Shown piece after piece: positions 1 through 48,006 of a stretch of 48,006 nt of DNA (its first letter is position 1; each line of letters starts with the position of its first letter). A program made the translations under genes and the position numbers. Source of the DNA: a bacterium OL-1 (GTDB lineage: Bacteria; Actinomycetota; Coriobacteriia; Coriobacteriales; Atopobiaceae); assembly GCA_000752675.2 (NCBI GenBank), contig LM994625.1, forward strand, positions 489 through 48,494. The letters are read 5' to 3'. The notes under the pieces are model-generated. The model did no database searches. It worked only from the letters and a program-made list of their open reading frames with translations, and was not told where the DNA came from.

Positions 1-526
1 GCCTTATACCCGCCTGGGAAGTCTCGTTTGTTTCCTCCATGTTTCCTACATAAGTGGACTGTTATCGCAGGTCACGGGTCTGGGTAATATGCCTCCCGCA
101 CATTGGATCCTTGATACCCGGTTTTAGGAACTGCCCGTTCGTACTCACGAACCTCTCTCCGAGAGTTCGCCGTCGCTGGAGGTCCCCTTTAGCAAGAGCT
201 GCAATCAAATAGCGCTCTCCGGAGATACGCCTGCCCTCCAGCGAAAAGCCGGCTGGCCCTGCTCGCCCATGCCGCGCCATTTCGCTGTTTAGGAATTTTC
301 CGAACGGTTAGGGAGGTCTAACCGTCTATATTCTGCGGCATCACTGAGATGCCGCGCCATTTCGCTGTTTAGAGTGACTTAACCGTTCGGAATCTGCGGT
401 ACTTCTCTGATGCCGCCTGTACCCACCGTTTAACGGCATCCAACCGTTCGATATCCGCGACAACGCCGCAACGGCATACCCTACATAGAGAAAGGGGGCA
501 ACGGAAAACCCGTTGCCCCCTTTTTT
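1..526 (+). ncRNA. candidate structured noncoding RNA, 5' end outside the window
   Basis: No credible gene is present in this stretch. It is rich in nested inverted repeats and ends in a strong intrinsic terminator on the + strand. The segment GCCGCGCCATTTCGCTGTTT occurs twice (from about 272 and 352), and AACCGT-type motifs followed by TCTGCGG or TCCGCG occur three times (about 325-345, 385-400 and 440-460). ATGCCGC at 270 can pair with GCGGCAT at 337 around an inner ACGGTTAG/CTAACCGT hairpin. This repeated, nested pairing with a terminator suggests a large structured RNA or a long leader. I cannot match it to a known family. The short reading frame antisense at 62-280 looks accidental. Confidence 0.4.
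494..526 (+). terminator. intrinsic terminator
   Basis: An 11-bp perfect stem (GGGGGCAACGG with CCGTTGCCCCC) with an AAAA loop is followed on the + strand by six T. It ends whatever is transcribed from the left edge. Read on the minus strand the stem is followed by TTTCTCT, so it may also stop the gene at 563-1393. Confidence 0.85.
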
Positions 527-562
527 CATACCTATATAGTGCGAAGAGCGTGCGAGAAGGAA

Positions 563-1393
563 CTAGTCCTCGTTGCGGAAGCTGCGTCCGTAGCCGCCGC
601 GATCGTTGCCGCCACGGTAGCCGCCACGGTCCGAATTGCCACGGTAGCCGCCACGGTCGTTACCGCCGCGGTACCCACCGCGATCGTTCCCGCCACGGTA
701 GCCGCCGCGATCCGAGCTGCCACCACGGTAGCCGCCACGGTCATTGCCGCCGCGGTACCCACCGCGGTCGTTGCCGCCACGGTACCCACCGCGGTCATTG
801 CCGCCACGGTAGCCGCCACGGTCGTTCCCGCCGCGATAGCCGCCACGGTCGTTGCCGCCACGGAAGCCGCCGCGGCCACCACGGTCACCACGATCACCGC
901 GGTCGAAGGGCTTGCGGTCATCGCGATCATCGCGCTTCTTGGCAAGGCGCTCCTGCTCGCGCTCCTTCCAGTCCTCGCCGATCTCCGTCGCAACGCCAGC
1001 CTCGATGCGGTCGAGGAACGAGGCAAGCACATCTACCTCGTCGTCCGTGAAGCCGTCGAGCGCAACGTTCTGGAGGTCGCGCGGCTTGGGCTGCTCCTCC
1101 TGGCCCTTCTCGCCAAGGGTGACGGACTGGACATTGTCATCCTCGTCCTTGGTAACAACGACGAGGTCATCGTTAGCCATGTTTCCAAGCGTGGTTCCGA
1201 GTGCGTCTGCACCAATGCCGAGGACAGTCGACATCTCCTCGACGGAAATCTCGCTCTTGAGACGCAGGAGCGCAAGCACGCGCGCGACGTTGGCGTCGGT
1301 GGCCTCCTCCTGCTCCTTGCGGTTGTGGCGAGCAATGTTCAGCATGTGCTGGACCTCGCCGAGCTTCTCCATGATCTCTGCTCTTGTGGCCAT
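563..1393 (-). CDS. winged-helix (MarR-like) protein with C-terminal RGG-repeat tail
   Basis: This is a 276-residue protein. Residues about 1-95 look like a winged-helix DNA-binding fold: an N-terminal helix, then VARVLALLRLKSEISVEEMS as the HTH, then a wing around VVVTKDEDD. An acidic linker follows, including a DGFTDDEVDVLASFLDRIE helix. From about residue 160 to the end the chain is almost only Gly, Arg, Asp, Asn and Tyr, with ten DRGGY units, most in the form NDRGGYRGG. At DNA level these are ~27-bp repeats, so copy number may vary. RGG/RGY tails bind RNA or nucleic acid without sequence specificity and promote condensation in known RNA-binding proteins; applying that here is inference. 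The ATG has AGGAGA 11 bases upstream. It is transcribed alone. The wHTH assignment is moderate and the RGG tail is certain. Confidence 0.85.
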   Translation of the reverse strand: MATRAEIMEKLGEVQHMLNIARHNRKEQEEATDANVARVLALLRLKSEISVEEMSTVLGIGADALGTTLGNMANDDLVVVTKDEDDNVQSVTLGEKGQEEQPKPRDLQNVALDGFTDDEVDVLASFLDRIEAGVATEIGEDWKEREQERLAKKRDDRDDRKPFDRGDRGDRGGRGGFRGGNDRGGYRGGNDRGGYRGGNDRGGYRGGNDRGGYRGGNDRGGYRGGSSDRGGYRGGNDRGGYRGGNDRGGYRGNSDRGGYRGGNDRGGYGRSFRNED

Positions 1394-1568
1394 GTACTAA
1401 TTTCTCCTGTCTTGCGTGATGTGAGGGCCGTAGCCCCTTAAGTCCGTGCCCGTAGGCTGGGAATTGCCACACCTTTTCCTTTAGAAGCAAACCATTATTG
1501 CGGCAACGCAGGCCGCATTTTCACGAAATTGTTGGCCTACGCAAATTGACCACCTAGGGAGAGGCGAA

Positions 1569-1597
1569 TGAGACAAAGGGACTGTCCCTTTGTCTCA
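1569..1597. repeat. 29-nt palindrome, copy 1
   Basis: This perfect palindrome has arms TGAGACAAAGGGAC and its complement. Its right-hand TCA is, on the minus strand, the TGA stop of the nucleoside hydrolase gene. The other copies are at 37406, 40362 and 41655. No T-run follows on either strand, so it is not a standard intrinsic terminator. Confidence 0.9.
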
Positions 1598-2560
1598 CAA
1601 GCCCGAGAGGAGCGTCTGGTTGATGTCGCGCTCAACCGCGGGTGCGTCGACATCCACGCACGCCTGCGTAGTTGCAGACGCGGAGTACTCGACGCACTGG
1701 CTTGGGCAGGTGGTGCGCCCTGCATCGGGACCAGAGGTCACGCAGGCGAGCGGCAGACGCAGCGTTCGGAACCACTCCGGGTGAAGCGCGCACACCACAG
1801 CGGAGGGATCGTGCGTGTAGCAGCAACCGTGCAGGGAGTACATCCCCACATGCTGGTCTATGTAGTAGTCGAGCATGTCCGCGAGATAGGCACCCGCCCT
1901 CGAGCCCGTGGCGCGCCATGCGGCGGTGTTCTCGCTGGTGAGAAGCGTGCGCATGGTGACGTCGAGGCCCACCATGGTCACGGGGACACCACTCTCGAAC
2001 ACCTCCTGGCACGCAAGGGGGTCCGCGATGATGTTGGCCTCGGCCGCTTCGGTCACATTGCCCGTGACGGTGAGTGCGCCTCCCATCATCACGATGCCGC
2101 CGATGCCTGCCATGGTCTGGGAGTCTTGCCTGATCGCAGCCGCAATGTTGGTGAGCGGCCCCGTGGGCACAAGCGTAAGGTCCTGGCCGTAGCGTCGCGC
2201 GGCATCAAGAATGAAGTCAACACCGCGGCCGGAAGCGTCTAGTTGGTCCTTGTCCGGCACGGAGACGCCGTACTTCTCGCCAATGTTTCCCACGCCGTCC
2301 GCACCGTGAATACTCACCACGTCGTTGCTGCGGAGGAACTTCTCAGCGCCCAGCGGGTGCGAGAGTCCCGCCTCTACCGGCACGTCCCGAGCGTCGAGAA
2401 GGTCGAGAAGGAAGCGGGCGTTGCAGACGCTCTGTCCCACGTGGACGTTACCAAACGTGGCCGTGACGCCAACAAGGTCGATGTCTGGGCTAGCCATCGC
2501 GTACGCAAGCGCCACGGAGTCGTCGATGCCCACGTCCATGTCTAGGAGAATCTTCTTCAT
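1595..2560 (-). CDS. inosine/uridine-preferring nucleoside hydrolase family protein
   Basis: This 321-residue enzyme of the IUNH family hydrolyses the N-glycosidic bond of ribonucleosides for purine or pyrimidine salvage. The N-terminus MKKILLDMDVGIDDS carries the family Asp cluster (D-x-D-x-G-I-D-D) that binds Ca2+ and the catalytic water. VPTGPLTNIA and GGIVMMGGA are further family motifs, and a C-terminal HDPSAVV segment supplies another metal/ribose contact. A longer reading frame extends to 2638, but the ATG at 2560 gives the canonical N-terminus and follows GGCAGG. The last codon lies inside the 29-nt palindrome, so the C-terminus may have been trimmed or replaced when the palindrome arrived. 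Substrate preference cannot be read from the sequence. Confidence 0.9.
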   Translation of the reverse strand: MKKILLDMDVGIDDSVALAYAMASPDIDLVGVTATFGNVHVGQSVCNARFLLDLLDARDVPVEAGLSHPLGAEKFLRSNDVVSIHGADGVGNIGEKYGVSVPDKDQLDASGRGVDFILDAARRYGQDLTLVPTGPLTNIAAAIRQDSQTMAGIGGIVMMGGALTVTGNVTEAAEANIIADPLACQEVFESGVPVTMVGLDVTMRTLLTSENTAAWRATGSRAGAYLADMLDYYIDQHVGMYSLHGCCYTHDPSAVVCALHPEWFRTLRLPLACVTSGPDAGRTTCPSQCVEYSASATTQACVDVDAPAVERDINQTLLSGL

Positions 2561-2743
2561 GTGCGTATCGCCTGCCTTTCTCGGTGCCTGGCCCGTCTCG
2601 CCAGGAAACACTTCGACCATAGTGTATCCGGCTGCCAAGTGCAGATTGTTGGATGTCGGATACGGTTGGAGTGGTCACACAATCGTGGCACGAATGTGTT
2701 GCGGGCGGGGCCCGGCGGGTCTGAAACTTGTGGCACGCCGCCC

Positions 2744-2774
2744 TTGACCTTCACGTTACGTGAGGGTTTATCGT
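2744..2774 (+). promoter_or_regulatory. MerR-type promoter with operator in a 19-bp spacer
   Basis: TTGACC (2744-2749) and TATCGT (2769-2774) are separated by 19 bp, the lengthened spacer typical of MerR-activated promoters. The spacer carries the perfect odd palindrome CACGT-T-ACGTG (2752-2762) flanked by CCTT and AGGG. It precedes a MerR-family gene, so autoregulation is the natural reading. Confidence 0.75.
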
Positions 2775-2801
2775 CTGCTCGGCACGCGAGAGGAGACGGC
2801 A

Positions 2802-3608
2802 ATGGGAGACGCACTGTCAGCGGACCGCACGTACACGATAGGAGAGCTGGCAACCATATCCGGTGCAACGGAGCGGGCGCTCCGCCACTACGAGGACCTG
2901 GGGCTTCTCTCGCCCGCGCGCGGCGAGAACGGCTACCGGCGCTATGGCGAGAAGGACGTCGAGCGCTTGCAGCAGGTACTCCTGTTCCGCGCGTGTGGAA
3001 TGGGGCTCTCTGAGATTCGTGAGCTGCTGGAGAGCCCCGACTACGACGCAGCGCTGGCCCTCGAGCGACACCTCAAGACCCTGCGTGTGCGTCAACGGGA
3101 GCTCGAGGCACTGGTAGAGACGGTTGAAATGACCATTGCGACGATGAGGGGACAGCAGACCATGACCAACGAGGAACGCTTCCGCGGCCTCAAGGAGCAG
3201 GCTATCGAGACAAACGAGAACGCCTACGGCGCAGAGGCGCGCGAGCGCTACGGCGACGACGCGGTGAACGCGGCCAACGAGCGCGTGCGGGCGATGAGCG
3301 AGAAGGACTGGAACGAGATGCGCAAGCTTGAGCAGGGCATCATCCGACAGCTCAAGGCCGCCATGGCGACAGGCGACCCCGCCGGAGACGCGGCGCAGGA
3401 GCTGGTTGTCCTGCATCGTCGCTGGATCTGCGGCTACTGGGGCGAAGGCCGCTACTCTGCCCAGGCACACCTGGCGCTTGGCGAGATGTACCTCGCGGAC
3501 GAGAGGTTCCGCGACTACTACGACTCGCGTGCGGGCGTGGGGGCAACAGAGTTCCTCGTGGCGGCGCTTCGCGCGCAGCTGGGCGATGGTGGACCTGAGA
3601 TGGAGTAG
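2802..3608 (+). CDS. MerR-family regulator with TipAS-like ligand domain
   Basis: The protein has 268 residues. Residues about 9-77 are a MerR winged helix (YTIGELATISGATERALRHY, GYRRYGEKDVERL). A coiled-coil dimer helix follows to about residue 120. The C-terminal half (EERFRGLKEQAIETNENAYGAEA onward) resembles the antibiotic-binding TipAS domain of the TipA/Mta group, which activates multidrug-resistance genes on ligand binding. The start at 2802 follows AGGAGACGGCA; the reading frame could extend to 2760, but that lies inside the promoter. It probably regulates itself through the 2744-2774 promoter. No efflux pump is adjacent. Confidence 0.92.
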   Translation: MGDALSADRTYTIGELATISGATERALRHYEDLGLLSPARGENGYRRYGEKDVERLQQVLLFRACGMGLSEIRELLESPDYDAALALERHLKTLRVRQRELEALVETVEMTIATMRGQQTMTNEERFRGLKEQAIETNENAYGAEARERYGDDAVNAANERVRAMSEKDWNEMRKLEQGIIRQLKAAMATGDPAGDAAQELVVLHRRWICGYWGEGRYSAQAHLALGEMYLADERFRDYYDSRAGVGATEFLVAALRAQLGDGGPEME

Positions 3609-3627
3609 GTTTGCGCGCAAAGGGCGG

Positions 3628-3698
3628 GGGTAGCTCAAAGCCGGGTGGAGGAGAAGCCCAAGATCCGGGGGGTAGAGAAGTCCAAAGTCGGGGGTTCT
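3628..3698. repeat. degenerate ~27-nt tandem repeat
   Basis: Read on the minus strand, three imperfect units follow the pattern CCCGG-x-TTTGGxCTTCTC. The stretch follows the MerR gene and has no convincing gene. Confidence 0.35.
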
Positions 3699-3846
3699 CA
3701 TCCCAAAGGCATTTTGCAGGTTTTTTCTCTTTTCTTGTAGACGGCACCACGCTGGGGGATGCGCCCTGTCAATTGTTGGCCTTGGTTTACATGTGACGGA
3801 GCACCGACCCCGCGCGGTGAGCGCAGGCAAGCAGAGAGAGGCATGC

Positions 3847-4050
3847 ATGGACACCCAGAAGCGCACGCTCAAGCTCGGCATCGACATTGCCCTGGCGGTT
3901 CTACTCGTTGGGAGCTATATGACGGGGCATGCAGAGCCGCACGTACACGCCCTGGTTGGCCTGCTGTTTGTGATGCTGCTGGTGGCGCACGTGTGGATCA
4001 ACCGCGAGCGCCTGGAGAAGCTGCTCGATCGCACAGGCGAGAATGACTAG
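3847..4050 (+). CDS. small two-helix membrane protein, DUF4405-like
   Basis: This 67-residue protein has two predicted membrane helices (LGIDIALAVLLVGSYMTG and ALVGLLFVMLLVAHVWIN). His residues sit near both helix ends (GHAEPHVHALVG and AHVWINRERLEKLL), a pattern seen in DUF4405 and cytochrome b561-like proteins, where such His can bind heme. The start at 3847 follows AGAGAGG; an upstream in-frame ATG at 3793 has no ribosome site. Heme binding is inference. Confidence 0.7.
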   Translation: MDTQKRTLKLGIDIALAVLLVGSYMTGHAEPHVHALVGLLFVMLLVAHVWINRERLEKLLDRTGEND

Positions 4051-4142
4051 CGGCGAAGCCGAGGCTCACCGCTGAAACCGCAGCGGACCGGAAAAGTGGT
4101 CCTCCCCTGATTTGGTCCGTCAGGGTTGTCCCCAAGGCCTGA

Positions 4143-4217
4143 TTATTGAACGTTTTTCCTGGCATTCTGGAACTCAACTGGGGAAACGTTCTTCTCGCCA
4201 GGAATAACGCGCAATAA
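4143..4217 (+). repeat. family A inverted-repeat element, copy A1
   Basis: This 75-nt element begins TTATTGAACG and ends CGCGCAATAA, so its ends are inverted repeats. An internal CAACTGG lies at element positions 33-39. It has the same layout as A2, A3 and A4 and is the most diverged at its left end. Confidence 0.75.
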
Positions 4218-4229
4218 TTGCCAAGAGAT

Positions 4230-4291
4230 GCGCGGGTGCCAGCCGAGAGAGACATGCGCGCTCCAGCCGAGAATCGCGCGTGCCAGCCGAG
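4230..4291. repeat. three short direct repeats
   Basis: Three copies of GCGCG-n-CCAGCCGAG begin at 4230, 4256 and 4276, just after A1. The rest of the 4051-4528 gap holds no gene; it also contains a repeated CCTCGGGGCGGCAG (about 4450 and 4478). Confidence 0.55.
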
Positions 4292-4528
4292 GAAGTCAGG
4301 CACGCCACCGGACATACGGCAACACCCCCATGCGCGTGTTGTTCTTGCGCATTATTGCCGCCTACAGCAGCCCCGAAGCAGTCGAGAAACACGCGGCGCC
4401 TAGGCTGTTCAGAGTTTTTGCAGGAAGGCGTGCGGGCCCCCGGCGTCGGCCTCGGGGCGGCAGGCCACGACGCGGGCCTCGGGGCGGCAGACCCCGTGGG
4501 CACGCCTCGCGGGCAGAAGGAGAGCCAC

Positions 4529-5569
4529 ATGGCGGCATGGAGGCGCCTGGGCGAGGTCATCGCCCACAACATGGTGTTTCTGGTACCTCTCTGCCTGGTG
4601 TTTGGCGTCTGCGCACCCGACGCGTTCGCTGTCCTCAAGCCCCTGGTCACGCCCATGTTTGCCTTTGTGACCTTCCAAGGTTCTCTGGGTAACAACTTCT
4701 TCAACCTGGCGCGCACCTTCAAGCGGCCCGCCCCCATGCTCGTTGCCATTGCGATTTCGCAGGTGCTCATGCCACTTGTGGGCTGGGTGCTGGGCGGGCT
4801 TCTCTTCTCGGACCCAAACATCGTAGCCGGCATTGTCCTTGAGTACTCGGTCCCCATCGCGGTGACGTCCACCATGTGGATAGGCATCTACGCTGGCGAC
4901 ATGTCGCTCGCTCTGGGAACGCTGCTCATCTCGACGCTCATCTCGCCCGTGACCATCCCCGCAACTCTGAGGCTCCTGGTGGGCGCAACGGTGCAGGTTG
5001 ACGCGGCTGGCATGTTCTTTGACATGCTCATCATGATCGCGCTGCCAGCGCTCGCCGCCACCGCGCTCAACCAGGCAACGCGCGGCCGCGTCAAGGCGAC
5101 GCTCTCCCCCGCCCTAGCGCCACTCGCCCGCATCTTTGTGATTCTCGTCATCACCACAAACTCGACGAGCCTGCACGACTTCATGTTCAACCTCACGCCG
5201 GAGCTCGCCGGCGTTATGGTGTTCATTGCTGCCATGGCGTCGTCGGGCTACCTCTGGGGTTTTGCCGCCACGCGCCTCATGCACCTGGAGCGCGAGCAGG
5301 CCGTGACGCTCACGTTCTGCTCGGCGCTCAGGAACATCTCGGCCGGCGCCGTCATCGCGCAGGCGTACTTCCCCGCGGCGACCATGTTCCCCGTGATGAC
5401 GGGGACGCTCTTCAACCAGTTCCTCGCAGCAGTCTTTGGCCGGGTGTTCTCGCGCGCGTTTTCACCGGATGCCAACGAGGGCGACCAGCCAGCGAGAGAC
5501 ACAGAAGCACCCGGGGCAGACTGCTCTAGTCCAGCTCACCGTCCGCAAGGGCACGAATCCGCTGCATGA
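4529..5569 (+). CDS. bile acid:sodium symporter (BASS) family membrane protein
   Basis: This 346-residue, very hydrophobic protein has 9-10 predicted membrane helices. The segments PMFAFVTFQGSLGNNFFNLA, SVPIAVTSTMWIGIYAGD and SALRNISAGAVIAQAYFP correspond to the BASS/SBF fold, whose members move organic anions with Na+. The real substrate is unknown and need not be a bile acid. The ATG at 4529 follows AAGGAGAGCC; the upstream 83 codons of open frame look like GC-rich noise. The polar C-terminal tail (about 30 residues) runs antisense into the end of the LytTR gene, a 44-bp tail-to-tail overlap. Confidence 0.85.
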   Translation: MAAWRRLGEVIAHNMVFLVPLCLVFGVCAPDAFAVLKPLVTPMFAFVTFQGSLGNNFFNLARTFKRPAPMLVAIAISQVLMPLVGWVLGGLLFSDPNIVAGIVLEYSVPIAVTSTMWIGIYAGDMSLALGTLLISTLISPVTIPATLRLLVGATVQVDAAGMFFDMLIMIALPALAATALNQATRGRVKATLSPALAPLARIFVILVITTNSTSLHDFMFNLTPELAGVMVFIAAMASSGYLWGFAATRLMHLEREQAVTLTFCSALRNISAGAVIAQAYFPAATMFPVMTGTLFNQFLAAVFGRVFSRAFSPDANEGDQPARDTEAPGADCSSPAHRPQGHESAA

Positions 5570-6341
5570 CCTCTGCGCGGCGCGCCTTGGGAAGCGGGAC
5601 TCGCTCGTTGCCCTCCATAATGATGGACGTCTGGTCAACGGCATGGATACGCTCAGGGTTCACGGCGTAGCTGCGGTGGACCTTCATGAGGTGTGGAAAG
5701 ACGGCGACCGCCTCACCAAACGAGGCGCGCGTCTCGAACGAGCCGTACGCCAGGCTCAAGCGGGAGCGCTTGCCCACCGCCTCGACGAGAGTGACATCCA
5801 TGGGTGCCACAAGGTGCATCGTGCCCTCGCGGTCGTAAATCTCCACGCGATGCTGGTCGGTCTTATCGGCAGTGCGGTCATCGAGGTAGCGCTTGGCAGC
5901 GCGACCGATAACGTTGCAGAAGGACTCCCCGGACGCGACGGGCAGCTCGTTTCTGGGGTGCGAGATGTAAAGCGAGCGAATGCGGAGCTCGCCGTCAATG
6001 AGTTCCCAGATGATCTGCATGCGCTGCTGCACCCGCGCAAAGACGGACGCTCCGGCGTCGGTTGTCACGATGTAGCGGCCGATGATCGAGAGGGCTCGCC
6101 CGCAGTTCTGGACAACGGTGTACTCCTGCTGCGATTGACGGCAGGGCACAAGCTCCTTGAGGTTCTCCTCGAGGTCCGCGCGCATCGCATCGATGCCGCG
6201 CATGTAACGGTTCTGCTCGGGCGCCACCCACATCACGTTGTTGGCGCAGAGCGACAGGGCGTACTCGATGTCAAGCTGCCAGAAGCGTCTGAGAAGCTCC
6301 CGCGTGAGCCAGAGCGCCTTCTCCTCCAGTTCTTTCCGCAT
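5526..6341 (-). CDS. LytTR DNA-binding regulator with N-terminal NTF2/SnoaL-like domain
   Basis: This 271-residue protein has two parts. Residues about 1-150 resemble a SnoaL/NTF2-like fold (FWQLDIEYALSLCANNVMWVAP, then YMRGIDAMRADLEENL). The C-terminal ~100 residues are a LytTR domain, recognised by HLMKVHRSYAVNPERIHAV and the basic end. No receiver domain is present, so the NTF2-like pocket may sense a ligand. The ATG at 6341 follows a GGGGGGT stretch; a TTG at 6380 is a weaker alternative. It converges with the BASS gene, and no linked target operon is obvious. Confidence 0.8.
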   Translation of the reverse strand: MRKELEEKALWLTRELLRRFWQLDIEYALSLCANNVMWVAPEQNRYMRGIDAMRADLEENLKELVPCRQSQQEYTVVQNCGRALSIIGRYIVTTDAGASVFARVQQRMQIIWELIDGELRIRSLYISHPRNELPVASGESFCNVIGRAAKRYLDDRTADKTDQHRVEIYDREGTMHLVAPMDVTLVEAVGKRSRLSLAYGSFETRASFGEAVAVFPHLMKVHRSYAVNPERIHAVDQTSIIMEGNERVPLPKARRAEVMQRIRALADGELD

Positions 6342-6490
6342 TTGATACCCCCCAACAAGGTCCCAACCGACGCTTGCCAAGCCTAAGTTTACTTTTGCGA
6401 GGGCATCCTTGGGCGCAGTGGTCTACCAGTGGAGAGGAAGTGGGCTACGACCGTACGTTGATATCCACGTAAGTTCCTGTGTACGCGCAC

Positions 6491-7537
6491 CTAGCGCGGT
6501 CCCAGCCGGCACAGGTAGTGCGAACCCTTGACCCACTCGTGGTTGAGACAGTCGCGCATGCAGAACTCGACGGCCCGCTCGTGGTGGCGAACGAGCCACC
6601 CAAAGGAGTCGTAGCTGCCGTCGTCGGTGAGGTACGTCTCGCCCTGGGCGTACGCGTAGGCAACAGAGCCCGTGCCCACGAAGAGGTTGCCTCCTCGGTT
6701 GCGCTGCACGACGTCCGGGTAGGCGTGGGTGTGGCCTGTGAAGAGAATGGCACCTGCGTGGGAAAAGACCACAGAGCGAAGGTCGGCGTCATCCTCGAGT
6801 GAGTTCTCGAATCCCCAGCCACCGGGATAGGAATCCGTGACGGTATACTGCAGCGGCTCGTGGACAAAGACGAAGGAGGGCACGCCGGCGGCCTGGTCCT
6901 CGTCGAGAAGGCCAGAGAGCCACGACAGTTGCGCGGCGCTGAGCTTGAAGGTGTCTGTCGTCGAGACGTCGTAGGGCGAGACGTACTCGTCAGGGCCAAG
7001 TGCAATAACGTGCGAGCCGCCCACGTAGCGGTCATAGTAGACGGAGCTGGCACCGGTCCTCTCCAGGAAGTTGGCGTGCAGGCTCTCGACGCTCTCGCGT
7101 GTGTGGGTGCCGTCGCCCATCTGCTCGTGATTGCCCATCACGCAGGTAAAGGAACCCGGGAACGAGAAGCCCGCCGCCTGGGCGCGCCGCTCGAAGATGT
7201 CGTACTGGTACTGATAGCCGTTGTTCGTAATGTCTCCGTTGACCACCACGGAGTCAACGGCATCCCAGTTCTCGGCGATGTCCCCAAGGGCGTTCCCGAG
7301 GTTGTCGTCGTAGTCTGGGGCGTCATCGTCCACGTGCGTGTCGCTTATGACCGCAAAGGACGAGACAAGCGAGCCGTACGTTCCCTCGTCGACCGGCGCG
7401 GCGTCCGCGAGGGACACCAGTGTGGGGCCAGTCTCGGTTGCAGAAGCGGGGTCCGCAGCGCCAACTGCCGCGATGGCCGCCGCCGACGCGCAGGTGATGG
7501 CCCCGGCCCGGAAGAACTGCCTTCTCGTGAGACTCAT
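6491..7537 (-). CDS. Tat-exported calcineurin-like metallophosphoesterase
   Basis: The protein has 348 residues. A twin-arginine signal (SLTRRQFFRAG, then an Ala-rich core) exports the folded enzyme. The metallophosphoesterase motifs appear in order: SDTHVDDD (metal D-x-H), NGDITNNG (GD), GNHE, and GHTHAYP near the C-terminus. FVFVHEP gives another metal His. The start at 7537 follows GAGGAGGGG at good spacing. It is monocistronic. The substrate (phosphodiester, nucleotide or phosphoprotein) cannot be inferred. Confidence 0.9.
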   Translation of the reverse strand: MSLTRRQFFRAGAITCASAAAIAAVGAADPASATETGPTLVSLADAAPVDEGTYGSLVSSFAVISDTHVDDDAPDYDDNLGNALGDIAENWDAVDSVVVNGDITNNGYQYQYDIFERRAQAAGFSFPGSFTCVMGNHEQMGDGTHTRESVESLHANFLERTGASSVYYDRYVGGSHVIALGPDEYVSPYDVSTTDTFKLSAAQLSWLSGLLDEDQAAGVPSFVFVHEPLQYTVTDSYPGGWGFENSLEDDADLRSVVFSHAGAILFTGHTHAYPDVVQRNRGGNLFVGTGSVAYAYAQGETYLTDDGSYDSFGWLVRHHERAVEFCMRDCLNHEWVKGSHYLCRLGPR

Positions 7538-7754
7538 GGTGACCCCTCCTCGTTCAGCTACCTTGAATTCCAAGGTATGACGCGGGGCTTAAACGCCGCT
7601 GAAGCAGGGGCGTTAAGGGACCCAAAGTGGTCCAAGCCACACGGAGGGAGCGCAAGGCTCGACGGGAACTTAATAAGAAGTTGGGGTTTTCTGAAAGCCG
7701 CGGGGGGACGCATTATCGCCGGAGGGCCGATACTGTTGAAAAACTCACCAGAAA

Positions 7755-7790
7755 TGGCCTTCCGGCGACAAATTGTCTCCGGAAGGCCTT
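7755..7790 (-). terminator. hairpin terminator of the DAHP synthase gene
   Basis: GGCCTTCCGG pairs with CCGGAAGGCC, extended by GACA/TGTC around a small loop. It lies ~70 bases past the stop of the gene at 7860-8888 and is followed on the minus strand by ATTTCT, a weak T-run. Confidence 0.6.
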
Positions 7791-7859
7791 CTGCGTTGCA
7801 AAACGCTCCAAATGGAGGCTATTGGCGACACGCGACACGCCACGCGCGTCGCCGCGCCA

Positions 7860-8888
7860 CTACAGGCGCTCGGCCATGTCGCGCACCAGGCGCTCCGTGC
7901 CCTCCCAGCCAATGCAGGCGTCGGTGATGGACTGCCCGTACACGCCACCGCCTACGGGCTGGTTGCCGTCCACCAGGTAGGACTCCACCATGAAGCCGCG
8001 GAAGAGTCCCGCGATGCGCTCGGAACGCCGCACGGAGTCCAGCACCTCGTCCACGATTCGAGCCTGCTCAAGCGGACGCTTGCCGGAGTTGTCGTGGTTG
8101 CAGTCGATGACCACGGCCGGGAACTCGAACTTCTCGGGATCGTACCTGTCGGCCAGGCGCTCAAGGTACTCGTAGTGGTAGTTGGGATACGTTGCCCCGT
8201 CCGGCCCAACGTAGCCGCGAAGCACGGCGTGCGCCAGCGGGTTTCCAGTGGTCTCGACCTCCCAGTTGCGGAAGATGAAGGTCTGGGGCGCCTGCGCGGC
8301 GTAGATGGAGTTGAGAAGCACGGCCGTGGAGCCGCCCGTGGGGTTCTTCATGCCCACGGGCATGGGGACGCCGCTCGCCACCAGGCGGTGCTCCTGGTTC
8401 TCCACCGAGCGCGCGCCCACGGCCACATAGGCGAGAAGGTCGATGAGGTACTGGAAGTTGGCGGGGTAGAGCATCTCGTCCGCCGTGAACATGCCGGTCT
8501 CCTCCACAACGCGCAAGTGCATGCGGCGGATGGCCTTCACGCCCTCGAGGAGGTCTGCCGGCGCCTCGGGGTCGGGGTTGTGGAGAAGCCCCTTGTAGCC
8601 GGTACCACGCGTGCGAGGCTTGTTGGTGTAGACGCGCGGCACCACGAGGAGCTTGTCCTTTACCTCGTCGGCAAGCTTGGCAAGGCGCGTCACGTAGTCG
8701 AGGACCGAGTCCTCGCGGTCGGCCGAGCAGGGCCCAATCACAAGCAGGCGGCGCGGGGACTCGCCGCGAATGATCGCCGCCACCTCGGCGTCGAAGGCGG
8801 GTTTTCTCGCCGCCATGTCCGCGGAGAGGGGCATCTCCTCGCGGATCTCCATGGGGATGGGCAGACGGCGCTTGAAGGTCATGGTCAT
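7860..8888 (-). CDS. aroF: 3-deoxy-7-phosphoheptulonate (DAHP) synthase, class I
   Basis: This 342-residue enzyme condenses PEP with erythrose 4-phosphate, the first step of the shikimate pathway. Class I (AroF/G/H type) hallmarks are LLVIGPCSADRED, the VPRVYTNKPRTRGTGYKGL phosphate-binding stretch, GMKNPTGG and VIDCNHDNSGK with metal and substrate ligands. Which feedback type (Phe, Tyr or Trp) it is cannot be decided. The ATG at 8888 follows AGAGGAA; a second ATG two codons on (8882) is possible. The open frame continues far upstream antisense to pepD, but that is a codon-bias shadow. It is divergent from the dipeptidase gene. Confidence 0.95.
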   Translation of the reverse strand: MTMTFKRRLPIPMEIREEMPLSADMAARKPAFDAEVAAIIRGESPRRLLVIGPCSADREDSVLDYVTRLAKLADEVKDKLLVVPRVYTNKPRTRGTGYKGLLHNPDPEAPADLLEGVKAIRRMHLRVVEETGMFTADEMLYPANFQYLIDLLAYVAVGARSVENQEHRLVASGVPMPVGMKNPTGGSTAVLLNSIYAAQAPQTFIFRNWEVETTGNPLAHAVLRGYVGPDGATYPNYHYEYLERLADRYDPEKFEFPAVVIDCNHDNSGKRPLEQARIVDEVLDSVRRSERIAGLFRGFMVESYLVDGNQPVGGGVYGQSITDACIGWEGTERLVRDMAERL

Positions 8889-9140
8889 TGTTCGTGGTTC
8901 CTCTCGTCTAACTCGCAGGCGGCGTACCCGGCAAGAAATGCCACCAGGGAGGCCGCGTTTTGTGCCACCACAGTATGACGGGGATTTCGCCCGGAACACG
9001 GCGGCGACGGCCCACTCGTGCGCCTTCCGTAACATGCGCACAAGCCTGCATGCAGGTGCCGCGGCAGGTGGGCATACTATGGCATGTGAGAACGCGCCGG
9101 CGCGAGATGCCGGCACCACACACCAGACCAAGGAGGCACC

Positions 9141-10667
9141 ATGCCCTGCACCACCATCCTGGTTGGCAAGAAGGCCAGCTACGACGGGTCGACCATCGTC
9201 GCCAGAAACGAGGACTCCGCCAACGGCGAGTTCAACCCCAAGCGTTTCTGCGTCGTAGACCCCGAGGGACGCACCAGCTACACCTCGAAGATCTCGCACC
9301 TCACGGTGCCGCTGCCTGCCGAGGACGGCGTGCGCTACACGGCCGTCCCCAACGCGGACCTTTCCCAGGGCCTCTGGGAGGAGGCGGGCTTCTCGGCACG
9401 CGGTGTTGCCATGAGCGCCACCGAGACCCTCACCTCCAACGAGCGCGTCCTGGGCGCGGACCCCATGGTCGTCTATCGGCCCGCCAAGGGGACGCCCGGT
9501 AGCGACGACTATGAGCCCGAGCAGCCCGGCGGTATTGGCGAGGAGGACATGGTCACGCTGGTGCTGCCCTATGCGCGCTCCGCACGCGACGGCGTGCGCA
9601 TCCTTGGTGAGCTCCTCGAGCGCTACGGCACCTACGAGATGAACGGCATTGCCTTCTCGGACGTCAACGAGATCTGGTGGCTGGAGACCGTGGGCGGCCA
9701 TCACTGGATCGCCAAGCGCGTGCCCGATGACTGCTACGTCACGATGCCCAACCAGCTGGGGATTGACTCCTTTGACCTGGCAGACGCCCTGGGCGAGCAG
9801 ACCGAGCACATGTGCTCGCCCGACCTTGCCGAGTGGATGGCCGCCCACCACCTTGACCTCACGCTGCGCACGGAGGGCGAGAACGACAGGGTCTTCAACC
9901 CGCGTGACACCTTTGGCAGCCACTCCGACGAGGACCACCTCTACAACACGCCGCGCGCCTGGTCGATGCAGCGCTTCCTCAACCCGCACGCCCAGAGCTG
10001 GGACTCTCCCGAGGCGCCCATGGGCCCCGAGGCGAACGACCTCCCCTGGGCGAGCGTCCCCGAGCGTAAGGTGACCATCGAGGACGTGAAGTACGTCCTC
10101 TCGCTCCACTACCAGGGAACCGCCTACGACCCGTACGGCAGCTTTGGCACAGAGGCCACGCGCGGGCACTACCGCCCCATCGGCATCAACCGCAACAGCC
10201 AGCTCTCCGTGCTGCAGGCGCGCCCGTACGGCCCCGAGGCCACGCGCTGCGTGCAGTGGCTGGCCTTTGGCTCCAACCCGTTCAACGCGCTACTGCCGTT
10301 CTACGCCAGCGTGAGCCAGACGCCCGCCTACCTCGAGCAGACCGATCCCAAGCGCGTCTCGACCGAGAGCTTCTACTGGGCAAACCGCCTCATCGCCGCC
10401 ATGGCAGACGCCAACTACGCGGAGTGCGTGCCCGCGATCGAGGCCTACCAGCTTGATCTTGGCTCCGAGGGCGAGCGCATGCTGGCGGCAACGGATGCGC
10501 TCGTGGCCAAGCAGGGCCTTGGCGCCGAGGCGGCGCAGGACCTCCTCGAGGAGGCCAACCAGCACGTGGCAGACTACGCGCGCGAGAAGACCGACGAGCT
10601 TCTCGCCAAGGTGCTCTACGAGCGCAGCATGCACATGGCGAACCGCTTCGCGCGGTCGGACGCGTAG
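9141..10667 (+). CDS. pepD: C69-family dipeptidase (PepD type)
   Basis: This 508-residue member of peptidase family C69 is an Ntn hydrolase. The N-terminus MPCTTILVGKKASYDGSTIV places Cys3 as the N-terminal nucleophile once MP is removed, followed by the family motif ARNEDS. GGHHWIAKRVPDDCY and NQLGIDSFD are further family landmarks. It should act on intracellular dipeptides from imported peptides, as does the M20 enzyme at 14292. The ATG follows AAGGAGGCACC. Confidence 0.93.
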   Translation: MPCTTILVGKKASYDGSTIVARNEDSANGEFNPKRFCVVDPEGRTSYTSKISHLTVPLPAEDGVRYTAVPNADLSQGLWEEAGFSARGVAMSATETLTSNERVLGADPMVVYRPAKGTPGSDDYEPEQPGGIGEEDMVTLVLPYARSARDGVRILGELLERYGTYEMNGIAFSDVNEIWWLETVGGHHWIAKRVPDDCYVTMPNQLGIDSFDLADALGEQTEHMCSPDLAEWMAAHHLDLTLRTEGENDRVFNPRDTFGSHSDEDHLYNTPRAWSMQRFLNPHAQSWDSPEAPMGPEANDLPWASVPERKVTIEDVKYVLSLHYQGTAYDPYGSFGTEATRGHYRPIGINRNSQLSVLQARPYGPEATRCVQWLAFGSNPFNALLPFYASVSQTPAYLEQTDPKRVSTESFYWANRLIAAMADANYAECVPAIEAYQLDLGSEGERMLAATDALVAKQGLGAEAAQDLLEEANQHVADYAREKTDELLAKVLYERSMHMANRFARSDA

Positions 10668-10725
10668 GAGCGACGAGTTCACAGACGCAGGCGAACGGGC
10701 GGCGAGAAGGACGGTCGAGGTGGAC

Positions 10726-11436
10726 ATGGGCATCTTCAGGCACGGAGAAAAGCGCGCGGAGCGCGAGGCCGAGGAGGTCCTTGGCGGCGTTGGCTGGCAC
10801 GAGCTGCCCGTTCGCTGCGAGCGGGACGGGCGAGAGGTGCGGGTGCGCCTCCTTGCCCCAAACGACCCCGGTCCCCTGCCGGCGATCATGTGGGCAGGCG
10901 GGGACGACGTGGCAGTGAAGCTGCCGCTTGAGGAGCTGGCGGCGCGCGGCGTTGCAAGCTGCGTGGTGAGCGATAGCGGTCCTGCTGCCGGCACGGTGCC
11001 GGAGGTGTCGCGGGCACTCGAAGACCTCGAGGCCGCCTCCGACGCCGTGGGGCGCCTGGACCTGATCGACAACTGCCGCGTGTTTCTCGCCGGCGCTGAG
11101 CACGGATGCGTGGTGGCGACGCTTGCGGCAGCCCGGCATCCCCATGACGTGTCCGGTCTGGTGCTTCTCTCGCCTGACTTCTCTGCCGGGCACACCACGG
11201 GCGATGGTCAGGACGCGGGCAGCATCTGGGGAGACATGCGTCGCTTCCGCGGACCCGTGCTGGTGTGCCGCAGCGAGGACGGAAGCCACCGCTCCTTTGA
11301 TGACGCCCGGCGCGCGGCGGAGGAGTTCCCCCACGCGCGGCTGGTCACGCTTGGCGAGGGGGCGCACGTGGTGGGCGAGGCCATGTGGCTCTCGCACGCC
11401 ATCGACGAGGTGGTTCGCTTCATCTGCGAGGCGTAG
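10726..11436 (+). CDS. alpha/beta-hydrolase-like protein lacking the nucleophile Ser
   Basis: This 236-residue protein has the order of an alpha/beta hydrolase: PLPAIMWAGGDD (oxyanion-loop position), CRVFLAGAEHGCVVA (nucleophile elbow), PVLVCRSEDGSHRSF (acid region) and LGEGAHVVG (histidine). The elbow reads G-A-E-H-G, so the usual Ser is Glu and classical catalysis is unlikely. The acid and His positions remain. The ATG at 10726 follows GAGG weakly and lies 58 bases past pepD, so the two are probably co-transcribed. The role is unknown; it may bind a ligand or be a decayed esterase. Confidence 0.7.
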   Translation: MGIFRHGEKRAEREAEEVLGGVGWHELPVRCERDGREVRVRLLAPNDPGPLPAIMWAGGDDVAVKLPLEELAARGVASCVVSDSGPAAGTVPEVSRALEDLEAASDAVGRLDLIDNCRVFLAGAEHGCVVATLAAARHPHDVSGLVLLSPDFSAGHTTGDGQDAGSIWGDMRRFRGPVLVCRSEDGSHRSFDDARRAAEEFPHARLVTLGEGAHVVGEAMWLSHAIDEVVRFICEA

Positions 11437-11583
11437 GAGCTGCGGCGCCCCTCGCGGCTGCCGCTTCCGGCCCGGCGCAGCTCCCAGCCCGGCAGCCTCC
11501 TAGCCAACAGCCACGCCCTACAGCCGGCAGTACCGCCGGCAGTCATGCCAGGCGCCAGTCTTGTCTGGTCGTTGTGCTCGCCT

Positions 11584-11659
11584 TTATTGCGCGATTTTCT
11601 CGACCAGACATGCGTTTACCCAGTTGATGGTCATCTCATCAAGAAATTTCGCGCAATAA
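11584..11659 (-). repeat. family A inverted-repeat element, copy A2
   Basis: This 76-nt element has ends TTATTGCGCG and CGCGCAATAA. Read on the minus strand CAACTGG is at positions 34-40. It pairs with element B1, 82 bases to the right. Confidence 0.85.
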
Positions 11660-11741
11660 ATAGCGCCGAGAAGCCCTGACACCAAAAAAGGCCATAAGGG
11701 GAGACGAGCGGGCACTCGGCCGCGCTGCAAAGCTGGCTATT

Positions 11742-11826
11742 CCGTTCTTTAGCGGTTTCTGAGAAACGACCGCGTTGTTTCCGCAGGTCATAAGAGGCGT
11801 CGTTCTCAAATACCGCTAGAGAACGG
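11742..11826 (+). repeat. family B inverted-repeat element, copy B1
   Basis: This 85-nt element begins CCGTTCTTTAGCGG and ends CCGCTAGAGAACGG, with inner GAGAA(A)C/GTTCTC arms. The core TTTCCGCAGGTC starts at position 37. It lies 17 bases from the stop of the membrane-protein gene. With A2 it fills most of the 11437-11843 gap, where I see no gene. Confidence 0.85.
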
Positions 11827-11843
11827 TTGCGCTGCCGGCAGTG

Positions 11844-12290
11844 CTATTGCTGGGCGTCGCGTCTCTCGGCAAAGCCCAGGCCCAGGAGCAGGCCAAACGC
11901 CGCAAAGACCACGGGGACCTTGATTGCGGCGTACACGACCAATGCAAACACAATAGCGGCCGAGTTGTTGGCCAGTGTCGCAATGACAGGTGCAAGGAGC
12001 AGGAAGCCCAGCACGACCCAGCCCAGCGCGGCAAAGATCACGCGCGGCAGGTTGGGCATACGCAGGTGTGCGAGAGACCCCGCCACAAGCGCGACTAGCG
12101 CTCCAACGGAAAACGCGGCAAGGCCGGACGAAATCGCGTATAGGTAGCTCAGTGGCAGACTGGAGAGAATCGCGGTGATGTTCGTGTCGGGGTCGGCGTT
12201 GAACCAGACGAGAAACGCAACGCTCACGACGAGCGCGACGGCAAAGCAGATGACGGCGACGAGCACGGTCCTTCTCATGGCGACCTTCAT
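11844..12290 (-). CDS. small four-helix membrane protein
   Basis: This 148-residue integral membrane protein has four predicted helices, near residues 8-30, 48-72, 82-106 and 110-140. An extracytoplasmic loop after helix 1 contains NADPDTNIT. The N-terminus MKVAMRR is basic and GGGAGG precedes the ATG. I do not recognise the family. It has its own transcription unit, convergent with the hydrolase gene across elements A2 and B1. Confidence 0.7.
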   Translation of the reverse strand: MKVAMRRTVLVAVICFAVALVVSVAFLVWFNADPDTNITAILSSLPLSYLYAISSGLAAFSVGALVALVAGSLAHLRMPNLPRVIFAALGWVVLGFLLLAPVIATLANNSAAIVFALVVYAAIKVPVVFAAFGLLLGLGFAERRDAQQ

Positions 12291-12418
12291 TGCCCGGGAC
12301 CTCCCTTACGTGTCGGTAGCAGGAGGTGGCATTGTAGTCGGAAGGCATGGAGGCCTCGCGAAGGCGCCGCACCGCGCGCAGGCGGCACGCACGCCGCGCC
12401 GGTCGCACACGCGCCGTC

Positions 12419-14107
12419 CTACTGCACCCTATACACCCGCGCCTCATACGGCCGCGCGACAAAAGAGTCAGCGCTGGCATCCTCCACGGGATAGTTGGCG
12501 AGAAGGACCTCGTGCGGGCGGCCCCGGAACTTACCCGGCAGCCCCACGCGGTGCCCACCCTTGCCAAAGCAGCACACCACGAGCAGCGTCTCGGCCTCGT
12601 ACTCGTCGTCGCCCGCAAACTCGCGCGAGTACGCGTACACGCTACCGTTCGCACGGAGGAACTCGTGGTACTCTCCCCAGCGCACGGCGGCACTCTTGGT
12701 TCGAAGCTCGATGGCGCGTCGGTAGAAGTTGAGAAGCGAGTTCTCGTCATTGCCCTGCACGGCCACGTTGACCTCGCGGTAGTTGGGGTTCACGGCAAAC
12801 CACGGCTCGTGCGTGCTAAAGCCGGCGTTTGGGGTGGCGTCCCATTGCATGGGCGTGCGGGCGTTGTCGCGCGTGGCCCGCCGCACGCGGGCGAGCGCCT
12901 TCTCCTCCCCCATCTTCCCCACGTAGGAGCGGTAGTTCGCCTGCGCAATGCAGTCTGGGTAGTCCTCGATGGTCGGCAGCGAGATGTTGGTCATGCCAAT
13001 CTCCTGTCCCTGGTAGACGAAGGGCGTCCCCTCGAGGAAGAGGTACGCGCAGGCGAGCATCGAGCCGCTTTCGCGCCGGTAGCGCTCGCTCCCGTAGCGG
13101 CTGATCACGCGCGGATGGTCGTGGTTCTCGAGGTAGAGGGCGTTCCAGCCCACGCCGTGCAGCCCGTCCTGCCAGCGCGAAAGCGCGCGCATCAGGCGCC
13201 TGGGGCTAAACGGCAGCGGGATGTACTCCGTAAAGAGACAGTCTGCCTCCATGTGCTCGAAGCTAAAGACCATGTCAAGCAAGCGGCTCTCGCGCGGCCC
13301 CTGCGTGAGCATGCGCGCCTTCTCCACGTCCACGAAGGGCGCCTCGCCCACCACAAAGCAGTCGTGCTGTGCCAGCACGTCGTGACGGAACTCGCCCAGG
13401 TAGTCCGCAAGGTGCGGCCCACAGTCGTAGTACTGCCTGCCCTTGGGAAGCGAGAGGGGGCCACGGTCGTTGGGCAGGCCCTCTGCCTTGGAGATGAGCG
13501 TGATCACGTCCTCGCGGAAACCGTCGACGCCCATGTCCAGCCAGTAGCGCATGACGTCTTTGACCTCGTCGCGCACACGTGGGTTGTCCATGTTGAGATC
13601 GGGCTGCCCAGCCGAGAAGAGATGCAGGTAATACTGGCCGTTTTCCTCGTTGTACGTCCAGGCGGGACCGCCGAACATGCTCTGCCAGTTGTTGGACACG
13701 CCGCCGTCCGGCGCAGGGTCGCGCCAGATGTAGTAGTCATGGTAGGGGCTTGCGGGGTCGATGCCCTTGCGGAACCACTCGTGCTCGATGGAGGTGTGGT
13801 TTATCACCAGGTCCATGATGACCTTGAGGCCCAGCTCATGGGCGCGGTCAAGCACGCGGCGGAAGATCTTCTCGTCCCCATAGTCCGGAGAGATGCGCCG
13901 GTAGTCCGCAATGTCATAGCCAAAGTCGGCATTAGGCGAGACGTACAGCGGAGAGAACCAGATGCCACCCACGCCCAGCGACTTCACGTAGTTGAGCTTC
14001 TCGTAGACGCCATAGAGGTCGCCAATGCCGTCGCCGTTGCCGTCGGCAAAGCTGCGCGGCCAGATCTGGTAGAACACCACGTCCTTGTACCACTCGTCAC
14101 CAGCCAC
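12419..14107 (-). CDS. GH13 alpha-glucosidase / oligo-1,6-glucosidase
   Basis: This 562-residue cytoplasmic glycoside hydrolase family 13 enzyme has no signal peptide. Visible family regions are WYKDVVFYQIWPRSFADGNG, VIMDLVINHTS (region I), GVDGFREDVI with the nucleophile Asp (region II), CFVVGEAP with the acid Glu (region III) and YLENHDHPR (region IV). This arrangement fits exo-acting alpha-glucosidases of short maltose- or isomaltose-type oligosaccharides; exact linkage specificity is inference. The start is GTG, with GGAGGAGG ideally placed upstream. No sugar transporter is linked. Confidence 0.92.
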   Translation of the reverse strand: MAGDEWYKDVVFYQIWPRSFADGNGDGIGDLYGVYEKLNYVKSLGVGGIWFSPLYVSPNADFGYDIADYRRISPDYGDEKIFRRVLDRAHELGLKVIMDLVINHTSIEHEWFRKGIDPASPYHDYYIWRDPAPDGGVSNNWQSMFGGPAWTYNEENGQYYLHLFSAGQPDLNMDNPRVRDEVKDVMRYWLDMGVDGFREDVITLISKAEGLPNDRGPLSLPKGRQYYDCGPHLADYLGEFRHDVLAQHDCFVVGEAPFVDVEKARMLTQGPRESRLLDMVFSFEHMEADCLFTEYIPLPFSPRRLMRALSRWQDGLHGVGWNALYLENHDHPRVISRYGSERYRRESGSMLACAYLFLEGTPFVYQGQEIGMTNISLPTIEDYPDCIAQANYRSYVGKMGEEKALARVRRATRDNARTPMQWDATPNAGFSTHEPWFAVNPNYREVNVAVQGNDENSLLNFYRRAIELRTKSAAVRWGEYHEFLRANGSVYAYSREFAGDDEYEAETLLVVCCFGKGGHRVGLPGKFRGRPHEVLLANYPVEDASADSFVARPYEARVYRVQ

Positions 14108-14291
14108 GGAAACCTCCTCCGGTCAACACCGCACCTCCGGCGCTGCGTGGGCGCCGCGCAGCATCATGTGCCATTGTGACACCACTTACCCCCAGCGCCG
14201 CGAGGTTACCCCGCGAGCGACCCCGCCGCCACGCCCCAGCGCAAGCGTCTAAGATGGTGGGGCACGATTTACCAACCCATTGGGAGGAAGC

Positions 14292-15737
14292 ATGGCACAG
14301 ACCAACGACGACCAGCTCAAGGCCAAGGTCGACGCATACGTCGACGAGGTCTGGGAGGACGTTGTCGAAGACATCCGCACGCTTGTGAGAATCGAGTCAG
14401 TCGAGGATCTCTCGGCCGCCGAGCCGGGCAAGCCCTATGGCCCCAAGGCAAACGAGGCCCTGGTGGCAGCCGAGGGCATTGCCAGCCGCCTTGGCCTTGC
14501 CGTCACGGACCTCGACGGCTGCATTGGCTACGGCGAGGTCACCGGCAGGGAGGGCGCACCCTACGTGGCGACCATCGCCCACTCTGACATCGTCCCCGTG
14601 GGCCTTGGCTGGACTGTTCCCGCGCTCGACGTGACGCGACGCGAGGGCTACCTCATGGGCCGTGGCGTGCTCGACGACAAGGGCCCCCTGGTCCTCTCGC
14701 TCTGGGCTGCGCACTTCTTTGCCCTCCAGGTGAAGGAGACCGGCGAGTCGCTCCCCTACGCCCTTCGCTGCATCATTGGCAACAATGAGGAGACAAACAT
14801 GGCGGACGTCGAGCACTACCTCGACCGTTGCCCCGAGCCCGCCTTCTGCTTCTCGCCCGACGCCGACTTCCCGCTCATCTGCGGCGAGAAGGGCCTCTTT
14901 GGCGGCAGCTTTACCTCCGAGCCCATGATGGGCCGCGTGATCGAGGAGCTCGACGGCGGCACTGTCTCCAACGCGATCCCCGGCCAGGCCACGGCCCTCG
15001 TGCGCGTTGACGCCGAGGAGCTCCCCGCTGCAGCGCACGTAGGCGTCGAGCCTGCAGGTGAGGGGCTTGCTCGCGTGACGGCACACGGCAAGGGCGGCCA
15101 TGCCTCCATGCCTGCCGGCACCGTGAACGCCATCTGCGTGCTTGCCGACTACCTTCTCGCCAACGTCCCCGGCCTCACGGACACCGAGAAGCGCTGGCTG
15201 CACCTGGAGCACGAGGTCTGCCACGCCAGCGACGGCAAGCCGCTGGGCATCGCCTCCGCAGACGACAAGTTTGGCGAGCTCACCTGCATTGGCGGCACCG
15301 TGCGCACGAAGGGCGACCGCTTTGTCCAGACCATCGACGCGCGCTACCCCACCTCGACCTCGGGCAGCCGCATCACGGTGGAGCTCAGGCGCTTTGCCAC
15401 GCGCTTCAACGCGAACTTCGAGGAGGGCCGCGACGTGGAGCCCTTCTACATCGATCCCAGCTCGCCGGAGATCACCACGCTGCTTGAGACCTATGCCGAG
15501 TACACCGGCCGCGAGGGCAAGGCGTTCACCATTGGCGGCGGCACCTACGCGCGCCACTTCCGCCGCGCCTGCGCCTTTGGCCCGCACGAGCCGTACGCGA
15601 AGGAGCCCTCGTGGGTGGGCATCGAGCATGGTCCCGACGAGGCAGTCTCGGAGGAGAGCCTGCGCCGCGCGCTCAAGATCTACATCGTGAGCATCGCGCG
15701 GCTCATGGAGCTGGAGCTCACCGAGCCCACGGCCTAG
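14292..15737 (+). CDS. M20-family metallodipeptidase (PepV/Sapep type)
   Basis: This 481-residue di-zinc peptidase has M20 motifs in order: IAHSDIVPVGLGW (H-x-D metal ligands), GRGVLDDKGPL (bridging Asp), GNNEETNM (catalytic base Glu and metal Glu), PDADFP (metal Asp), the lid-domain GKGGHASMPAGT, and a C-terminal IGGGTYAR followed by WVGIEHGPDE with the last metal His. The length is right for PepV-like dipeptidases, which finish peptide breakdown in the cytosol. The ATG at 14292 follows GGGAGGAAGC. It is divergent from the glucosidase gene. Confidence 0.93.
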   Translation: MAQTNDDQLKAKVDAYVDEVWEDVVEDIRTLVRIESVEDLSAAEPGKPYGPKANEALVAAEGIASRLGLAVTDLDGCIGYGEVTGREGAPYVATIAHSDIVPVGLGWTVPALDVTRREGYLMGRGVLDDKGPLVLSLWAAHFFALQVKETGESLPYALRCIIGNNEETNMADVEHYLDRCPEPAFCFSPDADFPLICGEKGLFGGSFTSEPMMGRVIEELDGGTVSNAIPGQATALVRVDAEELPAAAHVGVEPAGEGLARVTAHGKGGHASMPAGTVNAICVLADYLLANVPGLTDTEKRWLHLEHEVCHASDGKPLGIASADDKFGELTCIGGTVRTKGDRFVQTIDARYPTSTSGSRITVELRRFATRFNANFEEGRDVEPFYIDPSSPEITTLLETYAEYTGREGKAFTIGGGTYARHFRRACAFGPHEPYAKEPSWVGIEHGPDEAVSEESLRRALKIYIVSIARLMELELTEPTA

Positions 15738-16777
15738 TTGGCACCAAGCGGTTGGTTACCCGCTTCGCCGTCAGTTGCCTGACCTTCGCGGTCGTGCGGC
15801 TGGCGGCGAATCTTTACGCTGAGGTACGTGCAGGTGCCGTAGAAGAGGGCGTCGGTGATGGAGCTGGACTGCACGCTTCCCATACTGCCCGAGGTCACAA
15901 TTCCCAGCACCAGCTGGACTGCCGCGTAGCCAAAGGAGATTGCCGAGACCCACAGGAAGGGCCGGATCTTCTCGGGCTGGTTGGCACCGCGCAGGCCGAG
16001 GAGGCCTACAAGAAGGTTGACCGTCGCAGACGACAGGCCCCAAGCGAGCACCCTCCCCGAGAGCTGCCCGGCAGTGTAGTGCGCCTTGGCAAGGTTGAGC
16101 TGCGCAGCGGGGTCCATCTTCGAGACGGCATACCACAGCACCAGGGCAATAACGGCGTTGAGCACCGCAGTCACGATCATGACCTGCGAGATGAGCCTCA
16201 GCGCTCGCTGGTGGCCGTCAAGCATGAAGGACTCGCCGCGCACGCCTTCGTCGTGCTCGCGCTGAACGCGGTCGGCAAGCGACGAGCACACCACCACGTA
16301 CGTGATGGTGGTGGAGAGCACGACGGGGTTAAAGATGAGGATGGTGCCAGAGCCCCAGCTCCAGAGGATGGCAACGAGAAGCACCAGGCCAACCAGGTAG
16401 CAGAGGAAGCGATACGGCCCCACGCGCCCGGAGTCGCGCGAGGCGGCAAAGCCCAGCCATGCCGTGAGGCAGAGCAGCGCTCCTGCGGCAAGCGTGACAA
16501 TGGCAAGGCCCATGGGAGACCACCCAGAGAGCGTGATGCCGGCAATGGTGAGGCCGGAATCCGAGGCGTCTGCCTGGCCGGTCACGGCAGCAAAGAGCAC
16601 CAGCCCGCCCGCAAGCAGCACCACGGCGCCGAGAATGGCCATGACGGCCGAGACGACGCCGAGCGTCACCTGCGCGGGGGTCTGCGGGACCGAGGCTACC
16701 TCGTCCCTCTCGCCAGCCGTGCTACGCAAGAGCCACGCCACCCAACCAGCCCCAGCGCGGGGTGGCAGAAACTCCAA
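15734..16777 (-). CDS. multi-spanning membrane protein of unknown function
   Basis: Up to 347 residues with about eight predicted membrane helices, two of them near SAVMAILGAVVLLAGGLVLF and YLVGLVLLVAILWSW, and a short charged cytoplasmic loop (RVQREHDEGVRGE). The family is unknown. The frame overlaps the 3' end of the upstream hydrolase gene by 56 bases if the start is at 16777. No good ATG with a ribosome site follows soon, so the exact start is uncertain; a GTG about 40 codons in is an option. It probably shares the hydrolase transcript. Its end overlaps the dipeptidase gene tail-to-tail by 4 bases. Confidence 0.65.
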   Translation of the reverse strand: MEFLPPRAGAGWVAWLLRSTAGERDEVASVPQTPAQVTLGVVSAVMAILGAVVLLAGGLVLFAAVTGQADASDSGLTIAGITLSGWSPMGLAIVTLAAGALLCLTAWLGFAASRDSGRVGPYRFLCYLVGLVLLVAILWSWGSGTILIFNPVVLSTTITYVVVCSSLADRVQREHDEGVRGESFMLDGHQRALRLISQVMIVTAVLNAVIALVLWYAVSKMDPAAQLNLAKAHYTAGQLSGRVLAWGLSSATVNLLVGLLGLRGANQPEKIRPFLWVSAISFGYAAVQLVLGIVTSGSMGSVQSSSITDALFYGTCTYLSVKIRRQPHDREGQATDGEAGNQPLGAN

Positions 16778-17960
16778 ACTGGCTGATCCAGGAGTCCAGG
16801 CTCTGCGTGGTGATCACGCCGCTCAGGCAGTGCCGGACGGTGTTGTTCCCCACGTAGATGCCAATGTGGCCATACAGGCGCGCAGCGGCGGAGTAGGGCT
16901 CGGTGGGGACGGCAATGATCATGCCCGGCTTGATGGATGACTTGTCCGAGCTCGAGCAGTACGACCAGTACATGTCGCAAGCGTTGCCGCCAAACGAGCC
17001 CACGCCCGCGTTGGCAAAGACGTTGGAAACCCACGCGGCGCAGTAGCCCGCGCCGGTAGAGCCGGTGCTGTACGTGGCGGAGATGACGGCAGCCTGGGAG
17101 CCGGATGCGCCGGAGACAATCGTAACCGGGCTGCTTGAGCTGCTTGAGCTCCTGCTGGCGGCCATGCGGCGGGCCTCTTCCTGGGCGGCGAGAAGCTCGG
17201 CGTTGCGCTGGTCGATGAGGCTTTGGACGTTGGAGTTGAGCTGGTCGACAAGGGTCTGGGCCTCGTCCTGCTTGGCCTGGACGTCGGCGAGCTGAGACTC
17301 CTGCTCGCTCTTGAGCTGGCTGAGCTGGTCCTTCTGGGACGTGAGGTCGGCCTGCTTGGACTCAAGGGCGGCCTTGTCGTCCTCGAGCTGCGCCTTCTGC
17401 GTCTCGAGGTCCGCCTTGAGGCTCTTGACCTCATCAATCATGGCATTGTCCTGCTCGGACACCTTGTCGAGGTAGTAGATGTTGGACGTGAGCTCCTCGA
17501 ACGACGCCGAGGAGAGCAGCAGGTCGAGGGTGCTGGCATTGCCGGACTTGAACGCAGAGGACATACGCTGGCCCAAGACTTCCTGCTTCTGCTCGATCTC
17601 CTGCTGCTTGGTGTCGATGTCCTTCTGCTTCTCCTCGATGTCTGCCTCTTTGGCGTCGATGTCCGCCTGGGTCTGGTCAATCTGCGCGGAGACGTCATCG
17701 ATCTGGCCGACGGTGTCCGAGAGCTGTGCGGAGAGATCCGATACCTCCTGGCTGATCTGGTCGAGCTGGGACTGCGCGGCATCGGCGTCCGACTGTGCGG
17801 CGTCGATGTCCGACTGAGAGGTGGCGAAGGCGGCGACGGGGCTGGCGAATGCGAGCACACCCGCGCCGATGAGCAGCCTGAAGGCATCCCTGCGCGTGAC
17901 GGTACGCGCGGGAGCGAGTGCGTTGGACGCACGCCGACTGCTGGTGCCGCTGGTCTGCAT
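16722..17960 (-). CDS. secreted coiled-coil cell-wall hydrolase (CHAP/NlpC-P60 type)
   Basis: This 412-residue secreted protein has a Tat-like leader (TVTRRDAFRLLIGAG, then an Ala-rich segment). A long coiled coil of Gln, Asp and Lys heptads spans about residues 48-260. A Ser linker follows, then a C-terminal Cys-His peptidase domain: GAGYCAAWVSN holds the catalytic Cys and YGHIGIYVG the His. The architecture matches PcsB/RipA-like peptidoglycan hydrolases, whose coiled coil holds the enzyme inactive until activated at the division site. AGGAGGCCCC precedes the ATG. It is probably co-transcribed with the overlapping membrane protein, which might be its partner (inference). Confidence 0.88.
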   Translation of the reverse strand: MQTSGTSSRRASNALAPARTVTRRDAFRLLIGAGVLAFASPVAAFATSQSDIDAAQSDADAAQSQLDQISQEVSDLSAQLSDTVGQIDDVSAQIDQTQADIDAKEADIEEKQKDIDTKQQEIEQKQEVLGQRMSSAFKSGNASTLDLLLSSASFEELTSNIYYLDKVSEQDNAMIDEVKSLKADLETQKAQLEDDKAALESKQADLTSQKDQLSQLKSEQESQLADVQAKQDEAQTLVDQLNSNVQSLIDQRNAELLAAQEEARRMAASRSSSSSSSPVTIVSGASGSQAAVISATYSTGSTGAGYCAAWVSNVFANAGVGSFGGNACDMYWSYCSSSDKSSIKPGMIIAVPTEPYSAAARLYGHIGIYVGNNTVRHCLSGVITTQSLDSWISQFGVSATPRWGWLGGVALA

Positions 17961-18092
17961 GGGGCCTCCTAGAGTACGGATGGGTTACGTTAAAGGTCAC
18001 GCATGCCATTCTACCCGTTCACCGCATGACGGACGAAAAACACATGGGGCAGACGGCCAGCGGCCGACGGCACCGCGGCGACCAGCACTTCC

Positions 18093-19145
18093 CTAGCGGT
18101 TCTCGATGCGCGCCACGTTGCTGATCACGATCGAGATGCTGCCGTCCTCCTGGTGCGAGAACTCGATGTAGCCCGGACGCTCGGCCAGCTCGGAGGGAAA
18201 GGCGATCTCCACGCCCGTGTCGGTGCGGATACGATGCGTGCGCGTGAGGCGGTTGGCCGCGCCACGGCGCACCGGCACCTCCTCGGGCAAGTCGCGCTCG
18301 CGGGTGCGCTCCTCGAAGCGCTGCGCCATCTCGGGGTTGTCCTCGAAGACCTCGCGACCCACGTCTGCGGGCTGGATGGCTTCGTCGGTGTCCGCGTGGC
18401 GGGCAAGCGCCGCCTTCGCGCGCGAGACCTCGACCGCCGGCGTGAGGCCGTACTCCTCGGAGAGGTCCTCCACGATGCTCGTGACCTCGTCGATGACCTC
18501 GTGGCTCGACGCCTCCTGCGAGCACTGCAGGAAGAGCTCGGGGATGATCTGGCGTGACTCGCCGGCCACGCTGCGCTCCTTGTCGTGGAAGTCGATGGCG
18601 AGGGTGTCGGCGTCAATGAGGACGTAGGTGTCGACCTTCTGCGTGGGGTTGGGAAGCGTGGCGTCCTGGCGGGCAATCTCGTTGCCGTTCTCGTCTACCT
18701 CGTGGATGAACGCCTGCTTTCTGGGGAGAAGCACCACGGCAAAGAGGCGCGTTCCCTCGGACTCGTAGGCATCCGAGACCTTGTCCTCGTCGGCGTTCTC
18801 GGAGGCGCGCATCTCGCCGGTGTCCGTGAAATCCGCCACGAGGAGGTCGCACTGCTCGAGGTCCTCGGCGCGGCGCAGCTCCTCCCAGAACCACTGGGCT
18901 ATCTGAACGGAGAAGTCCACGAACGGCACCTGGCTGGCAAGGTACTCCTTGAGGCCCGAGGCAAAGTTGCTCTCGGGGGCAAAGGTGCCGTGCTTGCTCT
19001 CGGCGCTCGAGCGGATGCGGCGCAGTCGGCGCGTGACGTAGGAGCGGGTCTGGCGATTGTCGAGGTCGAGCTCGCGCTCGGAGAAGAACGTGCTGCCGCT
19101 CTCGAAGTCAAAGACGTGCAGTATGGCGTGACCGATCCTGAGCAT
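18093..19145 (-). CDS. nucleoid-associated protein, NdpA/NA37-like
   Basis: This 350-residue protein begins MLRIGHAILHVFDFESGSTF, as in the 37-kDa nucleoid-associated family, and has the family-like segments DTYVLIDADTLAIDFHDKE and GYIEFSHQEDGSISIVISN near the C-terminus. Members bind DNA on the nucleoid, and their precise function is poorly known. The start at 19145 is chosen because GAGG lies directly upstream; ATG at 19157 and a longer frame to 19208 are less likely. It is monocistronic. Confidence 0.75.
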   Translation of the reverse strand: MLRIGHAILHVFDFESGSTFFSERELDLDNRQTRSYVTRRLRRIRSSAESKHGTFAPESNFASGLKEYLASQVPFVDFSVQIAQWFWEELRRAEDLEQCDLLVADFTDTGEMRASENADEDKVSDAYESEGTRLFAVVLLPRKQAFIHEVDENGNEIARQDATLPNPTQKVDTYVLIDADTLAIDFHDKERSVAGESRQIIPELFLQCSQEASSHEVIDEVTSIVEDLSEEYGLTPAVEVSRAKAALARHADTDEAIQPADVGREVFEDNPEMAQRFEERTRERDLPEEVPVRRGAANRLTRTHRIRTDTGVEIAFPSELAERPGYIEFSHQEDGSISIVISNVARIENR

Positions 19146-19346
19146 GTGACCTCGCATTCCTTGGGGCGCGGCGGTGCACGCCCCATGCGGGCCCGTCGCG
19201 ACCACCAAGGATACCGCAGGTGGGAAACAGGAGGCCCGCGGCCCAAGCGGAATGGTTAGAAGGTTCTCCGCGAACTTCTCGGTGTTTAGAATGCAGGGGA
19301 AACGCCGGAAGGGCTGTCACGGATGGCTAGTGCTGCAGGCGGAAGT

Positions 19347-19588
19347 GCATCGAACCGCCCTTCGTTACACAAATTCGATCCTCGCTGCGCCGAAGTGCCC
19401 TCCGTTACACATGGTTTTTCGGTCCGACAAAGTAGCGAGGCCCATCTGTATACTATATATGGTATTTGAATGCTCATATTAATCAATATGTTGTAACTGA
19501 TACTCGGGGTCATGCCAAAACTACGTGTAACGTAGGGTAGTTCGGCGCACAAGATTGGCAATTTGTGTAACGAAGGAGGTTTCGATGC
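19347..19588. repeat. locus E: 242-nt inverted-repeat element with paired 40-bp-spaced units
   Basis: The outer arms GCATCGAA (19347) and TTCGATGC (19581) start a ~75-nt imperfect inverted repeat. Each arm contains two CGTTACAC units exactly 40 bp apart: GTTACAC at 19364 and 19404, inverted GTGTAAC at 19525 and 19565. Between them lie matching GCGCCGAA/TTCGGCGC segments. The central ~114 bp are AT-rich (TATACTATATATGG, ATTAATCAATATG). No gene is visible. It resembles a short nonautonomous element or a multi-operator site. Confidence 0.75.
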
Positions 19589-19652
19589 AGGAATGGCCCA
19601 GCCAAGGCCTTAATGCATCGCATCGAGCAAAACGGGCATCAATCGAAGACAC

Positions 19653-19684
19653 AAAAGGGCGGACGCCCTTCCGGGCGCCCGCCC
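19653..19684 (-). terminator. intrinsic terminator, minus strand
   Basis: GGGCG-c-CCGCCC-type arms form an 11-bp stem with one mismatch and a TTCC/GGAA loop, followed on the minus strand by TTTTG. It would end the RNA described at 19653-20075. Confidence 0.75.
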
Positions 19685-20075
19685 ACCTACGTGATACTTT
19701 GGACTCTCCCCCTTAGGGAGGTCGCTCCCGCACGGGATGCGACAAAGGTGATAAGCACGTGCTATCGGTAATGGCTCGCTTGGTGCGAACCCGTTCTCCG
19801 TTCCTCTCGTGGTGTTAGGAACCTGTCTGGGGGTGTCGGTTCTTCACCGACCGGAGAAAAAAGATGCGCCTGCCCTATTTATGATTCACGTCGCTGTCTA
19901 ATCAGCGTATTCGCGGTGCCACCGTATCGACTTTGACGTTGCGAGGGATCTGCCACCGCCTCTGGGGTGAATTCATGCATCCAAAGGCAGGCGCTTGGTT
20001 GAACTCTCGTCACTGCCCATCGGAATGCACCTCCTACCTCGGTCGTCCTTGCTGGGCGACTCCGTTTAGTCACTA
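19653..20075 (-). ncRNA. candidate structured RNA with a T-box-like motif and no downstream gene
   Basis: On the minus strand ACGGTGGCACCGCG (19912-19925) differs at one base from the T-box consensus AGGGTGGNACCGCG. Upstream, GAATTCACC could be a specifier-like segment (TTC, Phe), but I cannot draw a convincing Stem I. A perfect 9-bp helix (GCGCCTGCC at 19994-19986 with GGCAGGCGC at 19874-19866) closes the domain and is followed at once by six T, and the terminator at 19653-19684 lies further down. A TATAAAG box near 20070 could start it. The next gene on this strand is the nucleoid protein, not a tRNA ligase or amino-acid gene. It may be an orphan T-box or an unknown RNA. Confidence 0.4.
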
Positions 20076-20084
20076 TCTTTATAG

Positions 20085-20359
20085 CCAATCCGGGAGGCGT
20101 TAAACCCCTCGAGGCGCACCTGTGCCGCAGACGGTCCTCTATCGTCCGCGACGGACGCAGCCGTGCAGAAGCATTCCAGAGATGGGATACTTAGCAATTG
20201 GTGTGAGAATGGGGAAGTCACCCCCCAATCCCAGCTGAAACTTTCGCTCGGGCAAGATTATGGTGCCCGAGAAAGCCGTTCATACGCAATGGCCGCGGGA
20301 ACGCTCCTTCGGGCGTCAAGGCGGCACAAAAGCAGGCGCTTCGTTCAGATTCCAGTGGA
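20085..20359. other. gene-free spacer with minor hairpins
   Basis: I see no gene. CTTTCGCTCGGGCA pairs imperfectly with TGCCCGAGAAAG (20238-20273), and CGCTCC/GGGCG flank TTC near 20303. These may belong to the 3' region of ligA or to a short RNA. Confidence 0.4.
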
Positions 20360-20400
20360 AAGCTCCCCCTGAGATTGCAGATGACGCCCAGGGGGAGCTT
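20360..20400 (-). terminator. hairpin downstream of ligA
   Basis: A perfect 11-bp stem (AAGCTCCCCCT with AGGGGGAGCTT) with a 19-nt loop lies 30 bases past the ligA stop. Only TTTCC-like bases follow on the minus strand, so termination is probably partial, or the hairpin serves as a 3' stabiliser. Confidence 0.55.
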
Positions 20401-20430
20401 AAGCAACCGGTGGAGATACCGCCGAATGGC

Positions 20431-22686
<2,256 letters not shown>

Positions 22687-22723
22687 TCACCAAGCAAGGG
22701 TAGCGCAAACGGAGGACGAAAAT

Positions 22724-22751
22724 GGGGCCGCACCGAGAAGGGCGCGGCCCC
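22724..22751 (-). terminator. terminator of the ROK kinase gene
   Basis: GGGGCCGC and GCGGCCCC arms are followed on the minus strand by ATTTTC, 26 bases past the stop of the ROK gene. Confidence 0.7.
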
Positions 22752-22777
22752 GATAACGTGCCGAGAAACTCGTGCCC

Positions 22778-23659
22778 CTAGGCGCCGGCGGCCTCCAGCG
22801 CGCGACGGCCCAGTTCGATGCAGCCAAGGACGCCCTGGTCGCCCTGGCAGCCGGCCTCCACGATGTAGGAGTCGATGTCTGCCAGCTCGGGAGTCACGAG
22901 ATAGCCGTTCAGGTTCTCGAAGACCTTCTTGCGCACCAGCGGGAAGAGCTGGGTCTGCTTCATCACGCCGCCGCCGAGCACGATGCGCTGAGGCGAGTAG
23001 CACAGCACGTAGGTGGCAATGCCCTCGGCCAGGTAGGTGCTCTCAAGGTCCCATACCTCCGGGCGGTCAGCCAGCTCGAAGCCCTTCTTGCCCCAACGGT
23101 GCTCGATCGAGGGCCCAGCTGCCAGGCCCTCAAAGCAGCGGTCGTGGTACGGGCACACGCAGTTGCCCTCGTCACCCGGCTGGACCTCAAGCAGGATGTG
23201 GCCAGCCTCGGGGTGCAGCATGCCGTGCAGGAGCTGCCCGCTCACCATGACGCCCACGCCAATGCCCGTGCCAACCGTGAGGTAGATCACGGTGTCGAGC
23301 CCCTTGCACGATCCGTACGTGACCTAGCCCAGGCAGGCAACGTTGACGTCAGTGTCGTAGCCCATGGGGATGTCCAGCGGCCTAAAGGCACTCAGGAAGT
23401 CGAAGTGACGCCACGCGGTCTTGGGCGTCTCGAGGATCTTGCCGTAGCTGGGCAGCGCGGGGTTCACACCTGTGGGACCAAAGGCGCCAATGCCAAGCGC
23501 GTCGACATTGTGCGAGCCAAACCACTCCACCATGCGGTCGACGCAGTCATGCGGGCCCTGGGTAGGGATCTCCTCGCGCTCGAGGACCTCTCCCTCGGGC
23601 GTCCCCACGGAGAGGACTATCTTGGTTCCGCCAGCCTCAAGCGCGCCAATCCTTGCCAT
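22778..23659 (-). pseudogene. ROK-family sugar kinase (fructokinase-like), interrupted by an in-frame TAG
   Basis: Two reading frames in the same phase form one 293-codon ROK kinase. The N-terminal part (from ATG 23659: MARIGALEAGGTKIVLSVG) has the ATP-binding motif and ends YDTDVNVACLG. A TAG at 23326-23324 follows, then the frame continues VTYGSCKGLDTV into YLTVGTGIGVGV, HPEAGHILLEV and the zinc-binding CVCPYHDRCFEGLAAGP. Related kinases normally have Glu at the stop position (CLGEVTYG), so GAG to TAG is the simplest explanation. It could be a recent pseudogene, a sequencing error, or a readthrough case. The rest is intact, including the C-terminal GGGVMKQ. ROK fructokinases phosphorylate fructose or related hexoses. 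Confidence 0.88.
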
Positions 23660-23732
23660 GCCATCCCCCGTTCGTCCGCCGACAGGCGCATCCCGGGCGT
23701 CTGCCAAGCTAGACATATCTGCATTACAGAAT

Positions 23733-23766
23733 AAGGGCCTCGCGGCGGAATACCAGCGAGACCCTT
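23733..23766 (-). terminator. hairpin terminator after copA
   Basis: AAGGGTCTCGC pairs with GCGAGGCCCTT (one mismatch) and is followed on the minus strand by ATTCTG, ~50 bases past the copA stop. Confidence 0.55.
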
Positions 23767-23818
23767 GAACGGCATGAACTTACTGCCGAGAAACACCACA
23801 TGTGCGCGACGCGATGTG

Positions 23819-24025
23819 CTACGCCACCGTTGCCTCGTAGCCGGCATCCTTCACGGCAGCGACAAGTGCCTCATCGGTGACCTCGGGCGCCGCCTCGACC
23901 ACGGCGTCCTTGTCTGCAAGCGAGACCTTGACCGAGCTCACGCCCGGGACGCCCTCGAGGGCCTTGGTCACGTGGGCAACGCAGTGCTCGCACATCATGC
24001 CCTCGACGTTAAGTTTCTTCTCCAT
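23819..24025 (-). CDS. possible internally initiated CopZ-like copper chaperone (3' end of copA)
   Basis: Inside copA, in the same frame, ATG at 24025 is preceded by GAGAGGAGC at ideal spacing. The 68 residues from there ([15 protein letters not shown] to GYEATVA) are exactly one free-standing heavy-metal-associated domain, the size of CopZ. A ribosome site in the linker suggests that a separate chaperone is also made, or that copA and copZ were once separate genes and fused by loss of a stop codon. Both forms may coexist. Free CopZ delivers Cu(I) to CopA and CsoR in other Gram-positive bacteria. Confidence 0.5.
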
Positions 24026-26449
24026 CTTGTTGCTCCTCTCGTTAGTGGCCGCACCAGCGGCGGCCGCATTCCTGACATCGGCCGTGGCTGCGTCATCACG
24101 CTCCGCGACGGCCGGAATTACCTTGGTGTCAACAGGCGCAACGTTATCCTCGTTGGCCTGGTTGGGCTTCCAGGCAAAGAGCCTGAGCGCGTTCGATACC
24201 ACAAACACGGACGAGAAGCCCATTGCCGCCGCCCCTACCATGGGGTTGAGCGTCACGCCCAGGGGCGAGAGCACGCCCATGGCCACGGGGATGCAGATCG
24301 CGTTGTAGAACAGCGCCCAGAACAGGTTCTGCCGGATGTCGCGCATGGTGGCGTGGCTCAGCTCGATTGCGGTGGCAACGTCTGCCGGGTCGGAGTGCAT
24401 GAGCACCACGTCTGCCGAGCTGATGGCAACGTCGGTGCCGGCGCCAATGGCAATACCCACGTCGGCGCGGGCAAGCGCAGGGGCGTCGTTGATGCCGTCA
24501 CCCACCATAGCCACCTTGTGGCCCTGGCCCTGCAGCTCACGGACCTTCTGCTCCTTCTGGCTTGGAAGCACGCCGGCCACGACCTCGTCGACGCCCACCT
24601 GACGTGCCACGGCCTCGGCGGTCTTGGCCTGGTCGCCCGTGAGCATGATGGTGCGCACGCCCATGCGACGTAGACGTGCCACGGCCGAGGCGGAGGTCTC
24701 CTTCACCACGTCCGCCACGCCGAGAAGTCCCAGCGCACGGCCACCGAGCGCAAAGTAGAGCGGCGTCTTTGCCTGGGCCGCAAGCTCGTCTGCCTGCGGG
24801 GCGAGCGCCGAGACGTCCACGCCAGCGGACGCCATGAGGCGGGCGTTGCCTGCGATGGCGGGAGCGCCGTCGACCTGGGCACGCACTCCACCGCCGGCGA
24901 CCTGCTCGAACCCTGCGGAGTCCACGTCCTTATCAGCGCCTGCATGTGTCTCGTCCACGTAGTCGCAGATGGCCTGCGCAAGCGGGTGCTCGCTCTTGCG
25001 CTCGAGCGCGGCGGCAACGCGCGCAAGCTCGACCTCGTCCACGCCGGCAGCCAGGCGCACGTCGGTCACGCGCGGCTTGCCCTCGGTGATGGTGCCAGTC
25101 TTGTCGAGCACTACGGTGTCCAGATCGCAGGCGCCCTCCAGGGCCTCGGCGCTCTTGATGAGGATGCCCACCTTGGCGCCGCGCTCCGTGCCCACCATGA
25201 TGGCCGTGGGCGTGGCCAGGCCAAGCGCGCAGGGGCACGAGATAACCAGCACCGAGACGGCATGGTTGAACGCGGTTGCAAAGTCACCAGGGGCAAAGAT
25301 GGCAATCCAGCCCAGGAAGGTAACGGCCGCTATCGCCATGACCACCGGGACAAAGACGCCGGCGATCTTGTCGGCCTGACGCTCGATGGGCGCCTTGGAG
25401 CTGGTGGCCTCGTCCACGAGGCGGATGATGCTTGCAAGCGCCGTGTCATCACCAACGGCCGTGGCCTCCATGGCGAACCAGCCGCGCTGGCTCACGGTGG
25501 CACCGGTCACGCGGTCGCCCACGCCCTTCTCGGCAGGAACCGGCTCGCCGGTGATGGCGGACTCGTCGATCGAGGCGGAACCCTCGCGAATGATGCCGTC
25601 GACCGGTACGGACTCCCCGGCACGCACCACCACAATGTCTCCCACGCGCACCTCGTCGGTAGGCACCTCGACCTCCTGGCCGTTACGACGCACGCGCGCC
25701 GTCTTGGGCGCAAGGTCCATGAGTGCGCTGATGGCAGAGGTCGTCTTGCCCTTGGCACGGGCCTCGAAGTACTTGCCCAGCGTGATGAGCACAAGGATGG
25801 TGCCGGCCGAGTCAAAGTACAGCGAGTGCATCATGGCGTAGTGGGCGCTCTCGAGGTCCATGGCACCAAGTGCCAGCGCCATCTGGTAGACCCCCACCAG
25901 GCTGTAGGCGTAGCTCGCCGCAGACCCAATGGCGATGAGCGAGTCCATGTTTGGCGAGAGGTGCGAGAGGGTCTTAAACCCCATGACAAAGTAGCTGCGG
26001 TTGACAAAGAGCACGCAGGTGGCGAGAAGGAGCTGCGTCACCGCGGAGGCCATCATACCCTGCATGCCGGCAAGGCCGGGAACCTCCGGCCAGCCAAGCA
26101 TGGGACCCATGGCCAGGTAGAAGAGGGGCACGCCAAAGACGATGGACCAGATGAGCTGCTTCTTCTTGGCCTCGATCGCCTTCTGGGCGCCCTCCCTGGG
26201 GTCGACGAACGAGCTGTGCGAGGCGGTGCCGCTTGCCTCCTGCCGCGGAGACGCGCCATAGCCTTCCTTCTCGATGGCCGCGACCACAGCCTGCGCGGTC
26301 CTGGGGTTGCCGTCGTAGTCGAGCTCCATCGAGTTCTTGAGCAGGTTGACGTTTGCCTCGCTGACGCCGGGCACGCCCGAGGCGGCCTTTCCAACCCGTG
26401 CCGAGCAGGCCGCGCAGGTCATGCCCGTGATGTCGAACGGTTGCTTCAT
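23819..26449 (-). CDS. copA: copper-exporting P1B ATPase CopA with fused C-terminal CopZ-like domain
   Basis: This 876-residue pump exports Cu(I) from the cytosol. Order: N-terminal heavy-metal domain ([13 protein letters not shown]), eight membrane helices, actuator motif ITGEPVP, metal-binding [10 protein letters not shown] in helix 6, phosphorylation DKTGTITEG, nucleotide-domain SEHPLAQAI, and [12 protein letters not shown]. Helix 7-8 residues YN and MGFSSVFVV match Cu pumps. Unusually, after the last helix an Ala/Asp-rich linker leads to a second metal domain (VEGMMCEHC) of 68 residues, which looks like a complete CopZ chaperone. The ATG at 26449 follows GAAGGGA; the longer frame to 26593 runs over csoR and is not used. 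It lies 73 bases past csoR in the same orientation. Confidence 0.95.
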
Positions 26450-26522
26450 AGTGCATGTTCCCTTCGCTGTTGCGTCCCTGGGAGCAGGGAGGTGCAGTGC
26501 TTGGCCCCGCGGTGGGCGGGAC

Positions 26523-26876
26523 TCACATGAACTTCTTGAAGAGGCGCATGACCTCGTCGACAACCTCGGTGTCACCCGCCTGGATGCGCTCAACCACGCA
26601 GGTCTCGAGATGGTCCCGCATGACCTCGCGGCTCACAGCCTTCACTGCGGACTCCACCGCCGCAAGCTGAGTCAGGACGTCTCCGCAGTAGCGGTCCTCC
26701 TCGACCATGGCCTTGACGCCGTTGAGCTGCCCGATTGCGCGGTTGATGCGGCAGGTGACATCGTGCTTGAGCTCCTCGGAGCGGGGCGTCTGCTTCATGT
26801 GAACACACGTCTCGGCGCTTGTCCCGGCGGATTTCTCAGCGCATTTCTCGGAGCCGTTCTGCGCGGTTGTCTCCAT
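26523..26876 (-). CDS. csoR: copper-sensing repressor CsoR
   Basis: This 117-residue all-helical repressor of the CsoR/RcnR family leaves DNA on Cu(I) binding. The Cu ligands are visible: Cys in [10 protein letters not shown], and His and Cys in [10 protein letters not shown]. The basic [18 protein letters not shown] helix is the DNA-binding face. An N-terminal Cys-containing tail (about 25 residues) is longer than usual. ATG at 26876 follows AAGGAAGG; an inner ATG at 26798 lacks a ribosome site. It is first in the operon csoR-copA. Confidence 0.93.
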
Positions 26877-26940
26877 GCTGGCCTTCCTTCCTGTACGTGC
26901 TGGGGGATAGATACTCCCCTGGGGCATCTTTCGTTACGAC

Positions 26941-26969
26941 AGGATATACCCCTTTAGGGTACTAGTCAA
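26941..26969 (-). promoter_or_regulatory. csoR-copA promoter with CsoR operator in the spacer
   Basis: On the minus strand TTGACT (26969-26964) and TATCCT (26946-26941) are 17 bp apart. The whole spacer is the pseudo-palindrome TACCCTAAAGGGGTA, matching the GC-rich TACCC-n-GGGTA form of known CsoR sites. A bound repressor would block RNA polymerase directly. Confidence 0.8.
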
Positions 26970-26992
26970 ACGAGAATAGCGGGATTGCGGCC

Positions 26993-27060
26993 GCTACACA
27001 TTCGGACGCCGATTGTGTATCGACCTGCACGGGTCACATGTTCGGACCCGAATGTGTAGC
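26993..27060. repeat. element D: tandem palindromes with 40-bp period
   Basis: This 68-nt element starts GCTACACATTCGG and ends CCGAATGTGTAGC. It is two palindromes in tandem, each TACACATTCGG / CCGAATGTGTA with small changes. TTCGGAC recurs exactly 40 bp apart (27001 and 27041). The linker holds GACCTGC, the complement of the GCAGGTC part of the family B core. Confidence 0.7.
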
Positions 27061-27105
27061 GCACGTACCGCCGGCGTCCCCAACTCCCGCGCGGCCCAAA
27101 CCGTC

Positions 27106-28569
27106 CTACTCCACCGAGTCCGGCTCGACGGCGTTGGCTGGGTCTCCCTCGTCGTGCGCCAAAGCCTTCGCATCCTGGCCGGAGGCGTCCTCCCCCGCCC
27201 GCGCCTGCGCGGCCTCCTCAAACGCCGCCTTCATGGTCTTGTTGCCCCGGGTGAGGCGCCTGATGGTGAGGTCCTCCGCCTTGTCGTTGGCAAGCCGCAG
27301 CTGGTTCTCGGACTTGGTGAGGCTCTCCTTCACCTTCTGCAGCGACGCAATGGAGCGGTCTATCTGCTCTATTGCCTCCGAGAAGCGCTTGGAGGCCTGC
27401 TCGTAGTTGCGTCCAAAGCCCTGCTTGAACTTCTCGAGCTTCTCCTCAAAGCTGGTTACATCGAGGTTCTGCTGACGTACCTCGGCAAGCTCGCGCCGAG
27501 CCGAGACCGCGTTCAGGCCGGCGTTTCTCAGGAGGCTGATGATTGGCAGGAAGAACTGCGGGCGCACCACGTACATCTTGGGGTAGCGATACGAGACGTC
27601 CACGATGCCCGCGTTGTAGAGCTCGCTCTCGGGCTCAAGCGTAGAGACGAGAACGGCGTATTCGCAGTGCTTGTTGCGGCGGTCTCGGTCGAGCTTGGCG
27701 AAGTGGTCCTCGTTGCGCTTGCGGTTGACGGAGTTGTCGTCCTCGTTCTTCATGTCGAACATGATCGAGACGATCTCTGTGCCAGACTCGTCGCACTCCC
27801 TAAAGACGTAGTCTCCCTTGCTGCCATCGACCACGTCGTTGTCCTTGTGGAACTCCGCGCGCGGAAACGCCATCATGCGCACCTTGTTGAACTCGGACTC
27901 GCAGTGCTGCTCCAGGGTCTCGCCGATGAGCTTGACCGAGAGGCGCGAGCGCTGGTTCTTGATGCGCTCTATCTCGTCATCGCGGTCGCGAATCTCCTGG
28001 TCCTTGTACTTCTCCTGCTCGACCAGACGCTGGTTGAGAACGGCAATCTCCTGGTCCTTCTTGGCCGAGACCTCCTGCACCTGCGACTGCAGCTCGACCA
28101 GGCGGCGGTCGCGCTCGGCGGTGGCGCGCGTCACGGCAAGCTCACGAGCGCCCTTTGCCTGCTCTTCCTGCGCCCGCAACTGCTCGGTGAGGCGCGCGAT
28201 GCTGGCGTCTCTCTGGGCAAGCTGCTCCGCAGACTCCTGCTGTGCGGCCGCAAGTTTCTGCGCTGCCACGTCCTGCGCCTGTGCAAGGCGCTCCTGCGCG
28301 CTCTTCTCGGCAGTTGCCTGCTGTACCTTGGCCTCGGCCTGCGCTTGCTCGAGCTGCGAGGAGAGCTTGGCAACCTCCGCACGCAGGGCCTCCTCGGCCT
28401 TTGCGCGCGCCGCTTCCACAGCGGCAGCCTCGCGCTGCTCCATGAGGGCGCGCTGCTCGTCCAGCTGGCGCTTGAACTCGGCGTCACGCACCTGCTGCAG
28501 AATCTGCGCGTAGCCCGCCTCGTCCACCTGGAAGACCTTCCCGCAGTTGGGACACTTTATCTCGGCCAT
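27106..28569 (-). CDS. DUF2130 protein with N-terminal CPNC motif and long coiled coil
   Basis: The protein has 487 residues. The N-terminus MAEIKCPNCGKVFQVDEAGY has one CxxC knuckle. Residues about 25-240 are an Ala/Gln/Glu/Lys-rich coiled coil. The conserved DUF2130 core follows (IGETLEQHCESEFNKVRMMAFPRAEF, GDYVFRE, IMFDMKNE, HCEYAVLVSTLEPES). The acidic and aromatic residues of the core recall nuclease-like folds, but no function is established. AAGGAGGTCCC precedes the ATG. It is not linked to a defined operon. Confidence 0.85.
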   Translation of the reverse strand: MAEIKCPNCGKVFQVDEAGYAQILQQVRDAEFKRQLDEQRALMEQREAAAVEAARAKAEEALRAEVAKLSSQLEQAQAEAKVQQATAEKSAQERLAQAQDVAAQKLAAAQQESAEQLAQRDASIARLTEQLRAQEEQAKGARELAVTRATAERDRRLVELQSQVQEVSAKKDQEIAVLNQRLVEQEKYKDQEIRDRDDEIERIKNQRSRLSVKLIGETLEQHCESEFNKVRMMAFPRAEFHKDNDVVDGSKGDYVFRECDESGTEIVSIMFDMKNEDDNSVNRKRNEDHFAKLDRDRRNKHCEYAVLVSTLEPESELYNAGIVDVSYRYPKMYVVRPQFFLPIISLLRNAGLNAVSARRELAEVRQQNLDVTSFEEKLEKFKQGFGRNYEQASKRFSEAIEQIDRSIASLQKVKESLTKSENQLRLANDKAEDLTIRRLTRGNKTMKAAFEEAAQARAGEDASGQDAKALAHDEGDPANAVEPDSVE

Positions 28570-28660
28570 GGGACCTCCTTTGGCGATGTTCCTGCATAAA
28601 GGGTACACGGCCCGCGCGACATTATTTAGCGAGACAGAGAAGCATGGCAGGATCCGCAGC

Positions 28661-28921
28661 TTGTTACCGGCGCGTTCTCCTTTGCGCGCACCAACTGGCC
28701 AGATGCACGCACCGCTCAACGGCCCGGTAAAAACGAGCGGAAGGGGTTTGTTCCTTGTTACCGGCGCGTGGCAAGCTTCTCTCGCCAACTGGCCAGATAC
28801 ACGCACCGCTCAACGTGCCGGTAACAACGGGGGCAACTGGCCACCACTTATTACCGGCCCGTAGACAGGCGGGGAAGTTTCCGCAGGACCCAAGGATTTC
28901 TCCCTACGGCCCGGTAACAAC
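28661..28921 (+). repeat. family C: three 74-nt inverted-repeat elements in tandem
   Basis: Copies span 28661-28734, 28755-28828 and 28848-28921, each 74 nt, with starts 94 and 93 bp apart. Each begins TT(G/A)TTACCGG and ends CCGGTAA(A/C)AAC. Copies 1 and 2 share an internal CAACTGGCCAGAT at position 32; copy 3 has TTTCCGCAGGACC at position 31 instead. The spacer between copies 2 and 3 holds one more CAACTGGCC. They fill the 28570-29040 gap, which contains no gene. The long repeats and lack of uniform spacers rule out CRISPR. Confidence 0.85.
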
Positions 28922-29040
28922 ACTTGCGACAGCAGCCTCAAGGAACTCCGTACGACCGCACAAAGCGAGACAAAGAAACGCGGCGGGAGCCAAGAGGCCC
29001 TCGCCGCGTGCGGTGTGGCGGTGCTTGTGCAGATGCTGGC

Positions 29041-30693
29041 CTAGGCAGCCCAGCCCTCAGCCGAGAGCGTGGTTGCCTCGGCACCGGTCGAGTAGCTCGC
29101 GCCGCTGCCGGTGGTGTAGGAGCCGGTGGAGTTCTGGCGCTGCTGCATGCGCTCCTCGATCCACTGCTCAAGCTCGTCCTGCGTGGTGCCGTTGCCGTTG
29201 CTGTTGTCGTTCAGGCCGGTGCCGTCGCCATTCAGGCCAATGCCGTTCCCGGTGGTGCTGTTAGAGGAGGAGTTCTCCTGCTCGCGCTGAGCCTGGAGAG
29301 CCTCGTCGGAGCCAAGCGTCACCGTGAGATCCTTGGTATCGTTGCCACGCACGACGGTCACGGTGACGGTGTCGCCAATGTCATGCGAGCGCACCGCAAG
29401 GACCATGCCGTCGGCGGAGGTGATCGCCTCGCCGTCCATGGCAACGATGATGTCGCCCTTCTGGATGCCGGCCTGGTCGGCAGGGCCACCAGAGACGACC
29501 TCGGCAACGTAGGCGCCCTGGTTCACGGAGAGTCCGTTGGAGCGGGCGTTCTGGGCGTTCACGGTCTGCATCGAGAGGCCGATGTAGGCATGCGTGACCT
29601 CCTCGCCGCTAATGATCTTGTCGGCAATCTTGATGGCGTAGTTGCCGGGGATGGCAAAGCCGATGCCCGCGAAGGACTCAGTCGAGGACGAGTAGAGCGT
29701 GGAGATGCCCACGAGCCGGCCCTCATCGTTCACGAGCGCGCCACCGGAGTTGCCGGGGTTGATAGCAGCGTCAACCTGGATGAGGTTGGTGTAGATGGTG
29801 TCGCCCGAGCTGGACTGCAGGAGCTCGTTGCGGTACAGCGCAGAGACGATGCCCTCGGAGACGGACTGGTCGAGGCCAAACGGGCTGCCAATGGTCATGA
29901 CCCAGGAGCCAACGTTGAGCTGGGAGGAGTCGCCCAGCTCGATGGGGGTCACGGAGTCACCGTTGAGGTCGGCCTTGATGACCGCGAGGTCGGAGGAGGA
30001 ATCGGAGCCAACCACGCTGGCCTCGTAGCTCTTGCCGCTGATGGTCACGCTGACGGAGGTGGCACCGTCAATCACGTGGTAGTTCGTGAGGATGTCGCCG
30101 TCCGTGTCGAGAATGACGCCGGAGCCAAGACCCTCACCGCTGTCGGTAGTGACATTCACCGAGACCACGGAGGGCATGGCCTTTGCGGCTACGGCCTCGG
30201 CCGTCGACGCGTCGGTATCGCTCGACGTGATGTTGATGGTGCCGTTGCTCGAGCTGGAGCTACCCGAGGAGGAACTGGAGCCCGCAGTTGTGGAGGGCTT
30301 GCCAAAGAAGCCCGTGAGGCTCAGCACGAGCACCACGACGAGCGCTGCCACAACTCCAGAGATCGCACCTGCAACAATGGGCTTGCTCACGCCGGCCTTC
30401 TTGTCCTTGCTCGGCTTATCTCCGCCGTTGCCCGAGCCGCCGTTGCCGCCCGCTGCGGGCTGCACGGGCTGGGGCTGCTGCGTAGTCTGCCCCGGCTGCG
30501 AGCCGGCCTGCTGCTGGTTAGCGTTGACGTAGCCGGCGCTTGGCGAGTACGCCGCACCCTTGCCACCATAGTTTGCGTAGTCGTAGCTCTGCGTGGGCTG
30601 AGCCTGTGTGGGCTCGGCGCCCTGGGTCTGCTGAGGGGTCGAGCCGGCGCCGGTCATGCCCTCACCAGGTTCGCCCGTGGAATAGTCTGCCAT
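29041..30693 (-). CDS. HtrA/DegP-like membrane-anchored serine protease
   Basis: This 550-residue envelope protease has a Gln/Gly/Pro-rich cytoplasmic N-terminus (about 1-105), one membrane helix (VAGAISGVVAALVVVLVLSL), a Ser-rich linker, then a trypsin-like domain with His in LTNYHVIDG, Asp in SDLAVIKAD and Ser in NPGNSGGAL. A single PDZ domain follows (AYIGLSM to VVRGND). The C-terminal tail of Asn, Ser, Gly and Thr is longer than usual. Such proteases degrade or process misfolded exported proteins. ATG at 30693 is preceded by GAAGGGTGGGA at slightly long spacing. Confidence 0.93.
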   Translation of the reverse strand: MADYSTGEPGEGMTGAGSTPQQTQGAEPTQAQPTQSYDYANYGGKGAAYSPSAGYVNANQQQAGSQPGQTTQQPQPVQPAAGGNGGSGNGGDKPSKDKKAGVSKPIVAGAISGVVAALVVVLVLSLTGFFGKPSTTAGSSSSSGSSSSSNGTINITSSDTDASTAEAVAAKAMPSVVSVNVTTDSGEGLGSGVILDTDGDILTNYHVIDGATSVSVTISGKSYEASVVGSDSSSDLAVIKADLNGDSVTPIELGDSSQLNVGSWVMTIGSPFGLDQSVSEGIVSALYRNELLQSSSGDTIYTNLIQVDAAINPGNSGGALVNDEGRLVGISTLYSSSTESFAGIGFAIPGNYAIKIADKIISGEEVTHAYIGLSMQTVNAQNARSNGLSVNQGAYVAEVVSGGPADQAGIQKGDIIVAMDGEAITSADGMVLAVRSHDIGDTVTVTVVRGNDTKDLTVTLGSDEALQAQREQENSSSNSTTGNGIGLNGDGTGLNDNSNGNGTTQDELEQWIEERMQQRQNSTGSYTTGSGASYSTGAEATTLSAEGWAA

Positions 30694-30890
30694 GGAAACG
30701 TCCCACCCTTCTTCTGTGGCGGCCCACCGGGCCGTCCTGCTTACGTCTGTGAATGTACCCCGATACGACAAGGGTGCCGCTCGGGGCGCGGCATCGCCAC
30801 GCCTGCGCAACAAGTCTTTTGTGTTCCTGAAAGCCCCTCCTGGCAAGGAACTTTGTCCCTCTCTGCCTTCTTGTGGCATCCGCTCTTGCA

Positions 30891-30969
30891 TTCTTTAGCG
30901 GTATTTGAGAACGGCAATTCTAGCGACTTGCGGAAATGGCGAGTCCGGTTCTCAAATACCGCTAAAGAA
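30891..30969 (-). repeat. family B inverted-repeat element, copy B2
   Basis: TTCTTTAGCGGTATTTGAGAAC at the left is matched by its complement at the right, a long arm with no mismatch. Read on the minus strand the core TTTCCGCAAGTC is at the same position as in B1. The element lies upstream of htrA. Confidence 0.88.
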
Positions 30970-31103
30970 CGGCTGGGGGTAAGTGGGGTGAGCAATCCGG
31001 CTCTCCTCGCAGCGTCATCTCAAGGTGTCGGGTCCCGCCAGCTGGCAGGTCTTCTCGGCAAATTGCGAGGTTCCCCCATCAAACAGTAGGTCCGCTCGGC
31101 AAT

Positions 31104-31179
31104 TTATTGCACGAAATTACTTTATGAACAGAGTGTCAACTGGTTAAATGCAATTCTAACTAGAAAAATCGCGCAATAA
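31104..31179 (+). repeat. family A inverted-repeat element, copy A3
   Basis: This 76-nt element has ends TTATTGCACG and CGCGCAATAA, with CAACTGG at positions 34-40. It follows B2 by 134 bases. Together they repeat, in the same relative order and orientation, the A2-B1 pair at 11.6-11.8 kb. The 30694-31243 gap has no gene. Confidence 0.85.
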
Positions 31180-31243
31180 CTTGAGACGAGACAAGCTACT
31201 GCTCGGCGAGTCGCGGGCTCGCCGAGGGACGCGGGCTCGCACC

Positions 31244-31270
31244 AAAAAGGGGCCGCCCTTTGGCAGCCCC
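31244..31270 (-). terminator. terminator of the response-regulator gene
   Basis: GGGGCTGCC pairs with GGCGGCCCC (one mismatch) around a short loop and is followed on the minus strand by five T. Confidence 0.85.
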
Positions 31271-31302
31271 TGGCAACTCAATCTATCCCCAGGCAACCAA
31301 GC

Positions 31303-31977
31303 CTACACGCGGAAGAGGTACCCCACGCCGCGGATGGTCACGATGTGCGCCGCAACCTGCGGGCCAACCTTGGAGCGCACGCGACGAATGTGCACGTCGA
31401 CGGTTCGCGTGCCGCCACAGTACTCGAAGCCCCACACGCGGTGCAGCAGCGTCTCGCGCGAGTACGCGCGCGAAGGGTGCGTGGCCAGAAACGACAGGAG
31501 CGAGTACTCCATGAGCGTAAGGTCAACGGGCTTCTCGTCAATGTAGACCTGGTAGGTGGCCAGGTTGATGGTCATGTTGTCCACGGTCACGATGTCCGCG
31601 GGAGCGCTCTCCTCGCCCGGCCACAGAAGAAGCGAGCAGCGAACCTCAAGCTCGTCGACGCCGGCCGTGGAGAGGATGAAGTCATTCTTGCCCTGCGTGG
31701 GCATGCGCATGGTAGAGAGCTTGTCCGGGTCCTGCACCAGCAGCATGGGGATAAAGCCGTTCTCGGCAACAAAGGAATCCACGGCGTTGAGGGTGTCCTG
31801 GGACATACCGTCCGCGTCGAGAATGACGAGGTCAAACTCGTGCCCAGAAGAAACTGCCTGCGAGAAGGTCTCCTCGTTTGCAAGGGCAATGGAGACGTCG
31901 ATGGCGTGGGAAAGCTCGCGCATGCGGTCGTGCAGGCGCGTGGTACCAGATATGAGCAGGATGTTCTTGTGATGCAC
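31303..31977 (-). CDS. orphan OmpR-family regulator with degenerate receiver domain
   Basis: The protein has 224 residues. The C-terminal ~95 form an OmpR/PhoB winged helix (VDLTLMEYSLLSFLATHPSRAYSRETLLHRVWGF, then RTVDVHIRRVRSKVG and TIRGVGYLFRV). The N-terminal receiver keeps a candidate phospho-Asp (LVILDADG) but has ILLISG where the acidic pair normally follows the first strand, and lacks the usual Lys near its end (FILSTAGVDE). This fits an atypical receiver working without classical phosphorylation. The start is taken as GTG 31977, preceded by AGGGGG; a longer frame to 32043 has no better site. No histidine kinase is adjacent. Confidence 0.88.
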   Translation of the reverse strand: MHHKNILLISGTTRLHDRMRELSHAIDVSIALANEETFSQAVSSGHEFDLVILDADGMSQDTLNAVDSFVAENGFIPMLLVQDPDKLSTMRMPTQGKNDFILSTAGVDELEVRCSLLLWPGEESAPADIVTVDNMTINLATYQVYIDEKPVDLTLMEYSLLSFLATHPSRAYSRETLLHRVWGFEYCGGTRTVDVHIRRVRSKVGPQVAAHIVTIRGVGYLFRV

Positions 31978-32098
31978 TCTAGCCCCCTGCCGGTTGGTCA
32001 AAGCTATTGCAGCTTGTTCATAGTCCAGAAAACAGAGTAGCACAGCCGCGCACGTGGCTAGCGAGCCTCAACAAAATCCAAACGAGACGCAGCTAGAA

Positions 32099-32137
32099 GG
32101 GGGCGCCGCACACGGCTGCAGCCGATGCGACGCCCCC
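32099..32137 (-). terminator. terminator of the amino-acid ABC operon
   Basis: GGGGGCGTC and GGCGCCCCC arms enclose an inner CGGCTGCAGCCG palindrome and are followed on the minus strand by TTCT. It lies ~100 bases past the ATPase stop. The remaining spacer to the next gene shows nothing else. Confidence 0.65.
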
Positions 32138-32239
32138 AACCCACAAACTGTGCACATATCTTTGGGACAGTTTAAGGCAAACATCGTCCCTAAAACATCA
32201 ATATTAGCAGGCCACGACAGCCGCGGTGCGAGCCCTCCG

Positions 32240-33095
<856 letters not shown>

Positions 33096-33106
<11 letters not shown>

Positions 33107-34577
33107 CTGCGACACCTCCAAGGTCGACAGTGGGATGCGAGACAAACGGCGCGGAGAGGGCCGCAAAGACGTCAGTGGCAGGCTTGGTGGCCTCGGCGTG
33201 GGAGACCTCGGCAGAGGCGGTAAGCTCATCCTCGGCCTTAGAGGCCTGCTGAGATGCGCCGGCCACGGCACGGCGCTTGGGTCTGGGGCCGCCACCGCGC
33301 TCGGAGCGGGCGATGTTGTTCTCGATGATGCCAACAATCTTGATGAGCGGCAGCGTCACGATGAGGTAGTAGATGGCGGCAGCCATGTACGGCGTGATGT
33401 TGCCCGAGGTGGTGGTAAGGTTCTTCGAGAACATCATGAGCTCCATGACGCCCACCGAGGAGAGCAGCGACGTGTCCTTGTAGGACGTGATGAAGTCGCT
33501 GGTAACCGTGGGAATGACGCGGCGCACGGTCTGCGGCAGGATGATGGATGTCATGGTCTGGAAGCCGTTCATGCCCAGGGAGGCCGCTGCCTCGTACTGG
33601 CCCTGCGGGATAGACTGGATGCCCGCGCGGAAGATCTCGGCCAGGTACGCCGAGGAGTTCACGGCCATCACGATTACGCCCAGGACGTTGTTGTCAATGT
33701 TGATGCCAACCATGGGCAGGCCAAAGAACATGATGTAGATCTGTAGGAAGAGCGGCGTGCCGCGCAAAATGTTGATGTAGCAGATGGCGATGGCGCGCAG
33801 CACCTTGTGGCGGCTGGTCTTGAGCATGGCAAAGGCCAGGCCAAGCACGATTGCAAACGGGTAGCAGGCAAGAACGATACCCAGGCAGACGAGCCAGCCG
33901 GGGAAGAGCGAGGCAAACGACGTCAGGAGCAGTTGGGGCTTAAGAAACATGCCGAGAAACGGCACCGAGTTCCAAGCGGCAACCCATTCCTGCGAGTCGA
34001 GCCAGCCCACGGCCGCCTGGAGCGGCGTGTTGGCAATCACCGTGATGGCGGCGGAATCGTCGAGCGCGTGCGACTGGCCGTCTGCGGTGGTGTAGCTGCC
34101 CGAGACCACGTAGTCACCGCCGTCGGCGGGGAACTGCATGTTCGTAATCTCAAGGCGCACGAGCGAGCCCGCGGGAATGCTCTCAGAGAACTGCACGTCC
34201 ACCGAGTTGCCCGACGAGGTGGCGGTACCGTCGATGCTCGTGCGGTTGAGGCCGTCGAGCACGGTGATGCGGGTGCTCGCGTGGTCGAAGGTCGCGCCCT
34301 CGGGGAGGCTCAGCGTAATCGAGGAGACCTCCTCGTCGTCGCCGACCGTTCCCTCCCAGGTAAGGCGCGTGTCCATGGCGCCAATGACGCCAGAGCCGCC
34401 ATCCTCGTTGGGACGCGCCGTGGCCTTGTTGGTGGTCATGGCAAGCGCGCTCACGGGGAGAAGCGCCAGGGTGGCGACAAGGACAAGCGCAGCCGAAAAC
34501 ACAAGGGCGAGCGCGGGCACGCGCCGCGTGTGGTGGCTCTCCCCTCTCGTCATGGCGTTCTCATGCATGTGTGACAA
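33096..34577 (-). CDS. amino-acid ABC permease with extra N-terminal extracytoplasmic domain
   Basis: This 493-residue protein has a signal-anchor (about residues 20-46), then ~140 residues of Thr/Ser/Asp-rich beta-type sequence ([36 protein letters not shown]), then a HisM/GlnP-type permease core with about five helices and the EAA loop [21 protein letters not shown] ~60-residue charged cytoplasmic tail ends it. The folded outer domain ahead of the permease core is unusual; it is not itself a recognisable binding protein. A TTG start at 34577 is favoured by AGGAGC at good spacing; ATG at 34568 or 34553 is possible. Confidence 0.88.
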
Positions 34578-34599
34578 GGTAATTGCTCCTGACTGGAAA

Positions 34600-34619
34600 G
34601 CGGGGCCGTGTGGCCCCGC
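34600..34619 (-). terminator. intercistronic hairpin between binding protein and permease
   Basis: A perfect 8-bp GCGGGGCC stem with a 4-nt loop is followed on the minus strand by TTTCC. The weak T-run suggests partial termination or 3' protection, giving more binding protein than permease. Confidence 0.6.
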
Positions 34620-34646
34620 CGTCGTTTCCGTGCCTGATAGTGCCTG

Positions 34647-35504
34647 CTAGATGGTCGAGCCGAACCACTTGGTCTCGATGGAGTCCATCGTGCCGTCGCT
34701 CTTCATGTCCTCGAGCGCCTTGTTGACGGCCTTCGTGAGGTTGGGGTTGTCCTTCGAGATCGCGATGCCGTACTGCTCGCCCGTGGCGATCTCCTCGATG
34801 ATGTCCAGGTCGGAGAAGGAGTTGGTGAGCATGTACTTGGCCACGGGGAGGTCGACGACCATGGCGTTGTAACTACCGGTCGAAACTCCAGTAAGAGCAG
34901 GTGTCACGTCGTCGGTGGGCACGCACGTGGCGTTGGGGAGGTTCTCGGTGATCCAGTCGTTACCGGTGGTACCACTCTGACAGACAACCTTCTTGGAGGC
35001 GTCGTTCAGGGTTTCCTCGGTCTCGGTGGAGCCCTTCAGGGCAACGATGGCCTGGTTGGAGTCGAGGTAGGGCTCGGAGAAGTCAACGGACTCCTCGCGC
35101 GTGTCCGTGATCGTGATGGCAGCGATGGAGACGTCGGCCTTGCCACCCTGCTTGATGAGGGGCACCAGAGTGTCGAACTTCTGGTTGGGCAGGTACTCGC
35201 ACTGAAGGCCCAACTTGTCCGCAATGGCGTTGATGACGTCGACGTCGAAGCCCTCGGGGTCGCCGGTCTGGTCGTTCATGTACTCGAACGGGGCAAAGCC
35301 CAGCTCAGCAGCAACGGTCAGGGTGCCGTCCTTCACGAGCGTGTAGGAGTCGTCGCTCGAGGATGCGCTGCTCGAGGACGAGTCCGTGCTGGTAGACGTG
35401 CTGGAGCTGCTCGTGGAGCTGCCACCGCAACCCGCGAGCACCGCGCTGCCCGCAAGGGCGCCCGCGGCGAGGATGAACTGACGCCTGCTCATGGAATTCT
35501 TCAT
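34647..35504 (-). CDS. amino-acid ABC substrate-binding lipoprotein 1
   Basis: The protein has 285 residues. The leader SRRQFILAAGALAGSAVLAGC combines a twin-arginine motif with a lipobox, so it is likely exported folded and anchored by lipid on Cys. A Ser/Thr linker follows, then a family-3 solute-binding domain (LTVAAELGFAPFEYMND, DVDVINAIADKLGL, ITDTREESVDFSEPYLDSNQ). AAGGGAACACC precedes the ATG. It lies 69 bases before the permease. It is clearly homologous to lipoprotein 2 just upstream. Confidence 0.93.
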   Translation of the reverse strand: MKNSMSRRQFILAAGALAGSAVLAGCGGSSTSSSSTSTSTDSSSSSASSSDDSYTLVKDGTLTVAAELGFAPFEYMNDQTGDPEGFDVDVINAIADKLGLQCEYLPNQKFDTLVPLIKQGGKADVSIAAITITDTREESVDFSEPYLDSNQAIVALKGSTETEETLNDASKKVVCQSGTTGNDWITENLPNATCVPTDDVTPALTGVSTGSYNAMVVDLPVAKYMLTNSFSDLDIIEEIATGEQYGIAISKDNPNLTKAVNKALEDMKSDGTMDSIETKWFGSTI

Positions 35505-35598
35505 GGTGTTCCCTTCTTCCTTCCCCTCCCGTCCGATGACGGGCAGTGCTTGTCCCCCATTGTTACCGCACTACGTTACAGGCGGTGGACACGGACCG

Positions 35599-36450
35599 TT
35601 ACAGGTCTGAGCCAAACCACTTGGTCTTGAGGTCCTTCAGCGTGCCATCCTCGTCGAGCTGGGCCAGCGCGTCGTTGATCGCGCTCGTGAGCGCGGGGTT
35701 GTCCTTAGAGACAACGATGCCGTACTGCTCGCCCGTGGGGATCTCGATGGAGACCTGGCAGTCTGTGAAGGAGTTGTTCACGAGGTACTGGACCACGGGG
35801 AGGTCGGCCACGGCAGCGTCATAGCGGCCGGACTGGACGCCCGTGAGTGCCACGACCGGGTCGTCGAGCGAGACCAGGGTGGCGTTGGGGAGGTTCTCCT
35901 CGACCCAGGACTCGCCGGTAGTTCCGGCCTGCACGGCCACCTTGACATCTGTGGAGTTGAGGTCATCCTGCGTTGTCTTGGTGGCAGTCTTTGCGGTCAC
36001 GAGGCCTTGGTTGGAGTCCAGGTAGGGGTCGGTGAAGTCGATCTCCTGCTTGCGCTCGTCGGTAATCGTGAAGTTGGAGACGCCCACGTCGGCGGTGCCG
36101 CCCTGCTTGATGGTGGGGATGATGGTGTCGAACTTCACGGGCGCAAGGTACACCGAGGTAAGGCCGAGCTTCTCGCCGATGGCCTGCATGAGCTCGACTT
36201 CGAAGCCCGCGGGCTCGTTGGTCGAGGTGTCGGTGTAGTCAAGCGGCGGGTTGGCGAGGTCGGAGGCAATGGTGAGCTGTCCATCCTTCACCAGGGTGTA
36301 GGTGTCCTGCGAGGCTGAGGTTGTTGATGCGCTGGTAGAGGTGCCCGTTGAGGACGACGCGGAGCCACATCCGGCGAGTGCCGCCGTGCCCATGGCTGCC
36401 ATTGCGCACGCGAGAAAGTCGCGGCGCGTGAGTGACGCGAGCTGCTTCAT
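35599..36450 (-). CDS. amino-acid ABC substrate-binding lipoprotein 2
   Basis: This 283-residue protein has the same layout as its neighbour: TRRDF Tat-type leader, lipobox LAGC, Ser/Thr linker and family-3 binding domain (LTIASDLANPPLDYTD, FEVELMQAIGEKLGL, ITDERKQEIDFTDPYLDSNQ). The ligand-binding segment differs (LANPPLDYTD against LGFAPFEYMND), so the two probably bind different amino acids and feed one permease. ATG at 36450 follows AGAAGAG; the frame could extend to 36483. It is first in the operon. Confidence 0.92.
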   Translation of the reverse strand: MKQLASLTRRDFLACAMAAMGTAALAGCGSASSSTGTSTSASTTSASQDTYTLVKDGQLTIASDLANPPLDYTDTSTNEPAGFEVELMQAIGEKLGLTSVYLAPVKFDTIIPTIKQGGTADVGVSNFTITDERKQEIDFTDPYLDSNQGLVTAKTATKTTQDDLNSTDVKVAVQAGTTGESWVEENLPNATLVSLDDPVVALTGVQSGRYDAAVADLPVVQYLVNNSFTDCQVSIEIPTGEQYGIVVSKDNPALTSAINDALAQLDEDGTLKDLKTKWFGSDL

Positions 36451-36483
36451 GAGATGCTCTTCTCTCTGACGTGAGGGGAACAT

Positions 36484-37173
36484 TACGGCCTTGATACCAC
36501 CCCTCCGTTGGTCAAGTAGTTTGGCTCAACGGCTCCGCGAACGGCGGCGCAGCGCGGTTTCTTAACAAGATTGACAAAGAGTGAGCTGCTGTTTTTCGAC
36601 AATTAATGCATTATTGTCTATTGTTATGCCAATTTATGGAATATTCTGACCAATATCTGTATGGGTCATTGAATTCCTATGCAACAAAGCGCATAAGGTG
36701 GAGTCTTTGGGCTGGCGTGTGGGGCGGCAGGAGCTACGAAGCTCCACTGAGCCCGCGTGGTCGAGTTGGCAGACATTGACGATTGGGGTACGGTTTTTCG
36801 AGATACCCCCGAGTATCGAGTAGTTCGAGTATTGATAAACCGCAGGTCAGCGAATTGCTATATTCGCACGGTCACATGAGGGTTTCAACCAAAACTGCTG
36901 CCAACCGGAAGTGCTGAGACGAGCCGAGACGCCGCACCCCTCTCACTTATCAAACAACGCCGCTGTCGGCCACCGTCTTCCAGCTTGCGCCGCATGCCCG
37001 CAGAGTTTAGCTCTATTTCTTAAACGACTTCGATGTTTGCCCAGTTGCCACGAATCCGTTCTAAGAAAGGGAGCTGATTTCCGATCGAAGGTGATTGGAA
37101 AATCCAAGAGCTGGCGCATCTCGCACCGCCAGCACTGTCGCTCAACCCACGCAATCAGCCCCATCCTTCGAAT
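36484..37173. other. gene-free AT-rich region
   Basis: I see no gene. The part 36560-36690 is much more AT-rich than the rest of the window and holds a near-palindrome (GACAATTAATGCATTATTGTC with one base out of register, 36598-36618). CTTGATACCA and TTGGTCAAG (36492-36513) form an inverted repeat just upstream of the lipoprotein gene and may be an operator. CGAG-TA repeats lie at 36799-36836. Confidence 0.5.
36751..36775 (+). other. tRNA-Leu-like 5' fragment
   Basis: GCCCGCGTGGTCGAGTTGGC followed by AGACA resembles the first 25 bases of a bacterial leucine tRNA (acceptor strand, TGG, D-arm with GTTGG and AGAC). No anticodon arm, T-arm or 3' acceptor strand follows in register. It may be a remnant of a broken tRNA gene or integration site, or chance. 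Confidence 0.25.
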
Positions 37174-37248
37174 TTATTGCACGTTATTTCTCGCGGAAGC
37201 GGCATATGGCCAGTTGAGCAATGAATTCTCGGGAATAACGCGCAATAA
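37174..37248 (-). repeat. family A inverted-repeat element, copy A4
   Basis: This 75-nt element has ends TTATTGCACG and CGCGCAATAA. Read on the minus strand CAACTGG is at positions 33-39, followed by CCATATGC. It stands alone, without a family B partner. Confidence 0.85.
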
Positions 37249-37405
37249 TCCGCGTCAGAGACGTCGACGAAGGAGAGAAGGGAGGCAGCCCAAGTCCTGA
37301 GAGGACGGGTCGAAGCCCCCGACGGGATACCGGGAACCCAAAATGTCCTTCTCGTACGATCCAGCTACAGAAGCCTGCCCGCGATCAAGAAAACGGCAGT
37401 GAAAA

Positions 37406-37434
37406 TGAGACAAAGGGACTGCCACTTTGTCTCA
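37406..37434. repeat. 29-nt palindrome, copy 2
   Basis: It has the same arms TGAGACAAAG as copy 1, with one mismatched pair near the centre (GGACTGCCA). It directly follows the glutamine synthetase terminator. Confidence 0.85.
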
Positions 37435-37436
37435 CG

Positions 37437-37469
37437 AAAAAGGCGCCCACCGGGTTTCCGGCGGGCGCC
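37437..37469 (-). terminator. terminator of the glutamine synthetase gene
   Basis: A 12-bp stem with one mismatch (GGCGCCCGCCGG with CCGGTGGGCGCC) and AAAC loop is followed on the minus strand by five T. It is a strong intrinsic terminator 38 bases past the stop. Confidence 0.9.
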
Positions 37470-37507
37470 GCAATGCGCAATGCAGCTCTCGGCGAGAAGC
37501 CCTCGGC

Positions 37508-38848
37508 CTACACGCCGCCGTAGTAGTGGACGCGCTCCCAGTCGGTGACGGTAGTGCAGAACTCCTCCCACTCGCGGCGCTTGCTCTCCAGGAGGTAGTT
37601 GAAGATGTGCTCGCCCAGCGTCTCTCGCATGAGCTCTGACTCCTCGAAGCGATCGACCGCCTCGCCCAGCGTGCGCGGCAGACGCTCGATGCCCTTGGCG
37701 GCAAGCTCGCGCTCGCTCTGCGAGAAGGTGTCGACCGTGGCCTCCTCGGGAAGCACAAGCTCGTCCTCGATGCCTTTGAGGCCCGCAGCCAGCGTGACGG
37801 CCAGCGCAAGGTACGGGTTGGCGGTGTTGTCGGCGCTGCGCAGCTCGACGCGCGTTGCCACGTGCTTGCCGGGCTTGTGCGTAGGAACGCGCACCAGCGC
37901 AGAGCGGTTCTTGCGCCCCCACGTGGCGTAGTTGGGGACCTCGCCGGAGGTGATAAAGCGCTTGTACGAGTTCACCGTGGGGTTGGTGACCAGCGTGAAC
38001 TCGGGCGCGTAGCGGAGAAGGCCCGCCACAAAGTGCTGCGCCAGCTCGGAGAGGTGCGCGGGGTGCTCGGTCTTGGGCGCCCAGAAGAGGTTCTCGCCGT
38101 CGTGGTCGAAGAGCGAGAGGTACAGGAACATGGCGGAGCCCGGCGCATCCGAGAGGGGCTTGGGCATGAACGACGCAAACAGCCCCTCGGCCGCAGCCTC
38201 CTGCTTGATGACCAGGCGAGAAGACATGATGTTATCGGCGCAGCTCACGGCCTCGGTGAAGCGCAGCTCAATGACGTTCTGCGACGGGCCGCCGCCATGG
38301 AAGGAGTACTGCACGGGGACGGACATCTTCTCGAGCGTGAGCGTGGTCTGGCGGCGCAGGTCGTTGGCCACGTCGCTCGGCGTGAGGTCGAAGTAGCCGG
38401 CGGTGTCGAGAGGCACGGGGTCCACATCGTTGTCGAAGTAGAAGTACTCGAGTTTGGGACCAACGTTGAAGACGTAGCCCTCGTGGTCCGCACGCTCGAA
38501 GACGCGCTCGAGGCAGCCGCGCGGGTCGCCGGCAAACGGCTCGCGCGAAGGCGTGCAGATGTTGCAGAACACACGCGCCACGCCGCTCTCCGTGGGGCGC
38601 CAAGGCAGAAGCTGGAACGTCTCGGCATCGGGGAAGGCGAGCATGTCCGACTCCTCGAGGCGAGCAAAGCCGTCAATCGACGAGCCGTCGAAGCCAATAC
38701 CCTCTTCGAACGCCTCCTCGAGCTCCTCCGGCGAGATCGCGAACGACTTCAGCGTGCCCAGCACGTCTGTGAACCACAGGCGCACAAAGCGAATGTCACG
38801 CTCCTCAACGGTGCGTAGAACGAAATCAATGTCCTTCTCGGTGCTCAT
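37508..38848 (-). CDS. glutamine synthetase-like protein with altered metal and substrate ligands
   Basis: The 446 residues match the length of type I glutamine synthetase, which makes glutamine from glutamate, ammonia and ATP. Intact: DGSSIDGF, SFMPKPL, NPTVNSYKR, NRSALVRVP and ELRSADNTANPYLALAVTLAAGL. Altered: the usual GPE-x-E of the active site is GPKLEYFYF; HHEVAPGQHE is FHGGGPSQNVIE; GSGMHCHQSL is GSAMFLYLSL, so a conserved His is Phe. It may be an active but divergent enzyme, a gamma-glutamyl ligase for another amine, or a regulatory paralogue. AGGAGACCC precedes the ATG. It is monocistronic. Confidence 0.85.
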   Translation of the reverse strand: MSTEKDIDFVLRTVEERDIRFVRLWFTDVLGTLKSFAISPEELEEAFEEGIGFDGSSIDGFARLEESDMLAFPDAETFQLLPWRPTESGVARVFCNICTPSREPFAGDPRGCLERVFERADHEGYVFNVGPKLEYFYFDNDVDPVPLDTAGYFDLTPSDVANDLRRQTTLTLEKMSVPVQYSFHGGGPSQNVIELRFTEAVSCADNIMSSRLVIKQEAAAEGLFASFMPKPLSDAPGSAMFLYLSLFDHDGENLFWAPKTEHPAHLSELAQHFVAGLLRYAPEFTLVTNPTVNSYKRFITSGEVPNYATWGRKNRSALVRVPTHKPGKHVATRVELRSADNTANPYLALAVTLAAGLKGIEDELVLPEEATVDTFSQSERELAAKGIERLPRTLGEAVDRFEESELMRETLGEHIFNYLLESKRREWEEFCTTVTDWERVHYYGGV

Positions 38849-38999
38849 GGGTCTCCTCCCGACGGCACGGGCGCAGGTACTTCTCAATCACTTCTACGTT
38901 CCCACAACCGTATTTCGTGCCTGTTTCCACCTTCCCATCGGAGGGAATTATGACGTGGGAGACATGTTGGGGCAACCACAGCGGCCCCTATTTGGCGAA

Positions 39000-39215
39000 C
39001 TATCCAGCGTTGGGGTGCGCGGGCTTGTCGAGCGCCTCGTTGGCACGGCGGAGCATGTCGTCAGCGGCACGGCAGTGCCCGCCGGTGTAGCGCGCCGTGC
39101 AGCCGGCATCACCACAGGTGCTGCACTCGCTTGTCTCACCACGGGCAATCGAGCGCACGCACAGCGCCACCACTGCGGCCACCGCAAGGACAATGACAAC
39201 ATCAAGGGGATTCAT
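39000..39215 (-). CDS. small Cys-rich membrane protein, FeoB-associated type
   Basis: This 71-residue protein has one N-terminal membrane helix (NPLDVVIVLAVAAVVALCV) and a short tail with ECSTCGDAGCTARYTGGHC. The CxxC-x3-C-x7-C spacing resembles FeoB-associated Cys-rich proteins linked to ferrous iron uptake. No feo genes are adjacent. The ATG at 39215 follows GAGGGAGG. Confidence 0.7.
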   Translation of the reverse strand: MNPLDVVIVLAVAAVVALCVRSIARGETSECSTCGDAGCTARYTGGHCRAADDMLRRANEALDKPAHPNAG

Positions 39216-39328
39216 AGCTGCCTCCCTCATGCAAGCTTCAAGTTAACCTATGTCAACTATACCCTTTTGCGTCATACTATCCACAGGTGTGCGGAAGCGC
39301 ACGAAAAAGCCCAAGAGAAGGGAAGCCC

Positions 39329-40093
39329 ATGGCTGACGACCAGAACATGCACCTCGTGATCATTCGTCACGGCGAGTCCGAGTGGAACAAGCTCAACCTC
39401 TTCACCGGTTGGACCGATGTCGACCTTACCGACACCGGCCGCGCGGAGGCGGCTGCCGGCGGCAAGGCACTGAAGGAGCAGGGCTTCGACTTTGACGTCT
39501 GCTACACCTCGCTGCTCAAGCGCGCCATCCACACGCTGAACATCGTCCTTGACCAGATGGACCGTGCGTGGCTGCCCGTCCACAAGACCTGGCGCCTCAA
39601 CGAGCGTCACTACGGCGCGCTCCAGGGCCTCAACAAGGCCAAGGCCGCCGAGGAGCACGGCGAGGAGCAGGTCCTCATCTGGCGCCGCTCCTTCGACGTC
39701 CAGCCGCCCGCGCTCACGCCCGGCGACGAGCGTGACCCGCACGTCCAGGCCATGTTCCGCGACGTGCCGCAGGAGGACCTCCCCTACACCGAGTGCCTGA
39801 AGGACACCATCGCCCGCGCGTGGCCGTACTTCAAGCAGGAGATCAAGCCGCAGCTCGAGAGCGGCAAGCGCGTTCTTATCGCCGCCCACGGCAACTCGCT
39901 GCGCGCCCTCGTGATGCAGCTTGAGCACCTCACCCCCGAGGAGATCCTCAAGGTCAACATTCCCACGGGCGTTCCTTGCTCCTACACCTTTGACAAGGAT
40001 TGGAACATCCTCGACAAGCACTACATCGGCGATCCCGCCACCATCGAGGCAAAGATCAACGCCGTTGCCAACCAGGGCAAGGCCAAGAAGTAA
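39329..40093 (+). CDS. gpmA: 2,3-bisphosphoglycerate-dependent phosphoglycerate mutase
   Basis: This 254-residue glycolytic enzyme interconverts 3- and 2-phosphoglycerate. LVIIRHGESEWN has the phosphohistidine, RLNERHYGALQGLNK is a GpmA-specific substrate loop, and AAHGNSLRALV has the second His. GAAGGGAAGCCC precedes the ATG at 39329; the upstream frame to 39287 lacks a site. Its own terminator follows. Confidence 0.97.
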   Translation: MADDQNMHLVIIRHGESEWNKLNLFTGWTDVDLTDTGRAEAAAGGKALKEQGFDFDVCYTSLLKRAIHTLNIVLDQMDRAWLPVHKTWRLNERHYGALQGLNKAKAAEEHGEEQVLIWRRSFDVQPPALTPGDERDPHVQAMFRDVPQEDLPYTECLKDTIARAWPYFKQEIKPQLESGKRVLIAAHGNSLRALVMQLEHLTPEEILKVNIPTGVPCSYTFDKDWNILDKHYIGDPATIEAKINAVANQGKAKK

Positions 40094-40118
40094 GTTGGGC
40101 TTTTAGTGCGGCCTAGTG

Positions 40119-40152
40119 TCCCCCGGCGGCTCTCGTCGCCGGGGGATTGTTT
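40119..40152 (+). terminator. terminator of gpmA
   Basis: CCCCCGGCG pairs with CGCCGGGGG and is followed by ATTGTTTG, 26 bases past the stop. Confidence 0.75.
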
Positions 40153-40162
40153 GTGCCGCGGA

Positions 40163-40195
40163 ATTGATTTACCGAGCAACGGGATTGATTTACCG
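40163..40195. repeat. short direct repeat
   Basis: ATTGATTTACCG occurs at 40163 and 40184, 21 bp apart, between gpmA and ilvE. GGGATT and AATCCC also flank the second copy. The 40200-40360 stretch shows nothing else. Confidence 0.5.
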
Positions 40196-40361
40196 GACAA
40201 CTTAATCCCGCGGACGAGAAGGGCGACCGTACCTCACCATGCAGTAACGGGAACAAATTCGACATTTTCGCGCCTAGGAACGCTGTTATCTATCGAGGTC
40301 GTACCCCACAGTGCTCAGACAGTCGGAATCGCGAGAAGGTAGGGACCACGCAGGGTCCCAG

Positions 40362-40390
40362 TGAGACAAAGGGACTGTCCCTTTGTCTCA
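40362..40390. repeat. 29-nt palindrome, copy 3
   Basis: This copy is identical over all 29 bases to copy 1. It lies 94 bases past the ilvE stop. Confidence 0.9.
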
Positions 40391-40402
40391 TCGATACGCC
40401 GA

Positions 40403-40461
40403 AGGCCGGTTTCCGGAGAGAAGTTACGCTCAGCAGCGCACTTCTCGTAGGAAACCGGCCT
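40403..40461 (-). terminator. long hairpin downstream of ilvE
   Basis: Perfect 12-bp arms AGGCCGGTTTCC / GGAAACCGGCCT continue inward with GAAGT/ACTTC pairing. No T-run follows, so it may protect the 3' end rather than terminate. Confidence 0.5.
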
Positions 40462-40483
40462 CCGGCCTACACGTACCTAGTGA

Positions 40484-41521
40484 CTAGCAGATCTTGTGAA
40501 CCCACCCAAACTGGTCCTCGATCTCGCCGGACTGAATGCCGGTGAGCGTCTCGCGCAGCTTCTTCATGACGGGACCAACGTTCTCCATGCCGCTCTTGAA
40601 GACGTAGTGGACGTCGTCGTTGTCGACCTCGCCCACGGGCGAGATGACGGCAGCGGTGCCGCACATACCGGCCTCGACGAACTCGTTGTCCAGAATCTCC
40701 TGGAACTTGACGGGGCGCTGCTCGACCTTCATGCCCAGCATCTTCTCGGCCACGTCGACCAGCGAGCGGCGCGTGACGGAAGGCAGGATGGAGTCGGTGA
40801 AGGACTGCGGCACGACGAGGGTGCCGTCCTCCTTAACAAAGAGGATGTTGGCGCCGCCGGACTCCTCAACGTAGGTGCGGGTCTTGGGGTCGAGGAACAT
40901 GTTGTCCGCGTAGCCCTTGCTGTGCGCCTCGACGCTGGGATAGAGGCTCATGGCGTAGTTGAGGCCGGCCTTGATGTTGCCGGTGCCGTGGGGTGCCGCG
41001 CGGTCGAACTTGGAGACCTGCAGCTTGACGGGCTTGACGCCGCCCTTGTAGTACGGGCCAACGGGCGTCACGAGGATGCGGAACTGGTACTCGTCGGCAG
41101 GCTTCACGCCAATGACGTCACCGGTCGCGAACATGAGCGGGCGGATGTAGAGGGTAGCGCCAGAGCCAAAGGGCGGGACGTAGGCGGCGTTCGCCTTGAC
41201 GACCTCCTCGACGGCCTTCACGAAGCGATCCTTGGGGAACGGCGGCATGCAGATGCGCTTCGCGGAGTTGTACATGCGCTCAGCGTTCTGATCCGGGCGG
41301 AAGCAAACGATGTCGCCATTCCTGGTAGTGTAGGCCTTGAGGCCCTCGAAGACCTCCTGGCAGTAGTGGAGAAGCCCTGCGCACTCGGAGAGCGTGACGG
41401 TGTGGTCGGGCGTGAGCGTGCCCTCGTCCCAGGCGCCGTCCTTGTAGTTCGAGACGTAGCTGTAGTCGGTATGCATGTAGGCAAAACCGAGGCTACCCCA
41501 GTCGATGTCCTTCTTCTCCAT
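40484..41521 (-). CDS. ilvE: branched-chain amino-acid aminotransferase
   Basis: This 345-residue class IV PLP aminotransferase performs the last step of Leu, Ile and Val synthesis or the first of their breakdown. QEVFEGLKAY, YIRPLMFATGD, GTGNIKAGLNYAMSL with the PLP Lys, and VEESGGANILFV are family motifs of the BCAT type. The ATG at 41521 follows AGAGGGGAA. The gene lies downstream of niaR, but palindrome copy 4 and 134 bases of spacer separate them, so co-transcription is uncertain. Confidence 0.95.
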   Translation of the reverse strand: MEKKDIDWGSLGFAYMHTDYSYVSNYKDGAWDEGTLTPDHTVTLSECAGLLHYCQEVFEGLKAYTTRNGDIVCFRPDQNAERMYNSAKRICMPPFPKDRFVKAVEEVVKANAAYVPPFGSGATLYIRPLMFATGDVIGVKPADEYQFRILVTPVGPYYKGGVKPVKLQVSKFDRAAPHGTGNIKAGLNYAMSLYPSVEAHSKGYADNMFLDPKTRTYVEESGGANILFVKEDGTLVVPQSFTDSILPSVTRRSLVDVAEKMLGMKVEQRPVKFQEILDNEFVEAGMCGTAAVISPVGEVDNDDVHYVFKSGMENVGPVMKKLRETLTGIQSGEIEDQFGWVHKIC

Positions 41522-41654
41522 TGGTATTCCCCTCTCATCCGTATCGCGCGCAGGCGCGAGCGTGCGTTCAACCAGATTAGGACGCTGAAACCAGCTGGTC
41601 GCAATCATTGCGGAGCTTGTAACAAAGCCAACAGAGGACCAACACGGCGTGGAA

Positions 41655-41683
41655 TGAGACAAGGGGAAACTCCCTTTGTCTCA
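41655..41683. repeat. 29-nt palindrome, copy 4
   Basis: TGAGACAA-GGGG and its near-complement flank an AAACT centre. The right-hand TCA is the TGA stop of niaR on the minus strand, as in copy 1. Confidence 0.85.
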
Positions 41684-42211
41684 CTCCACGGTTTCGTACG
41701 GCAGACGGTCCACCAGGTAGCCACGCTTGGCAAGCGCCGCGCCAATCTCGTCCAACGCCTCCTCGGACGGGGCGCTCACGTGGTGGAAGTGGTACCCGGA
41801 GGTCACGCGCGAGAGGGGCGTCGACCTGCTCGACGCAATGTCGGCCAGATAGCGCTCCACGTCGCGCCGGCTGGAGACGTTGAGAGGCACAGAGATGACC
41901 CCGTACGTGCGATGGTTCACCACCACGTCCTCCACGGTGCCGCCCCGGTCAACGATAAGGTTGAGTTCGTCTTCTATCTGATCCTCGGTGTGGTGCACCT
42001 TGAAGATGCGCCGTGGCATGGTGTGCCGACGCAGCACGTAGCCACGGTGCGTGGACTCCAGCTCGACGCCGCTGCGCCTGAGGAGCGCCACGTCCTGCAC
42101 GATGACCTGCCGGCTCACGCCAAGCTCGCGCGCCAGCTGGCCACCAGAAATGGGCTCCCCGGCATCGCCGAGGCGCGCCACGATCTTTGCCCTGCGATCT
42201 TCTCCGCTCAT
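41681..42211 (-). CDS. niaR: NAD biosynthesis repressor NiaR
   Basis: This 176-residue protein has an N-terminal HTH (ISGGQLARELGVSRQVIVQDV) and a C-terminal 3H domain named for its conserved His (FKVHHTEDQIEDELN, VVVNHRTYGVISV, GYHFHHVSAP), which bind metal and probably nicotinic acid. NiaR represses NAD synthesis or niacin uptake when niacin is present. GAGGTGC precedes the ATG. It lies 10 bases past nadC, closing the nadA-nadB-nadC-niaR operon, so it regulates itself. The stop codon is inside palindrome copy 4. Confidence 0.94.
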   Translation of the reverse strand: MSGEDRRAKIVARLGDAGEPISGGQLARELGVSRQVIVQDVALLRRSGVELESTHRGYVLRRHTMPRRIFKVHHTEDQIEDELNLIVDRGGTVEDVVVNHRTYGVISVPLNVSSRRDVERYLADIASSRSTPLSRVTSGYHFHHVSAPSEEALDEIGAALAKRGYLVDRLPYETVE

Positions 42212-42221
42212 GCACCTCAGC

Positions 42222-43085
42222 CTAGCATGGATTCGAAGTCACGGTGAGGTGCTTGAGCGAGAGGTCGAGGATGGGCGCGGAGTGGGTGATCGCGCCGGAA
42301 GAGACGTAGTCCACGCCCAGGTCGGCGAGACGGGCGGCGCTCTCCATCGTGACGTTGCCCGAGACCTCCACCTCTGCCGCACCGTCAATCACGCGGATGG
42401 CCTCGCGCATGGCATCCAGGTCCATGTTGTCGAGCATGATGATGTCGGCGCCGGCGTCGACGGCCTCTTTGACCTGCTCGATCGTCTCGACCTCAACCTC
42501 GATCTTGCGCACGAAAGGCGCGTAGGCGCGCGCGGCGGCAACGGCCTTGGCAACACCGCCGGCGGCGTCGATGTGGTTGTCCTTGAGAAGCACGCCGTCG
42601 GAGAGGTTGTAGCGGTGGTTGCCCGCGCCGCCCACGCGGACGGCCTCCTTCTCGAAGACGCGCATGTTGGGGCAGGTCTTGCGCGTGTCCACCAGCCGCG
42701 TGCGCGTGCCGGCAAAGAGCGCGGACATGCGGCGCGCCGCCGTGGCGATGCCGCTCATGCGCTGCAGGTAGTTGAGCGCCACCCGCTCGCCCGAGAGAAG
42801 CGCCCGCACGTGGGCGCGTACGCAGCCAAGGTCCTGGCCGGCGGTGACGTCGGCCCCCTCCTCGACCGAGAACTCGCAGGTGGCCGTGGGGTCAAGCAGC
42901 TCGAAGGTACGTGCGAACACGTCCAGCCCGCAGATGACGCCGTCCTCCTTGGCAATGAGGCGCACCTCGCCCGTGGCGTTCTCGCCAATCACCGACGCCG
43001 TGGTTACGTCCTCGCTGGTGATATCCTCGCGCAGCGCCGAGAGAATCAGTGGCTCTGCCTGCAACTTTAGTGTCACCGAGTTCAT
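42222..43085 (-). CDS. nadC: nicotinate-nucleotide pyrophosphorylase
   Basis: This 287-residue enzyme converts quinolinate and PRPP to nicotinate mononucleotide, the third step of de novo NAD synthesis. EDITSEDVTT, ALNYLQRMSGIAT, DTRKTCPNMRVFEKEAVRVGG, and the KDNHI and EVEVE segments are the substrate and PRPP contacts. Its ATG at 43085 overlaps the nadB stop as ATGA, so translation is coupled. A longer frame to 43340 is antisense noise over nadB. Confidence 0.96.
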   Translation of the reverse strand: MNSVTLKLQAEPLILSALREDITSEDVTTASVIGENATGEVRLIAKEDGVICGLDVFARTFELLDPTATCEFSVEEGADVTAGQDLGCVRAHVRALLSGERVALNYLQRMSGIATAARRMSALFAGTRTRLVDTRKTCPNMRVFEKEAVRVGGAGNHRYNLSDGVLLKDNHIDAAGGVAKAVAAARAYAPFVRKIEVEVETIEQVKEAVDAGADIIMLDNMDLDAMREAIRVIDGAAEVEVSGNVTMESAARLADLGVDYVSSGAITHSAPILDLSLKHLTVTSNPC

Positions 43086-44332
43086 GCGGCATGCCTTTCT
43101 CGTACGATGTCGCGCGCGGCAAGCCGAGAGAAGACGAGGCTCTCGAGAAGCGAGTTGCTCGCCAGGCGGTTGGCGCCGTGCACGCCGTTGCAGCTTGTCT
43201 CGCCCGCCGCGTAGAGATGCGGCAGGCTGGTCTGAGAGTTTGCGCCCACGTGGATGCCGCCCATGAGGTAGTGCTGCGCGGGCACCACGGGGATGGGCTC
43301 GCGACGGATGTCGTAGCCTTCCTCCAGGCAGCGCTGCCAAATGTGGGCAAAGTGCCCACAGATGACGTCCTCGGGCACGCGCTCGAACGAGAGGCGCACG
43401 TAGCGCGAGCCCTCGCGCTCCATCTGGTCGTAGATGGCCTTCGAGACCACGTCGCGCGGCTGGAGCTCGTCGCAGAAGCGCTCACCGGCGGCGTTGAGCA
43501 GGATGGCACCCTCGCCGCGGCAGCTCTCGGAGATGAGGAAGGCGCGCCCGGGCTTCTCGGTGTAGAGCGACGTGGGGTGAATCTGCACGTAGTCCATGTG
43601 GTCGAGCGCCACGCCGTGCGCCGCCGCTACGCGGCAGCCGTCGCCCGTGAGGCACGGGAAGTTGGTCGAACGCTCGTAGAGGCCGCCGATGCCGCCCGTG
43701 GCGAGAATGACGTCGCGTGCGCGCAGCTCAAGGCGCCGGCCGCACGCGTCGTGCGCCACAATGCCCACGCAGAAGCCGTTCTCGACGAGAAGATCGTCCA
43801 TGCACACGTGCTCGTGGATCTCCACGTTGGCAAGACGCCGCACCTGCGCGAGCAGCTTGGTGGTGATCTCCTTGCCCGTGACGTCGGCGTGGTGGAGGAT
43901 GCGCGGGCGCGAATGGGCGCCCTCGCGGGTGTAGTCGAAGCCGCCCTCAGGCGTGCGGTCAAAGTCGACACCCAGGCGCACCAGGTCGCGGATCACGTCG
44001 CGGCTCGACCAGATCATGGTGTCCACGCTCTGCGCGCGGCACTCGCCGTGACCGGCGCGCATGGTGTCGTCGAACCAGGAGTCGTAGTCGTCGGGGTCGC
44101 GCATCACGCAGATGCCGCCCTGCGCGAGCATGGAGTCGCAGCTCTCCAGGTCCTCCTTGCAGATCATGGTCACGCGCAAGCCGCGCGGCAGGTTGAGCGC
44201 CGAGTAGAGCCCTGCCACGCCGCAGCCCACGATAACGACGTCGCTCGTGAGCGCTCGCGGCTGCGCTGCCGCGGCCTTCTCGCCTGACTGGGCAGGCCTT
44301 TCCACTGTGGCAGTTGGTGCCATGCCGCTCAT
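43082..44332 (-). CDS. nadB: L-aspartate oxidase, short form
   Basis: This 416-residue FAD enzyme oxidises aspartate to iminoaspartate, which NadA uses. SDVVIVGCGVAGLYSALNL is the FAD dinucleotide fold; SMLAQGGI, SRPRILHHADVTG, VQIHPTSLY, SCRGEGAILLN and GVHGANRLASNSLLE are catalytic and FAD contacts. It stops after the FAD/capping region, lacking the C-terminal helical domain of the ~540-residue E. coli type. ATG 44332 overlaps the nadA stop as ATGA; ATG 44323 with GGGGAG upstream is an equal alternative. Confidence 0.94.
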   Translation of the reverse strand: MSGMAPTATVERPAQSGEKAAAAQPRALTSDVVIVGCGVAGLYSALNLPRGLRVTMICKEDLESCDSMLAQGGICVMRDPDDYDSWFDDTMRAGHGECRAQSVDTMIWSSRDVIRDLVRLGVDFDRTPEGGFDYTREGAHSRPRILHHADVTGKEITTKLLAQVRRLANVEIHEHVCMDDLLVENGFCVGIVAHDACGRRLELRARDVILATGGIGGLYERSTNFPCLTGDGCRVAAAHGVALDHMDYVQIHPTSLYTEKPGRAFLISESCRGEGAILLNAAGERFCDELQPRDVVSKAIYDQMEREGSRYVRLSFERVPEDVICGHFAHIWQRCLEEGYDIRREPIPVVPAQHYLMGGIHVGANSQTSLPHLYAAGETSCNGVHGANRLASNSLLESLVFSRLAARDIVRERHAA

Positions 44333-45267
44333 CTCCCCGCCAGCTCGAGCATGCGCTCGAGCGGCTCGACTGCGCGCTGCGGCTCTGCAGGCAGCGCGAC
44401 CTCCCCCGTCATGTTCTCCAGGCAGGCCAGGAGCTTCTCGGGCGTAACCATTGCCATGTTGGGGCACGCGGGCGCGGGCTCGGGGAAGTAGATGCGCTTG
44501 CCTTGGCCCTCAGTGCGGCGCTCAATCTGGTCCGCGACGCCCACCACCGTGAGCACGATGAACTCGCGCTCCTCGCCCGTGGCGACGCGCTCGATGATCT
44601 GCTTGGTGGAGCCGATGAAGTCCGCCTCGTCGAGCACCTCGCGCGTGCACTCGGGGTGCGCCAGGATCAGGGCGTCCGGGTGCGCCAGCTCCAGCGCCTC
44701 GACCTGCGCGAGGCCGATCTTGTTGTGCGTGGGGCAGTAGCCGCGGTTCAAGATTACGTGCTTCTCGGGCACCTGCTCGGCAACGTATCGACCAAGGTTC
44801 ATGTCGGGAATGAAGAGGATGTTCTTCTCGGGCAGCTCGAGCACCACTTTGATGGCGTTCGAGGAGGTCACGCAGACGTCCGCCCAGCGCTTGACCTCGG
44901 CCGTGGTGTTCACATAGGCAACGACAGCAAGGTCGGGGACCTCGGCGCGCACGCGGTCCACGTCCTCCTGACGCACCATGTGTGCCATGGGGCAATCCGC
45001 GGCGGGCTCCGGCATGAGGACGCGACGCGCGGGGTTGAGGAGCTTCACGCTCTCGGCCATGAACGAGACACCGCACAGTACGATGATCGGGGCATCGAGG
45101 GTCTTGGCAAGGCGAGCCAGGTAGAACGAGTCACCCACGTAGTCCGCGAGACGCTGGGTCTCGGCGGGAACGTAGTAGTGCGCAAGAACCACGGCGTCCC
45201 TCTCGCGTTTGAGCCGCTCGACCTTCTCGGCGAGCGCTTCCCTGCGCCCAGTTTGGTCTTCCTCCAC
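44329..45267 (-). CDS. nadA: quinolinate synthase
   Basis: This 312-residue iron-sulfur enzyme joins iminoaspartate with dihydroxyacetone phosphate to form quinolinate. VVLAHYYVPAETQRLADYVGDSF is the N-terminal substrate region. Cys candidates for the [4Fe-4S] cluster are in VLCGVSFMAES, RWADVCVTSSNA and PAPACPNMAM. The start is GTG 45267, 4 bases after GGGGAG; the upstream open frame passes through the promoter. It is first gene of the NAD operon under the 45305-45339 operator. Confidence 0.95.
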   Translation of the reverse strand: MEEDQTGRREALAEKVERLKRERDAVVLAHYYVPAETQRLADYVGDSFYLARLAKTLDAPIIVLCGVSFMAESVKLLNPARRVLMPEPAADCPMAHMVRQEDVDRVRAEVPDLAVVAYVNTTAEVKRWADVCVTSSNAIKVVLELPEKNILFIPDMNLGRYVAEQVPEKHVILNRGYCPTHNKIGLAQVEALELAHPDALILAHPECTREVLDEADFIGSTKQIIERVATGEEREFIVLTVVGVADQIERRTEGQGKRIYFPEPAPACPNMAMVTPEKLLACLENMTGEVALPAEPQRAVEPLERMLELAGR

Positions 45268-45304
45268 GATGCTCCCCTTTGGTTGGCATGGCCACTGGGG
45301 CGAC

Positions 45305-45339
45305 AGTATGGCACTCTGTCTTGCCATCTGACAAGACAG
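45305..45339 (-). promoter_or_regulatory. nad operon promoter with palindromic operator (probable NiaR site)
   Basis: CTGTCTTG and CAAGACAG (45316-45339) are perfect 8-bp inverted arms 8 bases apart. On the minus strand TTGTCA (45334-45329) and CATACT (45310-45305) form a promoter with an 18-bp spacer that overlaps the palindrome. TGTC/GACA half sites and the presence of niaR in the operon make it the likely autoregulatory site. Confidence 0.7.
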
Positions 45340-45435
45340 TTCTTGAAAGCACATAACGGTAGGCGCAAGCCCCAGGAAACGTCCTTGTCTCCTGGATGCG
45401 CACGAAGGGCTCCTTTGCCCGCTCTTTACAAGAGC

Positions 45436-45510
45436 TCGGATACGGACACCGGCTTGATTCCGGTGAGAGAACTTCGCAGATACGGCTGCACGAGTGCACA
45501 AGTCGCCTGA
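45436..45510 (+). pseudogene. possible remnant of an AbiEi-type antitoxin N-terminal domain
   Basis: The frame reads DTGLIPVRELRRYGCTSAQV and then stops at TGA; beyond the stop it continues LVLRNPLALDTTTPAYG. This recalls the small winged helix at the start of AbiEi-like antitoxins (I-x2-x-eL-x3-G-x-S-x2-q-x3-L-v-x2-G-x-L). There is no start site and no toxin gene. It borders repeat locus F. Chance resemblance is quite possible. Confidence 0.22.
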
Positions 45511-45577
45511 TTGGTACTCAGAAATCCATTGGCACTAGATACAACGACTCCGGCATATGGGCGGCGCGTCGCCCCAC

Positions 45578-45825
45578 GCATAAAAATGCTCTATCGGACG
45601 GAGGTTCCGAAAGCTCTGCATAAAAACGCTCTATCGGACGGCGCCTCTTGAGAGATTACATCAGTAATGAAACTACTGTTACATAACTTTGTATATGTTA
45701 TGTGATTTATTCATCTATGTGTAAGTATAATTCAACGATTGATGTCGAGGCTCTTAACAGACCGTCCGATAGCGCATTTTTATGCGACGGATGAGAAAAT
45801 CCCGTCCGATAGAGCGTTTTCATGC
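45578..45825. repeat. locus F: 248-nt inverted-repeat element with paired 40-bp-spaced units
   Basis: A 24-nt unit (GCATAAAAATGC ... ATCGGACGG) occurs at 45578 and 45618 in one orientation and at 45762 and 45802 inverted. Both pairs are exactly 40 bp apart, with unrelated 16-nt spacers between the units of a pair. The 120-bp centre is AT-rich and holds ACATAAC/GTTATGT around TTTGTATAT. No gene lies inside. The geometry equals that of locus E although the unit sequences differ. Confidence 0.85.
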
Positions 45826-46004
45826 AGCCCGGGGGTCACAGAAAGACGCTTGTCCAAAAATAGGGAGGCACCGAAGCCAGCGTCTCCAACGGACTCTGTA
45901 CGAGACGCGCCTTCCGTCGCCGGAAGGCGCGATTACGTACACACTTGTTGTGAAAACTTGCCCTTCGGCGCTCACGCCACCGGACACGCCGATGGGAGCC
46001 TCTC

Positions 46005-46625
46005 CTACGCGCTCTTGAGCACCACAGAGCGCACGACGCCGGCGGTGTTGTCGCACGCGTCTAGCAGGTTCTCCATCTGGTCGAAAAGGCGCGTCCACGT
46101 GACGGTATAGCGGCCGTTGGGCTCCTCCAGGAAGAGGCGACGCAGCGCATTCTGATAGACAAGGTCGCCCTCGTCCTCGATGTGGCCCACGGCGATGGCC
46201 TTCTCCATGACAAGCGTGTCCTTCTTGTAGTCGGGCAGGTGATCGATCATCACGTGGATGTCCTTGACGGCCGTCAGCGTGAGGTTGGCCATCTGCGGGC
46301 CCTCCTTGCGCATCTCGTTCACGTTGAAGAGGTCCAGCCCCGAGGCAATGGCGTTCATGTAGTCCACGATGTCGTCCATGGCAAGCGCGAGGTCGTTGAT
46401 GTCGGAGCGCTCGATGGGCGTCACGAAGGACGAGTAGAGCTCCTCCATGATGTGCTTGACCTTCTCGTCGCACTTGTTCTCGTAGACCTTCATCTGCGGA
46501 ATCTCGGACGTGGTCTCGGGGAAGTCCGTGATGACCTTCACGTACTCCACGGCCGCATCCTCGATGCGCGAGGCAAAGTCCTTGAGCAGGGTGTAGAAGA
46601 TGTCCTCTTTCTTGGCACGGGGCAT
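46005..46625 (-). CDS. DUF47 (PhoU-like) phosphate transport accessory protein
   Basis: This 206-residue, all-helical protein of the DUF47 family resembles PhoU. Acidic metal-binding patterns appear in DINDLALAMDDIVDYMNAIA and EKAIAVGHIEDEGDLVYQNAL. In many bacteria such proteins are encoded next to Pit transporters and are thought to control them. It begins 9 bases after the pit stop, with TAAGGAGAACCC upstream, so they form an operon. Confidence 0.92.
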   Translation of the reverse strand: MPRAKKEDIFYTLLKDFASRIEDAAVEYVKVITDFPETTSEIPQMKVYENKCDEKVKHIMEELYSSFVTPIERSDINDLALAMDDIVDYMNAIASGLDLFNVNEMRKEGPQMANLTLTAVKDIHVMIDHLPDYKKDTLVMEKAIAVGHIEDEGDLVYQNALRRLFLEEPNGRYTVTWTRLFDQMENLLDACDNTAGVVRSVVLKSA

Positions 46626-46634
46626 GGGTTCTCC

Positions 46635-47681
46635 TTAGAAAACGACGAGGAAAAGCTTGGTGAGCAGGTATCCAATGAGGCCGCAGCCGGGGAACGTGAA
46701 GACCCAGGCAAGGACCATTTCCTTGGCAACGCCCCAGTTGACGGAGCGAACGTTCTTTGCCGCGCCGGCGCCCATCATGGCGGCGGTCGACGTGTGGGTA
46801 GTCGAGACGGGAAGGCCCGTGAGCGTGGCTATGAGCAGCGACGCCGTGGCGCTCACCGAGGCGGCAAAGCCCTGGTACTGCTCGAGCGAGACCATCTCCA
46901 TGCCCACCTTCTTGATGATGCGCTTGCCGCCGATGGCGGTGCCAATGGCCATGGCCGCGGCGCAGATGACCTCAATCCACAACGGGAACTGCGCGCCGTC
47001 GACGGACATGCCCTGCGAGAGAAGCACGGCCATCATGGCGGTGGACATAAACTTCTGGCCGTCCTGCGCACCGTGCATAGTAGCCATGCCGGCGGCGCCC
47101 ACGACCTGCCACTTCTTGAAGATGCTATTCATTCGGCGTCGATCAGCCTGTCGGAAGATAATGGGGATGACCTTGGCGATAATCCAGCCAGCGCCATATC
47201 CCAGAACCGATGAGAGCACCAGGCCGTAGATGACCTTGACCCATTCGCCCATGTTCACGCCCTCGAGTCCGCCGTGCACGGCGAGCGCGGCACCGGTGAG
47301 GCCGGCGATAAGGGCGTGGCTCTCGGAGGTGGGAATGCCAAAGACCCAGGCGATAGAAGCCCAGGTCACAATACCCACGGTTGCGGCGGCCAGAGCGATA
47401 AGGGCGGCGTGCGTGTCTCCGCCAAAGTCGACCATGCCGCTCATGGTGTTGGCCACGGCCGTGGAGATGAGCGTCATGCCAATAAGACCCACAAAGTTGC
47501 AAATCACGCTCATGACGATGGCCTGGTTGACGCCAATGGCGCGCGTTCCCACGGGCTCGGCGATGGCATTCGCGGCGTCCGTCGCGCCGTTTACGAAGAT
47601 GGTCCCGATGACCAGGACCATGACCAAAGCAAGGAACGGATTGGTCTGGACGGCTGCGACAAACTGGGAGAAGCTGACCAT
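46635..47681 (-). CDS. pit: PiT-family inorganic phosphate transporter
   Basis: This 348-residue, ~10-helix symporter takes up phosphate (as metal phosphate) with cations. The duplicated PiT signatures are VNGATDAANAIAEPVGTRAI near the N-terminus and KNVRS near the C-terminus, with PTSESHALIAGLTGAAL and PVSTTHTSTAAMMGAGA in each half. GAAAGGTAA precedes ATG 47681. Upstream GCATCA-TACC-TGATGC (47712-47727) is a small palindrome over a possible TATGAT box and could be an operator. Confidence 0.94.
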   Translation of the reverse strand: MVSFSQFVAAVQTNPFLALVMVLVIGTIFVNGATDAANAIAEPVGTRAIGVNQAIVMSVICNFVGLIGMTLISTAVANTMSGMVDFGGDTHAALIALAAATVGIVTWASIAWVFGIPTSESHALIAGLTGAALAVHGGLEGVNMGEWVKVIYGLVLSSVLGYGAGWIIAKVIPIIFRQADRRRMNSIFKKWQVVGAAGMATMHGAQDGQKFMSTAMMAVLLSQGMSVDGAQFPLWIEVICAAAMAIGTAIGGKRIIKKVGMEMVSLEQYQGFAASVSATASLLIATLTGLPVSTTHTSTAAMMGAGAAKNVRSVNWGVAKEMVLAWVFTFPGCGLIGYLLTKLFLVVF

Positions 47682-47885
47682 GTAGGCGTTACCTTTCGAT
47701 TGTTTGCGCAAGCATCATACCTGATGCAACCAAATATGGCGCTCTCGCTGGCAGGTTACACGTTACTGACATTCCGCTGCCAATTTCATGACGTAATGTC
47801 GCGACGTGGCGCCACCGGTACCCGCGGGCGCTTGAGCTGGCCTTTCTACTACACTTGTTGCGGATACGCAGAGAAAAGAGGACGC

Positions 47886-48006
47886 ATGGACGAGAAGACG
47901 CGCGGGACACGGCAGCGTGGAGATAACGAGCACGGCGCGCGGCGCGGGTCGCAGGGCCGCGGCGGCACCGCCCACGGTTCCCACGGCACGCAGGGCGCCC
48001 ACGGGC
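47886..48006 (+). CDS. 5' end of an unidentified gene with a Gly/Arg/His-rich N-terminus
   Basis: ATG at 47886 follows AGAGGACGC. The 40 visible codons give MDEKTRGTRQRGDNEHGARR, then further Gly, Arg, Gln, His and Thr, and the frame is open to the edge. Such basic low-complexity leaders occur on RNA-processing enzymes of actinobacteria, but no domain is visible. Divergent from pit. Confidence 0.55.
   Translation, partial: MDEKTRGTRQRGDNEHGARRGSQGRGGTAHGSHGTQGAHG

Follow-up and report, generated by a model that had tools for sequence, protein, structure and literature searches.

A tandem array of intergenic palindromic units in a genome of Atopobiaceae: one conserved central box, several families of arms and a possible bent and clamped DNA site

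In the genome of bacterium OL-1, three inverted-repeat units of equal length follow one another in the space between two genes. What keeps their ends and their length, and what could such an array do? We analysed the whole stretch of 48,006 nucleotides that contains it (hereafter, the window). The first-pass annotation of this DNA described three tandem units of 74 nt with starts 94 and 93 bp apart. The units and the distances are real; however, one unit is 73 bp when counted from TT to AA, and becomes 74 bp with the trailing C. The array is intergenic and lies between an HtrA-like protease gene and a DUF2130 gene, both on the minus strand. No tRNA was found in the window. The features of the locus are as follows.

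27106–28569, minus strand: DUF2130 gene (PF09903); its start (start codon chosen by us) is about 92 bp from the array
28661–28733, plus strand: F1 unit 1, 73 bp; inverted arms at 28661–28675 and 28719–28733
28693–28704, plus strand: core box of unit 1, AACTGGCCAGAT, two mismatches to the box
28734–28754: spacer 1, 21 bp, about two helical turns
28755–28827, plus strand: F1 unit 2, 73 bp; core box at 28787–28798, AACTGGCCAGAT, two mismatches
28828–28847: spacer 2, 20 bp
28848–28920, minus strand (opposite orientation): F1 unit 3, 73 bp; core box at 28877–28888 (minus strand), TCCTGCGGAAAC, one mismatch
29041–30891, minus strand: gene of an HtrA-like trypsin/PDZ protease; its 3′ end is about 120 bp from the array

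We call this family of units F1. Its arms are TTGTTACCGGCNCGT (15 bp each). In the window, the left ends of units 1, 2 and 3 are TTGTTACCGG, TTGTTACCGG and TTATTACCGG, and the right ends are CCGGTAAAAA, CCGGTAACAA and CCGGTAACAA. Between the arms, at positions 33–44, there is an asymmetric central box (roughly AHCTGSGNAAAY), and this core sets the orientation of each unit. The core, the opposite orientation of unit 3 and the wider group of repeats described below were all missing from the earlier anatomy. It had also been proposed that the interior changes while the ends and the length are kept. The ends and the length are kept, but the interior is not simply replaced: the right halves of units 1 and 2 are mostly alike (52 nt at 87%).

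The array is beyond chance: the end pattern TTRTTACCGG-N40-60-CCGGTAAMAA occurs at 12 places in the host genome (G000), which form five clusters with two or three members each; the reversed pattern, used as a control, gave 0. We built a covariance model from these 12 places. With this model we counted 21 distinct F1 places in the host genome (E < 1e-5), at ten loci with one to four units each. The genes beside these loci, named by Pfam, share no theme: the neighbors are tgt/secD, a choloylglycine-hydrolase family gene/GPx, Bmp/ilvD, 2-hydroxyacid dehydrogenase/Phd antitoxin, TetR, JetD-like/aminotransferase V, L7/L12 with a gene that we take by recognition to be rpoB, YgbB (IspF) and DUF554/LysR. 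By reading, one locus lies between convergent genes, two between divergent genes and seven between co-directional genes, and there is no lean towards gene 3′ ends.

At E values up to 0.001, the model matched 10 of 40 genomes, the host included: G000, seven genus mates, G008 and G034. One genus mate (G004) has a single weak match. The six other genomes of the genus (Tractidigestivibacter, formerly Olsenella; Atopobiaceae, Coriobacteriales in the NCBI taxonomy) carry F1 mostly at orthologous places, with one to four units each. The G008 match is a long hairpin with an F1-like end. G034 belongs to another family and has two units on contig 86 (L047), where the adjoining genes begin identically to those at G000:C10. 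This contig looks like a mis-binned copy of a Tractidigestivibacter locus in a metagenome assembly, and its rows are kept in the unit, spacer, mismatch and interior-pairing counts given below. Candidate units outside the clade, from Marinobacter (two records, one distinct sequence) and Melioribacter, have five mismatches to the box; both rows were dropped, which left 89 distinct units.

We compared the flanks for 57 entries, each an array or a single unit, in seven genomes: 16 groups were obtained among the matches listed, and nine multi-member groups held 50 of the 57 entries. The arrays of the relatives are thus the subset among the matches listed; the largest flank group (11 entries) was split by hand into two loci for the constraint and locus comparisons, and entry 39, with five mismatches per unit, is doubtful. 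Judged from the flanks, the positions of F1 are largely orthologous and the unit number is not. A comparison of copy number had been suggested, and the number of F1 units does differ between species: six species have 3, 3, 2, 3, 2 and 2 units at the window locus. Unit type changes as well, and units are swapped, lost and gained. The array is not a solitary feature of one strain, a case that the first-pass annotation had envisaged, for it stands at this locus in five other species and further copies occur elsewhere in the genome. In G004, the array is absent at the window locus and the gap there is about 330 bp shorter. A 28-nt direct repeat (79%) flanks the array at 28628–28655 and 28964–28991, and one stretch of the array-less locus of G004 aligns to both copies (a single case). 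This repeat could be a duplication from the origin of the array, or chance.

Which parts of the unit are conserved? Among the matches listed, 64 of the 89 distinct units are 73 bp long, 24 are 74 bp and one is 72 bp. The distance from the core to the right end is constant in 73-mers and 74-mers, and the extra base falls to the left of the core. The box is matched exactly in 36 of these units, with one mismatch in 37 and with two to six mismatches in 16. We then compared 118 pairs of orthologous units, again among the matches listed; the two members of a pair are equally long and their interiors 0.6 to 0.97 identical, and the pairs are non-independent. The mismatch was 82/1298 (0.063) and 95/1298 (0.073) in the outer 11 bp of the two arms, and 105/472 (0.222) and 78/472 (0.165) at the inner arm positions 12–15 and 59–62. 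It was 135/1534 (0.088) in the core, although units were oriented by the best core match, a procedure that favours the core. Between the arms and the core it was 517/2036 (0.254) and 348/1534 (0.227). As judged from these pairs, the outer arms and the core are held, the inner arms hardly, and the remainder drifts.

The spacers are regular too. Among the matches listed, there were 49 distinct pairs of neighbouring units within 200 bp of each other (orthologous pairs each count once, and the pair from G034 is among them): 37 spacers were 20–21 bp, nine were 30–32 bp, and the others were 28, 45 and 125 bp, one each. At one locus, orthologous spacers were 32 bp and 20 bp. Because one helical turn of DNA is 10.5 bp, the spacers would be near two or three turns and the unit near seven turns, on an assumed period and few independent spacers. 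The arrays mix unit orientations.

The first-pass annotation supposed that a protein or an RNA fold reads the ends and a fixed distance. Constraint on the ends and the distance bears this out in part (118 orthologous pairs; 89 units, among the matches listed), but the RNA fold fails for F1. Among the matches listed, arm position 12 is unpaired in most units and pairs in 29 of the 89. Mismatched arm pairs in the 89 units were G.T in 40 cases, A.C in 50 and other in 107, with no excess of G.T, and a double change that keeps Watson-Crick pairing was seen once in positions 1–11. Pairing in the F1 interior was no better than in shuffled sequences (thinned set, 60 units), pair counts for covariation in the first 12 units were not above shuffles, and no Rfam match to F1 was obtained at two thresholds. 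Folding against shuffles on the two strands gave z values of −4.4 and −4.1 for unit 2, −2.0 and −2.4 for unit 3, and −1.2 and −1.6 for unit 1; however, a fold better than that of shuffles, as in unit 2, is expected of any inverted repeat. On folding, pair counts, Rfam, mismatch asymmetry and interior pairing, the RNA reading was rejected for F1; this rejection does not extend to F2 (see below) and some relatives. In these comparisons, the F1 arms behave as DNA half-sites, not as RNA stems.

The core is not confined to F1. In a sample of 61 genomes of the bacterial family, 33 contained the core 15-mer CAACTGGGNAAAYRC, and the reversed-pattern control gave 0 in each. Among 396 genomes drawn from the phylum, of which 35 are members of the same order, six have a stricter 16-mer: four of the six are from the same family and two from another family of the order, and the reversed control gave one match in each of two genomes. 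Perfect 12-bp inverted arms surround 52 of 115 core boxes versus 6 of 345 places taken at random. A single register of the dyad (8 or 9 bp, right minus left) is shared by 36 of the 52 armed boxes. The arms have many sequences, with families that differ by genus, and not all boxes are armed. Element lengths between families range from 46 to 148 bp. A near-perfect hairpin that has the core for its loop is seen in some relatives (L211). In the longer elements (110–148 bp; L168, L199, L202, L204, L206 (G065), L231 and L232), a second inner inverted pair like GAGTAG...CTACTC was seen by eye between the outer arms and the core. A coding reading of the core (N-W-x-N in one frame) is at odds with a unit of L024, which by eye has a stop in that frame. 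In IMG/VR, 63 stretches have one core match each; judged by the size of the collection, we take these as chance.

The host genome has at least three arm families (F1, F2 and F3). The arms of F2, TTTAGCGGT/ACCGCTAAA, are unlike those of F1. We collected 54 copies of F2, dispersed at many places with identity up to 94%; 51 of them have one length, and the core is in the same register as in F1. The "73 bp" of F2 is counted between points of our choice and the inversion of its ends continues outward for 5 bp or more, so the agreement with the 73 bp of F1 carries no weight. The weak matches in G004 are units with other arms, TTATTGCGCG (F3), most of them with the same core. Besides the F1 array, the window contains two F2 elements, three F3 elements and one degenerate F3-like element. 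These and a further core box are listed here.

4143–4217, plus strand: degenerate F3-like element; core AACTGGGGAAAC at 4176, outer ends placed by eye
11584–11659, minus strand: F3 element; arms TTATTGCGCG, core AACTGGGTAAAC
11748–11820, minus strand: F2 element; arms TCTAGCGGT/ACCGCTAAA, core ACCTGCGGAAAC
30894–30966, plus strand: F2 element; core ACTTGCGGAAAT, one mismatch to the box
31104–31179, plus strand: F3 element, 76 bp; core AACTGGTTAAAT
37046, minus strand: further core box, AACTGGGCAAAC; arms of another sequence, 10/12 matched
37174–37248, minus strand: F3 element, 75 bp; degenerate core AACTGGCCATAT

At two places in the window (11584–11820 and 30894–31179) F3 adjoins F2, and further F3-F2 pairs are suggested in the genus. 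In the terms of the first-pass annotation, these adjoining elements would probably count as another family. The flanks of F2 (for example, L355, L356 and L359) tend to be C/T-rich on the left and G/A-rich on the right; therefore, C-rich tracts precede F2 on both strands, and these are possibly Rho-related. The window has other repeats. At 40159–40200, a 21-bp sequence (CGGRATTGATTTACCG...) stands twice in tandem; it is similar to the hairpins beside the RAYT gene of the genus (L139, L143) and is likely a RAYT REP. At 19346–19589 there are long inverted repeats nested in one another (30 nt at 90%, 33 nt at 85%), and no core box was seen in the sequence there. A tandem array with 27/54/81-bp periods at 590–875 probably consists of coding repeats.

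The placement of the wider group was compared with control gaps, with gene calls from our own crude gene caller. Of thirty elements, almost all from outside F1 (the set includes one F1 unit, L007, and seven elements of F2 or F3 from the genus), 11 were convergent, 12 co-directional, two divergent, four inside predicted ORFs and one unclassified; the control gaps were 4 convergent, 16 co-directional and 11 divergent. For F2, 21 were convergent, 17 co-directional, 13 divergent and three inside, versus 3, 11 and 9 in the control (Fisher P 0.044). The core had the same orientation as co-directional genes in five cases and the opposite one in seven in the 30-element set, and in 10 and seven cases in F2. 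By these counts, non-F1 elements and F2 appear to lean towards gene 3′ ends, without strand preference. RIBs are reportedly found at 3′ ends of transcription units (so the title of Boccard and Prentki, 1993).

How can a constant centre and changing arms be explained? Tentatively, we favour a double-stranded DNA site: a shared factor would bend the core and a dimer would clamp the two arms, as in BIME-1 with IHF. Arms, core, register, fixed length within a family, constraint and orthologous persistence are read from the sequence, and the proteins, bending, clamping and role that we put forward are built on them. In this reading, the three F1 units are copies from one family particular to the genus, and that family is part of a larger group of palindromic sites in intergenic DNA. 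Every such site would have two arms, inverted and specific in sequence, with the asymmetric core box at the dyad. The core would be bound and bent, most likely by a nucleoid protein common to the bacterial family, and the bend would bring the arms to a dimeric arm-binding protein, which clamps both. DNA of 73 bp is stiff; arms that are held together need a bend between them. With 73–74 bp, about seven turns, the F1 arms would be on one helical face, and spacers of about two or three turns may hold neighbours in phase and thereby join the units of an array into a single larger complex. The trace that a bent and clamped complex would leave in the sequence is a conserved core at the dyad, flanked by variable arms whose distance keeps them in phase. 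If the specificity of arm binding diverged and the core factor did not, the arm families would differ as they do. Such intergenic sites could organise DNA or affect transcription. No binding protein for the arms or the core was found.

A lesser but real possibility is that these are MITE-like mobile elements. The arms would then be terminal inverted repeats of several transposases, the core an aid to transposition (for example, an IHF-type site), and the constraint would reflect movement or capture, not host function. The units are indeed short and non-coding (checked by ORF lists) with terminal inverted repeats, F2 is dispersed in 54 copies with identity up to 94%, the F1 array and about 330 bp are missing at the window locus of G004, unit number and type change between species, and arm families differ by genus. 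However, no convincing target-site duplication was seen: the best direct-repeat signal beside F2 has z 3.0 among 126 settings. No transposase was found in the 20 neighbouring G000 proteins examined, two of which have no Pfam match. Apart from the gap in G004, an empty-site check gave 12 joined-flank matches, and the four inspected had no clean junction. Moreover, most F1 entries (50 of 57, among the matches listed) are in orthologous groups with constrained arms and core, and transposon families usually show the opposite pattern, in which the ends are constant and the centre changes. A mobile origin is plausible and compatible with the clamped DNA site, and the copy number of F2 favours mobility. 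We consider it unlikely that the elements are RNA or single-stranded DNA hairpins, with arms as the stem and the core as the apical loop (a terminator, mRNA stabiliser or small RNA). The near-perfect hairpin relatives (L211), the convergent-gene excess in the 30 elements and F2, and the good folding of unit 2 would agree with this. So would F2 arm pairs 5/69 (z 1.6–2.0) and 15/59 (z about 3), which co-vary weakly, and pair 12/62, with 25 T.G versus 3 C.A cells, as a hairpin would predict. In F1, in contrast, position 12 is mostly unpaired, G.T is not favoured, the interior is unpaired and covariation does not exceed that of shuffles; in addition, arrays mix orientations, core orientation is independent of gene direction, and Rfam gave no match.

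Sites of site-specific recombination or integration have a similar plan, inverted arms around an asymmetric centre. Here the arms would be recombinase sites and the core the crossover region, in keeping with units being swapped, lost and gained between species. Nevertheless, about 17 bp of free interior separate each arm from the core, units in an array are 20–125 bp apart, too close for cassette genes, and a recombinase, which the first-pass annotation advised looking for, was recognised in none of the neighbouring genes examined. This makes recombination very unlikely. Classical REP/REPIN elements moved by a RAYT (Y1) transposase seemed promising from presence and absence in the genus: PF01797 is present in seven of eight genus genomes and missing in G004, which is without F1. 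In the family sample, PF01797 is present in 32 of 61 genomes and the core in 33 of 61. The neighbourhoods and G004 speak against this link, and we regard it as highly improbable. In the three RAYT loci of the genus that were examined for hairpins (L139, L140 and L143), the gene is flanked by a different hairpin, CGGGATT...AATCCCG; eight RAYT loci of the genus contain one lone core-like 12-mer (L143), and the core is in 0 of 20 RAYT neighbourhoods from 11 other core-positive genomes. Furthermore, G004 has core elements (F3) without PF01797, and, compared by eye, 11 of the 33 core-positive genomes have no PF01797 match.

As far as the consulted part of PMC2817692 goes, BIME-1 consists of two inverted REPs with an inter-REP sequence that interacts with IHF, and BIMEs have regularly spaced repeats in alternating orientation (PMC2817692). 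On this comparison, BIME-1 with IHF is the nearest described plan. Like F1, the RIB/BIME-1 of E. coli is intergenic, and both have two inverted arms around a central site. However, F1 arms are 15 bp, not GTAG-tagged and, by reading, not hairpins in themselves; one core serves many unrelated arm families; the central site is an IHF site there, whereas for the F1 core IHF is at most a candidate; F1 spacers are 20–21 or 30–32 bp; and no RAYT link was found at the loci examined. Correia/NEMIS elements of Neisseria are described in the part consulted as MITEs, some with an IHF site, and resemble the present units in being short, non-coding and inverted at their ends; some also contain an internal DNA motif (PMC2229807). 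They differ in that F1, with counted ends TT...AA, forms tandem arrays, its ends vary between families while the centre is kept, and F2 has no convincing target duplication beside it. GTAG/CGTC-tagged REPs and RAYT REPs are palindromes of 20–40 bp in the sections seen, which make no mention of Coriobacter-, Olsenella, Atopobium, Collinsella or Eggerthella (PMC3733652). They share with the present elements an intergenic palindromic nature and several families per genome, but the F1 unit is longer (73 bp) and its interior is unpaired.

The usual definition of an interspersed repeat goes by its ends. In the present group the ends change around a centre that is kept, and the clade concerned comprises Atopobiaceae plus two genomes from a different family within the order. 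Among the matches listed in the open-licence literature, for Olsenella, Tractidigestivibacter, Coriobacteria and Atopobium and for the sequences of the elements themselves, no described repeat system of this clade was found. A bolder proposal, which we hold to be speculative and rather improbable, is a family-wide code for chromosome folding: one core factor and diversified arm-binding proteins would form several distinct families of dyad complexes per chromosome (at least F1, F2 and F3), each of fixed length, with phased arrays in F1. The constant register to the dyad provides a handle, in that the core may serve as bait for one shared protein and the arms as baits for several specific ones. 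Should these proteins be found, they would reveal how intergenic DNA is organised in these gut bacteria and would offer a way to test why RIB-like elements arise repeatedly in bacteria.
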